A DNA stretch of 64,000 nt from Xylanibacter muris (GTDB lineage Bacteria; Bacteroidota; Bacteroidia; Bacteroidales; Bacteroidaceae): the NCBI RefSeq assembly GCF_013166605.1, contig NZ_JABKKF010000010.1, positions 1 through 64,000 of the forward strand, given 5' to 3'. The notes below the pieces were generated by a model. The model was not told the DNA's origin and made no database searches. It saw only the letters and a list, made by a program, of their open reading frames with translations. Positions 1 to 64,000 of this stretch are shown one piece after another. Numbering within the stretch: the first letter of the stretch is position 1; every line of letters begins with the position of its first letter. The translations under genes were made by a program, and so were the position numbers.

Positions 1-55
1 GTATTTCAGATGGCAGAATTAATTGTGCCAATGCCAATAGTCCTTGAGTGTTCAT
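1..55 (-). CDS. Partial ORF at left edge, possibly a transposase N-terminus
   Basis: Read on the minus strand, an ATG at 55-53 opens a frame that runs off the window; the visible residues are MNTQGLLALAQLILPSEI. A minus-strand promoter-like CAAAGGTA (the complement of TACCTTTG) lies at 60-67, only a few bases upstream of the ATG. The peptide resembles the N-termini of short ISAon1-type transposase proteins common in Bacteroidales, but only 18 residues are visible, so this is recall rather than proof. The adjacent truncated gene (158-328) and the truncated repeat (95-118) would fit the edge of an insertion element. Confidence 0.3.
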   Translation of the reverse strand, partial: MNTQGLLALAQLILPSEI

Positions 56-94
56 GATGCAAAGGTAGCACTTTTCGGATAAATAAAAGAAACT

Positions 95-118
95 CCCCAT
101 GGTTTATCGGGTGAGCCC
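95..118. repeat. Short truncated copy of a dispersed repeat
   Basis: The 24 bases CCCCATGGTTT(A)TCGGGTGAGCCC recur at 956-979 with one difference (A versus G), inside the longer dispersed repeat at 839-1016. Here only this block is present, so it appears to be a truncated copy, possibly cut by the element at the left edge. Confidence 0.5.
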
Positions 119-157
119 AAATTAGACAAACTGTAAACAAACATTAATTATGTTAAG

Positions 158-328
158 ATGAAAATGAAAAGACCCGGTTGGTGGATTGTGGCAAATGATG
201 CCTCCTGTATACCGTCGACGAGGCTTTACGATTTTCCTTCCATGCCTGTGATGTATCTTATAGGAAAGGAAAAGAGAGTGATAGCAAAAGAGATTTCGGC
301 AAAGGAGATAATCGAGTTCCTGGAGTGA
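158..328 (+). pseudogene. C-terminal fragment of a thioredoxin-like/DUF5106-type protein
   Basis: An open frame from ATG at 158 to TGA at 326 encodes 56 residues. The frame is closed upstream by a stop at 134-136. The stretch LYDFPSMPVMYLIGKEKRV, followed by a short amphipathic C-terminal helix, resembles the last strand and helix of thioredoxin-fold proteins: a cis-Pro segment and a 'P..YLI..' strand, as in Bacteroidales DUF5106/thioredoxin-like proteins. The N-terminal fold and any CxxC site are absent. I read it as the remnant of a gene truncated next to a mobile element. A genuine small gene is possible but less likely. Confidence 0.45.
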
Positions 329-530
329 TTGACAAAATTCCGTGATTCTCGTTTCATTAAATGTGTGTGTGTCTGTGGATGATGATTAAATAATATTTGT
401 TAAAAAACACATCTAAAACGGTTGTAAGTGTAATAAAAAATCATACGGTGTCGTTGCTTGTTTTTTTAGAATCTTTTATTGATGCTTAATGTATTGATAA
501 TCAATGTGTTAGTATTAAATAAGAAGTATA

Positions 531-701
531 CCAAAAATGAATGGCCTATTCATCAAGCGTGAATAGGCTATTCACGGTCGATGAACATGCCATTCATTGA
601 GCATGAATAGGCCATTCATCGAAAGAGAATTTTACAGTTGTTGAAAATGTAAATAGATTTCAAAATTCCAAAGCATTTAGGGATTTTTGCGTAAATTAAC
701 A
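531..701. repeat. Dispersed palindromic repeat A, copy 1
   Basis: A block of about 170 bases starts CCAAAAATGAATGG and ends near GTAAATTAACA. It recurs in the same orientation at 25855-26025. Both copies share nested ATGAATGG/GGCCATTCAT palindromes, the invariant block ATGCCATTCATTGAGCATGA, and the tail GTAAATAGATTTCAAA. No coding potential is visible. The flanking sequence 329-530 and 702-838 shows no gene that I can support. Confidence 0.75.
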
Positions 702-838
702 GACGACTTCACGGGACGGATTTCATATATTGTGTGCCGTTTCTATGGCGACCGAAATGGAATATTTACACTGATAATACTACAATGCATCATGATTCAT
801 CGGAAAATACGCGGGGATAAATCTGGCCGATATATGAC

Positions 839-1016
839 ATGGCCATAGATAAGGCTCGGTTTTCTGTAAATTGGGGACATCGCTTTGCGGTGTGTACAAT
901 GTCAGGTTTGGGAATCACATATTCCACGTGCCGAAGGCAGTTCCTTATTTGCTTCCCCCATGGTTTGTCGGGTGAGCCCCCTGTTCCTACATGTTGGATG
1001 AATGCGACAAATAGTA
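839..1016 (-). repeat. Dispersed repeat B, copy 1 (minus orientation)
   Basis: The reverse complement of this segment resembles 40926-41110. Both contain TGACATTGTACACA(C/T)CGCAAAGCGATGTCC, whose core ACATCGCAAAGCGATGT is a hairpin, preceded by a stretch reading GTGGAATAT(G/A)TGATT. Frames inside both copies translate to similar spurious peptides. Similar intergenic repeats are widespread in Prevotella-like genomes; I do not regard the overlapping frames as genes. Confidence 0.7.
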
Positions 1017-1031
1017 ACAATATCTGTAATA

Positions 1032-1064
1032 ATAAAAAGAGAGCGATTCAACGGAACCGCTCTC
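1032..1064 (-). terminator. Rho-independent terminator downstream of aroC
   Basis: Read on the minus strand, GAGAGCG and CGCTCTC form a 7-bp stem around a 12-base loop, followed directly by a T run (TTTTT). It lies about 170 bases past the aroC stop codon; the intervening 1065-1235 is AT-rich with no visible gene. Confidence 0.6.
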
Positions 1065-1235
1065 AACCAACACAAAAACTAAACTAGACTTAACTAATAC
1101 TATTTCAAGATTTTCACAAATCCTTTATAGCTATTGCAAAGATACTGTATTTTTATTAAATAGCAATACTAAAACAAATATTTTTTTTAAGTTTGTATCT
1201 TACTTTAGCATATTTAAGAACTTTATGGCTTTGTT

Positions 1236-2312
1236 TCACAATTTAGCGCATTTATTTAACAAATAAAAGTCAAGCACAGTCATTGCCGCCATTGCCTCTA
1301 CGATAGGTACGGCACGTGGTAATACACATGGGTCATGGCGTCCTTTAGCCGTGAGCGTGGTTGGATTTCCGGAAATGTCTACAGTATGCTGTTCCATGAG
1401 CAGTGTTGCTACAGGCTTGAATGCCACCCGGAAAAAAATGTCGCTGCCATTGCTTATACCTCCCTGTATGCCTCCGCTGTGATTGGTTTGAGTGACAGTC
1501 TTTCCATTCTTGCTCATGAAAATGTCATTCACTTCCGAACCATACCGGTTTGCCATGCTGAATCCTTCGCCATATTCGAATCCTTTTACAGCGTTAATTC
1601 CCAACATGGCTGCACCGAGAGCCGCGTGGAACTTATCAAATTCAGGTTCTCCAAGTCCGGAAGGGCAATTTCTTATCACACATGAGATTATACCTCCGAC
1701 GGTGTCGCCTTTGCTCTTAAGCTTTGAGACAAGCTCTTCCATTTCCTTGGCTGCCTTCAGGTCAGGGCATCTTACTGCGTTTGTCTCAACGAGACTGAGG
1801 TCAAGAGTTCTATAATCATCACGAACATAGATGTCGCCTATTTGCGATGTATATGCAGATATGGTTATTCCCAATTTCCTGAGGGCGAGTTTTGCAAATG
1901 CGCCAGCTACGCATCTTGCTATTGTTATGCGTGCCGATGAGCGGCCCCCTCCGCGATAATCACGCGCTCCATACTTATTATAATATGTATAGTCTGCGTG
2001 TGAAGGACGGAACACGTTGCGCATATTCTCATAGTCTTCGGAATGCTGGTTGGTGTTCTTTACTAAGAAACCTATGGGGCAGCCTGTTGTCTTTCCATCA
2101 AATATTCCGCTTAGCAATTCCACTTTATCCGGTTCTTTGCGTCCTGTAGTTATCGCATTTTGCCCCGGGCGTCGCCGATTCAGCTCGGTTTGGATGAAAT
2201 CCATGTCGATTTCTATTCCAGCGGGCATTCCGTCGATAACTCCTCCCACGGCTTCTCCATGACTTTCACCGAATGAGGTTAGTGTGAATATGTTTCCAAA
2301 TGTGTTTCGCAT
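1236..2312 (-). CDS. aroC: Chorismate synthase
   Basis: Chorismate synthase (FMN-dependent 5-enolpyruvylshikimate-3-phosphate phospholyase) is the last step of the shikimate pathway. The start is placed at the ATG giving [19 protein letters not shown], because this is the family's conserved N-terminus. The frame extends 26 codons further upstream, but that extension has no family resemblance. The product is 358 residues, the usual length. Signatures visible are GESHG, the RPGQNA block near residue 49, the [10 protein letters not shown] motif and the C-terminal RHDPC block. It follows the SlyD-like gene by 26 bases on the same strand, so co-transcription is likely. Confidence 0.95.
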
Positions 2313-2338
2313 CCTTATTGCTATTGTTATGTGTTGAA

Positions 2339-2944
2339 TTAATGATGATGGTGTCCGCCGCAGCATCCTCCATTGTGGTGATGTCCGCAATCGTCATCAT
2401 GGCTTCCACATCCGCCACCACAGTCACCGCATCCGCAACTGCATCCTTCTCCGCTTAGCCTGTTTATAAGTCCCTTTATCTCGTCGATTGTTGCATCCCT
2501 GTTCTCAAGAATCTTTCCTGCAAATAAGAGGGTCTTTCCTGCAAGCGGAGCGTTGAAGTCAAGCTTTACAGTGCTGTCTGTTATTTCCAACACTCTGGCG
2601 TGGAAGAGATTTCCGTCATTGTTCTGTATCGGCACAATAGCATCCTTATATATGTGTTCATGGTCAAAATGTCCGTTTATACAGAACATATCATGACCGA
2701 ATTCTCTGATGCGGTCGTCCACATAGTCGCCAAAGGCTTCGTCTTTTGTGAGCTGAAACTCGAATGTCTCTCCTTCTCCAAGTGCGATAACCCTGTTTTC
2801 GAATGCGTCGAGTGAAATTCCGAAACCGCTTATAAGTTGAAACGGCTGTTCTTCTGTTGCTTCCTCAACGAAATGCTTACCCTCGCTGTCTACTGTATAA
2901 AGTTTGTATGCGACGGCAATGTACTTGTTTTGTGATTTCTCCAT
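2339..2944 (-). CDS. slyD: FKBP-type peptidyl-prolyl isomerase, SlyD-like
   Basis: A 201-residue protein with a SlyD-type FKBP fold interrupted by an insert-in-flap domain (about residues 70-125), then a metal-binding tail. The tail (about 168-201) is unusually rich in Cys, Gly and His: [16 protein letters not shown] followed by clusters of His and ending HHHH. SlyD proteins are cytoplasmic prolyl isomerases/chaperones that bind Ni/Zn and assist metalloenzyme maturation. The tail mixes at least eight cysteines with the histidines, so it may also bind soft metals. It lies directly upstream of aroC on the same strand. Confidence 0.88.
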
Positions 2945-3181
2945 TGTCTTTATTCCTTTTATATTTTAGAGTTTTGTTTTTTCTTGAATCTTGAAGACTG
3001 CAAAGTTAAAAAAAAACGCTGTAATAATCGAATAATTGATAATATTTAGAAGGTATGCCTGTTATTTATGAATATAGAAAATGGCGGAAGGTTTAATCTG
3101 TATATGCTAAAAAAACAAACAAAGGCTTATTCTTTGACTTAGGTCATAAAATGGAGGCTATTAATAAATGAGGGTTAATTT

Positions 3182-3215
3182 TGTTTGATAATCAGCGTAT
3201 TTTATCGTAATTTTG
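3182..3215 (+). promoter_or_regulatory. Bacteroidetes-type promoter for the 3281 gene
   Basis: TTTG at 3182-3185 and TAATTTTG at 3208-3215 match the -33/-7 consensus of Bacteroidetes sigma-ABfr promoters. Spacing is about 22 bases, at the upper limit. The start of transcription would be near 3222, leaving a UTR of about 60 bases. The rest of 2945-3280 is AT-rich and shows no gene. Confidence 0.55.
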
Positions 3216-3280
3216 CAATGAAAACAGGATATAAGGATAACATTTTGTATTAATTAGAAATTAAAGAAAGGGTAACAATT

Positions 3281-3673
3281 ATGAAAAGAATTATTATTTC
3301 AGTGATGGCAATGCTTACAATGTCTTTGGCATTCGCTGCAAGCAAGAGCGATTTGGTTGCGGTAAATACGGTAGCGGAGACTGGGCTTGCAGAGAATGCG
3401 GGAGTTTATGACATTAATATAAATATCCGTAAATTGGGCGAGGTTCTTGGACTTACATTCAGCCAGATGGAAAGTGTATATTATGTTCAGCGCACATTCG
3501 CTCAGGAGATGGCTGCCGCAGAGCTTGTAGGTTCCTCGGAAGGAAAGATATTGGCAAATGACGCTATAGAGAAGAATCTGCGTTGCATGAGTTATATTCT
3601 CAACAAAGAGCAATATGATAAGTATCTGGTTTTGTTCAATAACACACTTAATAATATCAATTTGAGTTATTAA
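3281..3673 (+). CDS. Small secreted protein of unknown function
   Basis: A 130-residue product with a clear Sec signal peptide (MKRIIISVMAMLTMSLAFA, cleavage after AFA near residue 19). The mature part is short, mostly helical by appearance, and has a single Cys near residue 107. It is a single-gene unit between its own promoter and a strong terminator, an arrangement often seen for well expressed small envelope proteins. I do not recognise the family. Periplasmic location is an inference from the signal peptide; no lipobox Cys is present. Confidence 0.7.
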   Translation: MKRIIISVMAMLTMSLAFAASKSDLVAVNTVAETGLAENAGVYDININIRKLGEVLGLTFSQMESVYYVQRTFAQEMAAAELVGSSEGKILANDAIEKNLRCMSYILNKEQYDKYLVLFNNTLNNINLSY

Positions 3674-3706
3674 TATATATAGGGACTATTCCTGAATATA
3701 TAAAAG

Positions 3707-3765
3707 AAAAAGACGATGTCGCTTTATCATGGAAGAATATTCCGGAAGCGGCATTGTCTTTTTTG
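3707..3765. terminator. Terminator hairpin
   Basis: AAAAAGACGATGTCGCTT at 3707-3724 pairs with AAGCGGCATTGTCTTTTTT at 3746-3764 (18-bp imperfect stem), followed by a T run in the plus direction. It serves the 3281 gene and, because the left arm begins with an A run, could also serve the convergent gene ending at 3823. Confidence 0.7.
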
Positions 3766-3822
3766 CGTATTATGCGTTTGAACAATGTTGGATTGTAGGC
3801 ATCGGGTATAGTTCTTTGCGGT

Positions 3823-4722
3823 TTATATTTTAAACCTGATGTAAGCCCTGTCATCAAACGAGTTATTTCCTTCAATGAATGCTTTTGTTGCCTTGAAAGC
3901 ATGTATATTCAGTGGATCCTCCCGTAACTGGCTGTCGAGGAAACTTTCCGATTCTTTCAAAGTCGGTTTTAGAAAGGGATATCCGTCACTTGCAAGAACA
4001 ATGGTCCAAGGCTTGAAATCAAGAGTTATCACGTGCGTTTTATCTATTGGAATCTTAAACCCGTCAACCACGGAATATGTTATATTCTGATTCTTCATGG
4101 TGGCTATAAGATCCGGTATGACAGCATCTCGCGCAGTGTCATGCGCTCTAAGTTGTGATACAGTGGAGTGGCCGTTGGCAAGCATGTCGGCAATTATTCC
4201 GGCTCTTTTGTTTGCTATTTCTTCCTCATACGGTTTGGGGTTGTTGTAATAGCTGTCTCCCACAAGGCACTGACAGTCGCCAATCATCCATATTTGCCGT
4301 TGTACCCGGCTGAAGACGATGCAACTTGCCGTAAGCCTGTCTTCTGGATGGGCAAGCAAATATTCAATCTGTGAGTCTTTGTATTTCTTTCTCACAGCCA
4401 TGGTTACACCGTTGACAAATTGTTCAAAGCGTATATCTTTAGGCATCTTGGATATATATTTGCCGATAATCTGCATGCAATACCTGCCGTTTGATTTCCA
4501 TCTGGAAAAACGCTTGTCTGTCTTGCTTGTGCTGCCGTCTATCACGGCAATGAAATTATCTGTTATTATTATTCCGTCTTCCGGTTTTACTTTTGGACTT
4601 TTTGATACAAGAGCCTGCTCTATTATTTCCATTGTCATAGTTTTTTGGGTAGTCTGTGGAATATCCCTGTTTTGCTTTTGAATGTCTGTGGTGGTCATTT
4701 TGTGAATAACCGTCGCTTTCAT
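3823..4722 (-). CDS. PP2C-like (PPM family) Ser/Thr phosphatase-like protein
   Basis: The product carries PPM/PP2C hallmarks in order: an N-terminal 'FIAVIDGSTSK' strand (D-G-S in place of D-G-x-G), 'IWMIGDCQCLVGD' mid-protein, 'IVLASDGYPFL', and a C-terminal 'FDDRAYIRF' corresponding to the metal-binding D-D. Such proteins dephosphorylate Ser/Thr residues in the cytoplasm; the substrate is unknown. The longest frame (299 aa) overlaps the 3' end of the YgiQ gene by 167 bases. An internal ATG at 4638, giving MTMEIIEQALV, sits closer to the domain and may be the true start. Both genes are on the minus strand and probably co-transcribed. Confidence 0.75.
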   Translation of the reverse strand: MKATVIHKMTTTDIQKQNRDIPQTTQKTMTMEIIEQALVSKSPKVKPEDGIIITDNFIAVIDGSTSKTDKRFSRWKSNGRYCMQIIGKYISKMPKDIRFEQFVNGVTMAVRKKYKDSQIEYLLAHPEDRLTASCIVFSRVQRQIWMIGDCQCLVGDSYYNNPKPYEEEIANKRAGIIADMLANGHSTVSQLRAHDTARDAVIPDLIATMKNQNITYSVVDGFKIPIDKTHVITLDFKPWTIVLASDGYPFLKPTLKESESFLDSQLREDPLNIHAFKATKAFIEGNNSFDDRAYIRFKI

Positions 4723-6583
4723 TTCTGTTTCCAGTATATGTTTTTTTCTTAAAAAACGGTGCTTGCGGACACAACTCGTTTATCAGTTCCGTTTTTCCAA
4801 TCCGTTTTAACGACTGGCGGATATTGTTTTGTGCTTCAGGTTTATACCAGAAAAAGAACTGCCTTTGGGCAAGTTTTTCATTTTGTGATTTTGCACTGTA
4901 TACCGGTTGGAGTGTATAAGGGTCATAGCCTGTATACCATGTTTCCGTGCTTACGGTCATTGGGGTGGGAGTGAAGTCCTGTACCTGTTCAAGTTGAAAG
5001 TCGAGACGCTTTGTCTTTACGGCAAGGTCGGCCATGTCTTCCTCATGACATCCGGGATGACTGCTTATGAAATATGGAATTATCTGTTGCCGTAAGTTCT
5101 CTTCTTTGTTTATTCTGTCGAATATGCGTTTGAATTCTATGAATTGACAGAAAGAAGGTTTGCGCATAAGTTTAAGCACATTGTCGCTTGTATGCTCCGG
5201 TGCCACTTTTAGCCGTCCGCTCACATGGCGGCATATAAGTTCGCGTGTGTATTCTTCAGCTGCACGGTTGATGTTGTCGTCATCGTTTCTATGCAGCAAA
5301 AGATCATAGCGTACACCGCTTCCAATGAAACTTTTCTTTATTCCGTCTAAAGCGTCAACGGCATGATATACATCAAGCAACGGACGGTGGTCTGTATTAA
5401 GATTTAGGCAAACATTCGGATTTATACAGCTGGGACGTTTGCATTTTTCGCATATCTTCCTGTTTTTCCCCTCCATACGGTACATGTTCGCCGACGGTCC
5501 CCCAAGGTCGGAAAGATAGCCTTTGAATCCTTCCATACGGATTATTTTCCTCACCTCTTTTAATATGCTTTCCTTTGAGCGGCTTGCAATGAATTTTCCC
5601 TGATGTGCGGAAATCGTGCAGAAGGCACATCCTCCGAAACATCCGCGATGTATATTTACGGAATACTTTATCATCTCGTACGCCGGGATGCGCTTGTCCT
5701 TGTATTTCGGATGCGGCAGGCGGGTGTACGGTAAATCAAACGAAGCGTCAAGCTCGGCTGTTGTCATAGGAGGGTAGGGAGGATTCACCACGGCGTATTT
5801 TCCGTCCACCTCCTGTATCAGCCTGTTTGCATGCATTTTGTTTGATTCTTCCTCTATATGGCGGAAGTTTGAGGCCTGTTTCTTTTTATCTTTCATGCAT
5901 TCCTCGTGACTGTACAGCATAATGTCGTTCTCACATATACCGTGTGGCAAATCATTCTTTTGGGTGAGGTATACTGTCTGTGGTATGTCTCTTATATCCC
6001 TTATGGGCACACCTCCTTCCAGCTGTCTGCATAATTCCACTATTGGTTTTTCTCCCATACCATATATAATAAGTTCGGCATGGCTGTCGCAAAGAATGCA
6101 TTTCCGCAGAGTGTCCTGCCAATAGTCGTAATGTGTGAGACGTCGTAGCGAAGCCTCGATACCTCCGAGAACAACCGGCACATCGGGAAAGAGATTTTTC
6201 AGAATCCTGCTGTATACGATGGTGGGATATTCCGGCCGCATATCATGACGGCCATCCGGACTGTAGGCGTCTTCGCTGCGCAACCGTCGGTTGGCGGTAT
6301 ACTTGTTTACCATAGAGTCCATACAGCCCGGTGCGATTCCGAAAAAAAGATTCGGTTTTCCCAGCTTCTTGAAATCACGAAAGTCTCCATGCCAGTCTGG
6401 TTGTGGAACTATCGCCACTTTATATCCTGCCGCTTCGAGTGTGCGGCCTATTACGGCAGCTCCGAATGAAGGATGATCAACATAAGCGTCAGCAGAGAAA
6501 AGGATGACATCAAGGGTATCCCATCCTCTGAGTCCGACTTCTTTTTTTGTGGTAGGAAGAAAATCTGAAAGTTTAAAATCCAT
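4556..6583 (-). CDS. ygiQ: YgiQ family radical SAM protein
   Basis: A 675-residue protein of the YgiQ group. The radical SAM cluster motif CxxxCxxC is visible in RGCFGGCAFCTISAHQGKF at about residues 315-335, preceded by an N-terminal cobalamin-binding-like segment (DVILFSADAYVDHPSFGAA). A second Cys cluster (CEKCKRPSCINPNVC) follows near residue 380. The biochemical role of YgiQ is not established. The last 60 or so residues, rich in Asn, His and Lys, overlap the start of the downstream phosphatase gene in another frame and look less constrained than the rest. Confidence 0.9.
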   Translation of the reverse strand: MDFKLSDFLPTTKKEVGLRGWDTLDVILFSADAYVDHPSFGAAVIGRTLEAAGYKVAIVPQPDWHGDFRDFKKLGKPNLFFGIAPGCMDSMVNKYTANRRLRSEDAYSPDGRHDMRPEYPTIVYSRILKNLFPDVPVVLGGIEASLRRLTHYDYWQDTLRKCILCDSHAELIIYGMGEKPIVELCRQLEGGVPIRDIRDIPQTVYLTQKNDLPHGICENDIMLYSHEECMKDKKKQASNFRHIEEESNKMHANRLIQEVDGKYAVVNPPYPPMTTAELDASFDLPYTRLPHPKYKDKRIPAYEMIKYSVNIHRGCFGGCAFCTISAHQGKFIASRSKESILKEVRKIIRMEGFKGYLSDLGGPSANMYRMEGKNRKICEKCKRPSCINPNVCLNLNTDHRPLLDVYHAVDALDGIKKSFIGSGVRYDLLLHRNDDDNINRAAEEYTRELICRHVSGRLKVAPEHTSDNVLKLMRKPSFCQFIEFKRIFDRINKEENLRQQIIPYFISSHPGCHEEDMADLAVKTKRLDFQLEQVQDFTPTPMTVSTETWYTGYDPYTLQPVYSAKSQNEKLAQRQFFFWYKPEAQNNIRQSLKRIGKTELINELCPQAPFFKKKTYTGNRNESDGYSQNDHHRHSKAKQGYSTDYPKNYDNGNNRAGSCIKKSKSKTGRRNNNNR

Positions 6584-6668
6584 TGTCTTTATATGGTTCT
6601 AAAGATTTTAGAGGCAGAGTTTCGGATGATAACATTGAATGTCTCCAACCGGTCATTTAAGCGGAAAA

Positions 6669-6998
6669 TCATTCTTCTGTATCCGTGTTTGCCTGTTCGT
6701 TGTTATGTTTTTCTTTCCATTCCACGAAAAGCGACACAAGGTTCTGCAACCCGTAGGCTTTCATGTTCTGGTGATATATAACATCGAGGCAAAGGTCAAG
6801 CAATTCTTGGTTCTTGTCGGCAGAAGACTCGAGTATGGAGCGGATATTGAACTTAAGCTTATCGAGTACAGGTTCGTCAATATATCCGTTGCTGTCTACC
6901 AAGTCTTTGAATAAATTAAACTTATCTATTGTCTGTAGATGATTTTCGCTTACTTCTATGCTTCTTGTTCCTGAAGCGTTTGTCTGAATCCTTTGCAT
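6669..6998 (-). CDS. Hypothetical protein, 109 aa
   Basis: A soluble, acidic 109-residue protein with no signal peptide or membrane segment. It is helical in appearance and ends in a charged tail rich in Glu and Asn. It lies between the amidase gene and ygiQ on the same strand with short gaps, so co-transcription is plausible. I do not recognise the family. Confidence 0.55.
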   Translation of the reverse strand: MQRIQTNASGTRSIEVSENHLQTIDKFNLFKDLVDSNGYIDEPVLDKLKFNIRSILESSADKNQELLDLCLDVIYHQNMKAYGLQNLVSLFVEWKEKHNNEQANTDTEE

Positions 6999-7033
6999 AA
7001 TAACCTGTTTTTTTTATTTATAAAATATGAAAC

Positions 7034-10000
7034 TTATTCTGTAAGAAATCTTAATATTCCACGCATTATGTCGCTTCGTTTGTTCTCCATCTTTATGCAT
7101 TCAAATGGAAATCCCATGGCGAATGCGTTGAATTTTGTGCTCTTATATGCAACAGCAGCGTCTTTGCCATTGTTGTACCTCATTGCCGTAAATGCGGGAT
7201 ATATTGGTGTAAGCACATCGGAGCGGGTGGCGGCATAATGGTCTTCGTTAACAGAAGAGAAGAAAGATAAAGTCGTGCCAAGTCCGTTCACGGAATCACC
7301 GGCATGTCTCACATATTCCGATGATGTGCATTTGAATGTTGCAGCCAGAAAAGAGCGGTCCTCCCCAGTGGTCATGTCGCTTCCTATATATGCTCCGCTT
7401 ACAAATATGGCTCCTCCGTTTGTGGCATAGCGGCTTAGCTGTCTTTGCATTGACGGAGAAAATGTCTTGTATCTTACAAGACTGTGACCGTCATCACGCT
7501 CAAGGCCGGACAGAAAATCTATAACCTTGTATTTGTTAAGGTCTATGTTTCCGTTTTCTGCTTCTTCGCTCTGACAACTTGATATATTGTAGGTGCCGGC
7601 ATCATGTATGGCCTGAGCATGTGTTCTTACATTGTCTTTGTTGTTTCCTGCTATAATAATCCCTGTAAGGTTGTCGTTGCTCCATCCAAGACCGCTCTCA
7701 TCCTCTATACCCATACGTGAACGGTTGAAACATGTCTGGGTGCCCACCCATCCTATTGTAGGGCCGTTAGTGATTCCCATGTCATCGTCAATGTCGAATC
7801 CCTGCTCATAGGAATTGTTCCTTATGGAAGGAGATGACTGGCGGTGAAAGCCGTTGACTATCATTATTCCGGCTTTCGCTTTCGGACTGTATTGTGCGCA
7901 TAATATATCAGAAGGAAAACTCTCGCCCCCACGGTTCACCGCCGTGATTTTAAATGAATATAAAACATCAGGGGCGAGCTTTAGTTTGTAGTTCGTGGAG
8001 GAATGGATATATGTTCCGTTGTCAAAATCACTGTGCCCTGTTGCCGTATATATGATATAGCCGTCAGGATGCGATGTGGGTTCGTGGGGGTCGTCTACAG
8101 CTTTCCAGCTTAACAACGCCTCATCCGTATTGTTTATTTCTACTTTGAATCCTGACGGTGTCAGAGGAGATATTATGCTGGGGAGCCCGTGCTGGTCGCA
8201 AACATAACGGACAATGGTTTTGTAAAGTGAACGTGCAAGAGAAAACTTGAAATCCGGATCTTGTCCCATTGCCATATCAGGAAAATTCTGATGTGACATC
8301 GTTTCTATTATGGCACTTGGAACCTCCGGAAGCCTTGTTTCGGAATAATTCCTGTCCCACAGGTATCTTTTGTTCCAATTGCCATATTTAAGTCTGAGGT
8401 CTTTATCAATATTGGTCAACAATGCCTTTGCAAAGTCTCTTGACGCAAATCTTGATATGCCAGAATTAAGACGGCCGTCATTGAAGTTTGTGGTATATAT
8501 GGCTAAGGAGCCGATAATAGCGTCTCCATCCTTTGAGTATCCGGCATCGCTATGTACGGCAAGAGCAAGCTCAAGCGGTACTCCAAGACCTTTCTTCGAC
8601 GGGACATATATGGAACTCCCGGCAAGATAATTGGTCATAAGTGACCGTACGTTGATATCATCGCTATAGTCATCCATGCCTTTTCTTGTGCTGTAAATGG
8701 AGTAGGGCATGCCGGCCCATTGTGCGTAATACCTCGCACCTTCGTAGCATCGCGGCAGATTGCTTTTCTTGCCGTTACGCTCAACATTACCCATACCGCC
8801 CCCGAATCGCACGGCATCTGTTGTTACATATCCTTTTTGTGAACTTACATTAGATATTGTCACACGATTAAATTCGCTGCTGCCCTTGTCAAAGTTAAAA
8901 TGTCCAAGATAAACCCAAGTGCCTCCGCCAATCTTTTGATTTACATGAAATTCAGTTTTCTCTCCTTTGTGCCATACTGTATAGCATGCGTCGTCCACAC
9001 TGCCTTTGACAGTCTGATAACTTACGTATACGGCATATTTCCCATCTTTTGGAAATTTGGGTTGGTATGAAACAATGCTTGCTTTCTTTTTCCTTCCCGT
9101 TGTTTTTACTATTCTTGCTGTTCCGGATGTGAATGGATTCTGTCCATCGGTGAGTGAATACGTAAAACGGTTTGAGAAACCTTTGCTGTTTGCTGTTTTC
9201 CATTCGTTGCCCAAACTGACCTCAATATATTTTGTGCCAGGCTTATAGTCATCGTTGTCAATGACAATTTCATTTCTCTGCCAATCGCGTTCTCTTGGGG
9301 TAAACACTATTGCGCCGGCATTCTCAAGCATGGGAATAAGATAGGGTACAACTATAGTAGGAGTAAACAAATCCTCACATGTTCCAAACAATTTCGGACG
9401 TTGCCATTTCCATACATCTTTGTTTATATCAAAATATCTTCCATGGCTTGCCCATACGGCAATATGTCTGTTCTGAAGTCCGTGTGTTATCCTTATGGGT
9501 GATGAGATGTTTTTGACCCATGGTTTACCTTCATAGTTTATGTCTCCCCAAAGTATCGGCTTTTTCCCGTCTTTATATGTGGAATAGGGCAGAAGCTCGT
9601 CTATGGTCATTCCGTTTGCCGACACATTAATTTTATATTTCTTGTATGGCTTGGGAAGTTTGCCGCGTATCTTCTTATATATTTTTTCCACTTCTTTTGG
9701 AGTGAAATCCTGTGCGGCAAAGACATCATTAACCATTATTGTAATGGTTTTGGCTCTGTCGTCAAGTTTATAACCTGTCATTCTGGCCATGCCTGTCATT
9801 GCCTTGTCATTAAGTTTGTATTTGGCAAAAAAGACTTCCAGGTTTCTTTTTAACTTCGCTTCTTCTTTGCTTTTATATGAAGAAGATGAATGATACAAGG
9901 AGGATTGTGCTGCATGTATTCCGGATAATACGGCTTTGTCATTACACGATGCAAATCCATGGTCATACATTGCCCCGTACGCATCATTAATGAAATAATG

Positions 10001-10057
10001 ATGGGATACAGACAATATAAAAAGTAATATTTTCGATAAAGCGTTGTTGTGCTTCAT
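7034..10057 (-). CDS. Secreted amidase_3-like protein with inserted golvesin-like domain and FN3 domain
   Basis: A large envelope protein of about 1007 residues. The start is placed at MKHNNALSKILLFILSV, which gives a signal peptide; the frame extends 8 codons further into the acyltransferase gene. N-acetylmuramoyl-L-alanine amidase features are split: 'HIAVWASHGRYFD' (about 205) and 'VFTPRERDW' (about 255), then after an insert 'LALAVHSDAG' (about 500) and 'VPSAIIETMSHQN' (about 590). The insert (about 285-425) resembles a golvesin C-terminal-like beta domain ('KYAVYVSYQTVKGS', 'VTTDAVRFGGG'). A fibronectin type III domain follows (about 645-735, 'YSFKITAVNRGGESFPSD'). The C-terminal 270 residues are unassigned. 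Such proteins are often labelled xanthan lyase in Bacteroides. Peptidoglycan or glycan hydrolysis is an inference. Confidence 0.8.
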   Translation of the reverse strand: MKHNNALSKILLFILSVSHHYFINDAYGAMYDHGFASCNDKAVLSGIHAAQSSLYHSSSSYKSKEEAKLKRNLEVFFAKYKLNDKAMTGMARMTGYKLDDRAKTITIMVNDVFAAQDFTPKEVEKIYKKIRGKLPKPYKKYKINVSANGMTIDELLPYSTYKDGKKPILWGDINYEGKPWVKNISSPIRITHGLQNRHIAVWASHGRYFDINKDVWKWQRPKLFGTCEDLFTPTIVVPYLIPMLENAGAIVFTPRERDWQRNEIVIDNDDYKPGTKYIEVSLGNEWKTANSKGFSNRFTYSLTDGQNPFTSGTARIVKTTGRKKKASIVSYQPKFPKDGKYAVYVSYQTVKGSVDDACYTVWHKGEKTEFHVNQKIGGGTWVYLGHFNFDKGSSEFNRVTISNVSSQKGYVTTDAVRFGGGMGNVERNGKKSNLPRCYEGARYYAQWAGMPYSIYSTRKGMDDYSDDINVRSLMTNYLAGSSIYVPSKKGLGVPLELALAVHSDAGYSKDGDAIIGSLAIYTTNFNDGRLNSGISRFASRDFAKALLTNIDKDLRLKYGNWNKRYLWDRNYSETRLPEVPSAIIETMSHQNFPDMAMGQDPDFKFSLARSLYKTIVRYVCDQHGLPSIISPLTPSGFKVEINNTDEALLSWKAVDDPHEPTSHPDGYIIYTATGHSDFDNGTYIHSSTNYKLKLAPDVLYSFKITAVNRGGESFPSDILCAQYSPKAKAGIMIVNGFHRQSSPSIRNNSYEQGFDIDDDMGITNGPTIGWVGTQTCFNRSRMGIEDESGLGWSNDNLTGIIIAGNNKDNVRTHAQAIHDAGTYNISSCQSEEAENGNIDLNKYKVIDFLSGLERDDGHSLVRYKTFSPSMQRQLSRYATNGGAIFVSGAYIGSDMTTGEDRSFLAATFKCTSSEYVRHAGDSVNGLGTTLSFFSSVNEDHYAATRSDVLTPIYPAFTAMRYNNGKDAAVAYKSTKFNAFAMGFPFECIKMENKRSDIMRGILRFLTE

Positions 10058-10061
10058 TTTA

Positions 10062-10616
10062 TTAAATTTCACCCAATACAAAATTTTTCGGATTGCGTCC
10101 CTTGCAATCTTTGAAATAAGTTTTTATTTCTTTCATCTGTGTATCAATGTCACCATTAGGATAAATTGTCTTTGTGCATTTTATGAGTTTTTTCTCAAAG
10201 TCAAGGGAATATAGTAAGATTGGCATATCGGCTTTCATTGCAATAAAATAGAATCCCTTTTTCCATTCGGGGTTGGGAGAACGGGTACCTTCCGGTGTGA
10301 TACACAGATGAAAGGATTTAAGCTTTTTTGCTGTTTCGGCAAGATTGTCGGTCATGCTGGTATGTTTTGAACGCCATACAGGTATCCCCCCGATATGTCT
10401 GAAAAAAATACCGAGCGGTCCTCTGAACCATTCCCTTTTCATAAGAAAATTGCTTTTTATTCCTGATGCTCCGGAATAAAGCTGTCCGATGATAAAGTCA
10501 ATGTTACTTGTATGGGGAGCAAGACAAATGATAAATTTGTCGGGATGGAGTTCCGTTATCTCTGTTCTCCATCCCCATACCCGATATAACATCCAACTAC
10601 AAAATGCTTTCCACAT
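10062..10616 (-). CDS. Lysophospholipid/1-acylglycerol-3-phosphate acyltransferase family protein
   Basis: The 184-residue product shows the PlsC-family motifs HxxxxD (HTSNID at about residue 35) and the substrate-binding TPEGTRS (about residue 107). Length is short for the family but matches the small Bacteroidales members. It would acylate a lysophospholipid or related acceptor at the inner membrane. The stop lies 4 bases before the start of the amidase gene, suggesting one transcript. Confidence 0.85.
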   Translation of the reverse strand: MWKAFCSWMLYRVWGWRTEITELHPDKFIICLAPHTSNIDFIIGQLYSGASGIKSNFLMKREWFRGPLGIFFRHIGGIPVWRSKHTSMTDNLAETAKKLKSFHLCITPEGTRSPNPEWKKGFYFIAMKADMPILLYSLDFEKKLIKCTKTIYPNGDIDTQMKEIKTYFKDCKGRNPKNFVLGEI

Positions 10617-10627
10617 AATACAAATAT

Positions 10628-10900
10628 TTAGTGTAAATTATATATCTGATCTATTATTTCTATTGCTTGAGAATTGAATTTCTCAATGAGGTCTTTGAAA
10701 TATGCCTGCGGCTTCATGCCCGGTTGGATATGGTTTATCCTTTTTACAAAGTTTTTCTCCATTTCTGATATGGAGAATACAAGGGAGCCTATATTGTCAT
10801 TGCTTTCCTTTGGAATGTTAAAAGACGCGGCAATACACTCGGTAAACAGTTTTGAGCAAATCTCATGAATGTTGCTTTTTAAAATTCTTTTGCTTGCCAT
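10628..10900 (-). CDS. Hypothetical protein, 90 aa
   Basis: A 90-residue soluble protein, helical in appearance, starting MASKRILKSNIHEICSKLF. It is separated by 11 bases from the acyltransferase gene and is the first gene of the minus-strand run ending at 7034. A GGAGGG-like purine-rich site lies just upstream of its ATG (complement of the CCCTCC at 10906-10911), unusual in this AT-rich genome. No family recognised. Confidence 0.6.
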   Translation of the reverse strand: MASKRILKSNIHEICSKLFTECIAASFNIPKESNDNIGSLVFSISEMEKNFVKRINHIQPGMKPQAYFKDLIEKFNSQAIEIIDQIYNLH

Positions 10901-11094
10901 AATAATCCCTCCTTTTTTAATAAAATTAAAATTATCCTTTATTGTTTTGATTTGCGGCAGATGAAAACACAGTAAACGTTTTTCATGCTCAAAGATACGA
11001 TTAATATCTTAAAGGACAAAGACTTTACCCACAAAAAAACATTAAATATCGGCATTTTGTTTATCTAAGGTTTTATTATTTGGGTAAAAAATAT

Positions 11095-11102
11095 TATTTT
11101 TG
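11095..11102 (+). promoter_or_regulatory. -7 element upstream of PPi-phosphofructokinase
   Basis: TATTTTTG fits the TAnnTTTG consensus, 56 bases before the start codon. A correctly spaced TTTG is not clear (one lies only 12 bases upstream), so this is a weaker assignment. The remaining divergent intergenic region 10901-11157 is AT-rich with no gene visible. Confidence 0.4.
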
Positions 11103-11157
11103 CATCATAAAATATGATAAAAAGATAATTCAACTATTTTAATAACAAAAATTATTT

Positions 11158-12801
11158 ATGGAAAAAAGTGCTTTACAGATTGCAAGAGCCTCTTATCAGC
11201 CAAAATTGCCGAAGGCTCTTCAAGGCGCAGTAAAGGTAAAGGAAGGTGCACCGACACAGAGTGTTGACAATCAGGATGAGATTAAAAAGTTATTTCCCAA
11301 CACATACGGCATGCCCGTAGTTGAGTTTGTTCCAAGTGATGAGACGAACAATACCAGAATGAATGTCGGTATTATTCTTAGCGGAGGACAGGCACCCGGC
11401 GGACATAATGTTATCACAGGACTATTTGATCAGATAAAGAAATTAAATCCGGAGAACCGTCTTTTCGGTTTTATTCTGGGGCCCGGCGGACTTGTTGACC
11501 ATAATTATATGGAACTTACAAAGGATATAGTTGATGAGTATCGCAATACCGGTGGTTTTGATATGATTGGCTCAGGCCGTACAAAGCTTGAGAAAGTAGA
11601 GCAGTTTGAGAAAGGACTTGAGATTATACGTGAACTTGATATAAAGGCCATAGTCATTATAGGTGGTGACGATTCAAATACAAATGCGTGTGTTCTGGCG
11701 GAGTATTATGCGGCAAAGAATTATGGCGTTCAGGTAATAGGATGTCCGAAAACAATTGACGGTGATTTGAAGAATGAGCAGATAGAGACATCTTTCGGTT
11801 TTGACACAGCATGCAAGACATACGCGGAGCTTATCGGCAATATCGAACGTGACTGTAATTCTGCACGTAAATACTGGCATTTTATAAAGGTAATGGGACG
11901 CAGTGCGAGTCATATCGCATTGGAATGCGCACTTCAGTGTCAGCCTAATGTATGTCTTATATCCGAGGAGGTTGAGAAGAACGATATGACTCTTAACCAA
12001 ATTGTAGACCAGCTTTGCGAGACTATAGCTTATCGCGCGTCAAACGGATATAATTTCGGTACGGTAATCGTTCCGGAAGGCCTTATCGAATTTATTCCTG
12101 CCATAGGACGTCTTATTGACGAACTCAACGACCTGCTTGCCCTTCATGGTGCAGACTATAAAGACCTTGACAAGAAAGCGCAGCGCGAATATATTATCAG
12201 TCATCTTACTCCGGATAATGCCGCAACATTTAAAACTCTCCCTGCAGGTGTTGCCCGTCAGCTTTCTTTAGACCGTGACCCGCATGGAAATGTGCAGGTT
12301 TCACTTATTGAGACAGAAAAACTGCTTTCGGATATGTGTGAGGCACGTCTGGCAGAATGGAAAAATGAAGGCCGGTATGTAGGCAGTTTTGCTGCCCAGC
12401 ATCATTTCTTTGGATATGAGGGACGTTGTGCGGCTCCGTCAAATTTTGATTCAGACTATTGTTACGCACTTGGTACAAGTGCCGCACAACTTATTGCAAA
12501 CGGCAAAACAGGATATATGGCCATAGTGAAGAATACCACAGCCAGTGCCGAGGAATGGATTGCTGGAGGTGTGCCGATTACGATGATGATGAACATGGAG
12601 CGTCGTAACGGTGAGATGAAGCCTGTAATAAAGAAGGCGCTTGTTGAACTGGATGGAAAACCGTATAAGGAACTTGTTGCCAATCGTGATCATTGGGCAA
12701 AGGAGACATGCTATATTTATCCGGGACCGATACAGTACTGGGGACCGTCCGATGTATGCGACCAGCCTACAAAGACATTGGCATTGGAACAAGGAAAATA
12801 A
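11158..12801 (+). CDS. pfp: Pyrophosphate--fructose 6-phosphate 1-phosphotransferase
   Basis: A 547-residue long-form PPi-dependent phosphofructokinase catalysing reversible phosphorylation of fructose 6-phosphate with pyrophosphate in glycolysis. Visible family motifs are the N-terminal 'GIILSGGQAPGGHNVI', 'AIVIIGGDDSNTNA' (about residue 165, the GGDD that distinguishes PPi from ATP enzymes), 'GCPKTIDGDLKN' with the catalytic TID Asp, and 'MGRSASHIALECAL'. Length fits the plant-beta-subunit-like clade found in Bacteroidetes. It is followed by a hairpin before the lysozyme gene, so it is probably monocistronic. Confidence 0.95.
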   Translation: MEKSALQIARASYQPKLPKALQGAVKVKEGAPTQSVDNQDEIKKLFPNTYGMPVVEFVPSDETNNTRMNVGIILSGGQAPGGHNVITGLFDQIKKLNPENRLFGFILGPGGLVDHNYMELTKDIVDEYRNTGGFDMIGSGRTKLEKVEQFEKGLEIIRELDIKAIVIIGGDDSNTNACVLAEYYAAKNYGVQVIGCPKTIDGDLKNEQIETSFGFDTACKTYAELIGNIERDCNSARKYWHFIKVMGRSASHIALECALQCQPNVCLISEEVEKNDMTLNQIVDQLCETIAYRASNGYNFGTVIVPEGLIEFIPAIGRLIDELNDLLALHGADYKDLDKKAQREYIISHLTPDNAATFKTLPAGVARQLSLDRDPHGNVQVSLIETEKLLSDMCEARLAEWKNEGRYVGSFAAQHHFFGYEGRCAAPSNFDSDYCYALGTSAAQLIANGKTGYMAIVKNTTASAEEWIAGGVPITMMMNMERRNGEMKPVIKKALVELDGKPYKELVANRDHWAKETCYIYPGPIQYWGPSDVCDQPTKTLALEQGK

Positions 12802-12825
12802 GATAACAACATCGTTAATTAACAT

Positions 12826-12859
12826 ATTAAAGGAGTTAAGCAAATTAACTCCTTTAATT
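12826..12859. terminator. Terminator-like hairpin
   Basis: ATTAAAGGAGTTAAG and TTAACTCCTTTAATT form a 14-bp stem with a short loop (CAAA) 25 bases after the pfp stop, followed by AATTTG. It lies 12 bases before the next start codon, so it may also occlude or tune that gene. Confidence 0.55.
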
Positions 12860-12871
12860 AATTTGTAGAAC

Positions 12872-13741
12872 ATGCCGGCAACAACTAAAAACAACAATAA
12901 AAGAAAGTCGAACTTAAGGCGTAGCAGAAAAAATCCTGTAAGAAAGCGTAAACATGGATTGTTTACCGGTATTCTTGGTAAACTTCCCGGATGGGCATGG
13001 TGGTCAGGAGGCGGTCTTGTTGTTGCTGTATATGTATGGGCCTTCTATTATTTTTTTGTGAGTCCGTTCGGCTTTCGTTGGCGTGCGCTGTATGGTGACG
13101 CTTCTTATCCTAAAGGTTATGAGATACACGGTATAGACATAAGCCATTATCAAGGAAAGATAGATTGGGAAAGTCTTAAAAATAATGGAATGATAGAAAA
13201 ATGCCCTGTGCGTTTTGTCATGATAAAGGCAACAGAAGGAAGGACGAGAGTAGACAAGCGTTTTAATGATAATTTTTATAATGCCCGCGAATACGGGTTC
13301 ATACGTGGAGCATATCATTTTTGGAGCACACGCTCTTCTGGAAGAGCACAGGCAGAGCATTTCATCAGGAATGTAAGACTTGAAGAAGGTGATTTGCCAC
13401 CGGTGCTTGACGTTGAGCATAAGTCAAAGGAGCAAAGTCCTGAAGAATTTAAAGAAAGTGTGCTGACATGGTTAAGATTGGTGGAAAAGGAATATAAGGT
13501 GAAACCTATCATATATACCTACTATAAGTTTAAGACAACATATCTTAGCGATGAAGTTTTTGATGAGTATCCTTATTGGATTGCCCACTACTATGTAGAT
13601 AAAGTGAAATATGAAGGAAAATGGAAATTCTGGCAACATACCGATTGCGGAAGACTGCCGGGAATACAAGGGTTTGTGGATTTCAATATCTATAATGGAA
13701 GTTATTATGATTTAAGAAGGCTTACAATCGGAGGAGATTAG
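12872..13741 (+). CDS. GH25 family lysozyme, membrane-anchored
   Basis: A 289-residue protein with a very basic N-terminus (about residues 1-35), one membrane helix (about 45-65, 'WWSGGGLVVAVYVWAFYYFF'), then a glycoside hydrolase family 25 domain. The catalytic region is recognisable from 'IHGIDISHYQGKIDWE', 'FVMIKATEG' and 'LPPVLDVEHK' with the D-x-E pair. GH25 enzymes cleave the muramic acid-GlcNAc bond of peptidoglycan. The topology suggests an inner-membrane anchor with a periplasmic catalytic domain acting on the cell's own wall. Confidence 0.88.
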   Translation: MPATTKNNNKRKSNLRRSRKNPVRKRKHGLFTGILGKLPGWAWWSGGGLVVAVYVWAFYYFFVSPFGFRWRALYGDASYPKGYEIHGIDISHYQGKIDWESLKNNGMIEKCPVRFVMIKATEGRTRVDKRFNDNFYNAREYGFIRGAYHFWSTRSSGRAQAEHFIRNVRLEEGDLPPVLDVEHKSKEQSPEEFKESVLTWLRLVEKEYKVKPIIYTYYKFKTTYLSDEVFDEYPYWIAHYYVDKVKYEGKWKFWQHTDCGRLPGIQGFVDFNIYNGSYYDLRRLTIGGD

Positions 13742-13788
13742 TGTTTATGGCCGGATATTACCGTATCAATAATACCCGACCGCATATA

Positions 13789-14655
13789 CTATACTATTTT
13801 TAGCATTGCCCATCCGTTTTCCTCTTTTATGCATTCAACTTTCATATCATGTCTTTGAGCTTCGGATTCTAATATAGGGATATCTTCTGTATAGAATCCG
13901 CTCAGCAATATAATGCCTCCTTTATCCAGTCTTTCTATGAAGCTTGCCATATCACTAAGTAAAATGTTACGGTTTATGTTTGCCATGATGATATTGAACT
14001 TCTGCTTTATATTGCGGAGTATAGAGGCATCTCCTAATACTGTATCATAACAACTATCAACAAAGTTTGCAGACGAGTTATATCTGGTGTTCTTAATGCT
14101 CCACTCGTCTATGTCATATCCCAAAACATACTTTGCTCCGCATTTTAAGGCAGTAATTCCAAGTATTCCCGTTCCGCATCCGCAATCAAGAATATATTTT
14201 CCTTTAAGGTCGATTTCAAGCAATTCGGATATAATCATACGTGTAGTTTCGTGAAGACCTGTGCCAAAGGCCTGTTTGGGAATAATCTCTACTGCGATAG
14301 AATAATCCTTGTCCGGATGATGCTTGCCGTCGTGTATTACGCATTTTTCAGATATGATGACAGGCATAAAACCGTTTTTCTCCCATTCTTCATTCCAGTT
14401 CTTATCCTCGGCATTTTCTATGTTGTAAGATATTGTGACGTCATTAAACGGAAAGTTTTTTATTGTATCATCAAGGAGCTCTTTGTTAAGCATGTTGGTC
14501 TGCACATACCCTACAAGAATGTTTTGCGGATAGGTGTCATTGTCATCGAAAGCCTCAAATCCTGCGTCACCGGCCATTGCTACAAGTAAATCGCATGAGT
14601 CTGCCATCAGCCAATCGGGAGCTGATATATTAAAACATACCTTGTAATATTTCAT
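13789..14655 (-). CDS. prmA: Ribosomal protein L11 methyltransferase
   Basis: A 288-residue SAM-dependent methyltransferase. The PrmA signatures are 'FGTGLHETTRMI' (about residue 130) and the SAM-binding 'ILDCGCGTGILGI' (about 155), followed by 'VLGYDIDEWS' and the 'IIMANINRNIL' motif (NPPF-like position). PrmA trimethylates ribosomal protein L11. It is convergent with the GH25 gene; the 47-base gap has no obvious terminator. Confidence 0.93.
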   Translation of the reverse strand: MKYYKVCFNISAPDWLMADSCDLLVAMAGDAGFEAFDDNDTYPQNILVGYVQTNMLNKELLDDTIKNFPFNDVTISYNIENAEDKNWNEEWEKNGFMPVIISEKCVIHDGKHHPDKDYSIAVEIIPKQAFGTGLHETTRMIISELLEIDLKGKYILDCGCGTGILGITALKCGAKYVLGYDIDEWSIKNTRYNSSANFVDSCYDTVLGDASILRNIKQKFNIIMANINRNILLSDMASFIERLDKGGIILLSGFYTEDIPILESEAQRHDMKVECIKEENGWAMLKIV

Positions 14656-14686
14656 CTGATGTTAATTTTATGCTGCAAAATTACAA

Positions 14687-14731
14687 AATATAGGGAAAAA
14701 CCTACCATCATTTAGGGTTTTTCCCTATATT
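14687..14731. promoter_or_regulatory. Inverted repeat overlapping a promoter between prmA and the 14791 gene
   Basis: AATATAGGGAAAAACCTA at 14687-14704 pairs with TAGGGTTTTTCCCTATATT at 14713-14731 (18 bp with one bulged G). The right arm runs into TATATTTG (14726-14733), a good -7 element for the plus-strand secreted-protein gene. The symmetry suggests an operator for a dimeric regulator or a hairpin at the start of the transcript; which one cannot be told from sequence. Confidence 0.45.
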
Positions 14732-14790
14732 TGCATAAAATATTTTTGTAATTTCGCACTGTAAATAATAGTAAATAAAAAAGGCAGTTT

Positions 14791-15708
14791 ATGAGAAATA
14801 TACTTTTAGCATTCGTATTTGCAGGAATAATGCCTGTTGTTTCCTTTGCTCAGGACGATGATATGTATTTTGTGCCTAAAAAGGAAAAAGGAGTTATTGT
14901 TTCAAACGATTATGGTATGTCTGGAAGTACATATTATTCCGGAAGCAACCGTAGTGTGGACGAGTACAACCGCCGTTTTTTCAGCAAAGTAGAACCGTTG
15001 GACTCCGCTTCCGGTGATACAATATATTTCGACGGACAGGCCGGTGTTTATCCCGATACTGTTTATAATCCGGAAAATGACTATACTTATACCCGTAAAA
15101 TGAGTCGTTTTGATGATTATTCATGGACGGATCCTTATTGGGCTGGATTTTATGCCGGTCGTTCAAGTCGGTGGTGGTACTATGGAGGATGGTATGATTC
15201 CTGGTATGACCCATGGTACAATCCATGGTACTTTAGCTCCTGGTATGATCCATGGTATTACGGATGGGGATATCATTATGGATGGTATTATCCGCATTAT
15301 CATTATGGCGGTTGGTATCCGGGGGGAGGATATGTAAGGAATATACATTCCGGAACGCTGAATCATCACGGTGTTACCGGTCGTCAGCCCCTTGCTGGAT
15401 ATTCTTCGGGTAAAGGTGTCAGTAGCGGAATTTCAAGTACCGATAGAGTCCGTAATACAAATATACGCAACAGAAGTTTTAATGCCTCCAATAAATTTGG
15501 TGTAAACAGAAACTCCAATAGAAATAATGTCAACCGAAATACGGAGACACAGAGGTATCAGAATAATAATTTTAATAGCAACCGTTCGAATGGAAACTTT
15601 AATACTAATAGCAGCAACAGAAGTTTCAGCAGTGGCGGTGGAAGCTTTAACCGCTCAGGAGGCGGTGGAGGAGCACGTTCCGGTGGCGGTTTCGGTGGAA
15701 GGCGTTGA
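14791..15708 (+). CDS. Secreted Trp/Tyr-rich protein with Gly/Ser/Asn-rich tail
   Basis: A 305-residue protein with a signal peptide (MRNILLAFVFAGIMPVVSFAQ). Residues about 115-190 are extraordinarily rich in Trp, Tyr, Gly and His in repeated WYDPWY/WYYG-like units. Residues about 225-305 are low-complexity Asn/Arg/Ser then Gly-rich. Such composition suggests an extracytoplasmic structural or aggregation-prone surface protein; no catalytic motif is visible. It is followed after 62 bases by a FadL-type outer-membrane protein on the same strand. Family not recognised beyond similar Bacteroidales hypothetical proteins. Confidence 0.65.
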   Translation: MRNILLAFVFAGIMPVVSFAQDDDMYFVPKKEKGVIVSNDYGMSGSTYYSGSNRSVDEYNRRFFSKVEPLDSASGDTIYFDGQAGVYPDTVYNPENDYTYTRKMSRFDDYSWTDPYWAGFYAGRSSRWWYYGGWYDSWYDPWYNPWYFSSWYDPWYYGWGYHYGWYYPHYHYGGWYPGGGYVRNIHSGTLNHHGVTGRQPLAGYSSGKGVSSGISSTDRVRNTNIRNRSFNASNKFGVNRNSNRNNVNRNTETQRYQNNNFNSNRSNGNFNTNSSNRSFSSGGGSFNRSGGGGGARSGGGFGGRR

Positions 15709-15770
15709 TATGATAAGTAAATGTGTTTCGTATATGTAATAAAGTATAAGTAGCAATTAAATATTTAATT

Positions 15771-17381
15771 ATGAATAGCAGATATATCTTAGCTGCGTTT
15801 GTTGCGGTTTCCTTACCGCTTGCAGCACAAGAAACATACGAGAATGCAAATCTTGTTACTCCTGATTTGAACGGAACAGCACGTTATGTAGGTATGGGAG
15901 GAGCGATGGAAGCCCTTGGAGCGGATATTTCAACAATTGGCACAAATCCGGCGGGAATCGGCCTTTTCCGGCGTTCTTCTGCAAATGTGTCATTTGGGGT
16001 TGTGTCGCAAGAGGGATATAATTCTTTTGGTGACGGAAACAAGACCAATATGAGCTTTGACCAGGCCGGTTTTGTATATTCAACACGTACAGGAAGAAGC
16101 TCTTTCCTGAATTTTGCATTCAATTATAGTAAAAGCCGTAACTTCAATCAGATATTGAGTGCTGCAGGTAACTCGAACGGTGCGTCCCAGAATGCCGTTT
16201 CATATAATAAAGGAGCGGCAGGTCTTGACCTTTATATTAAGAATAACGAGATTCTTTGTGACAATTACCAATACAGTCAAATAGACTACCTGTATTATAA
16301 TACAATATTATATAATAATAAAGTTGATCCTGAAAATCCATACGGATTCTTCGATGCGTCAAAATATATGATGGACCGTTCTAATACAGGATATATATCA
16401 GAATTTGATTTCAATATCAGCGGTAACTTGAATGACCGTGTGTATCTTGGACTTACTGTGGGTATTAAGGATGTGAATTATAGAAGCTATTCTGAATATT
16501 CGGAGCTGTTTATAGATCCGGCTTCAGGAAATTTCCTTAACAGTATTGGTATAGGTGGAGTTCTTCTCCAGGATGAGCGTGAAATTAGTGGAACGGGATT
16601 TGACGTGAAAGCGGGTGTTATATTCCGTCCTGTTGAGGATTCTCCGTTTAGAGTGGGACTCTCAGTAGCAACTCCCACATGGTACGATCTTACTACAAGC
16701 AATTATACAACATTGTTGATAGATGATGCGGATGCTAATCCCGATATATATGCCGGTAACGGTGGATTGGATATGTCAAACTCTTATGATTTTAAATTGT
16801 TTACTCCATGGAAGTTCGGTGTAAGCCTTGGACATACAGTCGGAAATTATCTTGCACTTGGTGCTTCGTATGAGTATGCTGATTACGGAAGTCTTGATAC
16901 ACGTGTAAACACAGACTATGATTATTATTATGACGATTATAATAGCGAGTCTGACCGGGATATGAACCGTCATGCAAAGAAAACTTTGCAAGGTGTTTCA
17001 ACTTTGAAGCTTGGTGCGGAATACAAGCCCGACAAAAATCTTGCAATGCGTCTCGGATTCAATTATGTGTCTCCAATGTATAATAAAAACGGGGTAAAAG
17101 ACGGGACAATCGGCTCTTATGGTGTCACCTATCAGAGCACAACAGACTATACCAATTGGGAAGACACATATCGTGTCACAGCAGGATTCGGGTACCGTAT
17201 GGACAAACTGAATATTGATCTTGCATACCAATATAGTCAGACAAACGGAACATTCCGTCCTTTCTATGATGCTTGTGACAATTATTATGATTACAGCGCA
17301 CATAATAACAATGCTGCAGATGCAGTGAAAGTAAACAATAAGCGTCATCAGGTTCTTCTTACATTAGGATACACGTTCTGA
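15771..17381 (+). CDS. OmpP1/FadL/TodX family outer-membrane transporter
   Basis: A 536-residue outer-membrane beta-barrel protein with a signal peptide (cleavage near LAAQ). The FadL-family N-terminus is clear: 'NGTARYVGMGGAMEALGAD' then 'ISTIGTNPAGIGLFR', the plug-domain NPAG motif. The C-terminus ends in an aromatic residue (LTLGYTF), as expected for barrel insertion by BAM. In Bacteroidales these proteins are often labelled hemin receptor; the real substrate (a hydrophobic compound by family) is unknown. It probably shares a transcript with the preceding secreted protein. Confidence 0.85.
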   Translation: MNSRYILAAFVAVSLPLAAQETYENANLVTPDLNGTARYVGMGGAMEALGADISTIGTNPAGIGLFRRSSANVSFGVVSQEGYNSFGDGNKTNMSFDQAGFVYSTRTGRSSFLNFAFNYSKSRNFNQILSAAGNSNGASQNAVSYNKGAAGLDLYIKNNEILCDNYQYSQIDYLYYNTILYNNKVDPENPYGFFDASKYMMDRSNTGYISEFDFNISGNLNDRVYLGLTVGIKDVNYRSYSEYSELFIDPASGNFLNSIGIGGVLLQDEREISGTGFDVKAGVIFRPVEDSPFRVGLSVATPTWYDLTTSNYTTLLIDDADANPDIYAGNGGLDMSNSYDFKLFTPWKFGVSLGHTVGNYLALGASYEYADYGSLDTRVNTDYDYYYDDYNSESDRDMNRHAKKTLQGVSTLKLGAEYKPDKNLAMRLGFNYVSPMYNKNGVKDGTIGSYGVTYQSTTDYTNWEDTYRVTAGFGYRMDKLNIDLAYQYSQTNGTFRPFYDACDNYYDYSAHNNNAADAVKVNNKRHQVLLTLGYTF

Positions 17382-17408
17382 TGGAAGTAATAATACTGGC
17401 TCTTAATA

Positions 17409-17470
17409 TACAGATAAAAATAAGTCTCTTGAAAGAACTTTAACTTTCAAGAGACTTATTTTTATCTGTA
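17409..17470. terminator. Strong bidirectional terminator
   Basis: Two 27-base arms (17409-17435 and 17444-17470) are perfectly complementary with an 8-base loop. They carry A/T runs on both sides (ATAAAAATAAG / CTTATTTTTAT). It sits between convergent genes ending at 17381 and 17477. Confidence 0.85.
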
Positions 17471-17476
17471 TGGCAT

Positions 17477-18253
17477 TTATTTGCATATATTCATCTTTTT
17501 CCATATCGCACTTGGAATAAGTTTCCAAAAGAATGTTATTATATGCCATTTCCAGTCAACAATCTTTATCTCCTTCTTGTCGTATACTGCTTTTACTATA
17601 ATCCTGGCAACTTTCTCAACAGGCATGAGTAATGGATAATGATTACTGTCTCCAAGTAGAGGTGTGGCAACAAATCCAGGACGTATGTCGGTAAAACGTA
17701 TATTTAGCTTTCTTAAATTTGCCTGTTGTGACAGTGCTTCAAGATATGTTGTCTGAAATGCTTTAGTGGCAGAATATGCCGGAGCAGCACCGAGACCTTT
17801 TGTTCCTGCGATGGATGTTATTGATGCAATATGTCCTCCTCCATGGCTTGCCATATAACGGTATGCGCACCCAATCATACTGCAGAATCCCATGCAGTTT
17901 GTGTTTACCGTTGATAATTCCGTATCTTTGTCGAGCATGATATTTTGCTTACCTATTCCTGCGGAATAGAAAAAAAGGTCAACGCCTCCAATAGATCGTA
18001 TAAGGTCGTGTAGTTTGGAGACAGATTCTTCGGAATTTACATCGATAGATGAAATGTGTATCTTACCGGATTTCATTCCATTGTCATCTGTTGTCTCCAT
18101 ATCTCTTAACGACTCAAGATTCTCTTTTCTTCTTGCTGCAATACCGACAGTCCATCCGTCAGCTATGAGTAATTTTGTCACCTCTCTGCCTATGCCTGAT
18201 GAAGCACCGATTATTATTGCTTTCCTATTGCTTTCTTTCGTTTTCTGTGTCAT
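17477..18253 (-). CDS. SDR family NAD(P)-dependent oxidoreductase
   Basis: A classical short-chain dehydrogenase of about 258 residues. The start is set at MTQKTKESNRK because the Rossmann motif GASSGIG follows within 20 residues; the open frame extends 23 codons further without family features. Visible are TGxxxGxG as 'IIGASSGIG', 'FFYSAGIG' (NAG position), a catalytic Ser in 'ITSIAGT' and YxxxK in 'YSATKAFQ'. The substrate is unknown. The C-terminal hydrophobic stretch (ITFFWKLIPSAIW) is common in membrane-associated SDRs. Confidence 0.88.
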   Translation of the reverse strand: MTQKTKESNRKAIIIGASSGIGREVTKLLIADGWTVGIAARRKENLESLRDMETTDDNGMKSGKIHISSIDVNSEESVSKLHDLIRSIGGVDLFFYSAGIGKQNIMLDKDTELSTVNTNCMGFCSMIGCAYRYMASHGGGHIASITSIAGTKGLGAAPAYSATKAFQTTYLEALSQQANLRKLNIRFTDIRPGFVATPLLGDSNHYPLLMPVEKVARIIVKAVYDKKEIKIVDWKWHIITFFWKLIPSAIWKKMNICK

Positions 18254-18484
18254 GTGATAACTGATATGTATATGTGGATACAAATATACTACAAATTTAT
18301 TAGTTATTGTTTTTATGCACATTATTTTTGTGTGAATGCTGGTGGATCCGCAACGTATGAGGGGATGATACAGGAGCTTCGACCATTTTCCTCGGAATAG
18401 CTAAACATTGATGTAACTGTACTGATATTAGTATACTTGCTTTACGAATAAAAATAGTGGTGACAAGAAAGAAAACCAGACTTT

Positions 18485-18528
18485 TTACCGCCAAGTGACC
18501 TGTTACGTAACAGGTCACTTGGCGGTAA
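18485..18528. repeat. 44-bp perfect palindrome without loop
   Basis: The segment reads identically on both strands around a centre at 18506/18507 (TGTTAC|GTAACA), with 22-base arms containing ACCGCCAAGTGACC. It lies in a gene-free stretch (18323-18879). As RNA it would form a long hairpin, but no T run follows directly. Candidate roles are a transcription terminator, a binding site for a dimer, or a mobile repeat. Confidence 0.6.
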
Positions 18529-18702
18529 TATGCCATAGGGTACACAGTACTTGATGTAAATATATATTAAAGTATTAATGAGTTCTAATAATTACACCCT
18601 CTTATAAATTGGGTCTTTATAAAAATTTTGGATAATGGGGAAATAATGTATATGATAAACCTTATGAATATGATGTAATAGTAGAATATTAATAGTGTAA
18701 TT

Positions 18703-18750
18703 AAACAAGCCTCATCTTGACAATTATATTTATAAGGATGAGGCTTGTTT
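18703..18750. terminator. Hairpin, terminator-like
   Basis: AAACAAGCCTCATC (18703-18716) and GATGAGGCTTGTTT (18737-18750) are perfectly complementary 14-base arms with a 20-base AT-rich loop, ending in TTT on the plus strand. No gene is visible just upstream. It may terminate readthrough ahead of the promoter at 18894. Confidence 0.5.
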
Positions 18751-18893
18751 GTCAAATTAATATAGGAAAGAATGTTTTTTTAGTGTATTACTTTTGCATA
18801 TTAAGGAAATATTTTTTCAATACCGGTATTGTTTCTAATCAATATTTCAAATGTTTCTTTAATGACATAAGATAGTCCTTTGATACAAATAGA

Positions 18894-18925
18894 TTTGGTA
18901 ATAACGGTATTTTTTCTTAACTTTG
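18894..18925 (+). promoter_or_regulatory. Promoter for the MBL hydrolase-helicase pair
   Basis: TTTG at 18894-18897 and TAACTTTG at 18918-18925 are separated by 20 bases, a good match to the Bacteroidetes -33/-7 consensus. Transcription would start about 40 bases before the ATG at 18970. This supports the internal start over the longer frame beginning at 18880, which would include the promoter itself. Confidence 0.65.
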
Positions 18926-18969
18926 CAAAGTTTAAGATTCGTCTTTGCATATATTTAAGGATAAAAGTA

Positions 18970-19776
18970 ATGCTGAAATTTATATCTTTTGGAAGCGGGA
19001 GCAGTGGCAACTGCTATTGTCTGCTAACCGAAAATGAAGGAATATTTATCGACATGGGAATAGGGCCGCGCAGTCTTAAGAAATATTGCAGGGAATATGG
19101 AGTAAGTCTGTCTTCTGTGCGGCATATATTGATAACACACGATCATGCAGATCATATAAAGTCTGTTGGAAGTATAAGTAATGAATTCAACATACCTGTC
19201 TATGCTACAGCGGAAGTTCATGAAGGTATCCGACGTAATTATTGTGTTGCAAAAAAAATACCGGAACAGATGGTAAGGGAAATAAAAAAAAGCACAACAT
19301 TTTCCATTGGTGAATTTAATGTCACACCTTTTGGTGTTCCTCATGACAGCAATGATAATGTAGGCTACAGAATAGAGTGCCGTGGAGTCGTTTTCTGTGT
19401 GATAACCGATGCCGGAAGCATTACAGATGAAATGTGCCGTTATATATCAGATTCCGAGTATCTTGTCATTGAAGCCAACCATGACGAGGAAATGCTTAAT
19501 GTAGGGCCTTATCCCAGTCATTTGAAAAAGCGCATACTAAGCAGCAAAGGACATTTGAGCAATGTTAATTGTGGTAATGTATTGGCAAAGAACATGACAG
19601 AAAAACTGAGACATGTGTGGCTTTGTCATCTTTCGGAGGAGAATAATCATCCGGAATTGGCCAGAAAAACGGTTGAGACGGTGCTTTGCAGTCATGGAGT
19701 GGTGATTGGCAAAGACATGGAACTGGAAGTTCTGAGAAGAAAACTCCCAAGCGGGCCTTTTGAACTAATAAAATAA
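18970..19776 (+). CDS. MBL-fold metallo-hydrolase (YycJ/WalJ-like)
   Basis: A 268-residue metallo-beta-lactamase-fold protein. The metal-binding signature is 'ILITHDHADH' (HxHxDH, about residues 53-62); 'VPHDSND', 'VITDAGSIT' and 'VIEANHDEEM' supply further ligands. It starts MLKFISFGSGSSGNCYCL, the typical N-terminus of the YycJ group, which are thought to be nucleases/exonuclease-like phosphodiesterases. The start was chosen from family alignment and because the upstream frame overlaps the promoter. It is 7 bases before the helicase gene, in one operon. Confidence 0.88.
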   Translation: MLKFISFGSGSSGNCYCLLTENEGIFIDMGIGPRSLKKYCREYGVSLSSVRHILITHDHADHIKSVGSISNEFNIPVYATAEVHEGIRRNYCVAKKIPEQMVREIKKSTTFSIGEFNVTPFGVPHDSNDNVGYRIECRGVVFCVITDAGSITDEMCRYISDSEYLVIEANHDEEMLNVGPYPSHLKKRILSSKGHLSNVNCGNVLAKNMTEKLRHVWLCHLSEENNHPELARKTVETVLCSHGVVIGKDMELEVLRRKLPSGPFELIK

Positions 19777-19783
19777 TAATGAA

Positions 19784-21103
19784 ATGAAAATAGCAGATAT
19801 ATTGAAAAGGCTTGGTATAGGACAGCTCAACCAAATGCAGACCGATGCGTCATCCGGCATCATCAGAACAGATAAGGATGTTGTAATACTATCACCGACA
19901 GGGACAGGAAAGACGTTTGCTTACTTGTTGCCTTTAGTTGAAATACTTAATCCATCGTCAAGAACAGTCCAGGCAGTCGTGATTGTGCCTGGAAGGGAAT
20001 TGGCATTGCAGTCGTCAGAGGTTCTTAATTCCATGAAATCCGGTATACGTTCTGTTTGTTGCTACGGCGGACGTCCGGCAATGGAAGAGCATAAAACACT
20101 GAAGCAAGTAATGCCACATGTCGTATTCGGTACTCCAGGGCGTCTGAATGACCATATTGACAAGGGTAATATATCCACAGATGGAATAAGGTTTGTCATA
20201 TTGGACGAGTTTGACAAATGCCTTGAAATGGGATTTCATAATGAGATGGAGAAACTTATGAACAGTCTTCCCGGTACATGTCGGAGAATACTTCTTTCTG
20301 CGACAGATGCAGAGCGGATTCCCGATTTCGTGAATATGGGACGTGTGGTCAGAATAGACTATACGGATGACGAGGAACAGGTTTCAGACCGTGTGGAGGT
20401 GTTTGGCCTGAAAAGTCCTGTAAAAGATAAACTTGAAACGTTGTCTTCACTGTTGCGTATGCTTGGCGACAAGAGTTCTATAGTTTTCTTGAATTACCGT
20501 GAGAGTGTCGAACGTACGGCGGAATATCTTAGAAAACAAGGTTTTTCTGTAAGTGGTTTTCATGGAGGCCTGGATCAGAAAATGCGTGAGGATGCTTTAT
20601 ATAAATTCAGCAACGGCTCATCGAATGTATTTGTCTCAACGGACCTTGCGTCACGTGGGCTTGATATTCCGGACATCGACAATATAATACATTATCATTT
20701 GCCGGATACCGAGGAGGCATATATACATAGAGTCGGGCGTACTGCGCGTTGGCAGGCTTCAGGAAAAGCTTTTTTCCTGCTTGGACCCGGTGAGACGGTT
20801 CCTGAGTTTATTCATATTGAGCTACAGGATCTTAATCTGCCTGCTGAACTTCCGCCTCCGTCGTTGCCTCGAATGTCTACATTATATATAGGTAAGGGAA
20901 AGAAAGATAAAATAAGCAAAGGTGATATAGTCGGATACTTGTGCAAGAAAGGTGGACTTGAACCAGATGATATAGGACGCATTGATGTGAAGGACCGGTA
21001 TTCTTATGCTGCCGTTTGCCGTCAAAAACTTCCGATGGTATTGAAACATACAAGAGGAGAAAAAATAAAAGGCATAAGGACAATAGTAGAACCGGTAAGA
21101 TAA
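19784..21103 (+). CDS. DEAD-box RNA helicase, DbpA-like
   Basis: A 439-residue DEAD-box protein. Motifs in order: Q motif region 'GIGQLNQMQ', Walker A 'SPTGTGKT' (about 45), 'GTPGR', motif II as 'LDEFDKCLE' (DEFD rather than DEAD), SAT as 'LLSATDAER', 'VFVSTDLASRGLD', and motif VI 'HRVGRTAR'. The C-terminus (about 365-439, 'YIGKGKKDKISKGDIVGYL') resembles the DbpA RNA-binding domain, pointing to 23S rRNA/ribosome assembly. The DEFD variant is the only unusual point. Co-transcribed with the MBL hydrolase. Confidence 0.9.
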   Translation: MKIADILKRLGIGQLNQMQTDASSGIIRTDKDVVILSPTGTGKTFAYLLPLVEILNPSSRTVQAVVIVPGRELALQSSEVLNSMKSGIRSVCCYGGRPAMEEHKTLKQVMPHVVFGTPGRLNDHIDKGNISTDGIRFVILDEFDKCLEMGFHNEMEKLMNSLPGTCRRILLSATDAERIPDFVNMGRVVRIDYTDDEEQVSDRVEVFGLKSPVKDKLETLSSLLRMLGDKSSIVFLNYRESVERTAEYLRKQGFSVSGFHGGLDQKMREDALYKFSNGSSNVFVSTDLASRGLDIPDIDNIIHYHLPDTEEAYIHRVGRTARWQASGKAFFLLGPGETVPEFIHIELQDLNLPAELPPPSLPRMSTLYIGKGKKDKISKGDIVGYLCKKGGLEPDDIGRIDVKDRYSYAAVCRQKLPMVLKHTRGEKIKGIRTIVEPVR

Positions 21104-21225
21104 TCTTATTGTTGCGTTTTCGTTCTTTTATACATGAAATATTTTGCTGGCTAAAATAAAAGTCGTAATTTCGCAGACAGAATAAATTGAATAATTTTTG
21201 TTTAAACAACTAAATAAACAGTCAA

Positions 21226-22293
21226 ATGAAGAAGTATAACTTTAATGCGGGTCCGTCGATGCTTCCACGTGAAGTGATAGAGAATACCGCCAAGCAGTGT
21301 TTAGACTTCAATGGTTCCGGTCTCTCCCTTATGGAGATCAGCCATCGTGCAAAAGATTTCCAGCCGGTTCTTGATGAGGCTGTTGCTCTTATCAAGGAAC
21401 TGCTACATATTCCGGAAGGGTATTCTGTTATATTCCTTGGAGGTGGCGCGTCATTGGAATTTTGTATGATTCCTTATAATTTCCTTATAAATAAAGCTGC
21501 TTATCTGAACACAGGTACATGGGCAAAGAAGGCAATGAAAGAGGCAAAACTGTTTGGTGAGGTCGTGGAAGTCGCTTCTTCTGCTGATGCTAACTATAGT
21601 TTTATTCCAAAGGGCTGGACATGTCCTTCAGATGTGGATTACTTGCATATTACAACAAATAATACAATATATGGAACAGAAATCCGTAAGGAGCTTGATG
21701 TCAATGTTCCTATGATTGCCGATATGTCTTCTGATATTTTCAGCCGTCCGGTGGATGTGTCAAAGTATGACTGTATTTATGCCGGTGCACAGAAGAATCT
21801 TGCCATGGCAGGTGTGACATTGGTCATTATAAAGGATGAGAAGATGGGAAAGGCACCGCGTCAGATTCCTACCATGCTTGACTATCGTACGCATGTGGAA
21901 AAGGGTTCTATGTTCAACACCCCTCCGGTTGTTCCTATTTATTCGGCATTGGAGACTCTGCGTTGGATAAAGGGCAACGGAGGTCTTGAGGAAATGGAAA
22001 AACGTGCTAACGAGCGTGCAGACGCATTGTATGCAGAGATAGACCGAAACAAACTGTTCCACGGAACTGTGGCAGAGGAAGACCGTTCTGTTATGAATAT
22101 ATGTTTTGTTATGAATGACGAATATGCAGAGCTTGAGAAACCTTTCTTCGAGTATGCGACATCAAAAGGAATGGTCGGCATAAAGGGGCATCGCAGTGTC
22201 GGTGGATTCCGTGCAAGCTGCTATAATGCACAGACGATGGAAGGTGTAAATGCGCTTATCAAGTGCATGCAGGAGTTTGAGGCTCAACACTGA
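21226..22293 (+). CDS. serC: Phosphoserine aminotransferase
   Basis: A 355-residue PLP enzyme that converts 3-phosphohydroxypyruvate plus glutamate to phosphoserine (serine and pyridoxal phosphate synthesis). It starts [14 protein letters not shown], the family N-terminus. The PLP lysine is in '[12 protein letters not shown]' (about residue 190). 'GGGASLEF' and '[10 protein letters not shown]' are also conserved. It is followed by a phosphoglycerate dehydrogenase gene and DUF1015, the standard Bacteroidales serine cluster. Confidence 0.95.
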
Positions 22294-22365
22294 TTATAGC
22301 AATCAATAATGGGAGTTATCGGAAAATCCATTCCGCTAACTCCTTATTTTTTAATAAAATATTTT

Positions 22366-23289
22366 ATGGCAATGAGAGTTTTAGTAGCGACAGAAAAACC
22401 TTTCGCAGCTGCGGCGGTGGAAGGTATAAGAAAAGAGATTGAAGGTGCAGGCAATGAGCTTATATTGCTTGAGAAATATACTGATAATGCTCAGCTTATT
22501 GAGGCGGTAGGCAATGCTGATGCAATGATTGTACGTTCAGATAAAGTTACAAAAGAGGTGCTTGACGCTGCAACGGATATGAAAATTATTGTTCGTGCCG
22601 GTGCCGGATACGACTCTATAGATACAGCTTATGCTAAGGAGAAAGGCATTATAGTAGAGAATACTCCCGGACAGAATGCCAATGCCGTGGCCGAACTTGT
22701 TTTTGGTATGCTTGTTTATGCGGTCCGCGGTTTCTATAACGGAAAATCCGGAACAGAGCTGTATGGCAAGAAATTAGGTATTCTCGCTTTTGGTAATGTC
22801 GGACGTAATGTTGCTCGTATTGCTGCCGGCTTTGGCATGGAAGTGTATGCTTATGACGCCTATTGTCCGAAGGAAGTTATCGAGAGTGCGGGAGTCAAGG
22901 CCGTTGGAAGTCAGGATGATTTGTTCAGGACATGTGATATTGTGTCACTTCATATTCCTGCGACACCCGAGACAAAGGAAAGTATAAACTATGCGATGGT
23001 CGGCCTGATGCGTAAGGGCGGTATTCTTATAAATACGGCACGTAAGGAGGTTATAAATGAAGCCGAACTTATAAAGTTGATGGAAGAACGTAGTGACATA
23101 AAGTTTATTACAGACATCAAGCCTGATGCGGATGCGGAATTTGCAAAGTTTGAGGGACGTTATTTCTCAACTCCTAAGAAGATGGGAGCGCAGACCGCAG
23201 AGGCTAATACCAATGCCGGTATTGCAGCCGCACGGCAGATTAACGCCTATTTTAAAGACGGATGCACTAAGTTCCAGGTTAATAAATAA
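22366..23289 (+). CDS. serA: D-3-phosphoglycerate dehydrogenase-type NAD-dependent dehydrogenase
   Basis: About 307 residues, a short form without a C-terminal ACT domain. It oxidises 3-phosphoglycerate as the first step of serine synthesis (inferred from its place after serC). The NAD-binding site is 'LGILAFGNVGRNVARIA' (GxGxxG-like with FGNVG); 'NTARKEVINEAEL' and a 'VRAGAGYDSID' substrate-loop motif are present. The frame opens at 22309, but the family begins near MAMRVLVATEKPF, so the start is set at the ATG at 22366. Confidence 0.88.
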   Translation: MAMRVLVATEKPFAAAAVEGIRKEIEGAGNELILLEKYTDNAQLIEAVGNADAMIVRSDKVTKEVLDAATDMKIIVRAGAGYDSIDTAYAKEKGIIVENTPGQNANAVAELVFGMLVYAVRGFYNGKSGTELYGKKLGILAFGNVGRNVARIAAGFGMEVYAYDAYCPKEVIESAGVKAVGSQDDLFRTCDIVSLHIPATPETKESINYAMVGLMRKGGILINTARKEVINEAELIKLMEERSDIKFITDIKPDADAEFAKFEGRYFSTPKKMGAQTAEANTNAGIAAARQINAYFKDGCTKFQVNK

Positions 23290-23312
23290 TATTTCAATCA
23301 AGTGATTTATTT

Positions 23313-24560
23313 ATGGCTATAATAAAACCTTTCAAGGGGATTCGTCCTCCCAGACACCTTGTCGAGAAGGTGGAGTCCCGTCCTTATGATGTCCTTAATT
23401 CGGAAGAGGCGCGTATGGAGGCCGGAGATAATGAAATGAGTCTTTATCATATAATAAAGCCGGAGATAGACTTTGAGCCGGGTACAAGCGAATATGATCC
23501 CCGTGTGTATGAGAAGGCGGCTGAAAACTTCCGCAAGTTCCAAGATAACGGATGGCTTGTTCAGGATGATAAGGAACAGTACTATATCTATGCACAGACC
23601 ATGAACGGAAAGACACAATACGGTCTTGTGGTAGGAGCGTACGTGGCTGATTATATGTCCGGTGTTATAAAGAAGCATGAGTTGACACGACGCGATAAGG
23701 AGGAAGACCGTATGAAGCATGTACGTGTGAACAATGCCAATATAGAGCCGGTATTCTTTGCCTATCCAGATAATCCTGTTTTGGATGAACTCATAGGCCG
23801 TTATGCGGCATCGGAGCCTGAATATGATTTTGTCGCTCCTGTTGACGGCTTCGGACATCGGCTTTGGGTCGTGTCTGATGAGTCGGACATAAAGACTGTT
23901 ACAGAAGAGTTCGCAAAGATGCAAAGCCTTTATATAGCTGACGGACATCATCGTTCAGCAGCGGCTGCACTTGTAGGCGCAGAGAAGGCAAAGCTCGATC
24001 CAAATCATGACGGAACAGAGGAATACAACTATTTTATGGCTGTATGTTTCCCAGCATCACAATTGACCATACTTGATTATAATCGTGTTGTCAGGGATCT
24101 CAACGGACTTTCTTCTGCAGAGTTTGTTGAGGCATTAAAGAAAAACTTTATTGTTGAAGACAAGGGTAAGGATGAATACCGTCCTTCACAGCTTCATGAG
24201 TTTTCACTGTATCTTGACGGCAAATGGTTCAGTCTAATGGCTAAACCGGGAACATTCGATGATACAGATCCTATAGGTGTGCTCGATGTTGATATTTCAA
24301 GCCGTCTGATTCTTGATGAGATACTTGCCATAAAAGACTTACGTTCATCCGACCGTATAGATTTTGTAGGCGGTCTCAGAGGTTTGGGAGAGTTGAAGCG
24401 TCGTGTGGATTCCGGAGAGATGCGTGCGGCATTGGCTCTTTATCCGGTATCTATGAAGCAGATTATGGATATAGCGGACAGCGGCAATATAATGCCTCCC
24501 AAGGCTACATGGTTTGAGCCGAAGTTGCGTTCAGGTCTCATTATTCATAAATTAGACTGA
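23313..24560 (+). CDS. DUF1015 family protein
   Basis: A 415-residue protein of the DUF1015 family (also described as SpoIIIAH/HTHP-like in older notes, but without an agreed function). Family features are the N-terminal 'IKPFKGIRPPRHLVEKVESR', 'PYDVLNSEEAR', 'LYHIIKPEID', and 'YIADGHHRSAAA' (about 215). It follows serA by 23 bases and is the usual third gene of the Bacteroidales serC-serA cluster, so a link with serine metabolism is inferred from context only. Confidence 0.9.
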   Translation: MAIIKPFKGIRPPRHLVEKVESRPYDVLNSEEARMEAGDNEMSLYHIIKPEIDFEPGTSEYDPRVYEKAAENFRKFQDNGWLVQDDKEQYYIYAQTMNGKTQYGLVVGAYVADYMSGVIKKHELTRRDKEEDRMKHVRVNNANIEPVFFAYPDNPVLDELIGRYAASEPEYDFVAPVDGFGHRLWVVSDESDIKTVTEEFAKMQSLYIADGHHRSAAAALVGAEKAKLDPNHDGTEEYNYFMAVCFPASQLTILDYNRVVRDLNGLSSAEFVEALKKNFIVEDKGKDEYRPSQLHEFSLYLDGKWFSLMAKPGTFDDTDPIGVLDVDISSRLILDEILAIKDLRSSDRIDFVGGLRGLGELKRRVDSGEMRAALALYPVSMKQIMDIADSGNIMPPKATWFEPKLRSGLIIHKLD

Positions 24561-24651
24561 CAATAAATATCGATTGCCGGTGTTTATCCCCAATGGATGA
24601 GTTCATATATAAAACAAATCATCTGTTTCGGATTTTATTAACTATAAGGTA

Positions 24652-25242
24652 GTGACAGACGAATATAAGACAATCTCAAAAAACAAGATAGGCGAGGCTT
24701 ACTATACTGAAAAGCGTAGTAAGTTCCTCGCCTTTGCCATTCATGTTACCGATGTTGAGGCGATAAAAGATATTGTTGCCGCATATCGTAGGAAATACTA
24801 TGATGCACGCCATGTGTGTTATGCCTATGTTCTTGGTCCGGAAGGCAAGGATTTCCGTGCGAATGATGACGGTGAGCCCAGTGGCACTGCCGGAAAACCC
24901 ATTCACGGACAGATTGTAAGTAACGGACTGACAGATATTCTTGTTGTCGTGATAAGATATTTCGGAGGTGTCAAGTTGGGTTCGAGCGGGCTTATCGTTG
25001 CATATCGTGCAGCTGCGGCAGAAGCGATAGCGGATGCAGAGGTTGAGAATAAGTTTGTTGAAGAGGTTGTTAATTACACTTTCACTTATCCGATGATGAA
25101 TCAGGTGATGCGGATCGTGAAGGATATGTCGCCAAGGATCGTATCACAAAACTTCGGTGTGAACTGTGAGATAAGTTTGTCGATACGCCGGTCTGAGGCT
25201 GCGGTCTTGAAAGAACGGTTGGATAAACTGTCATTTGAATAG
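24652..25242 (+). CDS. yigZ: YigZ family (IMPACT-like) protein
   Basis: A 196-residue UPF0029/IMPACT-domain protein starting with GTG at 24652 (the frame has no ATG near the family N-terminus). Motifs: 'RSKFLAFAIHVT', 'ARHVCYAYVLG', 'NDDGEPSGTAGKPI' (the family signature, about residue 75) and 'VVIRYFGGVKLGSSGL'. Function in bacteria is not settled; a translation-related role is suggested by the eukaryotic homologue. Confidence 0.9.
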   Translation: MTDEYKTISKNKIGEAYYTEKRSKFLAFAIHVTDVEAIKDIVAAYRRKYYDARHVCYAYVLGPEGKDFRANDDGEPSGTAGKPIHGQIVSNGLTDILVVVIRYFGGVKLGSSGLIVAYRAAAAEAIADAEVENKFVEEVVNYTFTYPMMNQVMRIVKDMSPRIVSQNFGVNCEISLSIRRSEAAVLKERLDKLSFE

Positions 25243-25374
25243 CATAGAATTCCTGATATTTGGTATTTGTTATAAAATAACATTCAATTTCTTACTTTAT
25301 TTCAAAAATATATATTACCTTTGCATGGCATAAATGATGATTGATATCATATATTTATATTAATTGTTTGTTAA

Positions 25375-25462
25375 GGAAAGTTGGCAGAGTGACCGAATGC
25401 GCTGGACTCGAAATCCGGTATACCTTTTTTAGGTATCGGGGGTTTGAATCCCTCACTTTCCG
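25375..25462 (+). tRNA. tRNA-Ser (anticodon CGA)
   Basis: An 88-base class II tRNA. The acceptor stem GGAAAGT pairs with ACTTTCC and the discriminator base is G at 25462. The anticodon stem CTGGA/TCCGG holds loop CTCGAAA with CGA at 25409-25411, reading UCG. A long variable arm (TATACC...GGTATC) identifies serine. The T arm is GGGGGTTTGAATCCCTC-like. CCA is not encoded (CGCAAG follows). Confidence 0.95.
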
Positions 25463-25854
25463 CAAGAGTAAGTAATATTATTTATATTTGTCTTGCATTA
25501 GAAAGTATTACATTGTTTCATGGTAATTGTGAATATGGATAATGCATGGATAAAGCCCAAAAGTTCATTCTAAATGTTATGGATACGTGTCTTTGGCACG
25601 TTTAGATCAGTATGCCGTTAAGGTCCTGATTCCATTCCACGAGTGGTGACGTTCCTCAGGAATGCTTTATCGGCTGATTCACAAATTCCTCTTTGGTATT
25701 TTTAGTCATTATAGCGAATGTTTGTTAAAGCACCTCGCGCTAAAGGTTCTGATATGTAATAAAATTTACAAGACAGGTTTTCTTATGCTTTGTGGATTTT
25801 TACAAGAAGTGTAACTATCTGGTATACAATGGATTAGTTGTAGAAAAAAGTGTG

Positions 25855-26025
25855 CCAAAAATGAATGGTCTGTTCTCGCTTGGTGAATAGGCTATTCATG
25901 GCCGATGAACATGCCATTCATTGAGCATGAATAGGCCATTCATCGGAAGAGAATTTTATATTTACTGGGAATGTAAATAGATTTCAAATTTTTAAGGGCG
26001 GTGCGGCCTTTTTGATAAATTAACA
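25855..26025. repeat. Dispersed palindromic repeat A, copy 2
   Basis: This is the second copy of the block at 531-701, same orientation, with conserved GAATAGGCTATTCA and ATGCCATTCATTGAGCATGA palindromes. It lies in the long gene-free stretch 25463-26251. The rest of that stretch contains no frame I can support; it may hold decayed mobile-element sequence. Confidence 0.75.
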
Positions 26026-26251
26026 ATGCACGTATGGTTAACTTATTCATATTGCATGATGACGTCCATGCAAGAGTAATCCTATAATATTTGTCTGATG
26101 GGTATGAAAACAAGTATATCGCGAAATGGTGTTCATGCCAGACAAAGACGTATTTTGATGGTAGGCTATCGGTTCAGATAGGCATAGATGCTCGTGGAAT
26201 CAATAAAATCTTCTGATTTATTATTTTTTTTGATAAAATAATTATAGTTTA

Positions 26252-26283
26252 TTTGTTTATATCGTGTGTTTTATTTAACTTTG
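26252..26283 (+). promoter_or_regulatory. Promoter of the leucine operon
   Basis: TTTG (26252-26255) and TAACTTTG (26276-26283), 20 bases apart, match the Bacteroidetes consensus well. Transcription would start near 26290, about 210 bases before leuA, leaving room for the leader peptide and terminator described next. Confidence 0.7.
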
Positions 26284-26311
26284 CATCATGTTTATTGTAA
26301 GACATGAAGAT

Positions 26312-26392
26312 ATGAAATCAAATATGCTACATATTATTAATATTATTATCCGACTGTGTGGGGCATCCGGAAGTGACAAGGTATGTACATGA
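26312..26392 (+). CDS. Putative leu operon leader peptide
   Basis: A short frame starting ATG AAA TCA encodes 26 residues, MKSNMLHIINIIIRLCGASG followed by SDKVCT. It is dense in branched-chain codons (Leu, Ile x5, Leu within 11 residues) and is followed 24 bases later by a terminator hairpin before leuA. This is the layout of a transcription attenuator in which ribosome stalling at Ile/Leu codons decides whether the terminator forms. The in-frame ATG at 26288 or 26324 could also be the start. Not present in standard gene calls because of its size. Confidence 0.5.
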   Translation: MKSNMLHIINIIIRLCGASGSDKVCT

Positions 26393-26415
26393 TTTCAGTT
26401 TTATAAATGAAATGC

Positions 26416-26456
26416 AAGCCTTTCTCACTTCATGGTGTGGAAGGTTTTTATTTTAT
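26416..26456 (+). terminator. Attenuator terminator ahead of leuA
   Basis: AAGCCTTTCTCAC pairs with GTGTGGAAGGTTT (12 of 13 positions, two as G-T) around a TTCATG loop, followed by TTTTATTTTAT. It lies between the putative leader peptide and leuA, 42 bases before the leuA start, so it would reduce operon transcription unless prevented from folding. Confidence 0.6.
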
Positions 26457-26497
26457 ATGGTGTCAATAGATGTAAAGAATAAAAAGAGTATAGGTAT

Positions 26498-27994
26498 ATG
26501 AGTGAAAGATTGTTTATTTTTGATACGACACTCCGCGATGGCGAGCAGGTGCCCGGATGTCAGTTGAACACAGTTGAGAAGATTCAGGTAGCAAAGCAAC
26601 TCGAACAGCTTGGAGTGGATGTTATTGAGGCGGGCTTTCCCGTTTCCAGTCCCGGAGATTTCAACTCGGTGATTGAAATCTCAAAGGCTGTGACATGGCC
26701 GGTCATCTGTGCCTTGACGCGTGCTGTAGAAAAAGACATAGACGTGGCTGCGGAATCATTGAAATATGCACGGCATAAGAGAATACATACCGGTATAGGA
26801 ACCAGTGACTCGCATATAAAGTATAAGTTCGGCAGTACACGTGAAGAGATTATCGAGCGTGCCGTGGCGGCAGTCAGGTATGCCAAAAGATATGTTGAGG
26901 ATGTCGAGTTTTATGCCGAAGATGCAGGAAGGACCGACAATGAGTATCTTGCGCGCGTAGTTGAGGCGGTAATAAAGGCCGGGGCCACAGTGGTGAATAT
27001 TCCGGATACCACAGGATATTGCCTGCCGTCGGAATACGGTGAGAAGATAAAGTTTCTGATGGAGAATGTAAACGGAATACATAACGCGGTAATTTCAACC
27101 CATTGCCATAATGACCTCGGAATGGCAACTGCGAATACTTTCAGCGGTGTGATGAGCGGTGCGCGTCAGGTGGAAGTGACGGTCAACGGTATCGGAGAGC
27201 GTGCCGGCAACACCTCTTTGGAGGAAATAGCAATGATATTACATTGCCATAAAGGACTTGATATTGATACGAATATCAATACTCAGATGATATTCCCTAC
27301 CAGCAGGATGGTGGCAAGTCTTATGAATATGCCGGTACAGCCAAATAAGGCTATTGTCGGAAGAAATGCCTTTGCCCACTCAAGCGGCATACATCAGGAC
27401 GGAGTGCTGAAAAATGCCGGGACGTATGAGATAATGAATCCCAAAGATGTGGGACTTGACGACAGCTCCATCGTGTTGACAGCCCGTTCCGGACGTGCGG
27501 CATTGAAATACAGGCTCGGTGTTTTGGGCGTTAAGATAGACGATGAGGACAAGGTAGACAAGATATACCAAAAATTCCTTAGGCTTGCCGACCAGAAAAA
27601 GAAAGTTACCGATGATGACATTCTGATGCTTGCCGGTGCCGATACCGCTGAAGGCCGTGCCGTGAAACTTGATTTCCTTCAGGTTACTACGGGTATGGGA
27701 GTTAAGAGTGTCGCGAGTATAGGTATTGACATATCAGGTCAGAAATTTGAAGAAGCCTCTACGGGCAACGGACCTGTAGATGCGGCTATAAAGGCATTGA
27801 AGAAAATCATCCAGAAGCAGATGTCTCTGAAAGAATTCACGATTCAGGCAATAAGCAAAGGCTCCGATGATGTAGGAAAGGTTCACATGCAGGTTGAATA
27901 TAATGGAAGTGTTTATTATGGATTTGGTGCGAATACCGATATTGTCACAGCATCTGTAGAGGCATACATCGACTGTATAAACAAATTCCGTTAA
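26498..27994 (+). CDS. leuA: 2-isopropylmalate synthase
   Basis: A 498-residue enzyme condensing acetyl-CoA with 2-oxoisovalerate, the committed step of leucine synthesis. The catalytic TIM barrel begins '[15 protein letters not shown]' (metal-binding Asp, RDGEQ). '[14 protein letters not shown]' holds the HxH metal ligands and '[12 protein letters not shown]' follows. The C-terminal LeuA regulatory domain (about 390-498) is present, so leucine feedback inhibition is expected. It is the first structural gene of a five-gene leu operon behind the attenuator. Confidence 0.95.
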
Positions 27995-28031
27995 TGACAG
28001 AATCATATAAAAAACAAAGACAAAAACAGGA

Positions 28032-29426
28032 ATGAATACTTTATTTGACAAAATATGGGACAAGCATGTTGTCCGGATCATTGAAGACGGTCCCACGCAG
28101 TTGTATATAGACAGGCTTTATTGCCATGAGGTGACATCGCCTCAAGCTTTTGACGGTATGCGCAAAAGGGGATTGAAATGCTTTCGGCCTTCACATATAT
28201 ATTGTATGCCGGATCACAACACCCCTACGCACGATCAGGATAAACCTGTGGCAGATCCGGTTTCAAGGAAGCAGATAGATACATTGGCACGAAATGCCGG
28301 AGAATTCGGTCTTGCTCATTATGGAATGATGGACAAGAGCAATGGAATAATCCATGTCGTGGGGCCTGAAAAAGGTCTCTCTCTTCCCGGCATGACTATT
28401 GTATGCGGTGACTCACATACTTCCACGCACGGTGCAATGGGGGCTGTGGCTTTCGGAATCGGTACAAGCGAAGTGGAGATGGTTATGGCATCGCAGTGTA
28501 TTCTTCAGCAGAAACCGAAGTCGATGCGCATAAATATAAACGGAAGATTGGGCAAGGGTGTTACGGCAAAAGACGTGGCATTATACCTGATGTCCAGAAT
28601 GACGACTTCCGGTGCTACCGGCTTTTTTATTGAGTATGCCGGTGAAACGGTGCGCAATATGAGTATGGAGAGCAGGCTCACTTTGTGTAATCTTTCTATA
28701 GAAATGGGAGCGCGCGGTGGCTTTATCGCTCCTGACGATATAACATTTGAATATATCAAAGGGCGTGAGTTCGCCCCGAAAGGTAAGGAGTGGGAAGAGG
28801 CCGTCTCTTATTGGAAAACATTGAAAAGCAGTGATGATGCCGTATTCGATAAAGAATTGAACTTTAATGCCGTAAACATCAAACCAACAATTACTTATGG
28901 TACGAATCCCGGTATGGGAATGGGGATTGACGAAACGATTCCTGAGCTTGCAGACATACCGGAATCGGGAAGAGCTTCTTTCCTTAAATCGCTTGAATAT
29001 ATGGGGTTCTCTCCAGGAGAGACACTTGAAGGGCATCCTGTCGACTATGTGTTTCTCGGGGCATGCACAAATGGCCGTATAGAGGATTTCAGGCTGTTCG
29101 CGTCATTGGTTGAAGGAAAGAAAAAGGCCGATAGCATTGTGGCATGGCTTGTGCCTGGCTCCTGGGCTGTGGACCGGCAGATTCGTGAAGAGGGGCTCGA
29201 CAAGGTTCTTGCCGCTGCCGGGTTTGAGATACGCCAGCCGGGATGTTCCGCCTGCCTTGCAATGAACGATGACAAGATTCCGGCCGGGAAATATTCGGTG
29301 TCGACAAGCAACCGTAATTTTGAGGGCAGGCAAGGCCCCGGAGCGCGCACTATCCTTGCGTCTCCGCTTGTGGCTGCCGCTGCTGCCGTGACAGGTAAGA
29401 TAACAGATCCGCGAACAATAATGTGA
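28032..29426 (+). CDS. leuC: 3-isopropylmalate dehydratase large subunit
   Basis: A 464-residue aconitase-family subunit that with LeuD isomerises 2- to 3-isopropylmalate. It contains the 4Fe-4S cysteines: '[13 protein letters not shown]' (about residue 347) and '[12 protein letters not shown]' (about 407-418). The substrate motif '[13 protein letters not shown]' is near residue 125. It lies 37 bases after leuA and 7 bases before leuD. Confidence 0.95.
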
Positions 29427-29433
29427 AAGAATC

Positions 29434-30024
29434 ATGAGACAGAAATTCGATGTAATAACAAGTACATGTGTTCCGTTGCCGTTGGAAAATGTGGACACAG
29501 ACCAAATAATACCCGCACGTTTTCTTAAATCTACAGATAAGGAAGGCTTTGGAGAAAACCTTTTCCGTGATTGGAGATACAATGAGGACGGTTCGCCGAG
29601 AAAAGATTTTGTACTCAATAATCCTGAATACGGAGGCTGTATTCTTGTGGCCGGGAAGAATTTCGGCAGCGGTTCCAGCCGTGAACATGCGGCATGGGCC
29701 ATTGCCGGATATGGATTCAGGGTTGTGATAAGCAGTTTTTTCGCGGATATCCATAAAAATAATGAATTGAATAACTTTGTTTTGCCGGTTGTCGTTTCAG
29801 AAACATTTCTGGCAGAGCTTTTTGATTGTATAGCCGCGAATCCTAAAACAGAAGTGGAGGTGAATCTTCCGCATCAGACCGTGACCAATAAGGAAACGGG
29901 AAATACTGAAAGTTTTGAGATAAACGGATATAAGAAACATTGTCTGATGAACGGTCTCGATGATATCGACTATCTTATACAGAATAAAGATAAAATCGAA
30001 GAATGGGAACAGCGGAACAGGTAA
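29434..30024 (+). CDS. leuD: 3-isopropylmalate dehydratase small subunit
   Basis: A 196-residue swivelling-domain partner of LeuC. Features: 'LPLENVDTDQIIPARFLKS' near the N-terminus and 'NFGSGSSREHAAWAI' (about residue 73), the family signature that closes the active site. The 3' end overlaps the next gene by 22 bases, implying translational coupling. Confidence 0.95.
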   Translation: MRQKFDVITSTCVPLPLENVDTDQIIPARFLKSTDKEGFGENLFRDWRYNEDGSPRKDFVLNNPEYGGCILVAGKNFGSGSSREHAAWAIAGYGFRVVISSFFADIHKNNELNNFVLPVVVSETFLAELFDCIAANPKTEVEVNLPHQTVTNKETGNTESFEINGYKKHCLMNGLDDIDYLIQNKDKIEEWEQRNR

Positions 30025-31571
30025 ATGAGACAAAAGGCAGAATACAGCCTTTTATAGAGATTATGGACTGCACATTGCGTGACGGTGAGCAGACGAACGG
30101 AGTCTCCTTTCTTCCGCACGAGAAGCTTATGATAGCCCGTATGCTTTTAAAAGATGTAAATGTCGACAGGATAGAAGTGGCTTCGGCACGTGTTTCGGAA
30201 GGAGAAAAAGATGCCGTGACCATGATATGCCGGTATGCGAGGCAGATAGGTATGGTAGAAAAGGTGGAGGTGCTCGGCTTTGTCGACGGCAATCTGTCTG
30301 TTGACTGGATAAGGAGTTGCGGGTGCTGTGTGCTAAATCTTCTTGTCAAGGGCTCGTTGAAACATTGCCGCCAGCAATTGTACAAGACCCCTGAAGAGCA
30401 TATTGAGGATATACGTCATTCCATTGACTATGCAAGAAAAAACGGAATAACTGTAAATATATATCTTGAAGACTGGAGCAATGGCATGAAAGACTCTCCC
30501 GAGTATGTATATATGCTGATGGATGCTCTTCGTGATTCGGGAGTGCGCCGTTTTATGCTGCCCGATACTCTTGGCATTCTTAATCCGTTGCAGGTGATAG
30601 AGTTTTTCAGAAAGATGGTGAAGCATTATCCTGATGTCCATTTCGATTTTCATGCGCATAATGATTACGATTTGGCCGTGAGTAATTCTCTTGCCGCGGT
30701 GCTGAGCGGTGCAAAAGGGCTTCACGTAACGGTGAACGGGTTGGGAGAGCGGTGCGGAAACGCTCCGTTGTCAAGTGTTCAGGTAATACTGAAAGACCAG
30801 TTCCATGCCAATACGAGTATTACGGAAGACCGGCTTAATGATATAAGCAGAATGGTGGAGGGCTATTCCGGAATAGCCGTGGCTCCTAATCAGCCTATTG
30901 TAGGAGAGAATGTCTTCACTCAGGTTGCCGGTGTCCACGCGGACGGTGACAACAAGGACAACCTTTATTGCAATGAGCTTGTACCTGAGCGTTTCGGCAG
31001 AAGAAGGGAATACGCTCTTGGTAAAAACAGCGGCAGGGCAAATATAGACCGTAACCTTAAGGAATTAGGCCTCGAGCTTACTCCTGAGCAGGCAAGGAAA
31101 GTGACAAAGAGAATAACGGAGCTTGGCGACCGTAAGGAGATTGTCACACAAGAGGATTTGCCTTTCATCGTGAGCGATGTCTTGAAACATTCGGCTCCGG
31201 AAGAAAAGGTAAGGCTTGTAAGCTATCTGGTTTCGTCCGCCTATGGACTGAAGCCACTGGCAAGTGTGAAGGTGGAGATAAACGGAGTGCAATATGAAAA
31301 GGATTCAACAGGTGACGGACAGTATGACGCCTTTGTAAAAGCTTTGCGGAAAATATACCGGGATTGCCTGGGACGAACCTTCCCTTTACTTGCAAACTAT
31401 GCCGTGACAATTCCTCCCGGAGGGCGTACCGATGCTCTTGTGCAGACTGTAATCACATGGCGCAATGGCGAAAAACTGTTCAGGACACGCGGCCTTGATG
31501 CCGACCAGACGGAAGCTGCCATAAAGGCAACATTCAAAATGCTGAATTTAATAGAAGAAGAGATAAACTGA
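30003..31571 (+). CDS. Second 2-isopropylmalate/citramalate synthase family enzyme
   Basis: A 522-residue HMGL-like TIM-barrel enzyme with 'IMDCTLRDGEQTNGVSF', 'FDFHAHNDYDLAVSNS' (HxH ligands) and 'VTVNGLGERCGN', plus a LeuA-type C-terminal regulatory domain ('VNG/INGVQYEKDSTGDGQYD'). It is clearly diverged from LeuA at 26498. Bacteroidales leu operons regularly carry this second copy. It is usually proposed to be a (R)-citramalate synthase feeding isoleucine via LeuCDB, but the substrate cannot be told from sequence. Overlaps leuD by 22 bases. Confidence 0.85.
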   Translation: MGTAEQVNETKGRIQPFIEIMDCTLRDGEQTNGVSFLPHEKLMIARMLLKDVNVDRIEVASARVSEGEKDAVTMICRYARQIGMVEKVEVLGFVDGNLSVDWIRSCGCCVLNLLVKGSLKHCRQQLYKTPEEHIEDIRHSIDYARKNGITVNIYLEDWSNGMKDSPEYVYMLMDALRDSGVRRFMLPDTLGILNPLQVIEFFRKMVKHYPDVHFDFHAHNDYDLAVSNSLAAVLSGAKGLHVTVNGLGERCGNAPLSSVQVILKDQFHANTSITEDRLNDISRMVEGYSGIAVAPNQPIVGENVFTQVAGVHADGDNKDNLYCNELVPERFGRRREYALGKNSGRANIDRNLKELGLELTPEQARKVTKRITELGDRKEIVTQEDLPFIVSDVLKHSAPEEKVRLVSYLVSSAYGLKPLASVKVEINGVQYEKDSTGDGQYDAFVKALRKIYRDCLGRTFPLLANYAVTIPPGGRTDALVQTVITWRNGEKLFRTRGLDADQTEAAIKATFKMLNLIEEEIN

Positions 31572-31600
31572 ATTTTAAATACGAATAATAAATAAGCTAT

Positions 31601-32662
31601 ATGGATTTAAGAGTAGCCGTTTTACCGGGCGACGGAATAGGACCGGAAATAATGTCACAGGGACTGGCTGTAATGAATGCCGTTGCAGATAAATATGGTC
31701 ATAAAGTGGAATGCAGGGAAGCGCTTTGCGGTTCAAGTGCCATAGAGAAGACCGGCAATCCTTTCCCCGATGACACTTATAATATATGTAAGGAAGCCGA
31801 TGCCGTGCTTTTTGCAGCTGTCGGTGATCCTAAATTTGACAACGACCCTACAGCCAAGGTCCGTCCGGAACAGGGACTTCTCGCGATGAGAAAAAAACTC
31901 GGACTATTTGCAAATATCCGTCCGATACAGACATTCAAGTGTCTTTTGCACAAATCTCCGTTGAGGCCGGAACTTGTTGACGGTGCTGACTTTGTGTGCA
32001 TACGTGAGCTAACGGGCGGGATGTATTTCGGAGAAAAATATCAGGATAATGACAAGGCGTATGATACAAATTATTATACGCGTCCTGAAATTGAGCGTAT
32101 ATTGAAGATCGGTTTTGAATATGCGCGTCGACGCAACCGGCATCTCACAGTCGTGGATAAGGCCAATGTATTGGCGTCAAGCAGATTGTGGCGTCAGATT
32201 GCAAAAGAAATGGAGCCTCTGTATCCTGATGTCACGGTTGACTATATGTTTGTGGACAACGCTTCTATGCGGATGATTGCCGAGCCGAAATTCTTTGATG
32301 TGATGGTGACGGAAAATACATTCGGTGACATTCTGACAGATGAAGGCAGCTGCATTTCTGGCTCTATGGGACTTCTTCCGTCTGCCTCCACCGGTGAGAG
32401 CACTCCGGTTTTCGAACCGGTACACGGCTCATGGCCTCAGGCAAAAGGACAGAATATTGCAAATCCGCTGGCTCAAATACTTTCTGTGGCGATGATGTTC
32501 GAGTATTTCGGTCTTAAAGAAGAAGGAACATTGATACGCAAGGCTGTCGATGCGTCTCTTGACGCGAATGTACGCACACCGGAAATACAGGTTGAAAACG
32601 GTATGGAATATGGAACAAGAGAAGTAGGAGAATGGATTGTAGACTATATAAGAAAGTCTTGA
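31601..32662 (+). CDS. leuB: 3-isopropylmalate dehydrogenase
   Basis: A 353-residue NAD-dependent beta-decarboxylating dehydrogenase, third step of the leucine pathway. Motifs: '[13 protein letters not shown]' at the N-terminus, '[16 protein letters not shown]' (substrate arginines), '[15 protein letters not shown]' (catalytic Lys), '[15 protein letters not shown]' and 'PVHGSWP'. It is the last gene of the leu operon, 30 bases after the previous gene. Confidence 0.95.
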
Positions 32663-32697
32663 TTCCGTGACGTTTGCATGTTTAATGTATTGATTAT

Positions 32698-33381
32698 ATG
32701 TCGAATAAACTGAAATGCGTATTGGTGGCTTTTGCTTTCGGCTTTTCATACGCAAAGGCTCAATCTCCGCAACAATGGCGCGATTCGCTTGGAGTTCTCA
32801 ATAAAAAAATTGCAGAAAACGTATATTCGTCCGAACTTCATCTTAAGAAGGCTGCTGTAAATATGCAGTTGCAGCAATGGGAGTTTGCATTGGAGGAATA
32901 TAATATGGTGCTCAGGAAGGAACCGGAAAACCTTACTGCACTTTATTATCGTGCCTATGCCCAGACAAAATTGGGACGTTACAGCCTTGCCGCAGGTGAT
33001 TATAAGGATATTCTCGGCAAGGTACCGGATAATTTTGAATCAATGCTCGGCCTTGCCCATGTGAATATCCGTCTTAACCGCATGACTGATGCCATGGACC
33101 TTTTTAACCGTCTTTCTGAGATTTATCCGGACAGCGGTATTGTATATGTGAGCCGCGCTGTTCTTGAGCGTGAACTAAAGAATTATGATGCCGCACTTTA
33201 TGATTTCGACAAGGCAATAGCGCTTTCACCGGATGATGCCGACCTGTTGCTTTCAAAACTTGATGTTCTGATTGCGCTCAAAAAGAAAGCCGAAGCCATG
33301 GAAGTGTTCAGGCTGCTTGTAAAGAAAGGTGTGTCGAGAGGCTTATTGAAAGAGTGGGAGGCAAGGATTATGAAATTGTAA
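32698..33381 (+). CDS. Secreted tetratricopeptide repeat protein
   Basis: A 227-residue protein with a signal peptide (MSNKLKCVLVAFAFGFSYAKA). At least four TPR units follow, for example 'EFALEEYNMVLRKEPENLTA', 'LYYRAYAQTKLGRYSLAAGD' and 'AALYDFDKAIALSPDDADLL'. Probably a periplasmic or outer-membrane scaffold protein; partner unknown. It follows leuB by 35 bases and may be read from the same transcript, ending at the large palindrome. Confidence 0.8.
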   Translation: MSNKLKCVLVAFAFGFSYAKAQSPQQWRDSLGVLNKKIAENVYSSELHLKKAAVNMQLQQWEFALEEYNMVLRKEPENLTALYYRAYAQTKLGRYSLAAGDYKDILGKVPDNFESMLGLAHVNIRLNRMTDAMDLFNRLSEIYPDSGIVYVSRAVLERELKNYDAALYDFDKAIALSPDDADLLLSKLDVLIALKKKAEAMEVFRLLVKKGVSRGLLKEWEARIMKL

Positions 33382-33384
33382 TCA

Positions 33385-33436
33385 CTCTTCATGCATGACG
33401 GCAGGCACTTAAGTGCCTGCCGTCATGCATGAAGAG
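33385..33436. terminator. 52-bp perfect palindrome, bidirectional terminator
   Basis: Two 26-base arms (CTCTTCATGCATGACGGCAG... and its exact complement) meet with no loop at 33410/33411 (CACTT|AAGTG). It lies between the convergent genes ending at 33381 and 33443. A terminator role fits the position; the absence of any loop or mismatch is unusual. Confidence 0.75.
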
Positions 33437-33442
33437 ACAATA

Positions 33443-33883
33443 TTATTTCTTCAGCAGATCTTCGAGAAATTTATTCAAATCGTCATCCAGTCCTTCCATA
33501 AGTTCTGGATCAATGATTATCGTATCATCATCAACGAGATACAGTTCCGCAACATTCTCTTTGTCTTCATTTTCGAGAATAAAGCTGAACGGCTTGATTA
33601 TAGCCATTCCATCAACCAGAGCTTTCTGCGCTTCTATACATTTCCTTACAGACTTTACAATAGAGACATAGAAATTGTCATCTTTGTTGTCTATCCATTG
33701 CTCTATAACAGAACGTGTGATTTCTTTGTCATCATCATCGAAAGCCACAAGCTCTCCTGTCTCCTGATTGGCTCTAAGATGGATGTCCGTAAGAATTGTC
33801 GGTTCTGCCTCAGACGGAAATTTGTCGGCGACTTTGCCGATAGTCCTTGTAATCTGTTGCAATGTCTGTTCCGTTGCTTTCAT
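33443..33883 (-). CDS. Hypothetical protein; its transcript is matched by CRISPR spacer 10
   Basis: A 146-residue acidic cytoplasmic protein starting MKATEQTLQQITRTIGKVAD, ending in a Leu/Asp/Glu-rich tail (GLDDDLNKFLEDLLKK). No signal peptide, membrane helix or known motif; I do not recognise the family, though similar small proteins occur in Bacteroidales. It has its own minus-strand promoter (33930-33961). Codons about 12-23 correspond to the protospacer at 33816-33850. The gene is open and shows no frameshift, so it is not obviously inactivated despite the matching spacer. Confidence 0.75.
   Translation of the reverse strand: MKATEQTLQQITRTIGKVADKFPSEAEPTILTDIHLRANQETGELVAFDDDDKEITRSVIEQWIDNKDDNFYVSIVKSVRKCIEAQKALVDGMAIIKPFSFILENEDKENVAELYLVDDDTIIIDPELMEGLDDDLNKFLEDLLKK
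33816..33850 (-). other. Protospacer of CRISPR spacer 10 (self-target)
   Basis: These 35 bases equal spacer 10 (52927-52961) except at position 3 (A at 33818, G in the spacer). The predicted crRNA has the plus-strand sequence and is therefore antisense to the mRNA of the minus-strand gene. The eight bases before the protospacer on the plus strand (33808-33815, CCTCAGAC) agree with the last eight of the repeat (ACTGAGAC) at six positions, including the final AGAC. The mRNA could therefore pair with much of the crRNA 5' handle. Confidence 0.95.
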
Positions 33884-33929
33884 AAACTGTGTATTTTTAT
33901 ATTAGAAATGGCATGTGTCTTATCATTTA

Positions 33930-33961
33930 CAAAAGTATAAAAAGATTCGTATACTTGCAAA
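33930..33961 (-). promoter_or_regulatory. Promoter of the self-targeted gene
   Basis: On the plus strand CAAAAGTA (33930-33937) and CAAA (33958-33961) are the complements of TACTTTTG and TTTG, 20 bases apart, a good Bacteroidetes promoter reading leftwards. The mRNA would begin near 33923, about 40 bases before the ATG, so the protospacer lies roughly 75-110 bases from the 5' end. Confidence 0.6.
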
Positions 33962-33998
33962 CGATTACGGGGTTTTTATTAAAAAAAAAGGAATTTTA

Positions 33999-34029
33999 TT
34001 TGTGTTTTGGAAAGATAGTATTACCTTTG
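33999..34029 (+). promoter_or_regulatory. Promoter of the rseC-rnf operon
   Basis: TTTG (33999-34002) and TACCTTTG (34022-34029), 19 bases apart, closely match the Bacteroidetes consensus. Transcription would begin near 34036, about 30 bases before the first gene. Confidence 0.7.
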
Positions 34030-34066
34030 CATTGTAAAGTCGAGATTGCAAATTTGACTTATTGTA

Positions 34067-34501
34067 ATGAAGAACAAGGAATACAGAATATCACATTCAG
34101 GTGTCGTTGCAGCTGTTGACGGAGATTGTGTCAGTGTGCGTATAGTACAGACCTCAGCCTGTGCGTCATGCAAATTGTCAGGCCATTGCAATGCCTCAGA
34201 AAAGAAAATAAAAATCATAGACGCTCATAATCGTGACGCAGGCTCATTTAAGGTTGGCGAAAAAGTTGTTGTAGGAGCCTCTGTAAATATATTCCGGCAT
34301 TCTGTTTTTCTGGCCTTTGTCTTGCCGTTGATTATAATGGCATTGACCGGCTTTGTTGTTGCGAGGCTATATAATGATTGGGATTTGGGCGTGTTGGTGT
34401 CTCCCATCGGACTTATACTTTATTACATATTGTTGTATTTTTTACGTGACAGACTTAAGCGTGAACTTGTTTTTACGGTTGAACATTCAGACAATTATTA
34501 A
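34067..34501 (+). CDS. rseC: SoxR-reducing system protein RseC family
   Basis: A 144-residue inner-membrane protein. The N-terminal soluble part has the RseC cysteine pattern 'SACASCKLSGHCNAS' (CxxC..C). Two membrane helices follow (about 84-104 and 108-130). RseC family proteins commonly accompany Rnf/Rsx genes and are thought to assist the complex's redox function. It is 23 bases upstream of rnfB and the first gene of the operon. Confidence 0.88.
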   Translation: MKNKEYRISHSGVVAAVDGDCVSVRIVQTSACASCKLSGHCNASEKKIKIIDAHNRDAGSFKVGEKVVVGASVNIFRHSVFLAFVLPLIIMALTGFVVARLYNDWDLGVLVSPIGLILYYILLYFLRDRLKRELVFTVEHSDNY

Positions 34502-34524
34502 CTAAAACAAATTATAAAAAAATT

Positions 34525-35415
34525 ATGAGTTTCATTGTTATTGCAGTAATAGTGCTTGGCGCAATAGGACTTGTTGCGGCTATAGTACTTTATGTGCTTT
34601 CCAAGAAATTTGCCGTTCAGGAAGACCCCAGGTTGGGCGAAGTTGCCGCTTTGCTTCCCGGTGCCAACTGTGGCGGTTGTGGCTTTCCGGGTTGTGGAGG
34701 CTTGGCGGATGCTCTTGTCAAGGGCGCCGATGCAGGCAGTATCGACGGATTGTTTTGCCCCGTAGGCGGTTCTGCCGTTATGGGTGAAGTTGCCGACCTG
34801 CTCGGAATGGCTGTCGCCAACAGCGAACCGATGGTGGCTGTTGTAAGATGTAACGGGACGTGTGAGAACCGTCCGAAGGTTTCAGAGTATTCAGGTCTTC
34901 GCACATGTACGGCTATGAATGCTTGCGGGGCCGGTGAGACAGCTTGCGGGTATGGTTGTCTTGGTTGTGGCGATTGCGTGTCGGCGTGTCAGTTCGGTGC
35001 CATTTATATCAATCCTGAGACAGGTATCGCGGAGGTTGATGAAGAAAAGTGTACTTCTTGTGGCGCTTGTGTGAAAGCTTGTCCGCGCAATATCATTGAA
35101 TTACGCAAGAAAGGTCCTAAAGGACGCCGCGTTTATGTAAGTTGCATGAACAGAGACAAGGGACCTGCTGCAATGAAAGCGTGCAAGGTTTCATGTATCG
35201 GTTGCGGAAAATGCGAGAAAGAATGTCCGTTCGGTGCAATTAAGGTTGAAGGCAACTTGTCGTACATAGACTTTAATCTGTGTCGTTTATGCCGCAAGTG
35301 TGTCAATGTCTGTCCTACTCATGCTATCGAGGCCGTTAATTTCCCGGCTCCGAAGCCCAAGGCTGATAAGTGCGGGACAGGCTGCGGTGACGGCAAATGT
35401 GGAATCAGAAAATAA
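34525..35415 (+). CDS. rnfB: Electron transport complex protein RnfB
   Basis: A 296-residue iron-sulfur subunit: an N-terminal membrane helix (about 1-28), then a 4Fe-4S domain with 'GANCGGCGFPGCGGLADAL' (about 50-68). Several ferredoxin-type clusters follow, including 'CLGCGDCVSACQFGAI', 'CTSCGACVKACPRNII', 'CIGCGKCEKECPFGAI' and 'CRLCRKCVNVCPTHAI'. RnfB is the entry point for electrons from ferredoxin in the Na+/H+-translocating ferredoxin:NAD oxidoreductase. Confidence 0.95.
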   Translation: MSFIVIAVIVLGAIGLVAAIVLYVLSKKFAVQEDPRLGEVAALLPGANCGGCGFPGCGGLADALVKGADAGSIDGLFCPVGGSAVMGEVADLLGMAVANSEPMVAVVRCNGTCENRPKVSEYSGLRTCTAMNACGAGETACGYGCLGCGDCVSACQFGAIYINPETGIAEVDEEKCTSCGACVKACPRNIIELRKKGPKGRRVYVSCMNRDKGPAAMKACKVSCIGCGKCEKECPFGAIKVEGNLSYIDFNLCRLCRKCVNVCPTHAIEAVNFPAPKPKADKCGTGCGDGKCGIRK

Positions 35416-35428
35416 GGAGGCTTAATCG

Positions 35429-36781
35429 ATGAATATAAGAACATTTAGTATTGGAGGCATACATCCGGAAGAGAATAAACTTTCGCATGATATTGCCACC
35501 GTGGCTGCTCCATTGCCAAAACAGGCCATATTTCCTCTGTCACAGCATATAGGTGCTCCGGCAAAGGCTATTGTGAAGAAAGGGGATAAGGTGAAGGTCG
35601 GTACAATGATTGCAGAAGCCGGAGGTTTTGTGTCGGCTCCTGTCTATTCATCCGTATCCGGTACTGTTTTTAAGATAGACAGCGTAATCGACGCTACAGG
35701 CTATCGCAAACCTGTAATAATTATCAATGTTGAAGGTGACGAATGGGAAGAAACCATTGATCGTTCAGACAAGTTGGAGACCCTTGCCGCACATCCGGAA
35801 CTTACTCCTGAGGAGATTGTGGAGAGAATAAAGATTGCCGGTGTAACAGGTATGGGTGGAGCCGGTTTCCCTACTTTCATAAAGTTGTGTCCTCCTCCTA
35901 CGGCAAAGGCCGAATGCGTGATTATCAATGCTGTGGAGTGTGAGCCGTATATCACCGCCGACTTCCGTCTCATGATGGAGCATTCCGATGAGATTCTTGT
36001 AGGGCTTGACCTGCTGATGAAGGCTGCCAAAGTTGAAAAAGGATATATCGGTATTGAGACCAACAAGCCTGAGGCTATAGAGTTGTTCGAACGGAAGACT
36101 GCCGGTGACAGCCGTATCGAGATTGTCCCGTTGAAACAACGTTATCCGCAGGGTGGCGAGAAACAGCTTGTTGACGCTGTCACAGGCCGTCAGGTTCCGG
36201 CTCCGCCGGCCATTCCTGTGAATGTCGGTGCTATTGTCCAGAATGTAGGAACGGCCTATGCCGTTTATGAGGCAGTCATGAAGCATAAGCCGCTGTTTGA
36301 GCGTTATACCACTGTTACAGGCAAGAAACTGGCCAAACCCGGCAACTTCCTTGTGCGTATGGGTACTCCGATGAAGGAACTTATAGATTTGTGCGGTGGT
36401 ATGCCGGAGGGAGACAACAAGTTGCTTGCCGGTGGTCCGATGATGGGTAAGGCACTTATGAATACGGAAGTGCCGGTATGCAAGGGCACGAACAGTGTTA
36501 CCGTTATCAGCGGTGATGAGGCGAAGCGCAAGCCGGCACAGCCATGTATACGTTGTGCAAAGTGCGTGAGCGTATGTCCTATGGGACTTGAGCCGTTCCT
36601 TCTTGCCACACTGTCGGCAAAGAAAATGTTTGAAAGGGCGGAACAGGAAGAGATTGTTTCATGTATAGAATGCGGTTCATGCCAGTTTACATGTCCTTCT
36701 CACCGTCCTATCCTCGATAATGTTCGCTATGGAAAATCAACAGTAATGGGCATCATCAGAGCCCGCAATGCAAAAAAGTAG
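35429..36781 (+). CDS. rnfC: Electron transport complex subunit RnfC
   Basis: A 450-residue peripheral subunit that binds NAD(H) and FMN in the Rnf complex. Nucleotide-binding 'GVTGMGGAGFPTFIKL' (about residues 140-155) resembles the NuoF glycine-rich loop. Two 4Fe-4S motifs lie near the C-terminus ('CIRCAKCVSVCPMGLEP', 'CIECGSCQFTCPSHRP'). 14 bases after rnfB. Confidence 0.95.
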   Translation: MNIRTFSIGGIHPEENKLSHDIATVAAPLPKQAIFPLSQHIGAPAKAIVKKGDKVKVGTMIAEAGGFVSAPVYSSVSGTVFKIDSVIDATGYRKPVIIINVEGDEWEETIDRSDKLETLAAHPELTPEEIVERIKIAGVTGMGGAGFPTFIKLCPPPTAKAECVIINAVECEPYITADFRLMMEHSDEILVGLDLLMKAAKVEKGYIGIETNKPEAIELFERKTAGDSRIEIVPLKQRYPQGGEKQLVDAVTGRQVPAPPAIPVNVGAIVQNVGTAYAVYEAVMKHKPLFERYTTVTGKKLAKPGNFLVRMGTPMKELIDLCGGMPEGDNKLLAGGPMMGKALMNTEVPVCKGTNSVTVISGDEAKRKPAQPCIRCAKCVSVCPMGLEPFLLATLSAKKMFERAEQEEIVSCIECGSCQFTCPSHRPILDNVRYGKSTVMGIIRARNAKK

Positions 36782-36788
36782 AAAGAAA

Positions 36789-37787
36789 ATGGGAAAATTA
36801 ATAGTTTCATTGTCGCCTCATGCGCACGGAACAGACACAGTGGAGAGAAACATGTACGGAGTGATTGCGGCGATGCTTCCGGCGTTGCTTGTGTCATTCT
36901 TCTATTTCGGCCTTGGATCTGTAGTTGTATGTGCGACAAGTGTGTTGGCCTGTGTGTTCTTTGAATGGGCAATAAACAAGTATATGCTGAAGAATCCTGT
37001 CACTACGGTTTGTGACGGCTCTGCCATACTTACCGGTTTGCTTTTAGGATTTAATCTTCCGTCGAATCTTCCGGTATGGATAATACTTATCGGAGCATTG
37101 ATTGCCATTGGAGTGGGTAAGATGACTTTCGGAGGTCTCGGGTGCAATATCTTTAATCCTGCCCTTGTAGGCCGTTGCTTCCTGTTGGTGAGTTTTCCTG
37201 CACAGATGACATCATGGCCTAAGTCGGGACAGTTGACAAGCTATCTTGATGCAGAAACAGGCGCCACTCCGCTCAGCGTCATGAAGGAAGCCATCAAGAC
37301 GGGTGACGCCTCTCTTCTCGACAGGCTACCGGATTCCTTGCAACTTCTTCTTGGAAACAATGCCATGGGAGGTGCCGGAACAATAGGTGAGGTATGTGCG
37401 CTGGCTCTACTTGTCGGTCTGGCATTCATGCTTTGGAAGAAAATAATCACATGGCATATCCCTGTAAGTATTATAGCCACTGTATTTGTGATAAGTGCCG
37501 CCATGCACTTTGCGAACCCGGTTTATGCAGATCCGTTTGCTGTAGTATTGAGCGGTGGTCTGATGCTTGGAGCAATATTTATGGCAACAGATTATGTAAC
37601 GTCTCCAATGTGTGCGAAAGGACAGATCGTATATGGTGTCGCAATAGGCGTACTTACAATCGTAATCCGTAACTGGGGCGCGTATCCGGAAGGAATGTCA
37701 TTCGCAATATTGATTATGAATGCGTTTACTCCGCTTATCAATACTTATATTAAACCAAAACGTTTCGGGGAGGTAGTAAAGAAATGA
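36789..37787 (+). CDS. rnfD: Electron transport complex subunit RnfD
   Basis: An integral membrane subunit of about 332 residues with some nine or ten hydrophobic helices. The start is set at MGKLIVSLSPHAHG because the frame's earlier ATG (36768) lies within rnfC and lacks family similarity. The covalent FMN site is visible as 'AETGATPLSVM' (Thr about residue 160). The gene overlaps rnfG by 4 bases (ATGA), implying translational coupling. Confidence 0.93.
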   Translation: MGKLIVSLSPHAHGTDTVERNMYGVIAAMLPALLVSFFYFGLGSVVVCATSVLACVFFEWAINKYMLKNPVTTVCDGSAILTGLLLGFNLPSNLPVWIILIGALIAIGVGKMTFGGLGCNIFNPALVGRCFLLVSFPAQMTSWPKSGQLTSYLDAETGATPLSVMKEAIKTGDASLLDRLPDSLQLLLGNNAMGGAGTIGEVCALALLVGLAFMLWKKIITWHIPVSIIATVFVISAAMHFANPVYADPFAVVLSGGLMLGAIFMATDYVTSPMCAKGQIVYGVAIGVLTIVIRNWGAYPEGMSFAILIMNAFTPLINTYIKPKRFGEVVKK

Positions 37788-38410
37788 AAAAGTTAGAATC
37801 ATCACTGTCTAATATGGTAATGGTGTTGGTTGCGGTTGCAATCATCACCGGAGGACTGCTGGCATGGGTTAATCATGTGACAGAAGGCCCGATAAGGGAA
37901 CAGGACGAACAGGCTCTTGCGAATGGCATCAAGAATGTGATGGGAACGGATAAGCTCACAGTTACTGCCAATGACGAAATGAAGAGCATTGTTGACGGAA
38001 AGGAACAGACTTTTGTAATCCATAAGGTTAACGATGCCAGTGGCAGATTCCTTGGAGCTGCTGTAGAAAGCACAACCGGAGGTTTTGGTGGCGATTTGAA
38101 AGTGCTTGTGGGATTTGACGCAGAAGGAACAATTCTCGGTTATACCATTCTTCAGACAGCAGAGACGCCGGGACTTGGCGCAAAGGCTGATAAATGGTTT
38201 CAGAAGGGCGGCAAAGGCTGCATCGTAGGCCGTAAGATGGATGCCGCAAAACCTCTCACCGTAAATAAGGATGGCGGAGATGTTGATGCCATTACAGCTT
38301 CTACCATCACCACCCGTGCTTTTCTTAAGGCTGTGAATCAGGCATACGGCGCTTATGCGAAACAGGATGTTGACGGTCAGAGCGGAGCCACAAGACAGAG
38401 TAAGAAATGA
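37784..38410 (+). CDS. rnfG: Electron transport complex subunit RnfG
   Basis: A 208-residue FMN-binding subunit: one N-terminal membrane helix (about 10-30) and a periplasmic FMN domain. 'AETPGLGAKA' (about 126-135) and 'DAITASTITTRAF' (about 168-180) are the family signatures; the Thr in the S-T-I-T-T stretch is the covalent FMN attachment region. Starts within the last codon of rnfD. Confidence 0.93.
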   Translation: MKKLESSLSNMVMVLVAVAIITGGLLAWVNHVTEGPIREQDEQALANGIKNVMGTDKLTVTANDEMKSIVDGKEQTFVIHKVNDASGRFLGAAVESTTGGFGGDLKVLVGFDAEGTILGYTILQTAETPGLGAKADKWFQKGGKGCIVGRKMDAAKPLTVNKDGGDVDAITASTITTRAFLKAVNQAYGAYAKQDVDGQSGATRQSKK

Positions 38411-38508
38411 AATAAGCCGCAAGCCGGATGCAGAAGCAAAATATGTTTTGATTATGCTGAGGTGAAGCGTTTATTGAAAACATCGTTTAAAATAAAATCA
38501 GAGTTTTT

Positions 38509-39093
38509 ATGAATTACGTAAAGATATTAACTAACGGCATCATCAAGGAGAATCCTACTTTTGTGCTGCTCCTTGGCATGTGTCCGACATTGGCCACAAC
38601 CACGTCTTCAATGAACGGTCTGTCTATGGGATTGGCCACAATGTTTGTTCTTATATGTTCAAATGTTGTCATATCTTTTATAAAGAACATCACACCGGAT
38701 ATGGTGCGAATACCGGTATTTGTGGTTGTAATAGCTTCTTTTGTTACAATATTGCAAATGTGTCTTAAGGCATATTTGCCTGCCATAAACGAGTCTCTCG
38801 GACTTTTTATTCCACTCATTGTTGTCAACTGCCTTATTCTCGGACGTGCCGAGGCTTTTGCCTGCAAGAAAGGGCCGTTGGAGAGTCTGTTTGACGGAAT
38901 AGGTATGGGGCTTGGTTTTACTCTCGGCCTCACCGTTCTCGGTATGGCAAGGGAGTTGCTTGGAGGAGGTTCGCTTTTTGGAATCATTCTTCTGCCTGAA
39001 ACATACAACATCCTGTTGTTCGTTCTTCCTCCGGGAGCTTTTATCACACTGGGATTCCTCATTGCATTGGTAAACAATTTTAAGAAGGCATAA
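38509..39093 (+). CDS. rnfE: Electron transport complex subunit RnfE
   Basis: A 194-residue membrane subunit with about six helices, starting MNYVKILTNGIIKENPTFVL and containing 'LGMCPTLATTTS' (cysteine near residue 25, conserved in RnfE/NqrD) and 'CLILGRAEAFACKKGP' (second conserved Cys). The gap of about 100 bases after rnfG contains no evident gene or terminator. RnfE/RnfA share a bridging Fe-S centre by family knowledge. Confidence 0.95.
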   Translation: MNYVKILTNGIIKENPTFVLLLGMCPTLATTTSSMNGLSMGLATMFVLICSNVVISFIKNITPDMVRIPVFVVVIASFVTILQMCLKAYLPAINESLGLFIPLIVVNCLILGRAEAFACKKGPLESLFDGIGMGLGFTLGLTVLGMARELLGGGSLFGIILLPETYNILLFVLPPGAFITLGFLIALVNNFKKA

Positions 39094-39097
39094 TAAT

Positions 39098-39697
39098 ATG
39101 GAGTATATATTGATATTTATAACAGCTATATTTGTAAATAATATAGTCCTGTCACAGTTTCTCGGTATCTGTCCTTTCCTTGGAGTATCCAAAAAAGTTG
39201 ATACGGCTTTAGGCATGAGCGGTGCCGTGGCATTTGTTCTTACGCTTGCGACAATCGTAACTTATGCGGTGCAGAAATATGTGCTTGAAGCCTTTGGGCT
39301 TCAGTATCTTCAGACAATAGCCTTTATTCTTGTCATTGCCGCACTTGTTCAGGCTGTTGAGATTATATTGAAGAAGATATCTCCGGCGCTTTACCAGGCA
39401 TTGGGCATTTTCCTTCCGTTGATTACCACAAACTGTGCCGTGCTTGGTGTCGCGATTCTTGTAATACAGAAGGACTTCTCGCTTGTTCAAAGCGTGGTAT
39501 ACGCTTTCTCTACGGCCATAGGTTTCGGACTTGCCCTTACTGTATTTGCCGGTATACGCGAACAGCTTGAGCTTGTAAACATCCCTAAGGGAATGCAGGG
39601 AATGGCGATAGTACTTGTCACCGCGGGCTTGCTCAGTCTTGCGTTTATGGGATTCTCCGGTGTTGACGGAGGTCTGAAGCCTGTATTCGGACTATAA
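39098..39697 (+). CDS. rnfA: Electron transport complex subunit RnfA
   Basis: A 199-residue membrane subunit, paralogous and antiparallel to RnfE, with 'VLSQFLGICPFLGVSKK' (conserved Cys about residue 25) and 'LITTNCAVLGVA' (second conserved Cys about 113). Last gene of the rnf operon, 4 bases after rnfE, followed by a terminator. Confidence 0.95.
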   Translation: MEYILIFITAIFVNNIVLSQFLGICPFLGVSKKVDTALGMSGAVAFVLTLATIVTYAVQKYVLEAFGLQYLQTIAFILVIAALVQAVEIILKKISPALYQALGIFLPLITTNCAVLGVAILVIQKDFSLVQSVVYAFSTAIGFGLALTVFAGIREQLELVNIPKGMQGMAIVLVTAGLLSLAFMGFSGVDGGLKPVFGL

Positions 39698-39724
39698 CCG
39701 ATATGGTAATAAATATATAAAATG

Positions 39725-39763
39725 AAAAGGTAAAAGAACTGGAAACAGTTTTTTTACCTTTTT
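39725..39763 (+). terminator. Rnf operon terminator
   Basis: AAAAGGTAAAA (39725-39735) pairs with TTTTACCTTTT (39752-39762), with inner GAACTG/CAGTT pairing extending the stem. A T-rich tract ends the structure, 28 bases after the rnfA stop. Confidence 0.7.
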
Positions 39764-39764
39764 A

Positions 39765-39795
39765 TTTGTTTTATATCTTTAATTTATTATCTTTG
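39765..39795 (+). promoter_or_regulatory. galE promoter
   Basis: TTTG (39765-39768) and TATCTTTG (39788-39795) are 19 bases apart, a good Bacteroidetes promoter. It lies immediately after the rnf terminator and about 43 bases before the galE start. Confidence 0.7.
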
Positions 39796-39837
39796 CATGG
39801 TCAATTATTCATATAGACATTTTAAAATTATAAGTTA

Positions 39838-40875
39838 ATGAAACAAACAATATTAGTGACAGGAGGAACCGGATTTATTGGTTCCCATACCACCGTAGAG
39901 CTACAGAATGCCGGATACAGAGTCGTTATCGTAGACAACTTGTCAAATTCTCAGGCAAGTGTTGTTGACGGAATAGAGAAAATAACCGGCATACGTCCTG
40001 ATTTTGAAAATGTGGATTGTTGCGATAAAGAGGCTTTGAACGGTGTTTTTGCAAAATATCCTGATATTGAGGGTATAATTCATTTTGCGGCAAGCAAGGC
40101 TGTAGGTGAAAGCGTGGAGAAGCCTCTTCTCTATTACCGCAATAACTTTGTAAGCCTTATAAACTTGTTGGAGCTGATGCCTCAATATGGCGTGAAAGGC
40201 ATTATTTTCTCTTCAAGCTGTACTGTATACGGACAGCCGGACCCAGAAAATCTTCCTGTCACAGAGAAGGCTCCGATTAAGCCGGCAGAAAGTCCCTACG
40301 GAAATACAAAACAGGTAAATGAGGAAATAATCCGTGATTATATAAACAGCGGAGCTGCAATAAAGGCAATTCTGTTACGCTATTTTAATCCGATAGGCTC
40401 ACATCCTACATCTATAATAGGTGAGATGCCCAACGGTGTGCCGATGAATCTAATCCCATACGTTACTCAAACCGCAATGGGCATACGTGAGCAGCTTAGG
40501 ATATTCGGAAACGACTACAATACTCCTGACGGCACATGCATACGCGACTATATATATGTTGTCGATCTTGCCAAGGCGCATGTAAAGGCAATGGCACGTG
40601 TGCTTGATACGGACAGCGATAAATTGGAAGTGTTCAATGTGGGTACAGGAAAGGGTGTTAGTACTAAGGAACTTGTCGATGCTTTTGAGAAGGCTACAGG
40701 TGTGAAGGTAAATTGGTCTTATGCTCCACGCCGTGCCGGTGACATTGAGAAAGTATGGGCCGATCCGAAGAAAGCGAATGATGTGCTCGGATGGCATGCC
40801 GAGACATCTTTGGAAGACACATTGGCCTCAGCATGGAACTGGCAGAAGAAATTACGTGAAGAAGGCATACAATAA
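39838..40875 (+). CDS. galE: UDP-glucose 4-epimerase
   Basis: A 345-residue extended SDR interconverting UDP-glucose and UDP-galactose. NAD-binding 'ILVTGGTGFIGSHT' is at the N-terminus, the catalytic Ser in 'IIFSSSCTVYG' and YxxxK in 'SPYGNTKQVNEE'. 'LLRYFNPIGSHP' and 'DGTCIRDYIYVVDLAKAHV' are GalE-type signatures. Single gene with its own promoter. Confidence 0.95.
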   Translation: MKQTILVTGGTGFIGSHTTVELQNAGYRVVIVDNLSNSQASVVDGIEKITGIRPDFENVDCCDKEALNGVFAKYPDIEGIIHFAASKAVGESVEKPLLYYRNNFVSLINLLELMPQYGVKGIIFSSSCTVYGQPDPENLPVTEKAPIKPAESPYGNTKQVNEEIIRDYINSGAAIKAILLRYFNPIGSHPTSIIGEMPNGVPMNLIPYVTQTAMGIREQLRIFGNDYNTPDGTCIRDYIYVVDLAKAHVKAMARVLDTDSDKLEVFNVGTGKGVSTKELVDAFEKATGVKVNWSYAPRRAGDIEKVWADPKKANDVLGWHAETSLEDTLASAWNWQKKLREEGIQ

Positions 40876-40925
40876 GTTGAATTTCAACCTGCCTTTTTTC
40901 TTGCCGTGACAATATTCAAGTAAGC

Positions 40926-41110
40926 TTGATGTTGCTCATTAGGCTTATCCATTCTCTCCCCTTCGGGGAGTCGGAGGGGCTTTTCATCCGACATGTAGGC
41001 AGGGACCTTCGATACGTGGAATATATGATTTTCAAATCTGACATTGTACACATCGCAAAGCGATGTCCCTACATCGTTGAGGATACGATATTTCATATTG
41101 CTCATTCTGC
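40926..41110 (+). repeat. Dispersed repeat B, copy 2
   Basis: Plus-orientation copy of the element at 839-1016. It includes CTCCCCTTCGGGGAGTCGGAG (a hairpin), the GTGGAATATATGATT stretch and TGACATTGTACACATCGCAAAGCGATGTCC. The region 40876-41263 between galE and the CRISPR operon holds this repeat and a terminator but no supported gene. Confidence 0.7.
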
Positions 41111-41217
41111 TTAATGAAAGCGTTTATTATTGTGCAGGTAGTTTTAAATTGAATATAAAAACGAGAACCGGTCGTCTTTATACATGCGACTGTGTTTTAT
41201 TTTGTGTTTGTGTTGTT

Positions 41218-41250
41218 ATTATCCCCCGATGAGAATCGGGGGATAATTTT
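41218..41250 (+). terminator. Terminator upstream of the CRISPR-Cas operon
   Basis: ATTATCCCCCGAT and ATCGGGGGATAAT form a perfect 13-bp stem with a GAGA tetraloop followed by TTTTTTA. It insulates the CRISPR operon from upstream transcription. Confidence 0.85.
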
Positions 41251-41263
41251 TTATCAATTTGTG

Positions 41264-41293
41264 TTGTATGTTCAATATTTTTCCGTATATTTG
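41264..41293 (+). promoter_or_regulatory. Promoter of the type III-B operon
   Basis: TTG (41264-41266) and TATATTTG (41286-41293), 19 bases apart, fit the Bacteroidetes consensus. The predicted start near 41300 puts the NYN-domain gene first in the operon, with a UTR of about 90 bases. No other promoter of similar quality was seen before 51670. Confidence 0.55.
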
Positions 41294-41392
41294 CCAAGGA
41301 TAATTAATGTATTGGAATACAGGGAATGTATTATATTATCCGTTTGAGAGTGAAAAACAGAATATGGTTACCTAAAACAGTATATTACAATT

Positions 41393-42010
41393 ATGAACAG
41401 TGAATATAAGTCTATAGGACTTTTTATCGATGGCGGTTATTTTGCAAAAATAAACCAGTCTTTAGAAGAATATTTGTCCAAGAGCATAGATATATCGGAG
41501 TTGATGGTTTTCATACGTGAGCAAGTCGGAACAATGAGCAACACTCGGATACGTGACTGCCAGATTACTGAAAGTCATTATTTCCGTGGCCGCTACCGTG
41601 TCAGGGAGGCAAACAGCAAGCATATTCTTTTCAGTGAGAGAAAGTTTGAAGACTCTCTTATAGAAAATGATGTGATATTCCATTACAAGCATTTGAGAGA
41701 GTTGCAGAAAGACGGAAACATCACTGTGGTGGAAAAGGGCATAGACGTATGGTTTGCATTGGAAGCTTATGAACTGTCTATCGTCCGTAAGTTTGACTAT
41801 GTGGTGCTGATAACCGGAGATGCCGACCACGAGATGTTATTACGTAAACTGAAAGCATTGAAGATACATACGGTATTGCTGACCTGGGATGTTTCTTCCG
41901 GAGACACCACTTCAACGGCAAGGCTCCTTAGGGAAGAGGCCGCCACTCATATAGAAATCGGAAAACTTGCTGAGGAAGACAAAGAACTGGTAAACAGACT
42001 TTGCCGTTGA
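41393..42010 (+). CDS. NYN (PIN-like) domain nuclease, first gene of the CRISPR operon
   Basis: A 205-residue NYN-domain protein of the LabA/DUF88 type. The four acidic residues expected for a metal-dependent PIN-fold RNase are visible: D13 in 'GLFIDGGYF', D118 in 'EKGIDVWFA', and D143 and D145 in 'LITGDADHEM'. The fold is complete, so it is probably an active RNase rather than a relic. It lies 34 bases upstream of the NrN-like gene and shares its promoter. I know of no established role for NYN proteins in SAM-AMP-type Cmr systems. It could be an extra effector, process crRNA or trim captured RNA, or be an unrelated passenger. Confidence 0.8.
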   Translation: MNSEYKSIGLFIDGGYFAKINQSLEEYLSKSIDISELMVFIREQVGTMSNTRIRDCQITESHYFRGRYRVREANSKHILFSERKFEDSLIENDVIFHYKHLRELQKDGNITVVEKGIDVWFALEAYELSIVRKFDYVVLITGDADHEMLLRKLKALKIHTVLLTWDVSSGDTTSTARLLREEAATHIEIGKLAEEDKELVNRLCR

Positions 42011-42044
42011 AATTCTGTAAATCCGTTTTTTAATTCTTGCGCCT

Positions 42045-42803
42045 ATGAATGACAAGAAGATGTTTCTGTTAGGCGGAAATGATCTGGAAATGGAAACAAT
42101 CAGCCGTATTCTGAAAGAGAATGATATAAGTTTCCGAGACCGCTGTCTAAGTTGGAATGAAGCATATCTGAGCCGGTATAAGACTGAATTGGATGAGTTT
42201 GGAGGCCGGTCGGGATATATAATATATGGTGTGGAATTGCAGGAGGATATCGGGTGTCCGTGCAACTATGTGCGCATAGATCATCATAATGACTATGCAC
42301 ACAGACCGTCTTCCATTGAGCAGGTAATGGGAATTCTAAATATACCAATGGAAAGATATCATAAACTGGTTTCGGCAAATGATGCTCATTATATTCAGGG
42401 AATGATTGATGAAGGAGCTACACAGGCTGAGATTAAGCATATACGGTATGCCGACCGTAAGGCACAGGGTGTTACCGAGAATGATGAGATGTTGGCCGTT
42501 AAGGCAATTGAAGGAAAGTCACAATATGGAAGCCTGACTGTCGTGAATGCCCTGTCATCGGCTTTCTCACCGATATGCGACCGTTTATATCCATATAAAA
42601 ATCTTTTGATTTATACAAAGGATGAGTTGGTTTTCTATGGAGAGGGCACCGCAAAACTGAAAAACATGTTTCATGATTATATAAACGAGCGAAAGATGTA
42701 TTACGGTGGAGGTGAGAACGGATATTTGGGAATGGTGAAAGGTGTTTTTACGGCTGACGATATAAAACGAATTGTTGATGAAATTAAAATATTGTTTATA
42801 TGA
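42045..42803 (+). CDS. nrN: DHH-family phosphodiesterase, NrN-like (predicted SAM-AMP hydrolase)
   Basis: A 252-residue DHH/DHHA1-type protein. The metal-binding D-H-H is clear in 'VRIDHHNDYAH' (D79, H80, H81), a further acidic site lies in 'VSANDAHYIQGM', and the glycine-rich substrate loop of DHHA1 is 'YYGGGENGYLG' (about residues 219-229). In the Bacteroides fragilis type III-B system the neighbouring NrN phosphodiesterase hydrolyses the second messenger SAM-AMP and switches CorA off. The same pairing with CorA here supports that role by inference. Its 3' end overlaps corA by 4 bases (ATGA). Confidence 0.82.
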   Translation: MNDKKMFLLGGNDLEMETISRILKENDISFRDRCLSWNEAYLSRYKTELDEFGGRSGYIIYGVELQEDIGCPCNYVRIDHHNDYAHRPSSIEQVMGILNIPMERYHKLVSANDAHYIQGMIDEGATQAEIKHIRYADRKAQGVTENDEMLAVKAIEGKSQYGSLTVVNALSSAFSPICDRLYPYKNLLIYTKDELVFYGEGTAKLKNMFHDYINERKMYYGGGENGYLGMVKGVFTADDIKRIVDEIKILFI

Positions 42804-44272
42804 CATATAGCTATCATATCTTCTATTTTCCGTTTAAGTGGAAATTATATAATGGTAAAGAACTGCTGTTTTCAGAGCAGACAGACCTTGCAAAGATAAA
42901 TATCCGTAATGATTCTTTCTGGATACGGCAACAGGAACCAGTCAATTATGACGAGCTTAAGAGTTTGTATAATGAAAAAAACTATTATTACAAGTTTGTA
43001 CATAATATACTTTATGATGAAGCAGACGGAAGTTCCTCTGCCATGATATATCATTTTGAGCGTGACGAACCGAGGCAGTCCGACAAAGTGAGATATGTTA
43101 TAAAGGTGAAAGGACGGGCAAAGCCCTATTCGCTTGCTGTTGATGCAATGAATATAAACCTGTATGCAACGGGTGTGGGTTTTCTGTCTTTTTATCTTAG
43201 AAATGATGACAGCAGCCAAAAAGAACCGGATGACATATTGCGGATAAACCAGTATGGCAGACGCATTATGCCTCCGTTTTTTGACGATATAAAAAACAGG
43301 TATGAGCTGAGTGAATCTATCGGAATAGAAGGACTTTGGCCTGTCAAGGAGTATAAAGATGATTTCAGTTCATATTCCGTTGATGACTCATGGAAACCTG
43401 CTTCGTTTGTAAATGAACTTATAATGGAGCTTGCGGACAATATTGTGTTCGAACCTGTTATAGACGACCGTATGTTTGTGGCCTCGTGGTATAAGAATGA
43501 CAAGCTTGCCGATATGTTTACGGAAAATGATGAGGCATATATGAATCCGGCAGATGGTTTTTCATCGTTTTGGTATAAATATTTATTTATAGACGGGAGC
43601 TTTGAGACTTGTCAGAATGACAGGATGAAAAAAGAATTGCTTGATTCCCATACATATACGAGATGGCAGAAGTATTCATCCTTATATGGTGTTACAAGAT
43701 ATTCATTCATGCTTTTGACGAACAGCAGTGCTCCCGACCATCTTTTAGAATGTTTCCAGACAATATATGCCAGGATGGCGGAACTGGTGCTCGTACAGCG
43801 TGCGTCCCTGCTGTGTTTCTCTGACGAGGTTACAAGGGTAAGCAATTTGTCAAACCAGGAGGTCGGCGTTATTTCAGAACGTATCAGCTCACTTTACAAG
43901 GAATATATCCGTTTCATAAATATCGTATATTTCCGTGATGTCACGGCACAGGATCAGGGTATAGAACTGTATCATAAGCTGCATTCTTTCCTGAATATGG
44001 ATGAATGTATACACGACTTGGACAATGAGATAGAGGAGCTGCATCAGTATGTGTCACTGAAAGAAGACAGGAGCCGCGACCAGAAAGCCACACGGCTTAA
44101 TGATATTGCGACGTTCTTTCTTCCCGTTTCTGTCATTACAGGTTTTTGGGGTATGAACAGTATAGAGGCTGTGACGGGTGAGCAAGAGTCATTTAAGTGG
44201 CAATGCCTGTTGATTTTTGTCGGAGTGATAGCTTCGTTATTGGTAATTTATAATAAAAAGAAAAGATTATGA
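42800..44272 (+). CDS. corA: CorA-like membrane effector of type III-B CRISPR
   Basis: A 490-residue protein with a large soluble N-terminal domain, a helical stalk (about 330-435) and two C-terminal membrane helices. The first helix ends in 'FWGMNSI' with the CorA family GMN motif (G451-N453), and the second is 'LLIFVGVIASLLVIY'. Divergent CorA proteins linked to Cmr loci act as effectors; the B. fragilis one is gated by SAM-AMP and is toxic to the cell on activation. The N-terminal domain is much diverged from Mg2+-transport CorA, consistent with a nucleotide sensor. Coupled to nrN upstream and to the two-helix gene downstream by ATGA overlaps. Confidence 0.85.
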   Translation: MTYSYHIFYFPFKWKLYNGKELLFSEQTDLAKINIRNDSFWIRQQEPVNYDELKSLYNEKNYYYKFVHNILYDEADGSSSAMIYHFERDEPRQSDKVRYVIKVKGRAKPYSLAVDAMNINLYATGVGFLSFYLRNDDSSQKEPDDILRINQYGRRIMPPFFDDIKNRYELSESIGIEGLWPVKEYKDDFSSYSVDDSWKPASFVNELIMELADNIVFEPVIDDRMFVASWYKNDKLADMFTENDEAYMNPADGFSSFWYKYLFIDGSFETCQNDRMKKELLDSHTYTRWQKYSSLYGVTRYSFMLLTNSSAPDHLLECFQTIYARMAELVLVQRASLLCFSDEVTRVSNLSNQEVGVISERISSLYKEYIRFINIVYFRDVTAQDQGIELYHKLHSFLNMDECIHDLDNEIEELHQYVSLKEDRSRDQKATRLNDIATFFLPVSVITGFWGMNSIEAVTGEQESFKWQCLLIFVGVIASLLVIYNKKKRL

Positions 44273-44754
44273 ACTGGAAAATTGTAGAATGTTATTTAGC
44301 CATAATCATAGGCATTGTGGTTCTTGCATGTATTGACTATGACACCTTTGAAACCTTTACCATGAGGTGTATCGTGATAGCCGTATTGTTTTCGTTGCTT
44401 ATATTTATGCCATATATAAATCATAGATATCTGCATTTCAAGAGAAAGATGGAAACTATTGAAGAGGAAAATAAAAAGCAGGCCGAAAACTTCCAACGGG
44501 ATTTAAAGAGCATGCAGAGAACAGTTTCCGAAATGCGGCAGTGTATAGAGGAACTTGAGAAGAAACAGGAAAAGAAAGAAAATCCGTCTGCAGAGAATAC
44601 AGATATCGCAGACGATGAGCTGCAGCTTTTTCATGACTCGATGCTTGTGCAATGGGCAAGGGCGAATAAAATGCCTGTAAGTGACTTTGACAAGGTGAAG
44701 TCTGAATATAAAAGGCTGCGCAAACTTAATATTAACATTAACCGGAAAGCATGA
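44269..44754 (+). CDS. Two-helix membrane protein with coiled coil, coupled to corA
   Basis: A 161-residue protein with two N-terminal membrane helices (about 5-22 and 33-50) and a long cytoplasmic coiled coil (about 55-110, for example 'METIEEENKKQAENFQRDLK'). A small helical C-terminal segment follows ('LQLFHDSMLVQWARANKMP'). Its start codon overlaps the corA stop (ATGA), the tightest coupling in the operon, which suggests stoichiometric production with CorA. I recognise no family. It may be a CorA partner subunit, regulator or immunity-like factor, or a separate membrane effector. Confidence 0.75.
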   Translation: MNWKIVECYLAIIIGIVVLACIDYDTFETFTMRCIVIAVLFSLLIFMPYINHRYLHFKRKMETIEEENKKQAENFQRDLKSMQRTVSEMRQCIEELEKKQEKKENPSAENTDIADDELQLFHDSMLVQWARANKMPVSDFDKVKSEYKRLRKLNININRKA

Positions 44755-44761
44755 TAATCAG

Positions 44762-45706
44762 ATGGAAGGAATTTTTGAGTTGGTAAAAGGATTGTATTAT
44801 CATAGATTTGAGGTTTGTTTTAAGCCGGCAGATGATATCAGTGTGTCATCATGGAGCGGGGCGGTGCTGCGTAACAGGTTTTTATATTCTGCCGAGAATG
44901 TCTTTGTGGAACCAGGGATTTCATTGCGCCAGTGGCTCGACACTCTTCCTCTACCCGGGAGTCATAGTCTGTATAAGCATCTTGCAGGCGGTTTTCCAAA
45001 AGGATTCCTGTTTGATTGCAGCACATTGCCTTTTAAGGGTGGTTTCACGGTAAAGAAAAATAAGACCTATTCATTTGGCATGATACTTATCGGAAAGTGT
45101 GCGGAAAAAGCCCCTCTTTTTGCAGAGGCTCTTAAGATTATGTTTTCAGAGGGATGGGGAACACCGCCAGTTCCTTCTTGCTTGACAGGCATAACAGAGT
45201 GTATGGGAGGACGCACATTGCCCCTGTTTAATTTGGAAACGGACAACAGGAATGATGTGATACTGGCTTTGGAGTTTAAAACTCCGGTTAATCTTATAAA
45301 CCGTCCGTCACAAAGAAATCATGAAGGATATCAGGGTAAGCTGAATTGTTTTCCTTCCTTCTATCAGTTCGTGCGTTCGATAATGTATCGTCTTGTCACC
45401 CTGAACATTCTTTATACAGACAATGTGAAGGACATGAATCCAAAGGAAATAAAGGAGCGTATAGAGACTTTCATACGTACGGCATCCGATGCGATGCTTC
45501 TAAGTGCCGATATCCGCTATGAGAAACGTCACAGCACTCCGCGTATGGATGCCCGTAACGTGTATGTGATGTGCGGCTATTGCGGTACGATGGTATATGG
45601 AAATGTGGATTCACGCTTTGTTCCGCTTGTCAGTTTCGCCTCTGAACTCGGAGTCGGAAATGACATAAATTTCGGTTTGGGTACTTTTGGTGTTGAATAT
45701 AAATAA
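44762..45706 (+). CDS. cas6: CRISPR-associated endoribonuclease Cas6
   Basis: A 314-residue RAMP-superfamily protein ending in the Cas6-type glycine-rich region 'GVGNDINFGLGTFGVEYK' (about 295-314). Position between effector genes and cmr1 fits Cas6. It would cut the array transcript within each repeat; the repeat has a 6-bp stem and an 8-base 3' handle (ACTGAGAC), as expected of Cas6 products. The catalytic His cannot be assigned by eye; 'CGYCGTMVYG' near residue 277 is an unusual Cys-containing insert. It could alternatively be a Cas6-like relative acting only on this repeat. Confidence 0.75.
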   Translation: MEGIFELVKGLYYHRFEVCFKPADDISVSSWSGAVLRNRFLYSAENVFVEPGISLRQWLDTLPLPGSHSLYKHLAGGFPKGFLFDCSTLPFKGGFTVKKNKTYSFGMILIGKCAEKAPLFAEALKIMFSEGWGTPPVPSCLTGITECMGGRTLPLFNLETDNRNDVILALEFKTPVNLINRPSQRNHEGYQGKLNCFPSFYQFVRSIMYRLVTLNILYTDNVKDMNPKEIKERIETFIRTASDAMLLSADIRYEKRHSTPRMDARNVYVMCGYCGTMVYGNVDSRFVPLVSFASELGVGNDINFGLGTFGVEYK

Positions 45707-45715
45707 AAACTATAT

Positions 45716-47002
45716 ATGAAAAACTGTATAACAATAGAACTGGAGCAGCAGACTCCAATGTGGCATTTCCGGCCGGACGAGCAGGGATGTTGCTTGCGTG
45801 CCACGGAAGTAAAGCCTAAACTCGACAGGTTTATTGCCGAAATGCGTGAAAAGAACGGAAAGAAAGATGGTGTAGAGCCTCCGTTCAACTATAAAATGAG
45901 TTTTGAGGCAATAGGGGAGAAAAAGAAGATGCCGTGTCAGGAAGAGCGTAATGATAAGTATAGAAATTCCAAGAAAAAGAATCTGTATCCGTTGTTCTTC
46001 GGCAATGTGAGGGCAGAGCATCCCAAAAAACTGGTATTTTATCCAAATGGAATAAAGATGCGGGTGTTTTCATTGGATACAGCTTTGCTGGATGAAATAT
46101 CGGGATATCTAAACGTTTTTTTTGCACAGACAACATTCGGCACGCGTCAGGACAAGGGATTCGGGGCATTCTATCCAAAGTCAAAGACTTTCGATGAGTC
46201 AGGCGCATGCTATTGCTTTGAGACAAAGAATATGGCCAAAGACGAATATCCGGAAATGTTCAGGTATATTCATTACTTTCATAAAATGATACGGAGCGGC
46301 ATAAATGAAAACAACAATTATTACAAGTCATTTATGTTTTTCTATGCAAAAAGCCTTGGACAAACATGGGACAAGCCTGTTATACGCTATAACTTCCAGA
46401 TGTTCAATCCTCTTTACAAACATCTTTCCATGAAAGAAGATAATAAAAAATTAAGCAGATACAAACAAAGAGAAAGCATGAGGGAGGAGCGTGAGAAGCA
46501 GTTTGAAAAAGAGAAAAGTTATAGGGAATCAAAGTATTTGTTTAGGGATGCGCTTGGCCTTTCCGGGATACAGTCATGGGGAAGCTATCGGACATCTGTC
46601 TCTATTGATTGTGTCAAAGGTGGTGTAGGGCGTTTTAAGTCGCCAATATTGTATCGCCCTGTATATGTGGACGGTAAATATATGATATATCTATATCTTT
46701 CAAAGATAGACGGGATAAAAACATACGAAAAAAAAGAAACTGTAATGTTCAGAATTACAGCAGAATGTAATAATAAGAAAAAGACAATGGAGGATATGCA
46801 TGTTTATCCGGACTTCTTATTGGAGAGATATTTTGATTTCATAATAGAGAACTGTAAAGATGAAACAAAAAAAATAGGAGTGTTCGATAGAGAAAGGAGA
46901 AATGAGAATCTTATAAAAGATATTGTTTTAGAAATATTCGGTAAGGATAAGGAATCTGGAAATATAAACTTTAGAAAACTTGTAAAGTATGTCGGAAAAT
47001 AA
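45716..47002 (+). CDS. cmr1: Type III-B RAMP protein Cmr1
   Basis: A 428-residue RAMP protein with the Cmr1-type N-terminus 'ITIELEQQTPMWHF' and glycine-rich loop 'TTFGTRQDKGFGAFYPKSKT' (about residues 140-160). A highly charged region (about 235-270, 'RESMREEREKQFEKEKSYRE') separates it from the C-terminal half. Cmr1 caps the 3' end of the crRNA in Cmr complexes. The 3' end overlaps cas10 by 14 bases. The 3' half is more A-rich than neighbouring genes. Confidence 0.78.
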   Translation: MKNCITIELEQQTPMWHFRPDEQGCCLRATEVKPKLDRFIAEMREKNGKKDGVEPPFNYKMSFEAIGEKKKMPCQEERNDKYRNSKKKNLYPLFFGNVRAEHPKKLVFYPNGIKMRVFSLDTALLDEISGYLNVFFAQTTFGTRQDKGFGAFYPKSKTFDESGACYCFETKNMAKDEYPEMFRYIHYFHKMIRSGINENNNYYKSFMFFYAKSLGQTWDKPVIRYNFQMFNPLYKHLSMKEDNKKLSRYKQRESMREEREKQFEKEKSYRESKYLFRDALGLSGIQSWGSYRTSVSIDCVKGGVGRFKSPILYRPVYVDGKYMIYLYLSKIDGIKTYEKKETVMFRITAECNNKKKTMEDMHVYPDFLLERYFDFIIENCKDETKKIGVFDRERRNENLIKDIVLEIFGKDKESGNINFRKLVKYVGK

Positions 47003-48470
47003 AAAACAATATATAGGTATTACCTTAGGCCCTATAGGCAGGATAATGTCTTACACGAAAAGCATGAAATCATTTTGGGCTGCAAGCTATTTCATGTCTT
47101 ATATAGGAAAGAGTCTTGTAACGGATGTCTATAAGGCAGGAAGAAAGTTTCTCAAGCCTCTTCTTTCAGATAAGATGTTTGACATAAAGGACGGGGTGGG
47201 GCGTTTTCCTGACCAGTATGTTTTCATTGCGGAGAAGGATGACTATGAAGGTCTGCTCAGGAAACGTGATGAGGTGTTCCATACCCTGGCTATTGACATT
47301 GCGGCTACTCTAAACGGAAAGTACGGCAAGGCGGATATATGTCAATATCTTAAAGAGACCATAAAGATATATATATGTGAGATAAACGATATGAAACCGG
47401 ACGAGAATGCCGTTGACAAATGTCAGGGATATCTTGCCGGCATGGAATGCATGGATATATATCCTGTGACGGAGGAGCATAATTATCTTGCCGAATACTT
47501 TGAAAATATAAACAAGAGCTGCCTGCTTATAAAAGATGCGTTTGGAATTGGGAATGCAAAAGGTGAGCGGATTTTTGACACACTTATAGAGATGTCTGCA
47601 AACGAAGCTGTGGAGAAACAGCTCATAACAATAGAAGATCTACTGTTGGACAGCAGTAAGGTTTCAGAGCTTATGCCAAGATATAAATATGTGGCATATA
47701 TTTCGGCAGACGGAGACAATGTAGGCAAGGCCATAAGCAAGCTCGGAACAGAACTCAGTAGCAGACTGTTGTCGTTCAATATTAAAATAAGAGAGTCTGT
47801 GGAAAATGCCGGAGGCCGCCTGATCTATGCCGGTGGCGACGATATCCTGTTCATTGCTCCCGTTTCATCCGTATTCCAGTTGATTAAGGATACAGACGAG
47901 GCTTTCAATAATGAGATGGAACAGATAAAGGACATGCTGAAACAGAACGGCCTAGATGTTCCCACGCTTTCCTACGGTGTGTCTATAGCTTATTATAAGC
48001 ATCCGATGCGGGAGGCCATGGAGCTTTCAGAAGAACTTTTGGGCAAGGCCAAGGACAGCGGGCGCAACCGTATATGCTGGAACATGCGCAAGCATAGCGG
48101 CCAGTCTGTCGGTTCGGTCTTTGCAAAGGAGAATATGGACGTTTTCAACAAGGCATTGGAAATAATGTCTTTCTTCGGGTATACGGGAGACAACGGTTTG
48201 TTCCTCCATTCTTTCAGCCACTATCTGCTGCTGCATAAGGATATGATATCGGATGTGTTGGCAAATGAAAATAGTAAGCAGCAATTAGAGAATTACATAA
48301 AGGCTACATTTGATGATGATTCACACACAGACCATACGGAAATTATAAAGAAATTCCATGAGTTTATGATAATATCCTCATGCACTTATCCTGACGGCAA
48401 CAAGGGAAAATCAATAGAACTGCTTCATGCTCTGTTGCGCTATGTAGAATTGATAATCAGTAAGAATTAG
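46989..48470 (+). CDS. cas10: Cas10 (Cmr2) without HD nuclease domain
   Basis: A 493-residue Cas10 with palm-type cyclase motifs: 'ISADGDNVGKAI' (D241, D243) and 'IYAGGDDILFI' (GGDD at 282-285). The N-terminus begins directly with a palm-like segment ('YIGITLGPIGRIMSYTKSMK'); there is no room for, and no trace of, the HD DNase domain, and the protein is about half the usual 800-1000 residues. Active-site acidic residues are intact, so second-messenger synthesis is expected. With CorA and NrN next door, SAM-AMP is the likely product (established for B. fragilis Cmr; inferred here). Confidence 0.88.
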   Translation: MSENKKQYIGITLGPIGRIMSYTKSMKSFWAASYFMSYIGKSLVTDVYKAGRKFLKPLLSDKMFDIKDGVGRFPDQYVFIAEKDDYEGLLRKRDEVFHTLAIDIAATLNGKYGKADICQYLKETIKIYICEINDMKPDENAVDKCQGYLAGMECMDIYPVTEEHNYLAEYFENINKSCLLIKDAFGIGNAKGERIFDTLIEMSANEAVEKQLITIEDLLLDSSKVSELMPRYKYVAYISADGDNVGKAISKLGTELSSRLLSFNIKIRESVENAGGRLIYAGGDDILFIAPVSSVFQLIKDTDEAFNNEMEQIKDMLKQNGLDVPTLSYGVSIAYYKHPMREAMELSEELLGKAKDSGRNRICWNMRKHSGQSVGSVFAKENMDVFNKALEIMSFFGYTGDNGLFLHSFSHYLLLHKDMISDVLANENSKQQLENYIKATFDDDSHTDHTEIIKKFHEFMIISSCTYPDGNKGKSIELLHALLRYVELIISKN

Positions 48471-48479
48471 ACTATAGCT

Positions 48480-49574
48480 ATGAAATATCTAATAGAATTA
48501 AAGCCCTTGGGCAGCTATTTCTTCGGAGGTGAGGTTACCTTTGGAGAAGCGGGAACAGCACAGAATTATTTGGTAAAGTCGAATGTCATGCCGCAGGCCT
48601 CTGCCGTATTGGGGCTGATGCGCTATTGCATATTGCGATGGAAAGGTCTGCTTTCTTATAGTCAAGATGATGTAAAGCTGGTAACGCGGCTTATTGGTCC
48701 GAAGGGATTCGATTTCGGTGCGGATGCTGATTACGGGATAATAAAAAGTGTATCACCGGTGTTTATTACAGACGGAAATGATTTCTATACGCCAATGCCT
48801 CTTGACAAAATGATACGAGTTGAGCGCAATGAAGCAGACGGGAAAGTGTCCTATACGCCAAAGATTCTTGACAACGGAATGAAAGTGGAATTTAACGGCA
48901 AAAACCGGTGTTCGTTTTCAGATTCTGCCTCAAATGACAGTCTGCCTGTAATCAACGGATATGACAGCAAGAAGTATGATACATACAAGTATTGGTATGG
49001 TACAAACGGAATCAAATCTACAGAAGATCTGTTCACCTTCTCTAACCAGATAGGTATAACAAAGAACGGGCGGAAAAAAAACGAGAAGGATGCTTTTTTC
49101 AAACAGACCACCGTTCTTTTAAATCCCAGGATGAGCTTTGCCTTCACTGTTGAGCTGAAGGACAACAATTTCCTAAGTGACAAGGAGATAATGGACATCA
49201 TTTCAAAACGTCACATTGTGCCTTTCGGCGGCAACCGCTCCATGTTCCTGATGACAGTGAAGAACAGTGTGGACTGGAATGAAAAGTTCTCGGCCCTGCA
49301 TGAAGACAACCGTCTGCTGCTTTTGGGAGATGCTGTTCTTGAGAACGATTTAAGAAACAAATGCCGCTTTATATGGGGAGAAAGCAAACCGTTCCGCTAT
49401 ATGATAAATGTGGCAAAGGACAGGCACTCATTGGGGGAACCCAAGAAAAAGGAAAAACTGCTTCATCTTCAGTCGAGAGGAAGTGTCATCTATGCGGATC
49501 CTGATACGCTCAACAGAATAAGAAACAATGCCAAAACTTCATTGACAGACATTGGACTGAACATTTTTATTTAA
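48480..49574 (+). CDS. cmr3: Type III-B RAMP protein Cmr3
   Basis: A 364-residue Cmr3/Csm4-like RAMP that binds the crRNA 5' handle. The N-terminus 'LKPLGSYFFGGEVTFG' and 'NVMPQASAVLGLMRY' are characteristic. 'ILDNGMKVEF' and 'RHIVPFGGNRSMFLM' (about 240-255) precede a shorter C-terminal region ('LLHLQSRGSVIYAD'). 9 bases after cas10. Confidence 0.85.
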   Translation: MKYLIELKPLGSYFFGGEVTFGEAGTAQNYLVKSNVMPQASAVLGLMRYCILRWKGLLSYSQDDVKLVTRLIGPKGFDFGADADYGIIKSVSPVFITDGNDFYTPMPLDKMIRVERNEADGKVSYTPKILDNGMKVEFNGKNRCSFSDSASNDSLPVINGYDSKKYDTYKYWYGTNGIKSTEDLFTFSNQIGITKNGRKKNEKDAFFKQTTVLLNPRMSFAFTVELKDNNFLSDKEIMDIISKRHIVPFGGNRSMFLMTVKNSVDWNEKFSALHEDNRLLLLGDAVLENDLRNKCRFIWGESKPFRYMINVAKDRHSLGEPKKKEKLLHLQSRGSVIYADPDTLNRIRNNAKTSLTDIGLNIFI

Positions 49575-49598
49575 CATATCAAGAAACAAAAAACTTAT

Positions 49599-50414
49599 AT
49601 GAAAGCATATATTTATCAATTGGATGCCGTAACCAATATGCAGGTTGGCAATGGAGAGGTTAATTTCGGAGTTGTGGACAATCTTATACAGCGTGATGCG
49701 GCAACGAATTTTCCCGTTATAAACGCCTCAGGCATAAAAGGTGCCCTTCGTGAATATTTCAAGGACAAGGATAAGGGCTATGTCCGCGAACTGTTCGGTA
49801 GCGAGCCTACTGATACCCAAAATCATGAAAGCGGAAAACTGCGCTTTTTTGATGCCAATCTTATAGCCATGCCGGTTAGATGCAACAATGTGCCGTATCT
49901 TATGGGAACATGCCCGATGCTAATAAACGACTACATATCAAAATGCGGACTCTTTGAATTTTCTAACGGCAATTGTGATATAAAGAAGCTGACAGACCAT
50001 GTCTGCCGTGGTCCGGTAGTTTTGGATAAAGAATACGGCAATAGTGTCATCGAGGATTGCAGTAGGCCGGCCATGTTCACAGGCAACATTGACGAAGAAA
50101 CAATGTCCTTTCTAAGAGAACTTATAGACGGGCCTGTGGTCTTGTTCAGTGATGATGAGTTTAAACGCCTGTGTGACAACGACCATCTGCCGGTGATTGC
50201 CCGTAACAATCTGTCGGATAATAACAGGAATCTATGGTATGAGCAGGTTCTGCCGCGTTTCAGTCGTCTTCGCTTCTTTGTATTGGCAGAAGAATCTAAA
50301 TGTATAAAGAATTTTAAGGAAGATACGGATGGTAAGCTGATACAGGTCGGAGCCAACGCTACCGTCGGTTATGGATATTGTAAGTTGTCATTAATATCGG
50401 AATGTGAAGTATGA
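49599..50414 (+). CDS. cmr4: Type III-B backbone RAMP protein Cmr4
   Basis: A 271-residue Cmr4, the repeated backbone subunit. 'QVGNGEVNFGVVDNLIQRD' carries the conserved Asp (D27) that cuts target RNA in Cmr complexes, so RNA cleavage capacity seems intact. 'FPVINASGIKGALREYF' is the RAMP GSSxKG-type loop, and 'LIQVGANATVGYGYCKL' the C-terminal glycine-rich loop. Overlaps the next gene by 4 bases. Confidence 0.88.
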   Translation: MKAYIYQLDAVTNMQVGNGEVNFGVVDNLIQRDAATNFPVINASGIKGALREYFKDKDKGYVRELFGSEPTDTQNHESGKLRFFDANLIAMPVRCNNVPYLMGTCPMLINDYISKCGLFEFSNGNCDIKKLTDHVCRGPVVLDKEYGNSVIEDCSRPAMFTGNIDEETMSFLRELIDGPVVLFSDDEFKRLCDNDHLPVIARNNLSDNNRNLWYEQVLPRFSRLRFFVLAEESKCIKNFKEDTDGKLIQVGANATVGYGYCKLSLISECEV

Positions 50415-51670
50415 GAATAGACATGGAATGGGTAAAGGCTGCCCATAATGCCTTGAAAACGTCTGGGTTTGGAATCGTGGATGACGAAGGAAATTATCCG
50501 AAAGCATTTAAAGGATACATATCTTCTTTGGGAGCTTCTATAATACAGACAGGACTGTTTCCTGCATTGTCTATCTATGAAAATGACAACGAGGCTTCAG
50601 GAACGTCTGCAGAAAACAACCGTGCATATCTGATATATGCAATAGTATGTTTGCTACAGGAACTGGAAATAATAAAAGATAAGGAAAAGAAATTCATGCT
50701 TACGCATTATCTCATAGATGACAGGAAAACGGACTGGAACCGATATATAGGCAAGGCACTTGTTGCATTGAAACTGGCAATACGCGTGTACACGCCAGAT
50801 GACGGCAGGCGTGATAAAAGAGGTTTATTTGACAAATTAGAAAATGAAAAGGATATGGTTGACTGTGTTATGGGGATTTATTCCAATAAGCCTAATTTGG
50901 GCTGGATATATTATAAAGATCTGTATCGTGATTATGGCTATTGTAAATCTGATGACCTGATTGAAAGGAAAATAAGAATGATATGTGAGGCAAAGTTCAA
51001 GCATTATGAAGGCTTTGCCGAAAAGATGTCGGATGTTTTTAAAAATGAGGATGGTTATTGCAGTTTTACACTTGTCACTACATATCCTGGATTGGTAATA
51101 GGGACAGGGCTTTCTCATGGAATAAAAAGCAAGGATGATATAAAGACAGGAATGATGTTTGATTATTCAACAGGACTGCCTTATATTCCCGGCTCTTCTG
51201 TAAAGGGCGTGTTGAGAAGTATATTTCCTGATTCTGACAATGACAGTACACGTATTTCTTTTGTCAAGGAGATATTGAGTGAAAACGGAATTAAAGTTTA
51301 TGATTCCGATATACGGAAATTGTGCGGTAATATACGGAAATTGTGCGGTAATTTGTTCGAGACAGACAATGGCGTTGTATTTCTCGATACTTTTATATCA
51401 GCTGTCAACAACAATAATGGATATTTTATCGGTACGGATTACATTACCCCTCATAAGAATCCTTTGAAAAACCCTGTACCTATTAAAATATTAAAAGTTT
51501 GTCCTGGAGTGACATTCAAGTTTTCGTTTATCATTCCAGATGTTGTTTCGTTGTCCGAAGGCATGTCGCTGACTCGTTGTGAAGTGATGGAAATGTTCAA
51601 GAGCATACTGTTGTATGTCGGTGCAGGAGCGAAGACAAATGTAGGGTACGGGCATTTTCGTGATGATTAA
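50411..51670 (+). CDS. Fused Cmr5-Cmr6 protein
   Basis: A 419-residue protein. Residues about 1-140 are helical and resemble Cmr5 ('FKGYISSLGASIIQTGLFPA'). Residues about 200-419 are a Cmr6 RAMP domain with 'SHGIKSKDDIKTGMMFDYST', 'GLPYIPGSSVKGVLRSIF' (about 255-272) and 'VGAGAKTNVGYGHF' at the C-terminus. No separate cmr5 or cmr6 gene exists in the operon, so the fusion supplies both subunits in a 1:1 ratio. A perfect 21-base tandem duplication (51311-51352) repeats IRKLCGN at residues 301-314. Confidence 0.8.
   Translation: MRIDMEWVKAAHNALKTSGFGIVDDEGNYPKAFKGYISSLGASIIQTGLFPALSIYENDNEASGTSAENNRAYLIYAIVCLLQELEIIKDKEKKFMLTHYLIDDRKTDWNRYIGKALVALKLAIRVYTPDDGRRDKRGLFDKLENEKDMVDCVMGIYSNKPNLGWIYYKDLYRDYGYCKSDDLIERKIRMICEAKFKHYEGFAEKMSDVFKNEDGYCSFTLVTTYPGLVIGTGLSHGIKSKDDIKTGMMFDYSTGLPYIPGSSVKGVLRSIFPDSDNDSTRISFVKEILSENGIKVYDSDIRKLCGNIRKLCGNLFETDNGVVFLDTFISAVNNNNGYFIGTDYITPHKNPLKNPVPIKILKVCPGVTFKFSFIIPDVVSLSEGMSLTRCEVMEMFKSILLYVGAGAKTNVGYGHFRDD
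51311..51352 (+). repeat. 21-bp perfect tandem duplication inside the cmr5-6 gene
   Basis: The unit ATACGGAAATTGTGCGGTAA plus T occurs twice head to tail (51311-51331 and 51332-51352), adding seven residues (IRKLCGN) in frame. There is no difference between the units, so the event looks recent. Confidence 0.95.
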
Positions 51671-51685
51671 ATACATAATATGAAA

Positions 51686-51722
51686 CTGTTAGGCATATAT
51701 ACATTATCTATATGCCTAACAG
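51686..51722. terminator. Hairpin after the cmr operon
   Basis: CTGTTAGGCATATA (51686-51699) and TATATGCCTAACAG (51709-51722) form a perfect 14-bp stem with a 9-base loop, 16 bases after the cmr5-6 stop. A T run does not follow directly, so termination is likely but not certain. Confidence 0.6.
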
Positions 51723-52279
51723 CCATGTGTTCTTTGACTTATTTAAAATACTTTCTTTGATTATGACAGTTCTAATAAGATATTTTATTGCCAATATGTT
51801 TCAATGGAAAATTACTATATCCCACAAAACATTTGCGAAAATTATAATTTTATGTAATAGACAGATAATCAGATATATAACATTTTCTTGTCTGACACGT
51901 GCCTTAGTGTAAAGGTTCGCAAACCTTTTGAGAACTGTTCTATGGCGATACATTTGCGAAAATATTAAGTAACGGAAATGCTATTTCTTTGATTTTCAGG
52001 GTATTATATATGGATAAAGACACCGCATATTCGCAAATCGGAAATTCAGGGCTTTACATTAAAACATTTGCGTGGTGTTATATATGTCTAATATGTTGAT
52101 TATGAGTGGGGTAAATGTTTTTTAACTTTAAATTGTTTGGATATGTAAGTTTTTATATTTACTTTTGCGAAAGTTTTAAAACAAGGGGAATCAAAGCATT
52201 GATTTTAAAAGGGAATCTGGTGAATACAACAAAGAAAATATGACAATATGTTAATATGTAACTTATTGATTTTCTTGTT
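51723..52279 (+). promoter_or_regulatory. CRISPR leader region with repeated TTTGCGAA motif
   Basis: A gene-free, AT-rich stretch of 557 bases between the cmr operon and the first repeat. It holds six copies of a TTTGCG(AA)/TTCGCAAA core: plus-oriented at about 51832, 51953, 52067 and 52164, and inverted at 51916-51923 and 52030-52037. The array promoter (52136-52167) lies near its right end. Repeated sites in a leader could bind a protein that regulates array transcription or guides integration. Confidence 0.65.
52136..52167 (+). promoter_or_regulatory. Promoter of the CRISPR array
   Basis: TTTG (52136-52139) and TACTTTTG (52160-52167), 20 bases apart, match the Bacteroidetes consensus. Transcription would begin near 52174, about 105 bases before the first repeat. 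This fixes array transcription left to right and agrees with the decayed repeat at the right-hand end. Confidence 0.65.
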
Positions 52280-53820
52280 GATTCCTATGTCTACTGCGTT
52301 AGCGGTACTGAGACCCATGATTTCGTGACCGAACTGCGAGCTGATTTTAAGATTCCTATGTCTACTGCGTTAGCGGTACTGAGACTTTTTTTCATTTTAA
52401 CTAGTTGTTTGATTACAGATTCCTATGTCTACTGCGTTAGCGGTACTGAGACAATTTTTTTTCATTTTTTTTTATTTTTTTTGTTGATTCCTATGTCTAC
52501 TGCGTTAGCGGTACTGAGACGTTTTTTTAATTAAATATAATAGTATTTTTTGATTCCTATGTCTACTGCGTTAGCGGTACTGAGACGGCTATAATTGCAA
52601 AAAACTTCTTCATATATGTAGATTCCTATGTCTACTGCGTTAGCGGTACTGAGACGAATTTCTTAAATTCCACTTTTTTCATAAATACAGATTCCTATGT
52701 CTACTGCGTTAGCGGTACTGAGACGTCTTCTTCATAATAAGTTTGTATTTTGTGTTTGATTCCTATGTCTACTGCGTTAGCGGTACTGAGACATAAAATT
52801 TTTTTTTTTTGATTTAATAAAAGATTCCTATGTCTACTGCGTTAGCGGTACTGAGACATTTTTCTTTTTCATTTTCTATTTTTTTTTTTAAGATTCCTAT
52901 GTCTACTGCGTTAGCGGTACTGAGACGGGAATTTGTCGGCGACTTTGCCGATAGTCCTTGTGATTCCTATGTCTACTGCGTTAGCGGTACTGAGACTTTT
53001 TCTGTCATATAGGCATTTTTTTATTTTGATGATTCCTATGTCTACTGCGTTAGCGGTACTGAGACACGAACCTGATTTGGTTCTTGATGCTCCGCATGAT
53101 TCCTATGTCTACTGCGTTAGCGGTACTGAGACCAACGACGAGAGCAACAACAAAAATAATATAAATGATTCCTATGTCTACTGCGTTAGCGGTACTGAGA
53201 CCTTTTCTCATAATTGTTTTTGTTAAATTGTTTTAGATTCCTATGTCTACTGCGTTAGCGGTACTGAGACAGCAAGAATCAGAATGATAGTATACATGAT
53301 TAAGATTCCTATGTCTACTGCGTTAGCGGTACTGAGACTTTTTTTCTAATTGAGAGTTAAACATATTTTGTGATTCCTATGTCTACTGCGTTAGCGGTAC
53401 TGAGACAAACACACACAAATAAATAACAATAATTAGTTAGATTCCTATGTCTACTGCGTTAGCGGTACTGAGACGTAAAACGATCATTGTCAAAGCAATG
53501 ATTAAGATTCCTATGTCTACTGCGTTAGCGGTACTGAGACATTTATTCATAATTCTTAGTAATTTTAATTCGTTGATTCCTATGTCTACTGCGTTAGCGG
53601 TACTGAGACTAAAAATAATAGCTTTTTTCATAATTTAGTATTTAAGATTCCTATGTCTACTGCGTTAGCGGTACTGAGACGTTAAGGTTTGATGTAGTCT
53701 AGTGTTTCAGCGAAGGATTCCTATGTCTACTGCGTTAGCGGTACTGAGACTGTTCATAAAATAATGTTTAGATGATTTGATAAAGGATTCCTATGTCCAC
53801 TTACATTAACCGCCATGGAT
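52280..53820 (+). CRISPR. CRISPR array, 22 intact repeats plus one decayed terminal repeat, 22 spacers
   Basis: The repeat is 35 bases (GATTCCTATGTCTACTGCGT then TAGCGGTACTGAGAC), identical in all 22 intact copies. A final copy at 53786 keeps only the first 12 bases, marking the leader-distal end. Positions 13-18 (TACTGC) and 23-28 (GCGGTA) form a 6-bp stem with a GTTA loop, leaving ACTGAGAC as the predicted crRNA 5' handle. Spacers are 30-36 bases, strongly AT-rich, and all different. Sixteen contain CAT, so the opposite strand carries ATG, often after an AT-rich stretch and followed by Lys codons. Spacer 10 (52927-52961) matches 33816-33850. Frames running through the repeats are artefacts. 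Confidence 0.99.
52927..52961 (+). other. Spacer 10: self-matching spacer
   Basis: A 35-base spacer, GGGAATTTGTCGGCGACTTT continuing GCCGATAGTCCTTGT, matches the plus strand at 33816-33850 except at base 3. It is far less AT-rich than its neighbours. As crRNA it would pair with codons about 12-23 of the mRNA of the 33443-33883 gene. Confidence 0.95.
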
Positions 53821-53840
53821 GTAAATGATAAACAGGAAAT

Positions 53841-53941
53841 GTTAAAAGTGTATTTGGGCTAAAAACAGAGTGTATTTAGGCTACATACACTCTGTTTTTA
53901 GGCTACATACACAGTGTATGTAGGCCAAATACACTTTTAAC
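53841..53941. repeat. Nested inverted repeat distal to the array
   Basis: An outer stem (GTTAAAAGTGTATTTGGGCT at 53841-53860 with its near-complement at 53922-53941) encloses two hairpins. One is AAAAACAGAGTGTAT/ATACACTCTGTTTTT (53861-53875/53885-53899); the other is CTACATACAC/GTGTATGTAG with a one-base loop (53903-53923). The whole can fold as a three-way junction. TAGGCTACATACAC also occurs as a direct repeat inside it. The rest of 53821-54140 shows no gene. Confidence 0.8.
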
Positions 53942-54141
53942 AGTTGGTATCCGGTCGTTCTTTCCTGTCTGATATTGACTAAAATGTAGGGTATCCGATT
54001 CCATCAATGAATGGCGTTTGGAATGCACGAAACCACAGTGTCAATATTTCTGTTTCTTTTATAGAAAAGACTGAATACTTTCAGTCCTGCTGATTTGCTG
54101 ATAAAAATCAAAATAATCACTGCTTTTAAAATAAAAAACAT

Positions 54142-54149
54142 TATCTTTG
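54142..54149 (+). promoter_or_regulatory. -7 element for the RT-cas1/cas2 pair
   Basis: TATCTTTG matches TAnnTTTG 32 bases before the RT-Cas1 start codon. A clear upstream TTTG is not evident. If active, adaptation genes are transcribed separately from the interference operon and from the array. Confidence 0.45.
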
Positions 54150-54180
54150 TTGATGAATGTTTTAGGCCGATGTTTAATTA

Positions 54181-56469
54181 ATGAATAATACGTATATGGA
54201 GAGTTTATTTGACAGATTATGTAAGACCGGAACATTGCTGCAAGCATGGAAAACGGTAAGACAAAAAGGAGCGTCCGGTGGTATTGACGGTATTTCCATT
54301 AAAGATATTGACGATGAAATAGGCGACCATATAAAGATATTGCAAACAGAGTTGAAAGCCTGCGAATGGAAACCGGAACCCTATCTGCGCATAAGCATTC
54401 CAAAGAAAGACAGCGAACGGCGAAAACTTGGATTATTATGTGTAAGAGACAAGATTGTACAGCAGGCCATAAGGATTGTGATAGAACCCAGATTTGAGCG
54501 TTTGTTTGTAAAAAACAGTTATGGATACAGACCTGATAAGGGTCACACAAAGGCAATAAAGTTTGTCAGGCATTGCTGTCAAAACAAAAAATATCCTTTT
54601 GTTCTCCGTCTTGACATAGACAATTATTTTGATACGATAAATCATGATATCCTGTTCACGAGACTGCGTTCTGTCATACCAGACGAAGAGATTCTCAGAC
54701 TGGTGAAGCTTTGTGTACAGATGGGAAATGTAAATAAAGGATGTCAATGGAAAGAGAATTCCCAAGGAATAGCACAGGGTAGTGTGCTTTCACCGTTGCT
54801 TTCAAATTTTTATCTTCATTCCTTTGATCAGTTTATACTGTCGAAAACACCGATGTATGTAAGATATGCAGATGATTTTATTATATGCTGTGAAAGCAAG
54901 GAGAAGGCAGAACTGTTGCTTAAGGGAGGCACGGAGTTTTTGGAAAAAAGACTTAAGCTCAGTTTGAATCCTCCTGTCGTTTCGGAGATAAAGGACGGCT
55001 TTGAGTTTTTAGGTGTATGCATTGACAATAGGAAAGTATTTATTTCAAAGGAAAAAGAAGAAAAGCTTATTTGTAGAATCAGAGAATTGGAATGGGAGAG
55101 CAATGCCTTCAATGATGCAGGACTGAAATATCTTCAGGGTATAAAGAACTATTACGCTCCATTGTTGCCGCAGTCCTGTCTTGTCATGCTTGATGATGTG
55201 CTTATATCACATCTGAAACAAATAATTACCGTTAAATGGAAAGATATTCCCAATAAGACGGCGCTTCAGAATGCATTGAAAGATATAGATTTTTATTCGG
55301 AGCAAAACATACTTCACAAAAGCAGCGTCAGAGGTGATCTAACAGCCCATTATCTTGCAGAACGCTCTGCAAATATAAATGTGGAGAATGAAAGAAAGAA
55401 TAAAAAGGTTATCAGACAGAAGAAGAAAGAATACAGGAAGAAAGAGAATGAGGCTACGGAGATCATAATAAACACCTATGGAACATTTATAGGTGTGGAT
55501 GCAGGCGGAATATCGTTGAAAGTATATGGAAAGAAACAGACAGAAATACCTCCGGGCAATAACCTCCGTCATATAACCGTATTAGGTAATGGGATTAGCA
55601 TATCAAGTAATGCCATAGGCTATTGCATGCAGAATAAAATACCGATAGACTTTTTCACGAATACAGGACAACATTATGCCAGCATTCTTTCCAATTCTTT
55701 TCTTTCCAATTCTCTTTGGCAGAAACAAGCCATGATGCCGCAATGTGTCCGGGCGTTACTTGCAAAAAGAATCATATACGGGAAATTGAAGAATCAAAAG
55801 AACCTGATAAAGTATTTCCATAAGTATCATAAGACAACATCGGAAGAACTTTGTGCAAAGTATGACGTTGTTTTGCCAAAGCTTGAGAGTATAATAAATA
55901 ATGTAAGTCAATATAAGCATCAGGAATACAACGATAAAGACTATCATGTTGCCATCATAGGGTGGGAGGCTGCCGGTGCCCTGCTTTACTGGGATTATAT
56001 AAAAACTCTTGTGTCGGATGATGATGTCGGATTTTTATATAGGGAAAGGAGAGGGGCCACCGATATTGTGAACAGTCTGCTTAATTACGGTTATTCCATT
56101 CTCTATTCGCGTATATGGCAGACGGTGTTACAAAGAAAATTGAATCCGATGGACAGTGTGATACATCTGCCACAGTCAGGAAAACCCACTTTTGTTTATG
56201 ACATCATAGAATTGTTCAGGTCGCAGGTTGTGGACAGGGTGGTGGTTTCACTTGTGCAAAAGAAAGAACCTCTGACAATACAGAATGGCAGACTTTCTGA
56301 TAAGACAAAAGAGTTGCTTGTACGGAACATTGTCGAGAGACTTAACAGGTATGAGGTGTATCGTGGCAGGGAATGCCGGCTTTGTGATATTATGAAACAG
56401 CAGGTGGGAGAGATTGCCGGGTTTATTTCTTCCGGAACAAACTATAAACCATACATAGCCAAGTGGTAG
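54181..56469 (+). CDS. cas1: Reverse transcriptase-Cas1 fusion
   Basis: A 762-residue fusion. Residues about 1-330 are a group II intron-like reverse transcriptase: 'GGIDGISIKDID', 'YGYRPDKGHTKAI', 'FVLRLDIDNYFDTINHDIL' with the first catalytic Asp, 'GIAQGSVLSPLLSNFYLH', and YADD at 229-232. A basic linker (about 385-430) leads to Cas1 (about 435-762), with metal ligands E596 in 'WEAAGALLYW', H662 in 'SVIHLPQ' and D674/E677 in 'DIIELF'. Both active sites look intact. RT-Cas1 with Cas2 acquires spacers from RNA in several type III systems. No Cas6 domain is fused; Cas6 is separate here. Confidence 0.97.
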   Translation: MNNTYMESLFDRLCKTGTLLQAWKTVRQKGASGGIDGISIKDIDDEIGDHIKILQTELKACEWKPEPYLRISIPKKDSERRKLGLLCVRDKIVQQAIRIVIEPRFERLFVKNSYGYRPDKGHTKAIKFVRHCCQNKKYPFVLRLDIDNYFDTINHDILFTRLRSVIPDEEILRLVKLCVQMGNVNKGCQWKENSQGIAQGSVLSPLLSNFYLHSFDQFILSKTPMYVRYADDFIICCESKEKAELLLKGGTEFLEKRLKLSLNPPVVSEIKDGFEFLGVCIDNRKVFISKEKEEKLICRIRELEWESNAFNDAGLKYLQGIKNYYAPLLPQSCLVMLDDVLISHLKQIITVKWKDIPNKTALQNALKDIDFYSEQNILHKSSVRGDLTAHYLAERSANINVENERKNKKVIRQKKKEYRKKENEATEIIINTYGTFIGVDAGGISLKVYGKKQTEIPPGNNLRHITVLGNGISISSNAIGYCMQNKIPIDFFTNTGQHYASILSNSFLSNSLWQKQAMMPQCVRALLAKRIIYGKLKNQKNLIKYFHKYHKTTSEELCAKYDVVLPKLESIINNVSQYKHQEYNDKDYHVAIIGWEAAGALLYWDYIKTLVSDDDVGFLYRERRGATDIVNSLLNYGYSILYSRIWQTVLQRKLNPMDSVIHLPQSGKPTFVYDIIELFRSQVVDRVVVSLVQKKEPLTIQNGRLSDKTKELLVRNIVERLNRYEVYRGRECRLCDIMKQQVGEIAGFISSGTNYKPYIAKW

Positions 56470-56471
56470 TT

Positions 56472-56759
56472 ATGCATACAAAGAAAATATTCTGTGTCGT
56501 TGCATACGACATATCCGACAGCCGACGGCGTGCGAAAGTGATAAAAGTACTGAAAGGATTTGGTACAAGAGTTAATCTCAGTGTCCTTGAATGTATGTTT
56601 AACCCATCACAAATAAAAAAGGTACAGGATAAAATATCACAACTGATATATGACAAAGAGGACAGGGTCATATTCTATCCTTTATGCCTTGACTGTTTTT
56701 CGAAGATAGCATACTGTCCGGAACGTAATGTGCCACACAAATCCGTTTTGGTTGTATGA
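56472..56759 (+). CDS. cas2: Cas2
   Basis: A 95-residue Cas2 with the ferredoxin-like first strand 'KIFCVVAYDISDSRRR' (conserved Asp after YD). The start is taken at the ATG at 56472, which gives the typical N-terminus; an in-frame GTG at 56463 would overlap the RT-Cas1 stop. Cas2 bridges two Cas1 dimers in the integration complex. Directly follows RT-cas1 and is presumably co-transcribed. Confidence 0.95.
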   Translation: MHTKKIFCVVAYDISDSRRRAKVIKVLKGFGTRVNLSVLECMFNPSQIKKVQDKISQLIYDKEDRVIFYPLCLDCFSKIAYCPERNVPHKSVLVV

Positions 56760-56788
56760 TTCTAAAGACATATTAGGCAAGTGTATTG

Positions 56789-57592
56789 CTATATTACACC
56801 GAAATGCGTTAATGCGTTCATAATACCATTGTCGTCTACGGAAGTTGTGATGTAATCTGCGGCCTGTATCGCCTTGTCGCAGGCATTTCCCATCGCCACA
56901 CCTATACCGGCAGTGCGTAGTATTGCCGTATCGTTGCCGCCATCGCCAAAAGCCATTGTTTCCGATATGTCAAGCCCGATATGTCTTGCCATTGCAATGA
57001 GTCCTTTGCCCTTGTCGGCTTTCTGAGAGGTAATGTCCGTAAATTCCGGGTGCCACCGTCCGGACACACAGCCGCTCATCCTTTGCATTAAATCATGTTC
57101 GTGGTCTGTGTCAATAAATGGTGAGAACTGTAAAATTCTCTGATTCACGACTATATCTGATGCGTTTGTTGTCAAATCTATATTGCCGACCTTGAGCCCC
57201 TCTACGAAAACACGGTCAAAAACACTTCCGTGATTATAAACGGCAACGTCTTTTTCACCGACTACGACACATGGATATCCGTGGTGTGTGGCATCGGCCA
57301 TAAGCGTTTGCACATCATGGCTTGGAATGGGGTTGCAACATATTTCAACGCGCTTGCCGGTTGCTTTGTCGTCTATAAAGCATAAAGCACCGTTGGCTGT
57401 TATATATCCGTCAATATATTCCTCTATTGGGTCAAGGTTTGTGATGATTTTTTTAGGCCTGCCAGTTGATATATATACTCCGATGCCCTTTTTGTGAGCC
57501 TCCGCAATTGCGCAGACTGTGGATTCCGGAATACAGTGGGTTTTGAAACTCACCAATGTGCCGTCGATATCGAAAAACAAACTTCTTATCAT
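56789..57592 (-). CDS. HAD superfamily Cof-type phosphatase
   Basis: A 267-residue HAD hydrolase with a C2B cap. Motif I is 'LFFDIDGTLVSF' at the N-terminus, motif II Thr in 'YISTGRP', a Lys in 'DKGKGLIAMA', and motif IV 'MAFGDGGNDTAIL'. Cof-type enzymes dephosphorylate sugar phosphates or cofactors; the substrate is unknown. It is convergent with cas2 across 29 bases and marks the right border of the CRISPR island. Confidence 0.92.
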   Translation of the reverse strand: MIRSLFFDIDGTLVSFKTHCIPESTVCAIAEAHKKGIGVYISTGRPKKIITNLDPIEEYIDGYITANGALCFIDDKATGKRVEICCNPIPSHDVQTLMADATHHGYPCVVVGEKDVAVYNHGSVFDRVFVEGLKVGNIDLTTNASDIVVNQRILQFSPFIDTDHEHDLMQRMSGCVSGRWHPEFTDITSQKADKGKGLIAMARHIGLDISETMAFGDGGNDTAILRTAGIGVAMGNACDKAIQAADYITTSVDDNGIMNALTHFGVI

Positions 57593-57786
57593 AACCAGAT
57601 TTAAACTATTTCAGCTAAACAGCAAAGACAATGCAATCCGAACACAATAAATTGACGGTATGCCGCTTATCATAGTGCAAAATTACAAAGAATAAAACAT
57701 CCGTCCAAATTATATATTTGTTTTTTGCCTTATGCTTTTTAACAATATTATATATGTGACGTCTGCGTTGTTTGAAAAAAAAACAT

Positions 57787-57794
57787 TACCTTTG
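57787..57794 (+). promoter_or_regulatory. -7 element upstream of cstA
   Basis: TACCTTTG matches the TAnnTTTG consensus 78 bases before the cstA start; TTG/TTTG at 57768-57774 is closer than ideal. The remainder of 57593-57871 shows no gene. Confidence 0.5.
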
Positions 57795-57871
57795 CATATA
57801 TTTGTATAAATATAAAGTACAGACATTTCAATATCAAAATATATAGGAAACAAACAAAATCACAATAGAAA

Positions 57872-59341
57872 ATGATTACTTTTACGCTGAGTCTTGCGGC
57901 TCTTGTTTTGGGATATTTCATCTATGGGCGTTTTGTAGAAAAAGTATTTGGTCCGGATGATAGAAAGACCCCTGCAATATCAAAGGCAGACGGTGTGGAC
58001 TACGTGGCGATGCCAAACTGGAAAGTATTCATGATTCAGTTTCTCAACATTGCCGGCACCGGCCCGATATTCGGAGCCATAATGGGAGCCAAGTTCGGTG
58101 TCTCGGCATATCTTTGGATAGTGTTCGGATGTATCTTTGCCGGAGCTGTGCATGATTATCTCAGCGGAATGCTGTCGATGAGGAGCGGGGGCGTCGGACT
58201 TCCTGAGTTAGTGGGGCAATATCTCGGACTTACAACAAAAAGAGTCATGCTCGTTTTTTCCGTTTTGCTGCTGGTTATGGTCGGCACCGTATTTGTATAC
58301 AGTCCGGCAGAGATTCTTGGAGGCATTTGGGGAAGTTCTGCAATATGGATAATCGCTATATTCATTTATTACATAATAGCCACGATGTTGCCGATAGACA
58401 AAATAATAGGAAAGGTCTATCCGTTGTTTGCTTTTTCACTTCTGTTCATGGCCCTTGCCCTCATGATAGGCCTTTATGTCAGGATGCCCGACATACCTGA
58501 GCTGTGGGAAGGAATAGGCAATATGGCTTATGCGCATGACAACTCATTCACAGACAATATATTCCCTTGTCTTTTCATCACTATAGCCTGCGGAGCCATA
58601 AGCGGGTTTCATGCCACGCAAAGTCCGCTGATGGCCCGTTGCGTAACAAGTGAAAAGATGGGGCGTCCGATATTCTATGGATCTATGATAACGGAAGGTA
58701 TTGTCGCATTGATATGGGCAACCGTTGCCATGTATTTCTTCTATGGTTCACCAAATCCCGGATATGAATTGTGCGGAGCTTCTTCCGGCGGTTTTCACAC
58801 TTCCGCCCCGTCTGTGGTAAACATTGTCTGCAATGACTGGCTCGGAATCGTCGGCGGCATACTTGCCATGCTTGGTGTCGTAGCGGCTCCGGTAACAAGC
58901 GGTGACACGGCATTCCGTTCCGCACGCCTGATTGTTGCCGACTTTATAAAGATCAGTCAGCGGTCTGTAAGAAGCCGGCTGATAATAAGCATTCCTTTGT
59001 TCGTCATATCCATGGCCATGCTTCTTTGGCAAATAGAGAACCCTGACGGGTTTAATGTGATATGGCAGTATTTCGGATGGGCGAATCAGACATTGGCCGT
59101 ATTCACATTATGGACCCTTACCGTATATCTGGTGAAAAACGGACGGCCTTATCTTATAACGCTTGTTCCGGCACTGTTTATGACGACGGTGTGTTCCACA
59201 TTCCTCTTTGTATCCAAACAGGCTTTCGGGTTTGATGCGCATGTCGGCTATATGCTTGGAGCCGCAGTGTTGGTTCTGGCTGTTATATGGTTTTCTGTGT
59301 GGCTTTACAGATATAGGAAGAATAATATCAAGGTGAAATAA
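57872..59341 (+). CDS. cstA: Carbon starvation protein A family transporter
   Basis: A 489-residue polytopic membrane protein of the CstA family (peptide/pyruvate uptake by family knowledge), with about 13 hydrophobic segments. Signatures: 'FLNIAGTGPIFGAIMGAKFG' (about residue 57), 'FAGAVHDYLSGMLSMRSGG' and 'GAISGFHATQSPLMARC'. Length is shorter than E. coli CstA (about 700) and typical of the Bacteroidetes form. Confidence 0.92.
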   Translation: MITFTLSLAALVLGYFIYGRFVEKVFGPDDRKTPAISKADGVDYVAMPNWKVFMIQFLNIAGTGPIFGAIMGAKFGVSAYLWIVFGCIFAGAVHDYLSGMLSMRSGGVGLPELVGQYLGLTTKRVMLVFSVLLLVMVGTVFVYSPAEILGGIWGSSAIWIIAIFIYYIIATMLPIDKIIGKVYPLFAFSLLFMALALMIGLYVRMPDIPELWEGIGNMAYAHDNSFTDNIFPCLFITIACGAISGFHATQSPLMARCVTSEKMGRPIFYGSMITEGIVALIWATVAMYFFYGSPNPGYELCGASSGGFHTSAPSVVNIVCNDWLGIVGGILAMLGVVAAPVTSGDTAFRSARLIVADFIKISQRSVRSRLIISIPLFVISMAMLLWQIENPDGFNVIWQYFGWANQTLAVFTLWTLTVYLVKNGRPYLITLVPALFMTTVCSTFLFVSKQAFGFDAHVGYMLGAAVLVLAVIWFSVWLYRYRKNNIKVK

Positions 59342-59404
59342 AAGAAGTCCTCCTGCATGAAATTCATTGTGGGGATTTATGTCAAACAAATAAATTATAT
59401 ACAA

Positions 59405-59887
59405 ATGCGAAAGAAACTTCTTGTTGCCATAACGGCACTGATGGTGTGTATGGCAGGACATGCACAGTTTGAAAAAGGAAAGTATTATTTAGGAGCGTCT
59501 ATGTCCGGAATAGGACTTAGCTATAATGGTTCCGAAAAGTCTAAAATCGGTATACATGCCAAAGGCGGATATTTGTTTGATGACAATTTCATGCTTACTC
59601 TCAAGGCCGGTTATGACAAGCTAAAGGATGTTCCAATGGTGTTCTCCACCGGAATAGGGGCAAGATATTATATAGAGCAGAATGGATTGTTTCTCGGAGG
59701 AGGCGTTGATTTCGTGCACAACGGTGACTTGTATGACGACTTTATGCCAACGGTCCATGTCGGTTATGCCTTTTTCTTAAGCAGAACTGTAACAATTGAA
59801 CCGGAACTATATTATAACCAGTCATTTAAGAATCATGGCGATTACAGTACAATCGGTTTTAGAATAGGTCTCGGAGTTTATCTGTAG
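59405..59887 (+). CDS. Small outer-membrane beta-barrel protein
   Basis: About 160 residues starting MRKKLLVAITALMVCMAGHAQ, a signal peptide; the open frame begins 16 codons earlier without one. The mature part alternates short beta strands and turns ('YLGASMSGIGLSYNG', 'FLGGGVDFVHNGD') and ends near Tyr-Leu, consistent with an eight-stranded OmpA/OmpX-type barrel ('outer membrane beta-barrel' family). Function unknown. Confidence 0.75.
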   Translation: MRKKLLVAITALMVCMAGHAQFEKGKYYLGASMSGIGLSYNGSEKSKIGIHAKGGYLFDDNFMLTLKAGYDKLKDVPMVFSTGIGARYYIEQNGLFLGGGVDFVHNGDLYDDFMPTVHVGYAFFLSRTVTIEPELYYNQSFKNHGDYSTIGFRIGLGVYL

Positions 59888-59950
59888 CCTGATATAATTT
59901 GCAGTAAAGAGTAAAATTCAATATTTAAATTCAAAATAAACAACGATACT

Positions 59951-60799
59951 ATGTTAAGTGTAGAAGAATTGACAGACAGTCTTATAGACCTTTCTTTTGC
60001 AGAGGATATTGGTGACGGTGATCATACCACCCTGTGTTGTATTCCCGATGATGCTATGGGCAAGTCGCATCTTCTCATAAAGGAAGACGGAATATTGGCC
60101 GGTGTTGAAGTGGCCAAAGAAGTATTCAAACGCTTTGATCCGGAAATGCGCGTGGAAGTTCTCGTGGGTGATGGAACAAAGGTGAAAAAGGGGGATATAG
60201 CGATGGTTGTAACAGGAAAAGTGCGCTCTTTGTTGCAGACCGAGCGCCTCATGCTCAATATAATGCAGCGTATGAGCGGCATAGCCACTATGACGAACAG
60301 ATATGTTGAATTGCTTCACGGCACCAATACCCGTGTTCTTGATACGAGGAAGACCACTCCCGGCATGCGTATGCTGGAAAAGCAAGCGGTGAAGATCGGT
60401 GGAGGATGCAATCATCGTATAGGTCTTTTCGATATGATTCTGCTTAAGGACAATCATGTTGATTTTGCTGGCGGCATTGTCAATGCAATAGACAGATGTC
60501 ATAGTTATCTCAACGAAAAAGGCCTTAATCTTAAGATAGAGATAGAAGTGCGTAATTTCGATGAACTTCAGCAGGTTATAGACCACGGAGGTGTTGACCG
60601 GATAATGTTTGACAATTTCTCTGTTGACGATACAAAGAAAGCTGTTGAGATGATAGGCGGCCGTTACGAGACAGAGTCAAGCGGAGGAATAACTTTCGAT
60701 ACTATCCGCAAGTATGCCGAATGTGGGGTTGACTTCGTGTCTGTCGGGGCACTTACTCATTCCGTAAAGGGGCTTGATATGAGTTTTAAGGCTTGCTGA
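59951..60799 (+). CDS. nadC: Nicotinate-nucleotide pyrophosphorylase (carboxylating)
   Basis: A 282-residue quinolinate phosphoribosyltransferase of NAD synthesis. Motifs: 'EDIGDGDHTTLCCIPDD' at the N-terminus, 'TERLMLNIMQRMSGIAT' (about 97-113), 'VLDTRKTTPGMRMLEKQAVK' and 'GGGCNHRIGLFDMILLKDNH'. Complete, usual length. Confidence 0.95.
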   Translation: MLSVEELTDSLIDLSFAEDIGDGDHTTLCCIPDDAMGKSHLLIKEDGILAGVEVAKEVFKRFDPEMRVEVLVGDGTKVKKGDIAMVVTGKVRSLLQTERLMLNIMQRMSGIATMTNRYVELLHGTNTRVLDTRKTTPGMRMLEKQAVKIGGGCNHRIGLFDMILLKDNHVDFAGGIVNAIDRCHSYLNEKGLNLKIEIEVRNFDELQQVIDHGGVDRIMFDNFSVDDTKKAVEMIGGRYETESSGGITFDTIRKYAECGVDFVSVGALTHSVKGLDMSFKAC

Positions 60800-60854
60800 T
60801 TATAGTCAGGAGACTTTCTTGCGTTATATTGCAGAGTAAGAGTAAATTTTGAAT

Positions 60855-62507
60855 ATGATTTTTGCCTCATTGCTCCTTTCGGCATTTTCACTTGGTTATG
60901 TGTCTCCCGTTAATTATGAATTGTCGCTTGCCGGCAATTTCGGGGAGCCTCGTCCAAATCATTTTCATGGAGGAATAGATGTAAGGACAGGAGGAGTAGA
61001 GGGAAAACCGGTATTTTCCATTGCCGAAGGCTATGTCAGCCGCATTACTGTAGGGTTGGCTGGCTTCGGCAATGCTCTTTATGTGACCCATCCTGACGGC
61101 CGCACAAGCGTATATTGTCATTTGAAATCATTTTCACCGCGTATAAAAAGGCTGTTGATGAAATGGCAGTATATGCATCAGTCATACGTGGCAGACGTAA
61201 GACTGCGTCCCGATGATTGTCCCGTGTCGAGGGGGATGTTCATTGCCGTAAGTGGCAATACCGGTGCAAGCCTTGCACCGCATATACATCTTGAGCTTCA
61301 TGACACGAAGACATGGAACATGCTTGATCCGCTTGATTTTCTCGGACATTGTATAAAAGACAATATGGCTCCGACAGCTCATGGCTTCATGGCTTATCCA
61401 CAGAATGGAAAGGGAGTGTTCAACGGAGGTTCTTCAAAGCAGACTTTCGGATTTACCTCACATCATCTTTCAAGAAAATTCACGGCATGGGGAAAGGTGG
61501 GGTTCGGTATTTGGGCGGACGATTATATGGAGAATGCATATAACCGTTATGGAATACGCAGAACATTACTTACCGTCGATGGAAAGGTGGTTTTTGAAAG
61601 CACTGTCGATAATATTCCGGTACAGAAGAATATGATGGTAAACTCATGGGGAGACTATGAGCATTTCTACCATACCGGTGTATGGTATATGAAATCTTTT
61701 TCCGAACCTGGCAACACACTTCAAATACTCCGTACCGATGAAAACAGAGGATTGGTTGATTTCAACGAAGAAAGGGATTATCATATCAAGTATACATTAA
61801 GCGATATTAAAGGGAATACGTCTGAATATACATTTACCGTTACCGGTGAGAAGCATGATTATCCTGCAATGAAACAGTCGTATGCCGGTGGTGTACTAAT
61901 GCGTTGGAACCGTATAAACGTGTATTCCGTCCCCGGGATGCAATTGGTCGTTCCGCAAGGACTGTTGCCGGATGATGTGTATATCCGGCCGCGAATGAAA
62001 CAGTATCCGGACAGACTTTCCTCATCATATTCTTTTTATGCGGGTTCGATGCCTTTAAAAAAATGGGGTGAGATAAGCATATTCCTGAAAGGAAGGGTTG
62101 CCAATCCTGACAAACTATATATAGTAAGCCGTTTCGACAAAGAACGCTTTATGGGAGGAACGTATCATGACGGATGGGTGACAGCACATATACGTGAACT
62201 CGGGGCCTCATACGAAATTGATTATGATGATTCTCCACCGGTAATAAACGAAGTCGGACGTGATTCATGGGACAGAACCAAAGTCATACGTTTGGGGATA
62301 TATGACAGCAAAAGCGGTATAAAGTCTTACAAAGGGTTTGTCGACGGGGAATTTGTACTGTTTGAGCCTATATCCAAAAGCAACATGGTGATGTGCAGGC
62401 TGGACGACACTCCGGTAAGGAAAACCGGAGCAATGCGTAAGCTGAAGTTCATTGTAACTGACAACAGGGACAACACAAGTTCTTTTGAAACTTATATAGA
62501 ATATTAA
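60855..62507 (+). CDS. M23 family metallopeptidase
   Basis: A secreted protein of about 550 residues starting MIFASLLLSAFSLGYVSP (the frame also opens with a TTG at 60849). The LytM/M23 domain is at the N-terminus: 'HFHGGIDVRTGGVEGKPVFS' (HxxxD zinc ligands, about 40), 'YVTHPDGRTSVYCHL' and 'APHIHLELHD' (HxH, about 135-145). All zinc ligands are present, so endopeptidase activity on peptidoglycan cross-links is expected. The remaining 400 residues are beta-rich and unassigned. Confidence 0.88.
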   Translation: MIFASLLLSAFSLGYVSPVNYELSLAGNFGEPRPNHFHGGIDVRTGGVEGKPVFSIAEGYVSRITVGLAGFGNALYVTHPDGRTSVYCHLKSFSPRIKRLLMKWQYMHQSYVADVRLRPDDCPVSRGMFIAVSGNTGASLAPHIHLELHDTKTWNMLDPLDFLGHCIKDNMAPTAHGFMAYPQNGKGVFNGGSSKQTFGFTSHHLSRKFTAWGKVGFGIWADDYMENAYNRYGIRRTLLTVDGKVVFESTVDNIPVQKNMMVNSWGDYEHFYHTGVWYMKSFSEPGNTLQILRTDENRGLVDFNEERDYHIKYTLSDIKGNTSEYTFTVTGEKHDYPAMKQSYAGGVLMRWNRINVYSVPGMQLVVPQGLLPDDVYIRPRMKQYPDRLSSSYSFYAGSMPLKKWGEISIFLKGRVANPDKLYIVSRFDKERFMGGTYHDGWVTAHIRELGASYEIDYDDSPPVINEVGRDSWDRTKVIRLGIYDSKSGIKSYKGFVDGEFVLFEPISKSNMVMCRLDDTPVRKTGAMRKLKFIVTDNRDNTSSFETYIEY

Positions 62508-62525
62508 GAATAAAAACAAGAATAT

Positions 62526-64000
62526 ATGAAAAAACTATTTTTTATTGCCGGCATGATGGCAGCAACGGTATATGCCATGGCATGTACAAATCTTATTGTT
62601 GGCAAGAAGGCCAGCAAGGACGGCTCTGTGATGTGTACATACAGTGCCGATGATTACGGTATGTTTCAAGGATTGGCACATTATCCGGCGGCAAAGCACG
62701 CTCCCGGTACAATGCGTAAGATATACGATTGGGACACAAACGAATATCACGGTGAGATACCTGAAGCCGCAGAGACTTATAACGTTGTCGGCAATATCAA
62801 TGAATATCAGGTGACAATAGGCGAAACAACATTCGGAGGACGTGAAGAAATGGTTGATACAACCGGTATAATAGATTATGGGTCATTGATTTACATAGCG
62901 TTGCAACGCTCAAAAACCGCACGTGAGGCTATTAAGGTCATGACAACACTTGCAGAGACTTACGGTTTCAACAGTGGAGGTGAGACATTCACTGTCTGCG
63001 ATCCTGATGAGGCCTGGATAATGGAGATGATGGGTTGCGGACCCGGCAGCCGGGCTGTTGTATGGGTGGCGCAGAGAATACCTGATGATGCAATCTGTGC
63101 ACATGCGAATCAGAGCCGCATACGTAAGTTTAATATGAAAGACAAGGCAAATGTGATGTATTCACGCAATGTCGTAAAGTTTGCACGTTCCAAAGGATGG
63201 TTTAGCGGTAAGGATGCGGATTTCAGCTTTTGCGATGTCTATGCGGCCGCAGATTTCGGAGGAAGACGGTTCTGTGATGCCCGCGTATGGAGTTACTTCA
63301 ACATGTTTTCCGATGGAATGGAAAAATATGTCGACTATGCCGCAGGAAAGGCAGACAATGCAGAGCCGATGCCTTTGTGGGTCATACCGAACAGGAAACT
63401 TGATGTCGCCGATTTGGAGGCAGCCATGCGTGACCATTATGAAGGTACCCCGTTTGCCCTTGATTCAGACATAGGGGGAGGAATATGGGATATGCCTTAT
63501 CGTCCGACACCTCTTTCATTTAAAGTTGACGGAAAGGAATATTTCAACGAGCGTCCTATTTCCACGCAGCAGAGTGGATTTGTTTATGTCAGCCAGATGC
63601 GTTCATGGCTTCCGCGTGAGATTGGAGGTGTGCTGTGGTTTGGCAATGACGATGCCAATATGGTGGCATTTACACCGGTATATTGTTGTACGACAATTGT
63701 GCCCCCGTGCTATGAGATGAAAGGAAATGATGCATTGACATTCTCAATGGATAATGCCTATTGGGTGGAAAACTGGGTGAGCAATATGGTATATCCGCGA
63801 TATAGCCTTATGTTCGGCTCATTGAAAGAAGTGCGTGACTCTCTCGACAGTTCTTATCTGAACGCCCAAAAAGAGATAGAGGACAAGGCGATAAAGCTTC
63901 ATGCCTCATCTGATATAGAGGCACAGGAATATCTGACCCGTTATACATGTGATAAGGCTATGCAGATGCTCGACCGCTGGAAAAAGCTTGCCATACATCT
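62526..64000 (+). CDS. C69 family dipeptidase, 3' end beyond the window
   Basis: The frame starts MKKLFFIAGMMAATVYAMAC and runs open to the window edge (491 codons). A signal peptide is followed directly by Cys-20 ('AMACTNLIVGKKASKDGS'), the N-terminal nucleophile of C69/PepD peptidases exposed after cleavage. 'SADDYGMFQGLAHYPAAKH', 'TFGGREEMVDTTGIIDYGSL' and 'GETFTVCDPDEAWIMEM' are family features. It hydrolyses dipeptides, here probably in the periplasm. Starts 18 bases after the M23 gene, probably one operon. Confidence 0.9.
   Translation, partial: MKKLFFIAGMMAATVYAMACTNLIVGKKASKDGSVMCTYSADDYGMFQGLAHYPAAKHAPGTMRKIYDWDTNEYHGEIPEAAETYNVVGNINEYQVTIGETTFGGREEMVDTTGIIDYGSLIYIALQRSKTAREAIKVMTTLAETYGFNSGGETFTVCDPDEAWIMEMMGCGPGSRAVVWVAQRIPDDAICAHANQSRIRKFNMKDKANVMYSRNVVKFARSKGWFSGKDADFSFCDVYAAADFGGRRFCDARVWSYFNMFSDGMEKYVDYAAGKADNAEPMPLWVIPNRKLDVADLEAAMRDHYEGTPFALDSDIGGGIWDMPYRPTPLSFKVDGKEYFNERPISTQQSGFVYVSQMRSWLPREIGGVLWFGNDDANMVAFTPVYCCTTIVPPCYEMKGNDALTFSMDNAYWVENWVSNMVYPRYSLMFGSLKEVRDSLDSSYLNAQKEIEDKAIKLHASSDIEAQEYLTRYTCDKAMQMLDRWKKLAIH

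What the first reader, a model, noticed from the sequence alone, without database searches (positions are those of the whole stretch)
52927..52961. Spacer 10 targets a host gene in the same window, antisense to its mRNA and with crRNA-handle complementarity
Seen: spacer 10 and 33816-33850 agree at 34 of 35 bases. The matched gene (33443-33883) lies on the minus strand, so the crRNA made from the left-hand promoter is antisense to its mRNA. The eight bases flanking the protospacer (CCTCAGAC) match the repeat's last eight (ACTGAGAC) at six positions, including the four next to the spacer. Established: type III complexes suppress Cas10 activation when the target's 3' flank pairs with the crRNA 5' handle. 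Inference: this self-target escapes autoimmunity by handle pairing. Cmr4 (D27 intact) might still cut the transcript, so the array could silence a host gene without raising the alarm.
Basis: partly seen in the sequence, partly recalled or inferred. Interest (0 to 1): 0.96.

Follow-up and report, generated by a model that had tools for sequence, protein, structure and literature searches.

The report
CRISPR spacer matching its host's gene
A gut-type (Prevotella-family) bacterium's RNA-recording CRISPR array carries one guide that matches and is antisense to one of its own core genes; it looks like accidental capture of the cell's own message, tolerated perhaps because the target's flank pairs with the guide's handle, and whether it does anything to the gene is untested.

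Summary
Confirmed: spacer 10 (52927-52961) matches 33816-33850 at 34/35. It is the only one of 22 spacers with a real hit in the host genome. The target (33443-33883, minus strand) is a conserved Prevotellaceae gene beside rseC-rnfBC, not a prophage. Array and target each have a Bacteroidetes-type promoter, so the crRNA is antisense to the mRNA. The one mismatch is synonymous (TTC/TTT) and a G-U wobble in RNA. The flank pairs with the handle at 6/8 positions, including -1 to -4 (local chance 0.08-0.4%). The locus is an intact type III-B system (CorA/NrN, Cas10 GGDD without HD, Cmr4 D27) with RT-Cas1. Its array is built from message starts: 12 of 22 spacers have an ATG-opened frame only on the antisense strand, none only on the sense strand.

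Best reading: RT-Cas1 captured the 5' part of a host (or sister-strain) mRNA, and handle pairing plausibly keeps it harmless. Handle pairing is not a general rule: a sister system (G870) carries two antisense self-spacers at message starts without it, though both are its newest spacers. Silencing of the host gene is possible but unsupported. In passing: spacer 12 shares 23 exact bases with a single-stranded-RNA phage replicase.

The parts
52927..52961 (+). Spacer 10, the self-matching spacer; crRNA guide GGGAATTTGTCGGCGACTTTGCCGATAGTCCTTGT
   Evidence: the only spacer with a real hit in the own genome
33816..33850 (-). Target site in host mRNA, 33-67 nt downstream of the A of the start codon; 34/35 identical, 35/35 pairable in RNA with one G-U
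33808..33815 (-). Anti-tag (3' flank of the target in the mRNA, 5'-GUCUGAGG): pairs with handle positions -1 to -4, -6, -7
33443..33883 (-). Target gene: conserved 146-aa Prevotellaceae protein of unknown function, divergent from rseC-rnfB-rnfC
   Evidence: no family hit above cut-off, no fold match
33930..33961 (-). Bacteroidetes-type promoter TTTG-N20-TACTTTTG of the target gene
   Evidence: 11 such matches in 64 kb, both strands
52136..52167 (+). Leader promoter TTTG-N20-TACTTTTG reading into the array
52280..53801 (+). CRISPR array: 22 perfect repeats, 22 spacers, decayed terminal repeat at 53786
52919..52926 (+). Repeat 3' end ACTGAGAC = predicted 8-nt crRNA handle of spacer 10
   Evidence: 8-nt handle of the homologous B. 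fragilis system, PMC10600005
54181..56469 (+). RT-Cas1 fusion (RVT_1 + Cas1), YADD intact
56463..56759 (+). Cas2
46989..48470 (+). Cas10/Cmr2, GGDD at residue 282, no HD nuclease motif
49599..50414 (+). Cmr4, the target-RNA slicer; D27 present
45716..47002 (+). Cmr1
48480..49574 (+). Cmr3
50411..51670 (+). Cmr5-Cmr6 fusion
44762..45706 (+). Cas6 (crRNA processing)
42800..44272 (+). CorA-type membrane effector (SAM-AMP branch)
42045..42803 (+). DHH family protein of the NrN (SAM-AMP phosphodiesterase) kind
41393..42010 (+). NYN ribonuclease-like protein

Best explanation
Spacer 10 is a self-derived spacer of a probably working type III-B/RT-Cas1 system. The RT-Cas1-Cas2 complex captured a fragment from the 5' part of a host (or same-species) mRNA, copied it, and inserted it in the antisense orientation. 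It was then kept because the crRNA:mRNA duplex extends into the handle by four contiguous pairs (plus two more), which should keep Cas10 from making the SAM-AMP alarm. Cas10 also lacks an HD nuclease, so the self-target costs at most some slicing of that mRNA by Cmr4. Shown here: the match, the orientation, the promoter sequences, the intact motifs, the flank, and the array's bias to message starts. Inferred: that RNA (not DNA) was the source, that the handle pairing is what makes it tolerable, and that Cmr4 slices the message at all.
For: Single self-hit at 34/35. No spacer-10 hit in 398 congeneric genomes besides its own, and at most 27/35 in the 80 closest homologues, so the source was this species. 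RT-Cas1/Cas2 adjacent and intact. Array-wide: 12 of 22 spacers carry an ATG-opened frame only on the antisense strand and 0 only on the sense strand (P=0.00024); 55 vs 21 in 162 relatives' spacers (P=6e-5). Window TTCAT count 9 vs 3.5 in shuffles (P=0.001). Sister system G870 carries two self-spacers antisense to host mRNA 5' ends. Literature: Fusicatenibacter RT-Cas1 prefers A/T-rich ends of highly expressed genes (PMC6990116); RT-Cas1 enzymes start cDNA with G opposite CC (PMC10415136; PMC11014452), and spacer 10 starts GGG with the mismatch at position 3. Antisense host spacers are selected against when Cmr is active (PMC5576922), so tolerance needs an explanation. Anti-tag pairing blocks Cas10 while Cas7 slicing goes on (PMC11127173; PMC7214462). 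Flank match local chance 0.08-0.4%.
Against: One locus, one genome. The synonymous mismatch fits sister-strain polymorphism as well as an RT start error, so the source may have been DNA or another cell. G870's two antisense self-spacers lack handle pairing (2/8 and 3/8 scattered), so pairing is not required for presence, at least for new spacers. The anti-tag match is partial (mismatch at -5 and -8), and no tag test of this Cmr family was found; P. furiosus Cmr uses an rPAM instead (as cited in PMC5576922). Spacer 10 is 51% G+C, unlike most of the array. In relatives' arrays the TTCAT enrichment over shuffles is weak (P=0.06).
Confidence: 0.58

Rival explanations
1. Plain accident without handle protection: a self-derived spacer survives because the target mRNA is scarce, the system is rarely expressed, or target slicing is so fast that the alarm stays below threshold. 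The flank match is chance.
For: G870 carries two antisense self-spacers without handle pairing beside an intact-looking effector. B. fragilis Cmr slices its target within 2 min, which should limit Cas10 activation (PMC10600005). One site was examined after the fact.
Against: The flank match has 0.08-0.4% local chance and lies at the positions the tag rule predicts. Spacer 10 sits mid-array, so it has persisted, whereas G870's are leader-proximal.
Confidence: 0.3
2. The array regulates a host gene: the spacer-10 crRNA guides Cmr4 to slice the target mRNA without raising the alarm, and this lowering of expression is selected.
For: Antisense orientation, intact D27 and handle pairing. Slicing does not need a non-pairing flank (PMC11127173).
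Against: No conservation test was possible. Relatives' target genes do not share the protospacer or its flank. Self-hits recur in sister systems without a common target. A selected role is not needed to explain the data.
Confidence: 0.08
3. The spacer really targets a phage or plasmid that carries a copy of this gene.
For: Most spacers of such arrays have no known source.
Against: No match in IMG/VR for 35- and 21-base patterns, in phages or in plasmids. The gene is a conserved chromosomal gene with fixed neighbours in 69 of 80 relatives.
Confidence: 0.04

Closest known systems
Bacteroides fragilis type III-B Cmr with CorA/NrN, SAM-AMP signalling (PMC10600005)
   Same: Cas6, Cmr1-6, Cas10 with cyclase motif, CorA and DHH/NrN; 8-nt handle; Cmr4 D27
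   Different: Cmr5 and Cmr6 are fused here; an extra small coiled-coil ORF (44269-44754); SAM-AMP not tested
Marinomonas mediterranea MMB-1 type III-B with RT-Cas1 (PMC5576922, PMC11014452)
   Same: RT-Cas1 plus Cas2 feeding a type III-B array; host-derived spacers acquired; antisense ones are the dangerous kind
   Different: MMB-1 RT-Cas1 also carries Cas6; there antisense host spacers were depleted in wild type, here one is retained
Fusicatenibacter saccharivorans RT-Cas1 (Record-seq; as cited in PMC6990116)
   Same: Preference for A/T-rich ends of transcripts, as in this array
   Different: That was overexpression in E. coli; this is a natural array with an effector present
Tag:anti-tag self-tolerance of type III complexes (PMC7214462, PMC11127173)
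   Same: Pairing of the target 3' flank with the crRNA handle predicted to block Cas10 but not slicing
   Different: Normally protects the array's own transcript; here it would protect a distant host gene, with partial (6/8) pairing

Membership tests
Type III-B CRISPR-Cas, CorA/SAM-AMP branch | Cas10 with GGDD and Cmr RAMP proteins | tested here: met
Type III-B CRISPR-Cas, CorA/SAM-AMP branch | CorA effector with NrN (DHH) or SAM-AMP lyase | tested here: met
   PADLOC CorA 4.6e-123, DHH_CorA 1.2e-76
Type III-B CRISPR-Cas, CorA/SAM-AMP branch | Makes SAM-AMP on target binding | not testable with these tools
   needs biochemistry
RT-Cas1 adaptation module | RT domain fused to Cas1, catalytic YxDD, Cas2 adjacent | tested here: met
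RT-Cas1 adaptation module | Spacers taken from RNA | tested here: inconclusive
   strand and start-codon bias fits; no RT-deleted control possible
Self-targeting type III spacer | Match to own chromosome outside any mobile element | tested here: met
Self-targeting type III spacer | crRNA complementary to a transcript | tested here: met
   orientation and promoter sequences; transcript level not measured
Handle-protected (non-cognate) target | 3' flank pairs with the crRNA handle next to the guide | tested here: met
   pairs at -1 to -4, -6, -7; partial, not 8/8
Handle-protected (non-cognate) target | Flank pairing shared by antisense self-targets of sister systems | tested here: not met
   G870: 2/8 and 3/8 scattered
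CRISPR array acting as gene regulator | Change of target expression that depends on the array | not testable with these tools
   needs RNA-seq of deletion strains

The most novel reading that the evidence does not exclude
A natural type III array that has kept a host-mRNA-derived spacer as a working antisense silencer: Cmr4 slices the host message while partial handle pairing mutes the SAM-AMP alarm.
Probability: 0.08. Interest if true: 0.9.

Novelty: new member of a known kind. Interest (0 to 1): 0.5.

Why it matters
RT-linked type III systems can write host messages into their own memory, and how cells survive that is an open question. This locus gives one natural, persistent antisense self-spacer with a partly handle-pairing flank, and a sister genome gives two recent ones without it. 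Together they make the tolerance rule directly testable in one effector family.

Tried and rejected
Phage, plasmid and IMG/VR source of spacer 10: none. Other spacers against the own genome: only weak low-complexity hits. Weak congeneric hits of T-rich spacers: treated as composition matches, E 1e-5 to 1e-3, and not used. Handle pairing as a rule for all self-hits: tested on four sister self-hits and rejected. Function of the target gene: no family above cut-off; good AlphaFold model (pLDDT 89) but no PDB fold match. Phage sources for relatives' spacers: none found (which covered only the L119 and L120 arrays). Searching IMG/VR for the degenerate peptide of spacer 12: no hit.

Full report
CHECK OF THE OBSERVATION. 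The array runs from 52280 with 22 perfect 35-nt repeats and a decayed last repeat at 53786. Spacer 10 is 52927-52961. It agrees with 33816-33850 at 34 of 35 bases; the best placement of any other spacer in the window is at chance level. In the whole 3.35-Mb genome spacer 10 is the only spacer with a real second site (E 3.6e-9). The chance expectation for such a hit is about 1e-11.

ORIENTATION. A Bacteroidetes promoter of the form TTTG-N20-TAnnTTTG lies at 52136 and reads into the array; none reads inward from the right end. The promoter consensus is from own knowledge. The decayed repeat is on the right. So the crRNA has the handle ACUGAGAC followed by the spacer as written. The target ORF is on the minus strand and has its own such promoter at 33961-33930. 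The crRNA is therefore complementary to its mRNA, 33-67 nt downstream of the A of the start codon. The one mismatch is third-codon, TTC in the spacer versus TTT in the gene; in RNA it is a G-U pair, so the guide can pair over all 35 positions.

TARGET. The gene is not mobile. The 80 closest homologues, all in Bacteroidales and nearly all labelled Prevotellaceae, share 58-73% identity, and in 69 of 80 the gene lies divergent from rseC (rnfB and rnfC found in 70 and 69), as here. Its function is unknown: no family above cut-off, and no fold match to a confident model. The protospacer itself is species-specific (at most 27/35 in other species; no other hit in 398 congeneric genomes). So the spacer was taken from this species.

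FLANK. The eight bases next to the protospacer match the handle at -1 to -4, -6 and -7. In the window's own sequence this combination occurs at 0.08% of positions, four adjacent matches at 0.38%, and matches at -2 to -4 at 1.7%. By the tag rule (PMC11127173; PMC7214462) such a flank should hold Cas10 inactive while slicing continues. This rule has not been tested for this Cmr family in the sources read, and P. furiosus Cmr is reported to use an rPAM (cited in PMC5576922).

MACHINERY. The locus encodes NYN, DHH/NrN, CorA, Cas6, Cmr1, Cas10 (GGDD, no HD), Cmr3, Cmr4 (D27), a Cmr5-Cmr6 fusion, RT-Cas1 (YADD) and Cas2. It is the B. fragilis-type CorA system (PMC10600005) joined to an RT-Cas1 module. 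Nothing in the sequence suggests it is broken.

WHERE THE SPACERS COME FROM. Many spacers read, on the antisense strand, as a short leader, ATG, then Lys-rich codons (MKK, MKKFFAIIA, MKKVEFKKF). Twelve of 22 have an ATG-opened frame only on that strand and none only on the other (P=0.00024). In 162 spacers from RT-Cas1 relatives the count is 55 to 21 (P=6e-5). Against dinucleotide shuffles the TTCAT excess is clear in the window (9 vs 3.5, P=0.001) and weak in the relatives (P=0.06). So the array is largely antisense to message starts, as expected for RNA capture from transcript ends (Record-seq enzyme, as cited in PMC6990116). Spacer 10 itself lies near a message start, though it is unusually G+C-rich. 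It begins GGG, with the mismatch at position 3. RT-Cas1 enzymes start cDNA with G opposite CC (PMC10415136; PMC11014452) and leave noncoded bases at spacer ends (PMC11014452). A start error is thus possible; a strain polymorphism is at least equally possible.

COMPARATIVE TEST. RT-Cas1 loci were found in 6 further family members and 6 order members. Spacers from ten of these genomes with GAC-ended repeats were extracted and searched against the genomes. Four clear self-hits emerged. Two are sense and harmless by rule (G196, at the start of an ATPase-like gene; G097, inside a TolC-like gene). Two are antisense, both in G870: one over the start codon of an RND membrane-fusion lipoprotein-like gene, matching 35 of 37 with its first two bases GG unmatched, and one upstream of an MNKKFSTLVAGAALLLG gene. 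G870's Cas10, Cmr4, CorA and NrN look intact. Handle matches in the order G196, G097, and G870 first and second spacer are 0, 3, 2 and 3 of 8; only G097 has contiguous ones. Handle pairing is therefore not a condition for a self-spacer to be present. But G870's two are its newest spacers, whereas spacer 10 has nine newer ones in front of it. The contrast fits selection acting over time; with three antisense cases it is only suggestive.

WEIGHING. Self origin is close to certain. Capture from RNA is likely but not proven. Handle pairing as the reason for tolerance is about an even bet; antisense host spacers are known to be selected against in an RT-Cas1 type III-B system (PMC5576922), so some reason is needed. 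A regulatory role has no positive evidence. Self-targeting spacers in RT-linked type III systems have been reported before (PMC6990116), so this is a new member of a known kind with an unusually clean flank.

Noticed in passing
53066-53097 (spacer 12) and L137:2953-2975: Spacer 12 shares 23 exact contiguous bases with a 3979-nt IMG/VR contig that encodes an ssRNA-phage (levivirus-like) replicase, in the antisense orientation, within the conserved QEPNQxLA motif. The two leader-side bases differ, as noncoded bases would; the other 7 bases mostly differ. Possibly an RNA-phage-derived spacer.
   Followed up: partly
52280-53785: Most spacers are T-rich and many read antisense as mRNA starts (ATG-Lys-Lys); strand bias 12:0.
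   Followed up: yes
L132 (array), L139, L141: In G870 the two leader-proximal spacers match host mRNA 5' ends in antisense, without handle pairing.
   Followed up: yes
arrays of L119-L136: First spacer base after the repeat is a purine in 114 of 162 relatives' spacers against 44% in the interior (P=1e-11); may reflect noncoded addition or integrase preference.
   Followed up: partly
L143, L144, L145, L146: A G210 spacer partly matches (30-31 of 37) sites antisense to the region at or just upstream of integrase-like ORFs that occur in several copies and genomes: a likely mobile-element target.
   Followed up: partly
44269-44754: Small membrane/coiled-coil ORF between CorA and Cas6 with no family above cut-off; G870 has a similar-sized ORF after CorA.
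   Followed up: no
53837-53945: Large nested inverted repeats of a GTGTATTTAGGCTA-like unit between the array end and RT-Cas1.
   Followed up: no
50411-51670: Cmr5 and Cmr6 are fused in one ORF.
   Followed up: no
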